Below are positions 1 to 25,176 of a stretch of DNA of 25,176 nucleotides, piece by piece. The notes beneath the pieces were generated by a model that saw nothing but the letters and a program-made list of their open reading frames with translations, was not told where the DNA came from and made no database searches. The position numbers and the translations under genes were made by a program. The stretch is from positions 1 through 25,176 of the IMG/VR virus record IMGVR_UViG_3300043436_001702; one strand, given 5' to 3'. Every line of letters begins with the position of its first letter. Within the stretch, counting starts at the first letter, position 1. The DNA is from a virus.

Positions 1-201
1 GCCACTACGTTGACCGCGACAGTCACAGGTACTGTGACGGATGGAGCCAACGGTGAGGTGGTGTTTTACCCTGCGTCAGAGCCAGCTATGTTGCAGGGGG
101 AGCCGGGCGATTATGAGGGTGAGATCGAGATCACCTTTTCCGACACCACTGTTCAGACGGTCTACGACCTGCTCAAGTTCAAGCTCCGCGAGGACTTCTA
201 A
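1..201 (+). CDS. C-terminal part of a baseplate/tail adaptor-like protein (5' end outside window)
   Basis: The frame is open from the first base of the window and stops at 199-201, so only the last 66 residues are present; the TTG at position 10 is not a convincing start. The visible part is a beta-rich segment ending in TVQTVYDLLKFKLREDF. This pattern resembles the end of the small immunoglobulin-like N-terminal domain of phage upper-baseplate proteins (BppU_N-like), in which an extended-strand module links tail pieces. Family assignment is from memory of that C-terminal pattern and is moderate. The stop overlaps the next start as TAATG, so the two genes are probably translationally coupled and belong to one tail operon. 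Confidence 0.6.
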   Translation, partial: ATTLTATVTGTVTDGANGEVVFYPASEPAMLQGEPGDYEGEIEITFSDTTVQTVYDLLKFKLREDF

Positions 202-1163
202 TGGCGACCCGGGTTACCACTGTAACCCCCGCAGCGACGACAAGCGTTACACGCATTCGGGTCGGCGTTGGTGTAGTTGTACCTGTATCTGCGACAACAT
301 CTACGCAGCCAGTTGTAGAAACCAGCGCGGTCGAAGCCTTTGCCTCCGTAACAGCAGTTGTCCCAGCCGCGAGTATTGCTTACATCGAGCTTGCATTTTC
401 TGCTGTGCTGGACACTTCTGGGCGGTACCAGTTTGTACCAGAGCTAACGGTAGTATCGGACGGCGTAAGTCTCTCGCTGGCTAAACCACTGACAAATCTT
501 GCATACGCCGTAGATGATAGCCACTACGAGTTTGAAAAGGCTGTATCGGGTGACAGCATAGCGCTTACCGACGAGTTCACTAAGCTGCTAACTTACGTGC
601 GCTTTTTCGCAGATGTGCTCAACTTGTCGGAAGCACAGGTGTTCGACATAGCTAAGTTGCTACAAGACTCCGCTGTAACAAGCGACCTTGCAGCTAAACA
701 TGTAACCAAGCCAAGCTCTGACAATTTTGCGTTGAGCGACTCTGCTGCAAAGCAGCTCGCTAAAGCCATCGCGGATGCTTACGGGCTGACGGACGTTTCC
801 AGATACAGTTTTACCAAGGCTGCTTTTGACACGGTCACCGCGCCGGATGTAGTGGAACGCGCACTTTTCAAGCCATTTGCCGACACATTCACGCTGCAGG
901 ACACAGAACTCTTCTCACTGGCTAAGCTGCTTGCAGACGGCGTAGCTATGAATGACGGCTTCGACGCTGGGGATGGCGCGGTCTATACCTTTTCAAAGAG
1001 CGTTTCTAATGTCACAATGGTGTCTGACGCTACGTCCCGCCAATCTAACAAGGTGGCGGCTGACACAGCCACAACCGCAGACGCAGGTAGTTTGATTAGT
1101 CAAAGCTACTGCGACATCACATATTTTGCCGAAGACTATGTCGGCGAATCCAGAGTTTTTTAA
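201..1163 (+). CDS. Repeat-containing tail structural protein (about ten 18-residue repeats)
   Basis: The 320-residue protein starts at the ATG overlapping the previous stop (TAATG). Residues 1-75 are rich in Val, Thr and Ala and probably form beta strands. From about residue 80 to 304 there are roughly ten diverged repeats of about 18 residues with the spacing D-x5-D-x7-K, for example FADVLNLSEAQVFDIAKL and PFADTFTLQDTELFSLAK. The end, YCDITYFAEDYVGESRVF, is a distinct aromatic cap. I recognise this repeat-plus-cap style from phage tail regions but know no assigned function. From its position between a baseplate-like gene and the main tail fibre, an elongated spacer or fibre-attachment protein is a reasonable inference. 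No signal peptide or membrane helix is visible. Confidence 0.6.
   Translation: MATRVTTVTPAATTSVTRIRVGVGVVVPVSATTSTQPVVETSAVEAFASVTAVVPAASIAYIELAFSAVLDTSGRYQFVPELTVVSDGVSLSLAKPLTNLAYAVDDSHYEFEKAVSGDSIALTDEFTKLLTYVRFFADVLNLSEAQVFDIAKLLQDSAVTSDLAAKHVTKPSSDNFALSDSAAKQLAKAIADAYGLTDVSRYSFTKAAFDTVTAPDVVERALFKPFADTFTLQDTELFSLAKLLADGVAMNDGFDAGDGAVYTFSKSVSNVTMVSDATSRQSNKVAADTATTADAGSLISQSYCDITYFAEDYVGESRVF
438..1112 (+). repeat. Protein-level tandem repeat, about 18 residues per unit
   Basis: These bases encode about ten tandem, diverged copies of an 18-residue unit whose fixed positions are an early Asp, a second Asp six residues later and a Lys about eight further on. Units are conserved in protein more than in DNA, so the array is old rather than a recent slippage expansion. 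Boundaries are approximate. Confidence 0.55.
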
Positions 1164-1173
1164 GGAGCCTAAA

Positions 1174-1611
1174 ATGGTCAACGACAATCTCAAAGTCACA
1201 GGTAACGTGACGCTCACGCTGTTCAACAAGGACGGCTCACTCAAGGACACCCGAGAGATCAAAAACTTGGTGGTTACAACCGGCAAAGGGTTTATCGCTG
1301 CACGCATGGTTGGCACCCCCACAGAGATGAGCCATATGGCTATTGGTGCGTCTAGCACTGCCGCAGCTGCTGGAGACACTGCGTTGGGTTCTCAGCTCGG
1401 TCGTGTGGCACTGGCATCTGACTCCGCGGCAGGCGCTGTAGTGACTTATACGGCTACGTTCCCCGCAGGTACTGGCACAGGAGCGGTTGTGGAAGCTGGC
1501 GTCTTCAATGACAGCTCTGGCGGTACAATGCTGTGCCGTACCGTATTCTCTGTCGTTAACAAAGGTGTTGACGACGCCATGTCAATTACATGGACGATCA
1601 CTGTTAGCTAA
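1174..1611 (+). CDS. Small virion structural protein, tail-associated
   Basis: The start at 1174 is preceded by AAGGAG at 1162-1167, a strong ribosome binding site; the upstream in-frame ATG at 1126 would overlap the previous gene and lacks one. The 145-residue product begins with a short strand-rich segment (LKVTGNVTLTLFNKDG) and continues with alternating Thr/Ala/Gly-rich strands and a loop containing GVFNDSSGG. It has no membrane helix or signal peptide. Similar proteins lie beside tail fibre genes in many phages, where they are annotated as structural proteins. Function is otherwise unknown; a small fibre-connector or baseplate component is inferred from position, 13 bases before the main fibre gene. 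Confidence 0.6.
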   Translation: MVNDNLKVTGNVTLTLFNKDGSLKDTREIKNLVVTTGKGFIAARMVGTPTEMSHMAIGASSTAAAAGDTALGSQLGRVALASDSAAGAVVTYTATFPAGTGTGAVVEAGVFNDSSGGTMLCRTVFSVVNKGVDDAMSITWTITVS

Positions 1612-1624
1612 TTGAGGTTCGTAA

Positions 1625-4600
1625 ATGGCAACTATCGTCACCCGCGCTGGCAAAGGCTCTCCGCTAACCAACGCGGAGGTCGATGCCAACTTCAATAACC
1701 TGAACACGGGCAAGCTGGAAGTTTCCGGCGGCACGTTGACAGGTGCGCTTACTCTTCACGCGGACCCCACACAGTCGCTGCATGCTGCGTCTAAGCAGTA
1801 TGTCGACGACTTGATTTCCTCTGGTATTCACTTCCACCAGCCTGTGCGGGTTGAGTCCCCAATCAACTTGACCGCCACATACAACAACGGCACTGCTGGA
1901 GTTGGAGCGACACTGACAAACTCGGGCACTCAGGCAGCTCTGGTGATTGACGGCGTAACCGTGGCCACCAATGATCGCGTGCTGGTTTATCAGCAGACCA
2001 ACCAAACGCAGAACGGCATCTACGTTGTCACAAACACTGGCTCTGGATCGACCAACTGGGTTTTAACCCGTTCGGCTGACGCAAACACCTATATCTTTGA
2101 CAGTGCCGCCGGTCTGAGCGAAGGGTCTTCGGTTTTTGTGCAGCAAGGTACAACCGGCGCGGGTGAAACATACACCTGCAATACGTCCGGCACCATCACG
2201 TTTGGCACCACCAACATCACATTTGCTCAGATTTCCTCTGCGCAGATTTACAGCGCTGGGACCGGGCTTACACTCAGCGGCACACAGTTCAGCATTACCA
2301 ACACTGGCACTGCTGGCACTTATGGCTCTGCGTCGTCTGTACCTGTCTTTTCCACCAACGCTCAAGGGCAAGTCACAAGCGCTACGCCTACGGCTATCGC
2401 CATCGCTGCAGCAGCCGTCTCCGGCCTTGCGACTTCCGCCACAACAGACACTACCAACGCAGCCAACATCACCAGCGGCACGTTGCCTTCTGCACGACTG
2501 AGCGGCTCGTACACAGGCGTCACCGGGGTTGGTACGCTGACAGCGGGAACGTGGAACGCCAGCACCATCGCGGCTACTAGAGGTGGCACAGGCCTGACTT
2601 CTTTTGTACAGGGCGATTTGCTCTATGCAGCGTCGTCCACGACTATCGGGAGTCTGGCTGATGTTGCGACGGGCAACGCACTGATCTCTGGCGGTGTAGG
2701 CGGCGACCCTGCTTGGGGAAAAATTGGTTTAACTAGCCACGTCAGCGGCACACTTCCAGTGGCCAACGGCGGCACAGGCGCAACCGATGCTGCGGGTATT
2801 CGTACAGCCGCAGGCGCAACAACAATTGGCAGCAGTGTATTTACGCTGACCAACCCCTCGGCCATCACCTTTCCCCGTTTTAACGCGGACAACACGGTTA
2901 GCGCCTTGGATGCCGCGTCTTTTCGCACGGCAATTGGGGCTGGTACGGGAGCGGGTACAGTCACCAGCGTTACTGGCACAGCACCCGTAGTTTCGTCGGG
3001 GGGCACAACACCGGCCATCAGCATGGCGGCTGCGTCTTCCGGCGTTAACGGCTACATGACGGGCACGTACGCTACGAAGTTGGATGGTATTGCAGCCGGT
3101 GCGACCAACGTAACCAACACGAACCAACTGACAAACGGCGCTGGGTTTATTACAAGCTCGGGTACAGCTGCCAACGTGTCTGGCATTGTGGCTGTGGCCA
3201 ACGGCGGCACAGGAAACACAACAGCGCAGGCTGAAATGAACCGAGTTGCCCAAGCGGTCACTGCCGGTTCTTACCTGCGTGGTAACGGCACAAACGTGGT
3301 CATGTCCACCATCCAAGTTGCGGATGTTCCAACACTAAACCAAAACACGACGGGTTCAGCAGCTTCCTTGTCTGCCAACCTTCCCGTCTCTCGCTTAAAC
3401 AGCGGTACAAGCGCATCGGCGTCTACATTCTGGCGCGGCGACGGCGTGTGGGCTGCTGGCGTTTCTGGCCCTACAGGCCCTACAGGCCCCGCTGGCCCCG
3501 CTGGCCCCGCTGGACCTACGGGGCCTGCTTCAACCGTCCCCGGACCTACAGGCCCAACCGGCGCAACTGGACCCACAGGACCCACAGGACCCGGTGGCCC
3601 CGCTGGACCCCCCGGACCTACTGGCCCGACTGGTGCCGCATCTACTGTTCCCGGCCCGACCGGACCCACGGGAGCGACCGGACCCACAGGTCCTGCGGGC
3701 CCACCCGGACCTTCTGGCGCAAGTATTCTTGGCACGGCAAATACATGGACTGCTGCTAACCAATTTACAGGTAACGGCAACACCGCTTCTGCATCCAGCA
3801 TAGGTATGCAAGCCTATTCAACGGGCGGTAACGGCGCAATCATGGCGTTCCACCGAAGTGGTCAGTATGCCGTCAACATGGGCCTTGATTCGGATAACGT
3901 CATGCGTATTGGCGGCTGGTCTGCTTCAGCAAACCGTTGGCAGTTGGACATGTCGGGCAACGAAACCATACCGGGTCGCTTGACCGCAAACGCATGGACT
4001 ACAAGTGCGCGCAACTACTCAAACGAGTGGATTGAATTTCCGAACCACAGCGGGCTGTACTCACCGCTTAACGGAGCGCACTTCTACCCGAACAACTCGT
4101 CATATGGCGGCTGGAAAGTTGACGGATCACGCAACGGCTGGCGCGGGTTGATGTTTGAATCCGGTATGGCTTTGATGATGAACGACAACGTTTGTGGAGT
4201 CCATAGAGATGGAAGCGGTTGGCGCTTCTATGTCGATGGCAACAACCTTTATGTTGGTGGCCAACTTCAGGCTGGCTGGTCCGACACTCGCCTTAAAAAT
4301 AACCAACAACGAGTTAGCCGGGAAGATGTCTTTAGTACGTTGTCGCAGATTCGTGCACATCGTTTTAACTGGAACGAAAAGGCTGTCGAAATTGGGTATG
4401 ACGTTCAAGCTGGGGATGAAGAAATCGGTTTAATTGCGCAACACGTTAAAGCTGCGCTACCCACCGCCGCTGCCGTTAATAAGGCCGGAGCAAAGGCTGA
4501 TGATGACGGCAGTTTTGATTACTTGACAATTAACTACGACAAAATAGCCCCGTTTACGACGGAAGCGGTAAACATCCATGAAGAAGATATTGTGGCTTTG

Positions 4601-4660
4601 AAAGCTGAAGTAGCCGAGCTGCGTGACATGGTCAAAAAACTTATTGGAGAACCCAGATGA
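1625..4660 (+). CDS. Tail fibre with collagen-like stalk and C-terminal S74 chaperone domain
   Basis: This 1011-residue fibre probably binds the host surface. Its N-terminus ([15 protein letters not shown]) is a common virion-attachment motif of phage fibres. Residues about 250-600 contain fibre repeats of the type LPVANGGTG. Residues 615-698 form a collagen-like Gly-X-Y segment (GPT, GPA, GPP triplets) that should form a triple-helical stalk. Residues about 740-880 are a Gly/Asn/Trp-rich probable receptor-binding region. The C-terminus is a peptidase S74 intramolecular chaperone: it starts at SDTRLKN (residue 886) and includes EIGLIAQHV. By analogy with endosialidase, Ser886 and Lys891 form the self-cleavage dyad, so about 126 residues would be released after trimerisation. 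The start has a GAGG site at 1615-1618. The stop overlaps the next gene as ATGA. Confidence 0.9.
3467..3718 (+). repeat. Collagen-like Gly-Pro-X repeat tract with internal duplication
   Basis: The tract encodes residues 615-698 of the fibre, almost entirely Gly-Pro-Thr, Gly-Pro-Ala and Gly-Pro-Pro triplets. It is interrupted twice by ASTVP (alanines at residues 635 and 672). The two interruptions are each followed by the same [15 protein letters not shown] run, so a 37-residue unit is duplicated. The DNA copies differ at many third codon positions. The high GC and Gly/Pro codons also create long spurious frames on the opposite strand. Confidence 0.9.
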
Positions 4661-4827
4661 CAGAGCAGGAATTGAAGGACGCCGTTACTGCAGCGCAACA
4701 AGCATTGGCTGACGCAATTGCAGCAGCAAGGCAAGCAGGCACCATTGTCAACTTATGGGTATATGGCACAGGCCCAACGCAAACCGGCCCAAGTCAAGTT
4801 GGCCTTAACTTTGGCATTTCAGAATGA
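4657..4827 (+). CDS. 56-residue protein of unknown function downstream of the fibre
   Basis: The gene starts at the ATG that overlaps the fibre stop (ATGA) and ends in an ATGA overlap with the oxygenase, so it sits in a continuous coupled chain. Residues 1-30 are an Ala/Gln-rich, probably helical segment ([13 protein letters not shown]). Residues 31-56 are short strands ending GLNFGISE. No membrane helix, cysteine or recognised motif is visible. Its tight coupling between fibre and oxygenase suggests a fibre-related role, but this is inference only. Confidence 0.7.
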
Positions 4828-5369
4828 GCCACTTACCAATTTGGTACATAGGACAAATCCCGACAGACGTATGTGATGCGGCTGTTCGGGAGTTTATGAC
4901 AATAGCGCCGCAGGAGGCCGCTATGGGTACTGCTGGCGAACACCAAGACAAAGCCCATCGGGACACTGTGCTGCGGTTTGCCCCTGACAATCATTGGTTT
5001 GGCGGCATCATGTATGAGCATGGCATGGCCGCGAACCACATCAATGGTTGGGGCTATGACATCACAGGCCATGAGAACGTCCAATTCGGCTCATACGGCC
5101 CTGCTGGACACTATGGCTGGCATACAGACACGTTCCCGCTTTGTGGCCTGCCTATGGAGCGCAAAGTCAGTGTCATTTGTTTGCTGTCTGACCCATCGGA
5201 ATACGAGGGTGGAGACCTACAAATTAAGCTGTATCAAGAATATACTGCTGACCTGAAGAAAGGCGACATGATTGCCTTTCCTTCAATGCTGGAGCATCGG
5301 GTTGTTCCGATTCAATCTGGTGCAAGAAACTCCGCTGTTATTTGGTTGAATGGCCCAAGGATGAGATGA
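4824..5369 (+). CDS. 2-oxoglutarate/Fe(II)-dependent dioxygenase, prolyl-4-hydroxylase-like
   Basis: The 181-residue product has the metal and cosubstrate residues of the 2OG-Fe(II) oxygenase fold. His100 and Asp102 are in GWHTDTF, the distal His158 is in LEHRV, and Arg168 in GARNSAVIW would bind the 2-oxoglutarate carboxylate. The segment GDMIAFPSMLEHRV is typical of the prolyl-4-hydroxylase-like branch. The family hydroxylates protein side chains or small molecules using O2, Fe(II) and 2-oxoglutarate. The length fits a single catalytic domain with no targeting signal, so it should act in the host cytoplasm. It is coupled at both ends by ATGA overlaps and lies one small gene after a collagen-like fibre, so fibre proline is a possible substrate; that link is inference. 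Confidence 0.85.
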   Translation: MSHLPIWYIGQIPTDVCDAAVREFMTIAPQEAAMGTAGEHQDKAHRDTVLRFAPDNHWFGGIMYEHGMAANHINGWGYDITGHENVQFGSYGPAGHYGWHTDTFPLCGLPMERKVSVICLLSDPSEYEGGDLQIKLYQEYTADLKKGDMIAFPSMLEHRVVPIQSGARNSAVIWLNGPRMR

Positions 5370-5572
5370 TGAGTACGATTGACGCAACAGAAGCAAGGCT
5401 GTCTACCCACGAGGAGGTCTGCGCCTTACGGTATGAGAAAATCAATGAGTCTTTGGATTCCGGCAAAAAGCGGATGACCAAGATTGAGTACCTGCTTTAC
5501 ATCACAATTGCTGCTGTATTGCTTGGCCCCGGCGTAGCTGCTGAGTTCGTGAAGAAAATCATAGGGCTATGA
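5366..5572 (+). CDS. XhlA-like small membrane protein, possible lysis accessory
   Basis: I chose the ATG at 5366, which overlaps the oxygenase stop (ATGA); a second ATG follows at once and an upstream frame extension would run inside the oxygenase gene. The 68-residue product has an N-terminal amphipathic or coiled-coil part (TEARLSTHEEVCALRYEKIN) and a C-terminal hydrophobic helix (YLLYITIAAVLLGPGVAAEFV). This layout resembles phage XhlA/haemolysin-like proteins that work with holins, with the N-terminus in the cytoplasm. Similarity is by layout and motif only. Stop and next start overlap as ATGA. Confidence 0.65.
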   Translation: MMSTIDATEARLSTHEEVCALRYEKINESLDSGKKRMTKIEYLLYITIAAVLLGPGVAAEFVKKIIGL

Positions 5573-5661
5573 AAGACTGGGCCGTTAGCTTTATCGCTGC
5601 GGTCCTTATTGTTGGGATGATCATTTGGTGCGCCAAAGTATTTGTGTGGGCACTGGCATGA
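5569..5661 (+). CDS. 30-residue single-helix membrane protein
   Basis: The start at 5569 overlaps the preceding stop and the stop overlaps the next start, both as ATGA. The product is almost entirely one hydrophobic helix (SFIAAVLIVGMIIWCAKVF) after a short charged N-terminus (MKDW). It has no known family. The coupled position among lysis genes and the membrane character suggest a holin or antiholin component or a small inner-membrane peptide, but this is inference. Confidence that it is translated comes mainly from the unbroken chain of overlaps. Confidence 0.55.
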   Translation: MKDWAVSFIAAVLIVGMIIWCAKVFVWALA

Positions 5662-5738
5662 GGGTTAAAATCGCCATCAGCATCGTTGTTGTGTGGTGGC
5701 TACTGCAAGTCGCCCTGTTTGCCGTAAGGGGGCTGTAA
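5658..5738 (+). CDS. 26-residue single-helix membrane peptide
   Basis: The start overlaps the previous stop (ATGA) and the stop overlaps the next start (TAATG). The product begins with basic residues (MRVK), contains one hydrophobic helix (IAISIVVVWWLLQVALFAV) and ends RGL, so positive charge flanks both sides. It is very short and has no recognised family. Position supports a lysis-related membrane peptide. The gene call rests on exact coupling to both neighbours. Confidence 0.5.
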   Translation: MRVKIAISIVVVWWLLQVALFAVRGL

Positions 5739-6229
5739 TGATTGATCCGATCAGCGCAATGGCTGCAGTGAGTGCTGCGGTCAACATGATCAAAAAGGCG
5801 TCGGCAACTGTCGATGATGTAGCTAGTCTCGGCCCACTGATCGGCAAGTACTTTGATGCCAAGCACACAGCTACCAAGGCAGCGAAGGAAGCCAAGAAGG
5901 CTGGCGGCTCCAATATGGGCAAAGCCATTGAGATTGAGCTTGCCCTAAAAGCTCAGCGAGATTTCGAAGAACAACTTAAAGGTATGTTCTTCAGCACCAA
6001 TAACATGGACGTTTGGAACTCAATCCAGCAACGTGTTATGGAGATGAACAAGGAAGATGTGGCCGAGCAAAGGCGTGAGGCTGCGCGTGCGCTCAATGCT
6101 TCCCGAAAGCGCAAAGAGATGATCGAGCTGACCATCGCTATCACACTCATCACGGTGATTGCGGTCATCATCTTCTGGGGTATCCTTGAGCTAGTCTTTT
6201 ACTGTGCTGACTACGGGTGTGGCTCATGA
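5738..6229 (+). CDS. Conserved phage protein with C-terminal membrane helix (lysis-region hypothetical)
   Basis: The start at 5738 overlaps the previous stop as TAATG and gives MIDPISAMAAVSAAVN, the typical opening of this phage family; the longer frame from 5693 lies inside the upstream peptide. The 163-residue protein is alpha-helical, with a charged middle (RRKIR-like stretch around EQRREAARALNASRKRK) and one hydrophobic helix near the C-terminus (ELTIAITLITVIAVIIFWGIL), followed by a Cys-containing tail. I recognise similar proteins beside lysis genes of podovirus-like phages, but their function is unknown. A membrane-anchored helical accessory factor is inferred. Confidence 0.65.
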   Translation: MIDPISAMAAVSAAVNMIKKASATVDDVASLGPLIGKYFDAKHTATKAAKEAKKAGGSNMGKAIEIELALKAQRDFEEQLKGMFFSTNNMDVWNSIQQRVMEMNKEDVAEQRREAARALNASRKRKEMIELTIAITLITVIAVIIFWGILELVFYCADYGCGS

Positions 6230-6230
6230 C

Positions 6231-6389
6231 ATGGACAAGTGGAAAGAAGTCAGGGAGGGTTTTGACAAGTGGCTCAAAATCAACTGCTATCTTGCTTCCA
6301 TCTGGGTTGGATTTAAACTGCTTCAGTTCTTGCCCCCAGAAATAGCCAACCGAATCATCGAAGCGTTCTTGGAGAAATTAGGCATATGA
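6231..6389 (+). CDS. 52-residue small protein with one hydrophobic helix
   Basis: The ATG at 6231 follows the previous stop by one base. Another ATG at 6226 overlaps that stop but opens a different frame. The product has a charged amphipathic N-terminus (MDKWKEVREGFDKWLKIN) and one moderately hydrophobic stretch (CYLASIWVGFKLLQFLPPEI), ending in an amphipathic helix. It may lie on or in the inner membrane. No family is recognised. It is coupled to the next gene by ATGA. Confidence 0.6.
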   Translation: MDKWKEVREGFDKWLKINCYLASIWVGFKLLQFLPPEIANRIIEAFLEKLGI

Positions 6390-6559
6390 AAGTCGAGGCG
6401 CACCAAAGACACTTGAAAGAACTGCAAGAGCGTTCTCGGCTGCTTAACGAACAGAACTTGAAGCGGTTGCAACTGGATGCGCGGCAAACAAAAGAGCATA
6501 ACGTCAAGCTGATCGAGGAAGCTAGGCCTCAACAACACATGGTGGATGTACGCGCATGA
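6386..6559 (+). CDS. 57-residue coiled-coil-like soluble protein
   Basis: The start overlaps the previous stop and the stop overlaps the next start, both as ATGA. The product is highly charged and almost wholly helical, with heptad-like Leu spacing in HLKELQERSRLLNEQNLKRL. It has no membrane helix or cysteine. No family is recognised. A cytoplasmic partner or regulator of the neighbouring membrane proteins is possible but unsupported beyond position. Confidence 0.6.
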   Translation: MKVEAHQRHLKELQERSRLLNEQNLKRLQLDARQTKEHNVKLIEEARPQQHMVDVRA

Positions 6560-6771
6560 AATACTTTTTGTTGGTTACTTTCATTTTTCTGGTCGGCTGT
6601 GAGGATCGGTATAGATACCCATGCCAGAACCCTGACAACTTTCACAAGCCTGAGTGTGTCAAACCTAGGTGTCTGTTCACACAGCAGTGTCCTGAGTATC
6701 TGGTAGCCCCTATCTTGGAGAAGCAAATTGATCAAACTAAACAACCCACAGACACCAAAACTGACCGCTGA
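6556..6771 (+). CDS. Cysteine-rich phage lipoprotein
   Basis: The 71-residue product begins with a lipoprotein signal: MKYFLLVTFIFLVGC, where LVGC is a lipobox and Cys15 would be lipidated. The mature part starts CEDRYRYPCQNP and has four more cysteines (23, 34, 39, 45), suggesting two disulfides in the periplasm. The last third is polar. I recall short lipoproteins with a DRYRYPCQ-type opening from lysis regions of related phages. It is distinct from Rz1, which is present further on. Superinfection exclusion or an envelope-linked lysis role is possible; neither is shown. It overlaps the following holin candidate by 44 bases if the TTG start is used. Confidence 0.75.
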   Translation: MKYFLLVTFIFLVGCEDRYRYPCQNPDNFHKPECVKPRCLFTQQCPEYLVAPILEKQIDQTKQPTDTKTDR

Positions 6772-7252
6772 AGAGCTGGAGGTTAGGGTGTGGGGCTTTG
6801 TGGTCGTGATGATCACACTGATCCTTGCTGGCATCGTCTTTGCGCTGCTGTACTCAGTCACTTTTGTCACCCAGCCAATCAAGTCAATGGCCCCCATTGA
6901 CGCGGCATACACCAAGATGCTTAACGACATCGTGTTGTTGATAGTAGGTGGTATCGGCGGTATTGTGGGTAAGCGTGCAGTCAGTGGTGTGATCAACAAG
7001 CAGCCACCGCCAACCAACTCGGCTGTGGCCACCAACACCTCCACGCAGCAGGCCAACACCAGCGCAGCGCATCAGGCTTATTGTGCCCCATCGACTACGG
7101 TGTCGATGCCTGACTTCAACTGGATGGGCTTCAAGAATCCTGAGCTGGACGAGACGTGGACACCCGGCCCACCTCCGACAACGCCCCCAGAGCACCAAGA
7201 GCCCGAAGAGGACCGTGCAGAGATTGCAGCGGCTCGGAAAGAGGCTACATGA
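6728..7252 (+). CDS. Two-helix membrane protein, holin candidate
   Basis: The TTG at 6728 has a GGAG site at 6717-6720, giving 174 residues. A GTG at 6788 has a GGAGG at 6778-6782 and would remove 20 residues while ending the overlap with the lipoprotein gene, so both starts are possible. Hydrophobic helix 1 is WGFVVVMITLILAGIVFALL (about residues 22-41) and helix 2 is MLNDIVLLIVGGIGGIVG (about 64-81). The rest is a long hydrophilic, Pro/Thr-rich C-terminal tail ending EDRAEIAAARKEAT. Small two-helix proteins just before Rz and endolysin genes are often class II holins, but the 90-residue tail is longer than usual. The holin assignment is inference from topology and position. Confidence 0.6.
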   Translation: MIKLNNPQTPKLTAEELEVRVWGFVVVMITLILAGIVFALLYSVTFVTQPIKSMAPIDAAYTKMLNDIVLLIVGGIGGIVGKRAVSGVINKQPPPTNSAVATNTSTQQANTSAAHQAYCAPSTTVSMPDFNWMGFKNPELDETWTPGPPPTTPPEHQEPEEDRAEIAAARKEAT

Positions 7253-7761
7253 CTTCCATACAGCGCACAGGCATAGCAGTGCTGCTGGCGCTGTTGGCGA
7301 TCTTTGCAATCTACAAATACGGCTACAACAGTGGCTGGGGTGATCGGGACGCTGAGATGCAAGTGCAGATTGCGGCCAAGAACGAAGAGGCGAGAGCCAA
7401 AGAACAAGAGATGGCCAAGGCTGTAGCCGACAAAGAAACCGAACTTAGAAAGGCCAACGATGTCATCAGCAAAAAGCAAACTGATCTTAATTCTGCCATT
7501 CGTGCTGGTAGGGTGCGCCTCCCCTCCGCAAGTTGCGTACAAGCCAGCCCAAGTACCCCCGTTGCCAGCGGAAATAGCCACCAAGCGCCAAGCCAACCTG
7601 ACCGAGCGCCTGACCCAGATACTGGTCCCAGTGAGTCCGAGCGGCAAACCCTCGAACTGATCGCGCAGATTGCAGCCGAAGGGGACAGGGCCATCAACCA
7701 ATTGAATGCGTGCATCGACGCATACGACAATATGAGGAACATCATCAATGGTCAACGCTGA
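7249..7761 (+). CDS. Rz: Rz-like inner-membrane spanin subunit
   Basis: The start at 7249 overlaps the upstream stop (ATGA) and follows AAAGAGG; it gives 170 residues. One N-terminal helix anchors it in the inner membrane (GIAVLLALLAIFAIYKYGY, about residues 8-26). The periplasmic part is a coiled coil, such as KEQEMAKAVADKETELRKAN, followed by a Pro/Ser linker and a second helix. This is the layout of Rz-type i-spanins, which pair with outer-membrane Rz1 to fuse the two membranes in the last lysis step. The Rz1 gene is nested within it in another frame. It overlaps the endolysin gene by 14 bases. Confidence 0.85.
   Translation: MTSIQRTGIAVLLALLAIFAIYKYGYNSGWGDRDAEMQVQIAAKNEEARAKEQEMAKAVADKETELRKANDVISKKQTDLNSAIRAGRVRLPSASCVQASPSTPVASGNSHQAPSQPDRAPDPDTGPSESERQTLELIAQIAAEGDRAINQLNACIDAYDNMRNIINGQR
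7460..7660 (+). CDS. Rz1: Rz1-like outer-membrane spanin lipoprotein, nested in Rz
   Basis: The gene lies wholly inside Rz in the +1 frame, as Rz1 does in phage lambda. The 66-residue product has a signal sequence (MSSAKSKLILILPFVLVGC) with the lipobox LVGC, so Cys19 should be lipidated. The mature part is short and Pro-rich (CASPPQVAYKPAQVPPLPAE), as expected for an o-spanin that spans the periplasm to meet Rz. The combination of nesting, lipobox and proline content makes the call firm although the start codon is not experimentally fixed. Confidence 0.85.
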   Translation: MSSAKSKLILILPFVLVGCASPPQVAYKPAQVPPLPAEIATKRQANLTERLTQILVPVSPSGKPSN

Positions 7762-8380
7762 ACAACTCAATAAACTCCACATCGGCCCTCAGTGGGTCGA
7801 TGCGCTAAACGCCACCTTTGAGCGATTCAACATCCTCACGCCTCGTCAGCAGGCTGCGTTCATCGGCCAGTGTGGCCATGAGAGCGCCAATTTTCGTGTT
7901 CTGGAGGAGAACCTCAACTACAGGGCTGCAACGCTGCTCAAACTCTTTCCCCGTACGCCACGGCGCACATGGGGCTTCACGCCTGAAGAGGCTGCTGCAT
8001 ATGAACGACAACCAAAGAAAATTGCAAACCGCATTTACAGCAACCGTATGTCAAATCGGGACGAGGCTTCTGGCGATGGGTATCGTTTTCGTGGCCGTGG
8101 TTGCATTCAGTTGACTGGCACTGCAAACTACCACCATGCAGGCAAGGCCCTCGGCGTGGACTTCATCATGGAGCCTGACCTTGTGGCTACGCCTCAGTAC
8201 GCTGCCTTGACCGCTGGGTGGTTCTGGAACACCCAAAAGCTGAACGACTTGGCTGAGTCTGGCAACAACTTGGCCCTCACAAAGCGGATCAACGGCGGCA
8301 CCATAGGACTGGATGACCGCATCATTCACACGAACCACGCATTGGCGGTACTGAGCGATCCCAACTACAATCTGGCCTAG
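7748..8380 (+). CDS. Endolysin, glycoside hydrolase family 19 type
   Basis: The 210-residue protein should cut the glycan strands of peptidoglycan from the inside. It has the GH19 lysozyme/chitinase-like features: CGHESANF with Glu45 and a second acid Glu54 nine residues later (LEEN), which match the catalytic spacing of phage GH19 endolysins, and RGRGCIQLTGTANY at residues 115-128, the family's substrate-cleft signature. No signal peptide or anchor helix is visible, so it needs a holin to reach the wall. There is no separate wall-binding domain. A GAGGA site at 7734-7738 precedes the ATG. It ends the lysis cluster. Confidence 0.9.
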   Translation: MVNAEQLNKLHIGPQWVDALNATFERFNILTPRQQAAFIGQCGHESANFRVLEENLNYRAATLLKLFPRTPRRTWGFTPEEAAAYERQPKKIANRIYSNRMSNRDEASGDGYRFRGRGCIQLTGTANYHHAGKALGVDFIMEPDLVATPQYAALTAGWFWNTQKLNDLAESGNNLALTKRINGGTIGLDDRIIHTNHALAVLSDPNYNLA

Positions 8381-8393
8381 TGAGGAATTCATC

Positions 8394-10040
8394 ATGGCTG
8401 TAATTTCGCTGACCAAATTCTCTGGCGTGGCACCAAGAGTGTCCCCCAACAAGTTGTCGCCCGAGTTGGCGCAGACAGCGAATAACGTCCGCCTCCTTGC
8501 CGGAACACTGGATGCGTGGACTGCTCCGCTCACTGTAGTGTCTGGCTTTACAGCTGCGCCTGTGTCCACGATCTACCGGTACGGCCAAGACCTTACTTCC
8601 GATACGCAGTATTGGTTTCACTGGACTGTTGACGTCGACATAGTCAAAGGCGCGATCGCCAACGACCAGACCGAGCGCACGTACTTCACGCACCCCACGC
8701 TGGGCCCGCGCATGACGTACAACACGTTGGCGCTCACAGGCGGTTCAGGTGATTACCCATGGGGCTCACGCCCTTTGGGAGTTCCTGCGCCCACAGCAAC
8801 TCCCGTGGCTACCGTAGGCACCGAAGGCGACACCAGCACCACTGCAGAAGTTCGTGTCTATGTCTACACATTTGTTACCTCGCTTGGCGAAGAGGGCCCC
8901 CCTAGCCCGCCTTCCAACGCCCTGACAATTCACCCCGACGGTGGAATCGCAGCCCTTGCTTCTATGGCAGGCGCTGCTCCTACTGGGTATTCTGGGTACA
9001 TTACGGCCAAACGTATCTACCGGACACTGACTGGTAATTTGGCCACTGAATACCAGTTTATTGACGAGATTCCGATCAACCAGACAACCTACTCGGACTC
9101 CATCCCCGGAGATGCGTTGGGCGAGATCATCCCCAGCGTGCAGTGGTTTCCACCTCCCAGCACCTCGTTTGGCATAGTGCAGATGGCCAACGGCATCATG
9201 TTGGTGTTTGATGGCTACGACATCTACCCATCTGAGGCTTATATTCCGTCGGCTTATCCTCCGGGCTACTCCCAAGCTGTGGACTTTCCTATTGTGGGTG
9301 GAGCAGCTGTAGGCACTACCGCGTTTGTGTTAACCACCGGTTTTCCCTACTTACTGACCGGGTCTGACCCATCGGCCATGTCACTGGTTCGGCTGGATAG
9401 CCCCCAGTCATGCGTAGCCAAGCGCTCAATCGCGGCGATAGATGGTGGCGTTATATACGCTTCACCTGACGGCTTGATCTACATTACCGGCACCGGGGCA
9501 GTGAACAACGTCACCGCGCAGTTTTTTAGTCGTAAAGAGTGGCAGGCGTTGGTTCCGTCAAGTATCCACGGGTATTACCACGAGGGGCGCTACCACGGGT
9601 TCTACAACAATGGAGCCGTGCAGAGAGGGTTTATCTTTGACCCTTCACAGGGCAACGCAGCTTTTACGTTCACTGACACCTATGCCACGGCTGGGTTCAC
9701 TGACATGGTGCAGGATGCTCTCTACCTCAAGGTGGGTACAAACGTCGTCAAGTGGAACGCGGACAACGACAAGCTAACCTATACGTGGCGTTCGGCTATT
9801 TTTGAAATGCCATCGCCTTGCAACAAGGGCTGCGCTCAGGTGGTAGCGAAAAGCTACCCTGCTACGTTCAAGCTATACGCTGACGGCGTACTAACACACA
9901 CGCAAACTGTGGCCAATGCCGATCCGTTTTGGTTGCCTAGTGGGTATAGCGCTCGATACTACGAGGTGGAGCTGAGTGGCACCGCCGAAATTCTGTCTGT
10001 GCATGTTGCGGACTCTATAGACGAGCTGGGAGCCCTATGA
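8394..10040 (+). CDS. Large beta-rich virion protein, tail hub candidate
   Basis: The start has a GAGGAATTC stretch (GAGGA) just upstream at 8382-8386. The 548-residue product opens with LTKFSGVAPRVSPNKL, an N-terminal motif that I associate with a conserved phage structural protein. It contains many strands, a loop pair EEGPPSPPSNAL near residue 170, and repeated Tyr/Gly-rich blade-like segments (VIYASPDGLIYITGTG), which suggest a beta-propeller-type fold. There is no signal peptide or membrane helix. A tail hub or nozzle role is inferred from fold impression and position before a fibronectin-III tail gene; no catalytic motif is visible. The stop overlaps the next start as ATGA. Confidence 0.6.
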   Translation: MAVISLTKFSGVAPRVSPNKLSPELAQTANNVRLLAGTLDAWTAPLTVVSGFTAAPVSTIYRYGQDLTSDTQYWFHWTVDVDIVKGAIANDQTERTYFTHPTLGPRMTYNTLALTGGSGDYPWGSRPLGVPAPTATPVATVGTEGDTSTTAEVRVYVYTFVTSLGEEGPPSPPSNALTIHPDGGIAALASMAGAAPTGYSGYITAKRIYRTLTGNLATEYQFIDEIPINQTTYSDSIPGDALGEIIPSVQWFPPPSTSFGIVQMANGIMLVFDGYDIYPSEAYIPSAYPPGYSQAVDFPIVGGAAVGTTAFVLTTGFPYLLTGSDPSAMSLVRLDSPQSCVAKRSIAAIDGGVIYASPDGLIYITGTGAVNNVTAQFFSRKEWQALVPSSIHGYYHEGRYHGFYNNGAVQRGFIFDPSQGNAAFTFTDTYATAGFTDMVQDALYLKVGTNVVKWNADNDKLTYTWRSAIFEMPSPCNKGCAQVVAKSYPATFKLYADGVLTHTQTVANADPFWLPSGYSARYYEVELSGTAEILSVHVADSIDELGAL

Positions 10041-12124
10041 GTTATAAGCCCGCGCCAGTCCCCGCACTACCTGCGAACGTCGATCCGCAGCTTCGCCAGT
10101 TTTTGTCGGCTATCAAAGAGTCGCTGGAAGTCCGCACGCGCCAGCGTGGTAGTCCTCTGGATGCCTCGCCCACGTTCAAAGACTTGCTGGACACCGGGTT
10201 GCTCAAAATTAAAGAGGGCGTCACCTCTATTGGTGGTAAACAGTATTCCGCTGAGCAGTTGCTTGGGTTGGTCGAGTTTTCATTGCCGAGCTGGGTGACT
10301 TCTGATACTGCACCCCCTGCGCCAACCGGGCTGGTTGTTACGACGGACAAAACCAATACCATCTTAATTTGGAACACCAGCGCGTTTGACCAGTACTCCC
10401 ATACTGAAATCTGGCGTGCAGACTACAACAACCTAAGTGCGGCCACCAAGATTGGCTCCACGTCAGGTAACACATACACAGACGGTTTGCCAGACGCTGG
10501 TAGCGCGTATTTTTACTGGATCAGGGACGTCGCGTACAACACACTTGCAGGGCCGTTCAACGATGTTAATGGCGCTGGCACCTTACTTGGCCCCGGCCCT
10601 GTTACGGTAACACGCACGTTTGTTGGCCCTGATGTAGATTTTGCGTGGCCAACACCCACAAGTAACCTTGCTGTCTCGCTGTACCTCATTGAATACTTTG
10701 ACGGCGGCTGGCTTCCGCTTGACCTTGTGTCTGGCAACTCACACCGCTTTCGCGCTTCGTGGGCTGGGACGCGCCAATTTCGCATTGCCGCTATCGACAT
10801 CAACAATGACCAAGGCGCGTACACCACGTTTAACGTCACTGTAGAAGTGCCCATTGCTCCTGCCGTAACCACAGAGTTTGACGGTGAACAGGTGTTGCTA
10901 ACTTGGTTGGTGCCTTCTGGCTCTTTACCTGTCGAGCGCTACGAGGTATATGACACGTCTGTCTCTCCGGCGGCACTACTGGCTACGCTGTACGCTACAG
11001 CGTTCAGGACTAAGGTCACATGGTTAAACAAGAATTTGTTGGTGCGGGCCGTCGACTCAGCGGGTAACTTTGGCGCTGTGCGGACAGTACCTGTGAACAT
11101 CGTTCCCGGGCAAGTTATCAACCTAACCACTGAGGTCATCGACAACAACGTGTTGTTCCGCTGGGCCAATAACCCCGGGTCGCTACCCATTGCCACTTAC
11201 GACCTGCGCCGAGGCCCAGTGTGGGCTACAGCTGATGACATTGGTCGCAAAGATGGCGGGTTTACGACGGTGTTTGAAGCTCCTCCGAGCCAGACGATCT
11301 ACACATACTGGCTTACAGCCATCGACACGGCGGGCAACTACGGGTCGCCGGTGAGCGTTACTGCCACAGTGAACGTGCCGCCCGACTATGTGTTGGCAAC
11401 CAACTTCATATCTACGTTTACAGGTACGCGCAGTAGCGCAGCTACTGACGGACAGGTATTGGCGATTCCTGTCGACAACGTACAGACATGGCAGGACCAC
11501 TTCACCAGCCGTAGTTGGGCGTCTCCGCAAGCACAGGTTACCGCAGGGTACCCTATCTTCATTCAGCCGGGTAATTTGTCCGGGTACTACGAAGAAGTGT
11601 TTGACTACGGCGCTACTCTGGCAGCTATGAAGATTGGCGTTACCTATCGCGAGATCGACGTAGCTGGAACTGTGTCCACGGCGGTTACCATAACTACAGC
11701 GCTGGATTCTGGGTTCACATCCAATGTGCAAACCTTCAGCGGCACGCAGGCTTATGCTGTCAACTTTCGATTTGTAAAGATGCGTATTACCGCTACCGCA
11801 ACCAACGACCAAGGTATCACAGAGATTGCTGACTTGACCGTTAAGCTGGACACAAAGCTGAAAACACAGACTGGGTCGGTGTCCGCGCTAAGCACTGATT
11901 CTGGTGGCACCACGGTTTTTCTGACTGAGAACCGGACAAGTACTGGCGTCAAGACATTCATTGACGTAGAATCAATCACCGTGTCTGCGAACACGACATC
12001 GCCGGTGTATGCAATCTATGACTTCACAGATTCGTACGACCCGCTGAGTTTCAAGGTGTTGCTGTACAACAGCAGCGGAACAAGAATTTCAGGCACTGTG
12101 AGCTACTCCGTGCGAGGATATTGA
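10037..12124 (+). CDS. Tail protein with fibronectin type III-like domains
   Basis: The 695-residue protein starts in an ATGA overlap with the hub candidate. Residues 1-90 form a helical and short-strand attachment region beginning MSYKPAPVPALPAN. Residues about 92-460 hold three or four fibronectin-III-like beta domains. The first has APPAPTGLVV, TEIWRADYNN and YFYWIRDVA, the usual FnIII strand pattern of phage tail-tip proteins; later units have RAVDSAGNFG and TAIDTAGNYG. Residues 460-695 are a beta-rich C-terminal region, possibly carbohydrate-facing. Such domains act as elongated spacers or sugar-contacting modules in adsorption. The exact place in the tail is not known. Confidence 0.7.
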   Translation: MSYKPAPVPALPANVDPQLRQFLSAIKESLEVRTRQRGSPLDASPTFKDLLDTGLLKIKEGVTSIGGKQYSAEQLLGLVEFSLPSWVTSDTAPPAPTGLVVTTDKTNTILIWNTSAFDQYSHTEIWRADYNNLSAATKIGSTSGNTYTDGLPDAGSAYFYWIRDVAYNTLAGPFNDVNGAGTLLGPGPVTVTRTFVGPDVDFAWPTPTSNLAVSLYLIEYFDGGWLPLDLVSGNSHRFRASWAGTRQFRIAAIDINNDQGAYTTFNVTVEVPIAPAVTTEFDGEQVLLTWLVPSGSLPVERYEVYDTSVSPAALLATLYATAFRTKVTWLNKNLLVRAVDSAGNFGAVRTVPVNIVPGQVINLTTEVIDNNVLFRWANNPGSLPIATYDLRRGPVWATADDIGRKDGGFTTVFEAPPSQTIYTYWLTAIDTAGNYGSPVSVTATVNVPPDYVLATNFISTFTGTRSSAATDGQVLAIPVDNVQTWQDHFTSRSWASPQAQVTAGYPIFIQPGNLSGYYEEVFDYGATLAAMKIGVTYREIDVAGTVSTAVTITTALDSGFTSNVQTFSGTQAYAVNFRFVKMRITATATNDQGITEIADLTVKLDTKLKTQTGSVSALSTDSGGTTVFLTENRTSTGVKTFIDVESITVSANTTSPVYAIYDFTDSYDPLSFKVLLYNSSGTRISGTVSYSVRGY

Positions 12125-12125
12125 C

Positions 12126-12911
12126 ATGGCTGACCATAGCAAACCAGTACTGACCAGCGCTTACGCCAACTTTGTTACGGAGTTGGATGCGCGATTTGAC
12201 GACCTCGCTGTTGGGATTGACCCTGCAGTAACGACTGCGACCAACATCCCGACAAACACTGTCCGTTGGTCTAGCGCGGCATCGAAGTGGCAGAAATACA
12301 ACGGTTCCACGTGGGCTGATCTGACTGCGCTGTATGCTATCAACATCTCCGGCAACGCGGCCACTGCTACCAACGGCGTTGTGACTTCTGGGTCGTACGC
12401 TGATCCTGCGTGGATCACATCGCTTGCGGGCTCCAAGGTCGCAGGCAACATTGCAGGCAACGCTGCTACAGCCACAACGCTGGCCACTGCGCGTACGATC
12501 AACGGCGTGAGCTTTAACGGTTCGGCCAACATTTCGGTCAACCTGAGCAACAACCTGACGTTCAATAACGGCGGCTCTGGCGCTGCCAGCGGCGTTAACT
12601 TCAGCGGCGGCACAGCCACAACGATCAGCTACAACACAATTGGGGCACCGTCCGCTGGCGGTACTGGTGCATCAGGCACTTGGGGTATCAACATTACTGG
12701 TAACGCCGCCACGGCGACAAGCGCCACAAGCGCCACAAGCGCCACAAGCGCCACAAATGCTACGAACGCAGCCAACTTAATTACCGCAAACTTCACCGTG
12801 CAACAATCCGGGTCTGATCTGGTGTTTTTGTATAACGGTACACGGATCGCAAAAATGACAAGTGCAGGCACGCTCGTCGCTATTCAGGTCCAAGGTAACG
12901 ACACCATTTAA
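12126..12911 (+). CDS. Tail fibre-like protein with GNAATAT repeats
   Basis: The 261-residue product starts one base after the previous stop, with AGGAT upstream. It opens with a region resembling fibre N-termini (PVLTSAYANFVTELDARFDDL), then a strand-rich segment with KWQKYNGSTWADLT. Repeats of GNAATAT and similar phage fibre motifs follow, with VSFNGSANISV in the style of many fibre shafts. A perfect 9-base tandem repeat encodes an SAT run at residues about 199-210. The C-terminus is a short strand-rich tip. No S74 domain is present, so maturation would differ from the main fibre. It may be a second, shorter fibre. Confidence 0.75.
   Translation: MADHSKPVLTSAYANFVTELDARFDDLAVGIDPAVTTATNIPTNTVRWSSAASKWQKYNGSTWADLTALYAINISGNAATATNGVVTSGSYADPAWITSLAGSKVAGNIAGNAATATTLATARTINGVSFNGSANISVNLSNNLTFNNGGSGAASGVNFSGGTATTISYNTIGAPSAGGTGASGTWGINITGNAATATSATSATSATSATNATNAANLITANFTVQQSGSDLVFLYNGTRIAKMTSAGTLVAIQVQGNDTI
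12721..12756 (+). repeat. Four perfect copies of a 9-base tandem repeat
   Basis: The unit gcgccacaa occurs four times without mismatch and is preceded by a degenerate partial copy (gcgacaa). The array encodes repeated Ser-Ala-Thr in the second fibre. Perfect identity suggests recent slippage. Gains or losses of whole units keep the frame, so the effect would be a length change in the shaft. Confidence 0.9.
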
Positions 12912-12922
12912 GGAGAAACGAA

Positions 12923-13396
12923 ATGCCAGTAACCGTACGGGGTGGAGACATCCTTTTCAATGATGGGTCAACGCAGGCAACTGCGGCTGTAACAGGCGCG
13001 ACTTTTACTGCTACTGATGCTATTGGTAGCGTTATGGTGCTTTCCTATACGGCAGCTATTGCTACTTTGGCAAACGGAAGAAAACCCGGAGATTCAATTT
13101 CTGGATCACTCCTTTTTCGGTGCACTGCTGGTAATAGTGGGCAGTGGTTTGGTAGCTCGGGTACATCTTTCCAAGTAGGGCAGATGGGTCAAGTACCCCT
13201 TACAGCAGCCGGGGGTTTTCCGGCTAACCTATCAAATCGGACAACGGCTTTTAATACACAACAGTACCCAAGCGGAACCGCCACTTGGTCACCTTGCAGC
13301 GGCACTTGGAGAGCGCTTAATAGCGCTCTGGGTCTGTATTATGATGGTTATTCTACTAGTATCGCGGCTGCTATGTTGTGCATCCGAATTGCATAA
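12923..13396 (+). CDS. Small tail fibre/tip protein
   Basis: A strong AAGGAGAAACG site precedes the ATG. The 157-residue product opens PVTVRGGDILFNDGSTQ, a motif found at the start of many short phage tip proteins. The middle is strand-rich (SISGSLLFRCTAGNSGQWFG) and the C-terminus, with WRALNSALGLYYDGYST, looks like a compact lectin- or tip-like fold. No catalytic motif is visible. It lies after the second fibre and before chaperone-type genes, so a receptor-contacting tip is a fair inference. Base composition is lower in GC than in neighbouring genes. Confidence 0.6.
   Translation: MPVTVRGGDILFNDGSTQATAAVTGATFTATDAIGSVMVLSYTAAIATLANGRKPGDSISGSLLFRCTAGNSGQWFGSSGTSFQVGQMGQVPLTAAGGFPANLSNRTTAFNTQQYPSGTATWSPCSGTWRALNSALGLYYDGYSTSIAAAMLCIRIA
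13310..13329. other. Perfect 8-bp hairpin with 4-base loop inside the tip gene
   Basis: The arms agagcgct and agcgctct are exact inverse complements around a taat loop, giving a 20-base hairpin. It lies inside the coding sequence (Ala-Leu-Asn-Ser-Ala-Leu). No T-run follows, so an intrinsic terminator is not supported. Confidence 0.6.
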
Positions 13397-13406
13397 GGAT
13401 AAAAAA

Positions 13407-13655
13407 ATGAACTTTTATTTTGTTAAAGACTTGGTTTGGGTAAATCCCGAACACACAACTTTTGATTGTGTCGTTGATTTTGAGGGTATTGGTGAAGTAC
13501 CGTTTGCTTGTCACACAGCAGACCCAGTTGAACATGCAATTCAAATTTGGAATCGTGCTATGGCCGGAGAGTTTGGCCCTATAGCCGAATATACTGAGCC
13601 TGAACCATCACCATTTACGCCTCCCCCAGATGCAATTCCCGGAGCGATTCTATGA
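13407..13655 (+). CDS. Small tail-fibre-associated protein (probable assembly protein)
   Basis: The ATG at 13407 has AAGGA at 13394-13398; the longer frame from 13341 lies inside the previous gene. The 82-residue product reads MNFYFVKDLVWVNPEHTTFD, with PFACHTADP, IWNRAMAGEFGPIAEY and a Pro-rich end. I recognise the AGEFGPIA-type motif in small proteins encoded directly after phage fibre genes, usually taken as fibre assembly helpers or tip subunits. The region is only about 37% GC by hand count of 13381-13560. It overlaps the cupin gene by 4 bases. Confidence 0.65.
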   Translation: MNFYFVKDLVWVNPEHTTFDCVVDFEGIGEVPFACHTADPVEHAIQIWNRAMAGEFGPIAEYTEPEPSPFTPPPDAIPGAIL

Positions 13656-14005
13656 GCGCACCAATAGTTCGCATCGGTTGTGTTGCTAATTTGTTTTCGC
13701 GCATGATGCGCTTCCAGAAAGCTGGCGACATTGAAATTGGTCACACTCACCAGTTCGATCACCTAACGCTGCTCGCCAAAGGCAAGTTAAAAGTGACGGT
13801 CGAAGGCGTCGCCTCCGAGTTCACCGCGCCGCACATGATCTACATCCACAAGGACAAGGTGCATGAGTTGGAAGCCTTGACCGATGAAACGGTGGCCTAT
13901 TGCATCCATGCGCTGCGAGACAAGGAAAACAGCGAAATCATTGACCCGTCTATGATTCCAGAGGGTATTAGCGCTATGGATTTAGCTGCCCCCATTTGTA
14001 AATAA
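13652..14005 (+). CDS. Cupin-domain protein
   Basis: The 117-residue protein forms a single cupin barrel. The first motif is visible as GHTHQFDHLTLLAKG: His31, His33 and His37 with Gly44 at the usual spacing, but His37 replaces the usual Glu. The second motif region gives His61, His66 and His71 (HMIYIHKDKVHELEA), where His71 is the expected fourth ligand. Such proteins bind a divalent metal and act as small enzymes or sugar/ligand-binding units. The substrate cannot be read. The gene overlaps the previous one by ATGA. Its place between fibre genes and a fibre chaperone hints at fibre or glycan modification, which is inference. Confidence 0.8.
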   Translation: MSAPIVRIGCVANLFSRMMRFQKAGDIEIGHTHQFDHLTLLAKGKLKVTVEGVASEFTAPHMIYIHKDKVHELEALTDETVAYCIHALRDKENSEIIDPSMIPEGISAMDLAAPICK

Positions 14006-14006
14006 C

Positions 14007-14393
14007 ATGCCCTACGCCTTCCTGAACCCCGACGGCACCATCAAGATGGTGGTGCCCAAACCCACCCCGTTTATGCGCGTGGAGCCCGGGGAGCGCATCG
14101 TCAAATACAACCCGCCAACGTTGGATGATAGTTTGTATGCTGCATCCGCAGTTACCCCCGTGCCCGCAGAGTCGATGGAAGTGGAGTTCACGATTCAGGC
14201 GCTGCCCGACGAAATTGTCTGGCCCACCATCCGCACGCGCAGAGACGCCCTGCTGGTGCAGTCCGACTGGACCCAGCTGCCTGATGTCCCTCTGGAAGAC
14301 AAAGCTGCGTGGGCCATTTACCGTCAGGCTTTGCGCGACGTCACAGAACAACCTGATCCGCACAATATCGTCTGGCCAACTCCCCCGCAGTAA
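14007..14393 (+). CDS. Tail fibre assembly chaperone-like protein
   Basis: The start lies just after the cupin stop. The 128-residue protein has a short beta N-terminus (MPYAFLNPDGTIKMVV) and a conserved C-terminal half, RRDALLVQSDWTQLPD followed by WAIYRQALRDVT and a Pro-rich end (PDPHNIVWPTPPQ). This SDWTQLPD ... YRQALRD pattern is that of phage tail assembly chaperones (Phage_tail_APC-like). These proteins help fold or attach fibres during assembly and are usually absent from the mature particle. The position after several fibre genes agrees. Confidence 0.85.
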   Translation: MPYAFLNPDGTIKMVVPKPTPFMRVEPGERIVKYNPPTLDDSLYAASAVTPVPAESMEVEFTIQALPDEIVWPTIRTRRDALLVQSDWTQLPDVPLEDKAAWAIYRQALRDVTEQPDPHNIVWPTPPQ

Positions 14394-14407
14394 GCCATAA
14401 TCCGCGC

Positions 14408-14824
14408 ATGGCACACCTCGTCTATGACCAGAAAGAACGCATTGGTGCATGGGTCGCTGAGCAGGTCAACCAGAACGCTGACTGGGGCAGTTTCTACGCC
14501 ATTGGCGTTGTGAGTGGTGACGAAGTTTTGGCTGGCGTGGTCATCAACAACTACAACGGGGCCAACGCCACGTGCCACATTGCCATCGTCCGGCAGACCA
14601 AACAGATCGTTCCGCTGTTCCAAGCGGTGTGCGACTACGCATTCAGACATTGTGGGCTGAAAAGATTGACTGGCATGGTTCCCTCAAATGAGCCTAAAAT
14701 ACTGGCATTTGACAAACACCTCGGATTTGAGGAAGAGTTCGTCATGAAAGACGGTGCCCCCGGTGCCGACATGCACGTTTTGGTAATGCGGCCTGACACC
14801 TGTCGGTGGCTGCGCAAGGAGTAA
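14408..14824 (+). CDS. GNAT-type N-acetyltransferase-like protein
   Basis: The 138-residue product has the secondary-structure order and motifs of a small GNAT domain: a strand pair GVVINNYNGANATCHIAI, a helix LFQAVCDYAFRHCG, then RLTGMVPSNEPKILAFDKHLGF, the typical Asn-x-x-S/A...LGF acceptor-binding part. The acetyl-CoA pyrophosphate loop is weak, as in other phage members. GNAT enzymes move an acetyl group from acetyl-CoA to an amine. The substrate is unknown. It lies between the assembly chaperone and the first internal virion protein. A host-protein target or virion protein modification are both possible. Confidence 0.7.
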   Translation: MAHLVYDQKERIGAWVAEQVNQNADWGSFYAIGVVSGDEVLAGVVINNYNGANATCHIAIVRQTKQIVPLFQAVCDYAFRHCGLKRLTGMVPSNEPKILAFDKHLGFEEEFVMKDGAPGADMHVLVMRPDTCRWLRKE

Positions 14825-14827
14825 ATT

Positions 14828-15793
14828 ATGGGCGGTAAATCTAGTCCTCCACCACCAGACTATTCTGGGATGGAAGCTCTCGGGCGAGAGCAGCTTCAGT
14901 TTGCTCGCGACCAGTACGCAGAGATGAAGCCATTCACCACCCGGTTGGCAACATCCTTGGCAGACGCTCAGCAAGAGCAGATGGCGCAAGCCCGTGATTA
15001 CTACGACTACCAGCGGGACACTTTCCGGCCAGTTGAACAAGGTCTAGTTAGACAGGCGCAGGAGTTCGACACTGAGGCTTACCGCCAGCAGTTGGCGTCT
15101 AAAGCTATGGCAGACGCGGCCAAAGCATTCCAAGGCTCGCAGGGCGTGATGATGCGTGAAGCTACACGCCGTGGGGTCAACCCAGCCTCTGGTGCTTTCG
15201 GTGCTGCGTCTAACGCCAACGCGATGGGCCTTGCAGCTATGCAGACCGGAGCTGCTAACCAAGCACGCCAACAAGCGGAACAACTGGGCTTTGCCCGCAA
15301 ACTGGATGTCGTTGGCCTTGGCCGTAACCTTGCAGGTGCTTCAACTGCTGCGTATGGCGGTGCCACTGGCGCAGGTCAAGCTGCGGGCAGTACGGCGATG
15401 TCTGCTGGCAATCAGCGCATGACAGGTATGGCACAGTCTGGTCAGACAATGGGTAGTGTTCTGGGCTCACAGACTTCCGCATACAACGCTGGCATGCAGC
15501 AGCAAGGGCTTGATGTTGGCGGGCTGCTTACTGGAGCTGCTAAGGCCTACACGGCTTTCTCCGACCGTCGCTTGAAACAAAACATTGAGCTGGTTGGCCG
15601 CGATGAACGCACCATGCTGCCGCTGTACGAGTTCGAGTACATCAACGGTTCCGGTCGCCGCTTCCTCGGCGTGATGGCGCAGGATGTGTTGGAGACTTAC
15701 CCAGACATGGTGTTCACAATGCCCGACGGCTTCATGGCAGTAAATTACGCCGGTCTCGGCATGGAAATGGTGGAGGTCAGCAATGCGGCTTAA
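14828..15793 (+). CDS. Internal virion protein with C-terminal S74 self-cleaving domain
   Basis: An AAGGA site at 14816-14820 precedes the ATG. Residues 1-20 are Pro/Gly-rich (MGGKSSPPPPDYSG). Residues about 20-130 are a long charged helix region, and 150-235 are Gly/Ala/Gln-rich low-complexity, as in membrane-interacting ejection proteins. The C-terminus is a short S74 domain: FSDRRLKQNIELVG, LYEFEYI, RRFLGVMAQDVLETYP. Ser245 and Lys250 keep the cleavage dyad spacing, so about 77 residues could be removed. This is shorter than in typical fibre chaperones. The genes that follow are ejection-type proteins, which places it in that group; a T7 gp14-like role is possible. It overlaps the next gene by 11 bases. 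Confidence 0.75.
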   Translation: MGGKSSPPPPDYSGMEALGREQLQFARDQYAEMKPFTTRLATSLADAQQEQMAQARDYYDYQRDTFRPVEQGLVRQAQEFDTEAYRQQLASKAMADAAKAFQGSQGVMMREATRRGVNPASGAFGAASNANAMGLAAMQTGAANQARQQAEQLGFARKLDVVGLGRNLAGASTAAYGGATGAGQAAGSTAMSAGNQRMTGMAQSGQTMGSVLGSQTSAYNAGMQQQGLDVGGLLTGAAKAYTAFSDRRLKQNIELVGRDERTMLPLYEFEYINGSGRRFLGVMAQDVLETYPDMVFTMPDGFMAVNYAGLGMEMVEVSNAA

Positions 15794-17318
15794 TTTCAAC
15801 AACATTGGCAGAGGACTCGAAGCCATCGCTGGGGCCAAGCAGGCCCGCGACTTGGCGCAAACCTCGGCACGCTTTGACGTCACTGAAGGTGCATACGGTC
15901 CCGGCTTGCAGGAAAACATTACGCAGCTCGAAGGTCTCAAAGCCCAAGACCCAGCGCAAGCTGCTGCGTACGACCAAGCCATTGGTGAGTTGACCCGTCG
16001 CCAAGGTCTAACTGCGCCCGACTTCTCTGTGGCCAGTGGACCCACCAACTTTGCGACTCGCCAAGAAGCCCGTCAAGCTGCAGCTCCTATGCGTGCTGAA
16101 GGCCTTGCAGGTGTGTATCGTCGGTATGGTGATGTGGCCCAAGCCGACGCACTGGAAGCCCGTGCACAGGAAATGCAACGAGCCATTTCTGCGGAAGAGC
16201 GAGCAAAGGCTGCTGAAGCTCGCAACGTGCAAGATTTCGCCAACAGACAGACTCTCACTGGTTTGGAAATCAACGAGCGTACGCAGAAGGCAGCTGACGC
16301 CCAGAAAATGACCGACTTCAACGCGTGGCGTTCGCAGAACCCAAACGCTGGATTCGCAGAAATCAACGCCGAAGTGCAGCGTTTGGGCATGGGTGTGGAG
16401 CAGCAGTTTAAAGTTGCATCAAGTCTTACTGGCATTGGTGAGCAGGAGTTCAAAGCGTCTCAGCAGCGAATCCGAAAGTTGGTGGAGAACCAAGGTCTTG
16501 ACGGTTTGCTCAAGGCTCACAAAGAAAGCAACGATCTTGACCCCGGCTCCCACTTTGAAGTCACCCGTGGCAAAGACGGCAAAGTGTCGTTAAACCGTGT
16601 GGACACTGCTACCGGTCAAATCATCCAGCCAAACGTGTTTTCTGGCAGTGAGGCTGAGACTACTGCGTACTTGAACAGAGCCGCTATGGACCCAGCCACC
16701 ATCATCGACTTCACGATGAATTTAGAGAAAGCTAAATCTGGGTTGGCCAAAGACACTGCGGCCATTGAGGCGTCTAAATCTACAACTAACCTAGCTAATG
16801 TTCGTGCAAGGGGACTTCAGGCTGACGATGCTACGCAAGCTAGGCTGAAAGACATCCGAGACCAATTCACCGCACTTACGCCTGAGCAAAAACTCGGCCC
16901 AGAGGGTAGAGCCCTTGAGCGTGAATTCAACATGGTCACATCTGGCCCCGGTAAGCAAGTAAGCACTGGCCCAGCACCTCGCCCAGAAGTTACCGCAGCT
17001 GCCGTAGTGGAGTATGCAAAGGAATTGGTTGGTAAGCCCTCTGGCGTGATGAAAGACGGCAAGCCTGTTAAGTACACTGCTGAAACAGCCGCCGCTGCGG
17101 CTCGCAGAGCACTTAGCGCCCAAGACGGTGCTGCCGCAGACCCTGCGGACGCGCTGATCGAAGCCATGCGCAGAAATGCTCCCACACAGCAGCAAGCCAC
17201 TCCTGCAGGGCAAGGGCTCATCAATCTCAGCAACACAATGCTGCCACCCGCAGCGCCAGTGAGAGCAGCTCCAACAACTAGTCAGGAGCGGCTACGCGGG
17301 CTATACTTGGGGCAATAA
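15783..17318 (+). CDS. Internal virion (ejection) protein, helical, middle member
   Basis: The 511-residue product starts inside the end of the previous gene. It is Ala/Gln/Glu-rich and almost all helical, with coiled-coil stretches such as ARAQEMQRAISAEERAKAAE and a linker of Pro/Gly near residue 395. There is no signal peptide, lipobox or catalytic motif. Size, composition and position between an S74-bearing protein and a giant protein match the middle internal virion protein of podovirus-like phages (gp15-like place), which helps form the ejection channel. Assignment is by context, not by clear sequence motif. Confidence 0.65.
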   Translation: MRLNFNNIGRGLEAIAGAKQARDLAQTSARFDVTEGAYGPGLQENITQLEGLKAQDPAQAAAYDQAIGELTRRQGLTAPDFSVASGPTNFATRQEARQAAAPMRAEGLAGVYRRYGDVAQADALEARAQEMQRAISAEERAKAAEARNVQDFANRQTLTGLEINERTQKAADAQKMTDFNAWRSQNPNAGFAEINAEVQRLGMGVEQQFKVASSLTGIGEQEFKASQQRIRKLVENQGLDGLLKAHKESNDLDPGSHFEVTRGKDGKVSLNRVDTATGQIIQPNVFSGSEAETTAYLNRAAMDPATIIDFTMNLEKAKSGLAKDTAAIEASKSTTNLANVRARGLQADDATQARLKDIRDQFTALTPEQKLGPEGRALEREFNMVTSGPGKQVSTGPAPRPEVTAAAVVEYAKELVGKPSGVMKDGKPVKYTAETAAAAARRALSAQDGAAADPADALIEAMRRNAPTQQQATPAGQGLINLSNTMLPPAAPVRAAPTTSQERLRGLYLGQ

Positions 17319-17339
17319 AGCCACAGCTACGGAGTTCTG

Positions 17340-20300
17340 ATGTCCGCCTTTGACAAAATTCGCCAAGCCTTCCCTGAACTAGCAAACGCCAGTGATTCGG
17401 AAGTTCTTGGTGAAGCGGCACGCCGCACTGGTTCCTCCGTGGCGCAACTCTCCGACACACTGGGCATTGCACCTCGCAGTACTTTGGGTGAGATCGGTAG
17501 GCAATTTGGTGCTGGTCTTACCGTAGACGCCCCTCGGATGGCGGGCCAAGCCCTGAAGTACTTCTCTGATGCGGGTGGCGAGCGCGTCGGTGAAGGTGCA
17601 TTCCCCCGCCTTGGTAGGCCCACAGGCCTTGAGCGCCAGTATGGCGTACAGATTTCTGAGGCTGCGCCCGGATACCGGGCTGGCCAAGCACTTGTTGAAT
17701 CCGCTGACGTACGCGGTCGCGGCACAGAAGCCGACTTACGCGGTCGTGGTTTGCTCGGTGAAGCACTTGTTACTGGTGCGCGTGGCGTAGGTGGTATCGT
17801 TCCTACACTCGGTCTTATGGCTGTGCCCGGGGGTCAAGTTTTAGCCCCAGCACTGCAAGCTGGGCTGTTCGGCGGCTCGTCTGCACAGGACACATACGAG
17901 AAACTTATCGAGCAAGGTATTGCCCCAGCTGATGCTGAAGCTGCTGCACGCCGAGTGTTCGCTGTACAAGGCCTTGGTGAAGGTGTTGCCACTGCTGGTC
18001 TTGGTGCGTTGTTCCGCCCTGCGGTAGCCGCAGCCCGTGGCGCACGCTCTACCTCTGGTGTGGCGCAGTCTCTGACAGATACCAGCGTGCTTCGCCCCTT
18101 TGCAAGAGGCATGGCACTGAACGTCCCGTTGCAGGCTGGCACAGAGGCTGCACAGGATGTCGGCACAGAACTTATCGAGCGTTCGTACGGCGCAAGACCC
18201 GAAGATGTTGGCGACATAGCACGTGGCTCTGCGCTCGCTGGCGCTGGTATGACACTGCTGTTGGGCCCACTTGCGCTGGGTGGCTCTATCTCTCGCTCTC
18301 GCAACGCTGAACGGCTGCAACAGGCTCTGTACGACCCACAAGTAGCACCAGAAGTACGCGAAGCTGCACGTCAACAGGTTATGGAAGCTGCTCGCCAGCA
18401 AGGTGTGGCCCCAGCCAATGCAGAAGAATGGCTCCAGCGTCAGCTTCGCGAAGACGCAGCCAACATTGCGACTGTGCAGCAGCAGGAAGAGCAGACGCTT
18501 GATGCTCTGACTGAGACACCGTACGCCGACATTGCCTACGCACTGCGCGATCCTGAGTTGTCTGCGGCTATTTCCGAAACTGACCGGGTCAAACTGTTCG
18601 GCACTCTGGAGACATTGCAGGCTGCTGACACACCCGCTGAGCAGCGCGATGCTTTGCTGGCGGACGCAAACGAGACCATTGGTCGCTACGTTGCCGCACT
18701 CCAAGAGCCCGGCGCAGAGACAGACCTGACACAGCCGTTTGGCCTGCAACGCCAGTCTGTGCTGACTACCCCACAACCTGTGCAAGAGCTTAACCTTGCT
18801 GGTGGCTTGACGCAAGTCCAGACCAACATCCCTGACAGCTTGGCCGGATACCAAGCCCCCGCCCCCGCAGGGCGCGAAATGGTACGCACACAGGCTCCCG
18901 CACCCGTTGAAGGTGTCGAGGGCATCGAGGCTGTACGCCCCGGCGTTTTCCAAGTGGCACAGCCATTGCAGCAAGTTGGCACTTTCGTTGGTCCACGTGC
19001 ACCAGCAGCCCCCGTTACTCCTGTCGGCGCTCCAACTGCAGTTGCCGCCGCTTTGCCCGCTGCACAACCTGCAGCGGGCGTTTCTTCTACCGCAACTACC
19101 GGAGCACCCAGTGGCACTCAAGCCTCTAAAGCCGTCAAAGCAAAAACGCAGCGAGCGAAAGCACCAGCAGCCCCTGCAGCCGCAGTCGTAACTGAGGAAG
19201 ACAAGCCGCTGGCCAAACTGCTTCAGGATGTTGACTCGGTTGACGTTGGCAATCCGCTGCCAGCTTCTGTGCGTGGTGCGCAAACTGTTAAGGCTCCCGG
19301 TCGTACATCGCTTAGCACTGAAATGCTCAAGAAGGTGCGTGACGCCCTGCTCCGCCCATCGGGCAAAGTAGGCAAAGGTGCTGGCGAAGCAGAGCAGCGT
19401 ATCGTCGACGCTCTTCGTAACTTCGCTGGTGCGTACAAGGCATACTCTGATCAAGGTGGTCAGGCAGTGTCGCGCCGCAACAAGCTGCCTAAATCCAAAG
19501 CCGCTGCAGATTTTGCACAAGAACAAGTCTCTGCCGTTGAAGTCCAAGCTGCGAACGTGCAAGCTGCTCTGGCAGAACTGGGTCAGGCTGTCGGCGGCAA
19601 CGCCAAGGACATCGAAGCTGTTGTGCGTCTGGTTAAGGACATGGTTCAGGGCAAGATTGTTGCCCCCGGCAAAACACGCGCTGAAGTCATTCAGGCTGGC
19701 AGACAACTCGATACTATGCTGTCACAGGCATGGGCTGCTGCCAAGCGCGAAACCTTTATGCGTGAGACACCCGATGTCGCTGATGTGCGCGGTGGCGTTG
19801 TTCGTGTTGCGAAAGAACAACAGGGCGAAATATCCCCACTTCAGAAGGCTGCAACAGAAGGCGTCGCTAACCCAAAGGGGAAGGGTGAACGCCAGTTCGG
19901 CCTGCAGGCAGTCTTGCAGTACATCCGCAACTCTGGCACCCCGTTTGAGCGCATGCTGGCCGGAACCTTGCGTGACGTGATCAACGACCAGATGAACGAT
20001 GTGAAGCTGGAGTTCATCACAGAGGGCGACCCACGCTTCGACCCCAAGACCAACACGGTTTTTCTGCGGGCAAATGAGTCCCCAGAAGTGGCTTTGCACG
20101 AAGCCCTGCACGCTGCTCTGCAGTCGTTCATCTACAAGAACCCCAAAGACCCTATGGTCATGCAGCTCAAGCGTTCGCTGAAAGCTGTCGTTGGGTACAA
20201 AGGCGAACTCACTGGCAAAGCCAAGGAAGTCCAAGACCTGCTGAAGAAGCTCGTAGCGGACAAGAACGAACTGGATGCTGTGCTGGAATTGGTGTCGTAC

Positions 20301-23261
20301 GGCACCACGCTCAACGACTTCCGCAAGGCGCTGGAAGCTATGCCGTCTAAGGGTGTACCAGCTTCCTTCCGCGACTCTGTGAGCAACGTCTGGCGCTACA
20401 TCAAGGCTGTCATGGCCCGTATGCTGAATAAGCCAAACACAGTGGCTGCAGACGTGCTTGACTCAAGCCTCGCCCTGCTCGAAAAAGCCAGCAAAGAGGC
20501 ACGCGTGCCGAACACAGGCAATGTCCTCGAAGCCGCAGTGCAAACCAGCAAGCCCGTCAGCAACGAGAAAGCCGCTGCAGCTCTGGGCGTCCCTGTCGTG
20601 GATTACACCCGCTGGGAAGAGAAGAACCTCGTCAACGTATTCAGCACACAGCGTCTGTTTGAGGCAGTCGGCTGGAGCAAGGAAGGCATCGTTGGCCAAG
20701 GTGTTGAGAAGCTGGCGGGCTGGGCTCGTGAGACAGCGAAGAAATACCCAAGCGCAGAGATCGTTGCTGGTTTGCTGAACTCTCGCTACAACGTCAACCG
20801 TGACGTCTCCGACATCCAAGACAACTACAAGTTCGACAAGAACGTTGGCTACCAAGTGGCTGAACGCATTGCCAACTACATCACTAGCCAGCCAGCAGCG
20901 CAAGTCAACGCTGTGTTCGACTACCTCGACGGCAACAAACGCGCACTGGATGGTGTGGATGACGGCGGCAAGCTCAAGGGCTTGGCTGACAACATGAGAA
21001 AGTGGTTCGACATCTACGTGGCTGAGCTGTCACCTGTCGAGCAGAAGTTCTTCAACACCCGCAAGTTCTCAGAGAACCTGCTGTTTCCATCTCGCACCGA
21101 AGAGATTGCTCGCAACCAGTTCGGCCTTGGTAAGATCAACGCCGTGCTCGGCAAGAAGTCGATATCTGAGTCCGAGATTGACCAGAACTGGTTTACCAAG
21201 ACTGCAGATGGTGATGTTGTTTTGGACGGCGATTTCTACCAAGTGTTTAAGACCGCCAACACACTCAAGGGTACGCCAGAGTCTGCAGGCTTTATGTCTG
21301 CGGCTAAGTTCAAAGAGCTTGGCGAAAAAGACCCCATGGGCTTCTCTGTCGATACGACACGCCGCTGGGTTTTGGAAGCTGGCGACGCAGACAAGGGTAA
21401 GTTCAAGTTCACCACGAACACAACTGCGCGTGAAAAGATTGCCGACGAGAAAGCTGATGATCTGGCAAACGCCCTGCGTAACACCATGGCTGCGCTGGCC
21501 AACAATTACGCCAGCAAGAACTTCATCAGTGCCATGGCCAAGATGGGCAACGAAGATAGCCCATACCCACGGGTTGCTTTCGACAACGTAGCGCAGATCA
21601 ACGAAGAGTACGGCACCCAGCTGCAAGAAGGTGACGATCGTATCCTCAGCGTGTCTGAGGAGATGTCGCGCTCTGAGAAGACCCGTGACCTGTATCGCAT
21701 GTCCGGCACTTGGGTGCAGCTGCCAAAGTCCGATGTGTACGGCGATCTTGCTGGCAAGTACCTGCCGGGTCCAGTGTGGAACTCGATGATCGACATGTAC
21801 TCGCGTCAGCCAGTCATTGACATCCGTGCAGTCAACAGCACGATGCGTTGGTTCAAGAAGACCAAGACCACGCTCAACCCCGGCACGCACGTCACCAACG
21901 CGGCCTCGAACATGACTATGGCGATGATGCACGACATCTCGTTCAAGACAATGCGCGATGCCACCAAGCTGTTGTACCGCTATGAGTTCAGCCCCAAATC
22001 GCTGACTCCGCAAGAGCGCACCATGGTCGAACAGTTCATCAATTCTGGTGCCATGCTCGGAGACTTCTCCAGCACAGAAGTGAAGGAAGCCCTGTACCAA
22101 GCGCAAGAAGACAACCTGCGCAATGGCAACGACAACTCGCTGCTGACCCGCGTTGCAGGCTTCCTCGGCATTGAGAAGTCTAAAGCTGAGTTCCTTGCGA
22201 AGTACGCTGAGAAAGGCAAGCAGGGTGCCCTGACAGCCGACGAGGTGATGACACAAATCTACGCCTTTGAGGATAACGCATTCCGCATGGCGGCTTTCAT
22301 GAAGACGGTTGGCCAAGAGCAGATGAAGGCCGGTGCCAATGCACCAACGCCAGAGATGTTCCGCACTGCGGGCAAGTTTGCGCTTGCCGCGTTTGGTGAC
22401 TACGACATCGACTCTAAGGCTGTGAAGGCATTGCGCCAGACAGTCATGCCGTTTATCTCGTGGGGTTACGCCATGGGTCCGATCATCGGGCGCATGATAC
22501 TGATGCAGCCTTGGAAGATTGCCAACATCTTGATGGCGTACTACCTGCTGGAAGCTGCAATGAGCGGCGCTGCCGATGGAGATGACGAAGAGCTACGCAG
22601 GTCCGGCCCTGAGAGCATCCGTGAGCGCATGTTCTTTGGCGCAGTTGGCCCGTACATGCACGTCCGCATCCCATTCATGGGCGATGACCAAAATCCTGTG
22701 TACTACAAGCTCGGCGACTACTTCCCTGTTGCGTCGATCACCAAAGGCTTGCCAAACGGATTTATGGGCCAGTCGTGGTTCCCTAGCATGATCACCCCAA
22801 GCGGCCCGTTTGTGTCTGTGATTGCCAGCACTGTGCTCGGCGTAGACACGTTCACAGGCAAGTCCATCCACCAGCCAACCGACACAGGGTGGGACAAGCT
22901 GTGGAACGCGACCAAGGCAGGCTACGACATCTTCACGCCACCAGCGATCAGCAGCAGACAGATCAGCCGCGCCAACGACTTCTTCGAGGGCAAAGAGGGA
23001 ATCACAGGCGCTCCTCCTTCCGGGCTTGTGTTTGCACGCTCCTTCGGCCTCAAGTTGTATGATTACAACGTCACAGAAGAGGAAGCTAGACAAGACTTCA
23101 ACGCCAAGCGTGTGGAACGTGAGTTTAAAGCCGCAATGACCAAGGCCAAGCGCGACGAGTATCGCAAGGGATACCCTGACTACGAGGCACTGGACAAAGA
23201 GCTTGAAGACCTGCAAACTCGCATGGAAAAAGAGATCGCCAAGAAACGAGGAGAAGAGTGA
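17340..23261 (+). CDS. Giant internal virion/ejection protein with HExxH metallopeptidase-like domain
   Basis: The ATG is preceded by GGAG. The 1973-residue product has Gly/Ala-rich hydrophobic stretches at about 145-185 and 300-320. A Pro/Ala-rich linker spans about 500-640. A domain around residues 890-1060 has the zinc-peptidase motif HEALH (His920, Glu921, His924), with Glu983 in LELVSYGT as a possible third ligand. From about 1500, WFKKTKTTLNPGTHVTNAASN resembles the C-terminal region of large polyvalent phage proteins. A hydrophobic patch near 1700-1740 (WKIANILMAYYLLEAAM) and a charged coiled-coil tail follow. Size and place match a gp16-like ejected protein, but no lytic transglycosylase motif was seen; the metallopeptidase could process virion or host proteins. 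Function is inferred. Confidence 0.75.
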   Translation: MSAFDKIRQAFPELANASDSEVLGEAARRTGSSVAQLSDTLGIAPRSTLGEIGRQFGAGLTVDAPRMAGQALKYFSDAGGERVGEGAFPRLGRPTGLERQYGVQISEAAPGYRAGQALVESADVRGRGTEADLRGRGLLGEALVTGARGVGGIVPTLGLMAVPGGQVLAPALQAGLFGGSSAQDTYEKLIEQGIAPADAEAAARRVFAVQGLGEGVATAGLGALFRPAVAAARGARSTSGVAQSLTDTSVLRPFARGMALNVPLQAGTEAAQDVGTELIERSYGARPEDVGDIARGSALAGAGMTLLLGPLALGGSISRSRNAERLQQALYDPQVAPEVREAARQQVMEAARQQGVAPANAEEWLQRQLREDAANIATVQQQEEQTLDALTETPYADIAYALRDPELSAAISETDRVKLFGTLETLQAADTPAEQRDALLADANETIGRYVAALQEPGAETDLTQPFGLQRQSVLTTPQPVQELNLAGGLTQVQTNIPDSLAGYQAPAPAGREMVRTQAPAPVEGVEGIEAVRPGVFQVAQPLQQVGTFVGPRAPAAPVTPVGAPTAVAAALPAAQPAAGVSSTATTGAPSGTQASKAVKAKTQRAKAPAAPAAAVVTEEDKPLAKLLQDVDSVDVGNPLPASVRGAQTVKAPGRTSLSTEMLKKVRDALLRPSGKVGKGAGEAEQRIVDALRNFAGAYKAYSDQGGQAVSRRNKLPKSKAAADFAQEQVSAVEVQAANVQAALAELGQAVGGNAKDIEAVVRLVKDMVQGKIVAPGKTRAEVIQAGRQLDTMLSQAWAAAKRETFMRETPDVADVRGGVVRVAKEQQGEISPLQKAATEGVANPKGKGERQFGLQAVLQYIRNSGTPFERMLAGTLRDVINDQMNDVKLEFITEGDPRFDPKTNTVFLRANESPEVALHEALHAALQSFIYKNPKDPMVMQLKRSLKAVVGYKGELTGKAKEVQDLLKKLVADKNELDAVLELVSYGTTLNDFRKALEAMPSKGVPASFRDSVSNVWRYIKAVMARMLNKPNTVAADVLDSSLALLEKASKEARVPNTGNVLEAAVQTSKPVSNEKAAAALGVPVVDYTRWEEKNLVNVFSTQRLFEAVGWSKEGIVGQGVEKLAGWARETAKKYPSAEIVAGLLNSRYNVNRDVSDIQDNYKFDKNVGYQVAERIANYITSQPAAQVNAVFDYLDGNKRALDGVDDGGKLKGLADNMRKWFDIYVAELSPVEQKFFNTRKFSENLLFPSRTEEIARNQFGLGKINAVLGKKSISESEIDQNWFTKTADGDVVLDGDFYQVFKTANTLKGTPESAGFMSAAKFKELGEKDPMGFSVDTTRRWVLEAGDADKGKFKFTTNTTAREKIADEKADDLANALRNTMAALANNYASKNFISAMAKMGNEDSPYPRVAFDNVAQINEEYGTQLQEGDDRILSVSEEMSRSEKTRDLYRMSGTWVQLPKSDVYGDLAGKYLPGPVWNSMIDMYSRQPVIDIRAVNSTMRWFKKTKTTLNPGTHVTNAASNMTMAMMHDISFKTMRDATKLLYRYEFSPKSLTPQERTMVEQFINSGAMLGDFSSTEVKEALYQAQEDNLRNGNDNSLLTRVAGFLGIEKSKAEFLAKYAEKGKQGALTADEVMTQIYAFEDNAFRMAAFMKTVGQEQMKAGANAPTPEMFRTAGKFALAAFGDYDIDSKAVKALRQTVMPFISWGYAMGPIIGRMILMQPWKIANILMAYYLLEAAMSGAADGDDEELRRSGPESIRERMFFGAVGPYMHVRIPFMGDDQNPVYYKLGDYFPVASITKGLPNGFMGQSWFPSMITPSGPFVSVIASTVLGVDTFTGKSIHQPTDTGWDKLWNATKAGYDIFTPPAISSRQISRANDFFEGKEGITGAPPSGLVFARSFGLKLYDYNVTEEEARQDFNAKRVEREFKAAMTKAKRDEYRKGYPDYEALDKELEDLQTRMEKEIAKKRGEE

Positions 23262-23515
23262 TGGCAAAGACACCAGCATGGACACGCAAAGAAGGCAAAG
23301 ACCCCAAGGGGGGTCTTAACGCCAAGGGGCGTGCCTCCTACAACAAGGCGAATCCCGGCAAGCCGGGGCTCAAGGCTCCGCAGCCAGAGGGCGGTCCCCG
23401 CAAGGATTCGTTCTGCGCTCGCATGGAAGGCATGAAAGAGAAGCTGACCAGCGCCAAGACTGCCAAAGACCCCAACAGCCGCATCAACAAATCGTTGCGT
23501 GCATGGAAGTGCTGA
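23261..23515 (+). CDS. Small basic phage protein, DUF6321-like
   Basis: I chose the ATG at 23261, which overlaps the giant gene's stop and has AGGAG at 23249-23253 at good spacing; a GTG three bases earlier is too close to it. The 84-residue protein is rich in Lys, Gly and Pro: AWTRKEGKDPKGGLNAKGRA, then NPGKPGLKAP, DSFCARMEGMKEKLTSAKTA and a C-terminal RINKSLRAWKC. I recognise this pattern from a conserved small-protein family in tailed phages (I believe DUF6321); its function is unknown. The high positive charge suggests nucleic-acid binding. Confidence 0.75.
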   Translation: MAKTPAWTRKEGKDPKGGLNAKGRASYNKANPGKPGLKAPQPEGGPRKDSFCARMEGMKEKLTSAKTAKDPNSRINKSLRAWKC

Positions 23516-23516
23516 C

Positions 23517-23705
23517 ATGGCAACCAAAGCAAAATCCACAGTCAATGCTGCAGGCAACTACACCAAGCCCGAGCTGCGCAAGCGGATCGTCAGTCAGGTG
23601 AAAGCCGCAGCTACGCAAGGCACTGGTGCTGGCCAATGGTCAGCTCGCAAGGCACAACTCGTGGCCAAGAAGTACAAAGCCGCTGGCGGGGGGTACAGAG
23701 ATTGA
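23517..23705 (+). CDS. 62-residue basic protein of unknown function
   Basis: The ATG at 23517 lies two bases after the previous stop. The product is strongly basic, with NYTKPELRKRIVSQVKAAAT, then a Gly-rich turn and GQWSARKAQLVAKKYKAAGG. The helix-turn-helix-like pair of amphipathic helices recurs in small proteins of related phages, often next to the DUF6321-like protein. A DNA-contacting or virion-internal role is inferred from charge and position. It overlaps the next start by 4 bases. Confidence 0.65.
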   Translation: MATKAKSTVNAAGNYTKPELRKRIVSQVKAAATQGTGAGQWSARKAQLVAKKYKAAGGGYRD

Positions 23706-23935
23706 AAGCCCCTCAGAAGTCCCTCAAAGAGTGGACCAACCAAAACTGGAAAACCAAAAGTGGAAAACGATCATCTGACACGGGCGAAAGGTATCTACCT
23801 GAGTCTGCGATTAAAAGCCTTAGCCCTGCTGAATATGCTGCGACAACGCGTGCGAAACGCGCTGGCAAAGCGCAAGGCAAACAGTTTGTAGCTCAACCCA
23901 AAAAGATAGCTGCAAAGACCGCAAAATTCCGCTAA
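23702..23935 (+). CDS. 77-residue basic protein with RYLP motif, TTG start
   Basis: The frame is open to 23636, but the TTG at 23702 overlaps the previous stop (TTGA) and is preceded by a G-run (ggcggggggt), so I take it as the start. The product begins KAPQKSLKEWTNQNWKTKSG, has GERYLPESAIKSLSPAEYAA and ends PKKIAAKTAKFR. I know a family of small phage proteins with the same SLKEWT...RYLP...SPAEYAAT order; its function is unknown. Very high Lys content suggests nucleic-acid binding. No membrane helix is present. Confidence 0.65.
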   Translation: MKAPQKSLKEWTNQNWKTKSGKRSSDTGERYLPESAIKSLSPAEYAATTRAKRAGKAQGKQFVAQPKKIAAKTAKFR

Positions 23936-23954
23936 CCCCCAACTGGAGATTCTC

Positions 23955-24089
23955 ATGATGTACGGAAAAACAATGATGGCCAAGGCCCCCGCAGGCAAAA
24001 AAGCTGCTCCTTTCAAGCCATGTGCCAAGTGCCCCAACCCAGCCAAGTGTGCCAAGATGGGCGCTTGCATGGCCAAAGCCAAGAAGTAA
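23955..24089 (+). CDS. 44-residue Lys/Cys-rich mini-protein, possible zinc binder
   Basis: The ATG at 23955 has GGAG at 23945-23948. The product carries four cysteines in the pattern C-x2-C-x5-C-x5-C (Cys23, 26, 32, 38) within a Lys/Ala/Pro-rich chain (KPCAKCPNPAKCAKMGAC). This could hold one zinc ion or two disulfides. No family is recognised with certainty. The stop overlaps the next start as TAATG, which supports real translation. Confidence 0.6.
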   Translation: MMYGKTMMAKAPAGKKAAPFKPCAKCPNPAKCAKMGACMAKAKK

Positions 24090-24241
24090 TGCCAAGCACC
24101 AGCGAAAAGCAAGCCCGCACTATGCGGGCTGCTGCACATGACCCAGCCTTCGCCAAGAAGCTGGGTATCCCCAAGAAGGTGGCCAAGGAATACGTGGCCG
24201 CTGACAAGGCCAAGGGCGTAAAGCCCAAGGCCAAGAAGTAA
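24089..24241 (+). CDS. 50-residue basic helical protein of unknown function
   Basis: The ATG at 24089 overlaps the previous stop (TAATG). The product contains EKQARTMRAAAHDPAFAKKL followed by GIPKKVAKEYVAADKAKG and a Lys-rich end. It looks like two short amphipathic helices with a turn at GIP. Similar short proteins occur in other tailed phages, unassigned. It is the last gene of the plus-strand block; its stop is directly adjacent to the minus-strand stop. Confidence 0.65.
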   Translation: MPSTSEKQARTMRAAAHDPAFAKKLGIPKKVAKEYVAADKAKGVKPKAKK

Positions 24242-24248
24242 TTACTTC
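24235..24248. other. 14-bp perfect palindrome covering two convergent stop codons
   Basis: The sequence gaagtaattacttc equals its own reverse complement. It contains the plus-strand TAA (24239-24241) and the minus-strand TAA (24242-24244), so it ends both genes. It has no loop and no T-run beyond, so it is not a standard terminator. Confidence 0.8.
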
Positions 24249-24493
24249 ATCCCCGCGCTGCGGGTACGCGCAAAGGAGCGGTTAGCGGACTTGGGCACTG
24301 CACGCAGATTGCCTGATCCGTTGCCGCCGCCTTTGGCAATAGGCGTCTTGTGGTCGACGTCCTTGCCGTCACCCTTGGACACCACACCCTTCTTCTCCAT
24401 CTCAGAGCGGGCAGCGTTGCGTTTTGCACGGTTGGCAATTTGCTCTGGCTTGCCTTGGTAATTGGCGTACTCTTTTTTGTAGTCGCGTGGCAT
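24242..24493 (-). CDS. HNH-endonuclease-like small protein
   Basis: Read on the minus strand, the 83-residue protein begins MPRDYKKEYANYQGKPEQIA and has a C-terminal HNH-like core: DVDHKTPIAKGGGNGSGNL (Asp47, His48, Asn62), then NRSF (Asn71). The pattern DH...P...GG...NL...N matches the beta-beta-alpha metal site of HNH nucleases, which cut or nick DNA. The usual zinc-binding CxxC pairs are absent. Such proteins are common in phages, near terminase or as free nucleases. A GAGGA site precedes the ATG. It lies 9 bases after the MazG-like gene, so the two are probably cotranscribed. Confidence 0.7.
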   Translation of the reverse strand: MPRDYKKEYANYQGKPEQIANRAKRNAARSEMEKKGVVSKGDGKDVDHKTPIAKGGGNGSGNLRAVPKSANRSFARTRSAGMK

Positions 24494-24502
24494 GGTTGTT
24501 CC

Positions 24503-24928
24503 TCAGTAAAGGTTGTTCAGCACTGGAGGGCGGTAGTTCGGCCCTTTCGCTATTTTCCCATGTTCGTTGAACACAGGTTCGCCGTTCTCGTTGTATTTTG
24601 ACCAATTGCTGCGGTTCACGGCATCCACTGCGTCGCTCATCTTCATACCTGCACAGTGGCCAACACCGACAGATGTGACGATCTGATCGGCCAGCGAGTC
24701 CAGCATCTCTTTGCGGTCACAGACGATGGCGTGCTCTTGCCCGCTCTTGAGGCGGTCAGCCAGCAGCTTGATCTCGTAGCGCAGATTATTCCATGTGCCG
24801 TCGAACTGCACGCAGTCCAGCATCTCCACGAACTCTTCGATGTGGCATCCCATCTGAATGTCCAGTTCCCGGGAAGTGGGGTCAGGCCGACCCCTACGGT
24901 GCCACAACTCGATCGAATCAATACTCAT
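24503..24928 (-). CDS. MazG-like nucleotide pyrophosphohydrolase
   Basis: The 141-residue minus-strand protein has a helical metal-binding core with acidic residues at GCHIEEFVEML (Glu31, Glu32, Glu35) and DSLADQIVTSVGVG (Asp77, Asp81). A C-terminal part, EVNRSN-type AVNRSNWSKY, NEHGKIAKGPNYRPP, is typical of phage MazG-like all-alpha NTP pyrophosphohydrolases. These hydrolyse nucleoside triphosphates to monophosphates and may adjust nucleotide pools or (p)ppGpp signalling during infection. The exact substrate cannot be read. AGGAG precedes the ATG, and the start overlaps the upstream gene's stop as ATGA. Confidence 0.75.
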   Translation of the reverse strand: MSIDSIELWHRRGRPDPTSRELDIQMGCHIEEFVEMLDCVQFDGTWNNLRYEIKLLADRLKSGQEHAIVCDRKEMLDSLADQIVTSVGVGHCAGMKMSDAVDAVNRSNWSKYNENGEPVFNEHGKIAKGPNYRPPVLNNLY

Positions 24929-25176
24929 GCAACTGCTCCTAATACTGCGAGGGTGATCTTACTCTGTGCGCGTGCTGTTGTGCCCGTCAGGCTGTCAACA
25001 AAGCGTGGGTGATTCAGGTTCACGATCATGCACTGCATCTGTCCCGGGGCGTGCTTTGGGCAACCCTTGAACATCGTGACGCGGTCACGGCGGCGCAGCA
25101 ATGCGTTCTCTTCCTCCAGTTCCCGCTCGATGCGGTCAAGCCCGTCACGCTTAATCTTGAGCCAGCTGCGCAGCTT
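24925..25176 (-). CDS. C-terminal part of an unrecognised protein (5' end outside window)
   Basis: On the minus strand the frame is open from the window edge to a TGA at 24925-24927, giving 83 residues. It starts in a charged coiled-coil-like helix (LDRIERELEEENALLRRRD), continues with TMFKGCPKHAPGQMQCMIVN containing three cysteines in all with MQC and a His, then NLNHPRFVDSLTG and an Ala/Val-rich end. It is coupled to the MazG-like gene by an ATGA overlap. I do not recognise the family. A metal site from Cys/His is possible but not shown. Confidence 0.55.
   Translation of the reverse strand, partial: KLRSWLKIKRDGLDRIERELEEENALLRRRDRVTMFKGCPKHAPGQMQCMIVNLNHPRFVDSLTGTTARAQSKITLAVLGAVA

Follow-up and report, generated by a model that had tools for sequence, protein, structure and literature searches.

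A repeated peptide motif flanks the zincin-like domain of a giant phage protein and suggests sites of self-cleavage

The window, the whole analysed stretch of 25,176 nucleotides, encodes a giant protein of 1973 residues (17340..23261, plus strand) that is probably injected into bacteria by an uncultured phage. A zincin-like metallopeptidase domain lies inside this ejection or polyvalent-type protein, and a short motif, here called the seam, is found near each edge of the module that holds the domain. The positions of the two seams hint at where the protein may cleave itself into functional pieces. Even credence is given here to the reading in which this is a virion-type polyvalent or ejection protein whose internal zincin (His920, Glu921, His924 and Glu983) recognises, and most likely cuts, the seams of its own chain. 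The domain is ordinary in kind, because zincins in phage 'polyvalent' virion proteins are already known from the main text of Iyer 2017 (PMC5512222); it is the anatomy around the zincin, with a repeated seam at the module edges, that appears to be new.

The giant protein and its relatives

The giant ORF is labelled an ejection protein because of its gene position and its relatives. Before it lie a gp14-like ORF (14828-15793, 321 aa), which matches PHROG 8003 (virion structural protein, 4e-34) and PHROG 4287 (DNA ejection protein, 3e-11), and then a 511-aa ORF without a family. The N-terminus of homolog L088 matches PHROG 6958, a virion structural protein, at 7.9e-10, and we infer a virion location for the giant protein. 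Its 1973 residues and its place after the gp14-like ORF are those of a phage polyvalent protein, that is, a large multidomain protein in a virion or late gene context. The domain combination of the polyvalent network is displayed by homologs, with ART-PolyVal in 13 of the 14 insert-bearing ones; the window protein itself has no ART.

Whole-protein searches with hmmscan (Pfam, PHROGs and NCBIfam) and with phmmer against PDB sequences gave zero significant families, and HEALH thus escapes the annotation libraries. The earlier note had seen no muralytic module, and this was borne out: a Pfam search of the 1973-aa protein gave no family at E<=1, and the lytic transglycosylase of T7 gp16-like ejection proteins is among the families not found at that threshold. 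A GH19 endolysin is encoded separately from the giant ORF, at 7748-8380. Zero Pfam or PHROG polymerase families were found in the giant protein, which by this measure is not an N4-like virion RNA polymerase.

Several features of the surroundings were also observed. The C-terminus of the protein in the gp14 position (14828-15793) is a Peptidase_S74 intramolecular chaperone domain (Pfam 3.6e-8), better known from tail fibres and spikes. A probable tail fibre of 1011 aa with a long collagen-like GPTGPTGP stretch is located at 1625-4660 of the window. Residues 1-200 of the giant protein (within window 17340-18540) are 44% identical to the near relative L003, though residues 401-1973 are 92-98% identical; L004, elsewhere more distant than L003, equals the window at 86% over residues 1-200, displaying an N-terminal swap.

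Relatives were collected through the conserved C-terminal region (residues 1380-1973; 21477..23258, plus strand), an independent probe whose profile excludes the zincin and which found 113 viral contigs encoding a relative; the best 80 of these were kept. A 200-aa query returned 9 loci. The best 80 loci comprise 64 complete ORFs and 16 that are 5'-truncated; HExxH is still visible in five of the latter and absent from the remaining part of the other 11, among which the longest parts, L057 and L091, both begin downstream of the motif position. Removal of 18 proteins at >=90% identity from a set of 67 left 49 non-redundant sequences, of which one is the window protein itself; 46 of the others were reached via the C-terminal region and two (L017, on the contig of L006, and L020) via the search that used the zincin. 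In tblastn searches of 50,697 phage records P0001 and L103 gave no match, L088 gave one weak C-terminal match and the 200-aa zincin region gave two chance-like matches at E<=10. A pattern scan of bacterial genome contigs gave 115 pattern matches and zero relatives. The seam motif described below marks an uncultured-phage family (113 contigs) without a close relative in the searched phage records and bacterial genomes. A distant relative by the C-terminal region is L106 (5135-11635 of MW202615.1, 2166 aa), which is annotated as 'DNA repair protein' and holds HELGH; this annotation looks doubtful.

Conservation and predicted fold of the zincin-like domain

HEALH occupies residues 920-924 (20097..20111, plus strand), and Glu983 (20286..20288, plus strand), the putative third zinc ligand, sits in ELVSYGTTL, 63 residues past His920. 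In the non-redundant set His920, Glu921, His924 and Glu983 are invariant (49 of 49); they correspond to the HExxH and, judged by sequence and predicted secondary structure, to the third-ligand glutamate of an MA-clan zincin, and they make up four of the 22 invariant columns of the 459-residue module (residues 625-1083). The giant protein has six histidines in all, and HExxH arises in 20 of 20,000 composition shuffles. HEALH together with Glu983 is a real feature, beyond chance. The earlier note had placed HEALH at these residues with Glu983 in a later helix, and the ORF coordinates, the invariance and the helix predicted in both models agree with it. Loss of the motif in close homologs, which the same note had named beforehand as evidence against a peptidase, was looked for; HExxH is kept in all 49 and in all 64 complete proteins found by the C-terminal profile among the best 80 of 113.

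Selection on the coding sequence gives a mixed picture. The pN/pS of the zincin segment is low between the window and L028 (0.029), L032 (0.135) and L031 (0.129), and is the lowest of any segment in these three comparisons, the 10-residue seam segment excepted. Between the window and L034 it is higher in the zincin segment (0.453) than in the C-terminal part (0.352), and therefore extra constraint on the zincin segment is not general. From the conserved residues we infer that this domain would bind zinc and act as a catalyst.

Two AlphaFold2 models were built with a 49-row alignment, one of residues 625-1083 (mean pLDDT 85.6) and one of residues 846-1074 (mean pLDDT 90.4). The latter is the zincin-like domain as modelled (19875..20561, plus strand), seam 2 included, and it is preceded by a helical region that extends from seam 1 to the zincin (residues 648-845; 19281..19874, plus strand). 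The domain model displays a helix, three strands, the HExxH helix (70-88) and a helix at 132-145 that contains Glu983 (model residue 138). HExxH lies in a helix in both models, and in the longer one Glu983 (model residue 359) is inside helix 353-366. The model thus gives a zincin layout at high prediction confidence.

Structural neighbours were sought with VIA, whose Z values of 5-9 are middling. Among the 50 matches listed, 17 fall within lethal factor range 562-777 (Z 4.8-7.1), presumably its catalytic domain, 15 involve PPEP proteins (Z 5.2-5.7) and 8 involve others, among them IrrE/PprI, ArdC and BlaR1; PPEP, IrrE, ArdC and BlaR1 are taken here to be zincin-type. The 8 of the 50 that match the N-terminal region of lethal factor were left uncounted as zincin support. 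So were the two rows of N4 vRNAP, the best of all (Z 9.0 and 8.4), because the matched range, from residue 2373 on, misses the N4 HELVH at 2228 of the same numbering. Foldseek alone found no match in the PDB at E<=0.001, and its matches to solved zincins were at E 0.05 or weaker. Searched in BFVD, the longer model matched best to a protein of an uncultured phage with the title 'Large polyvalent protein associated domain' (E 3.4e-20, TM 0.69, 38% identity), and another title was 'Putative RNAP associated protein fused to zincin protease'. Tox-MPTase4 (PF15640) matches 44 of the 49 members weakly (best 1.5e-4) and stays below its gathering cut-off, the window domain scoring 14.2 bits against 25. 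A profile of the module searched with hmmsearch against PDB sequences returned coiled-coil and helical matches only and was set aside. The four invariant residues, the predicted layout (pLDDT 90) and the structural neighbours point to the zinc-peptidase fold that the earlier note had proposed.

A seam motif at both edges of the module

Near each module edge, within variable linkers, lies a copy of the common motif [N]-x-L-x-A-x-V-x-[S/T/G]. Seam 1 reads NPLPASVRG (residues 638-646; 19251..19277, plus strand) and seam 2 reads NVLEAAVQT (residues 1061-1069; 20520..20546, plus strand), the latter at the point where relatives carry a cassette; both are candidate recognition or cleavage sites. Two of the 22 module columns that do not vary in the 49 sequences are the seam leucines, 640 and 1063.

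The relation between the two seams was measured with a profile built from seam 2 only, the tested protein being left out, with which about 1,950 positions were ranked in each protein. Seam 1 is among the five best positions in 45 of 49 proteins; for the top 20 the count is 48 of 49 (0.48 expected by chance). Because homologs are not independent, all alignment columns were scored too. Across the 1,663 columns filled in at least 40 rows the overall mean is -15.9 bits (SD 4.0); seam 1 has a mean of 6.5 bits, the next column has -0.2, and seam 1 is the sole other column that stands out. With a profile of both seams, 29 of the 49 proteins have a seam 1 of at least 15 bits, and 46 of the 49 have one of at least 12 bits. 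At the 15-bit threshold zero sites were found in the 738 other ORFs of the 49 loci (207,073 residues; mechanical ORFs from both strands, not gene calls), and shuffled proteins likewise gave zero. The motif was not found at high score in the distant MPTase relatives L026, L027 and L106. Processing of capsid proteins, one of the roles offered for the protease in the earlier note, is unsupported because the candidate recognition motif is absent from these 738 neighbouring ORFs; as a version of the protease role, processing of the ejection protein by itself would be the better-supported one.

An optional cassette closed by a further seam

Identity compared segment by segment points to a cassette. 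In L006, L008 and L009 residues 611-1065 are 56-84% identical to the window and the next segment is 28-30% identical. An insert between the zincin and the C-terminal part is present in 14 of 49 proteins, giving a spacing of 554-700 residues versus 387-437 without it. ART-PolyVal (PF18760, E 1e-11 to 5e-26) makes up the insert of 13 of these 14 proteins; that of L089 has no Pfam match, yet a seam closes it. A further copy of the motif, seam 3, stands at the end of the insert in all 14 (17.4-23.6 bits) and lies outside the training of the profile. Among the 35 proteins without an insert an extra site of at least 15 bits is seen in L066 only, near its C-terminus. A search for YHG[TS] in the 49 proteins located ART-like sites in the insert-bearing ones only; the Pfam scan covered some of the other 35.

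Of the 14 proteins with an insert, 10 have a seam 2 that stays under 15 bits. The median of seam 2 is 11.4 bits with the insert versus 18.4 without (Mann-Whitney p 0.0006, a value that ignores relatedness). The pattern is consistent with insertion of a cassette on the upstream side of an existing seam and, should seams be cut, with an ART remaining attached to the zincin in certain lineages. Mapped on a tree built from the C-terminal part, the insert, present in 14 rows, requires 12 changes (mean 12.2 after shuffling), and well-supported branches force 11. Its presence differs within the sister pairs L043/L044, L037/L038, L094/L095 and L074/L077, among others, where about 160-310 residues, nearly always an ADP-ribosyltransferase, come and go at one point of the giant protein.

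Self-cleavage and alternative readings

In the self-cleavage reading the zincin would recognise the seam at each edge of its own module and would cut its own chain there; in relatives a further seam would serve at the far edge of the optional ADP-ribosyltransferase cassette. The cuts would yield an N-terminal part, the protease with or without the ART, and a C-terminal part, the chain presumably being split before or after ejection into the host. This reading is drawn because the glutamate is invariant, the motif is restricted to one protein, the seams stand at module edges and a copy comes with each new module. Several observations weigh against it: seam 2 is ordered in the models; N4 vRNAP, although it has an HExxH domain, is packaged uncut according to the main text of Iyer 2017 (PMC5512222); the structural matches are middling; L026, L027 and L106 show no high-scoring motif; and seam 2 is weak beside most inserts. 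The order of seam 2 (block pLDDT 86, with a two-residue beta-bridge L1063-E1064 in both models) suits a seam that is an uncut structural or docking peptide: a short capping strand of the zincin that recurs, letting each module dock on it or on an adjacent subunit within the ejection complex; as modelled, seam 2 may simply be part of the zincin domain. The invariant leucine in a hydrophobic pattern suits packing, and seam 1 is disordered alone (pLDDT 33-43 in the model of 625-1083), as a docking peptide could be. Docking alone leaves unexplained the fresh copy that closes every cassette (14/14) and the decay of the zincin-side copy before the insert, and it is regarded as rather doubtful.

The zincin could also be an effector that cuts host proteins after ejection, in which case the seams would be incidental or would serve a different protease. 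For conflict systems, zincin effectors have been proposed in the main text of Iyer 2017 (PMC5512222), and the ART cassette next to the zincin in relatives suits an attack on the host. The seams, however, are tied to module edges of the same chain and a host target is not known, which makes this reading unlikely, and a role in the host and self-cleavage are compatible rather than exclusive. Still less probable is a zincin without catalytic activity whose task is packaging or assembly, a task that the matching region of N4 vRNAP may have: according to the main text of Iyer 2017 (PMC5512222) encapsidation requires the N4 MPTase region, and N4 vRNAP is packaged without being processed, but the catalytic Glu921 and the three ligands are invariant in 49/49, and a pure scaffold would not need Glu921. 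Seams that act as DNA-level recombination sites or are recent duplications for module exchange are very improbable. Exchange is real at this point, as the insert changes on the tree indicate, and identity drops sharply at residue 1065. In contrast, identical residues of seam copies share the same codon in 93 of 260 cases versus 88.8 expected from codon usage; the amino acids stay and the DNA drifts, therefore selection acts on the peptide and not on the DNA, and this origin is disfavoured.

Self-cleavage, if it occurs, would explain how an injected protein could take up effector cassettes and still work. With the seam motif, two precise candidate sites are available within a small module (residues 625-1083), for which E921 is the control mutation.

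Comparison with known systems

No domain is more common than the zincin in phage polyvalent proteins, according to the main text of Iyer 2017 (PMC5512222), where self-processing or autoproteolysis is proposed for these zincins. The present domain resembles those described there in its HExxH helix, the following Glu helix and the three-stranded sheet, in being embedded in a very large protein of virion context and in having an ART neighbour in relatives. It differs in that a P1 or N4 relative of the present protein is undetectable by sequence. The words 'linker' and 'short motif' have 0 occurrences in that main text, and its passages on polyvalent zincins mention no repeated seam and name no cleavage sites for them. 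No paper on such a seam was found among open-access full texts on zincins, polyvalent, ejection or internal virion proteins, ART and crAss.

The virion RNA polymerase gp50 of Escherichia phage N4 is likewise a giant ejected protein with a HExxH zincin-type domain, as its C1 domain is presented in a structure preprint (PMC12633501). In contrast to N4 gp50, the present protein has no recognised RNA polymerase, and the N4 HELVH at 2228 is outside the matched range, 2373-2615. The domain model thus adjoins the HELVH domain of N4 gp50 (L107), matching from residue 2373 (Z 9.0) and not covering it; the match is possibly to a second, degenerate zincin-like domain, or reflects a shift in numbering. 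Lethal-factor and PPEP-type zincins are free or secreted enzymes. The predicted fold of the present domain resembles theirs over ~125-160 residues (Z ~5-7) at 7-17% identity.

Pseudomonas phage F116 gp60 (YP_164324; L108) has a zincin motif followed by an ART in one chain, as in the relatives described here, and is 30% identical to L083 over 38% of that query. Unlike the present family it has two HExxH motifs and other seam letters, and its C-terminal half matches a DarB-like antirestriction PHROG. FSR flanks the ART on both sides in F116 and in USP_25 (L111) and occurs at three sites in Dfl-JY45 (L110). FSR is possibly the seam of another lineage, having been seen by eye, without statistics, in 3 of 12 proteins; cr130_1, which reads with 31 stops, was left out. 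We tentatively suggest, with somewhat less than even confidence, a lineage-specific 'cut here' code in which module-edge seams are read by the zincin of the same chain, so that cassettes could be gained and lost and still be released separately. The letters of such a code may be [N]-x-L-x-A-x-V-x-[S/T/G] in the present family and F-S-R in F116, USP_25 and Dfl-JY45.
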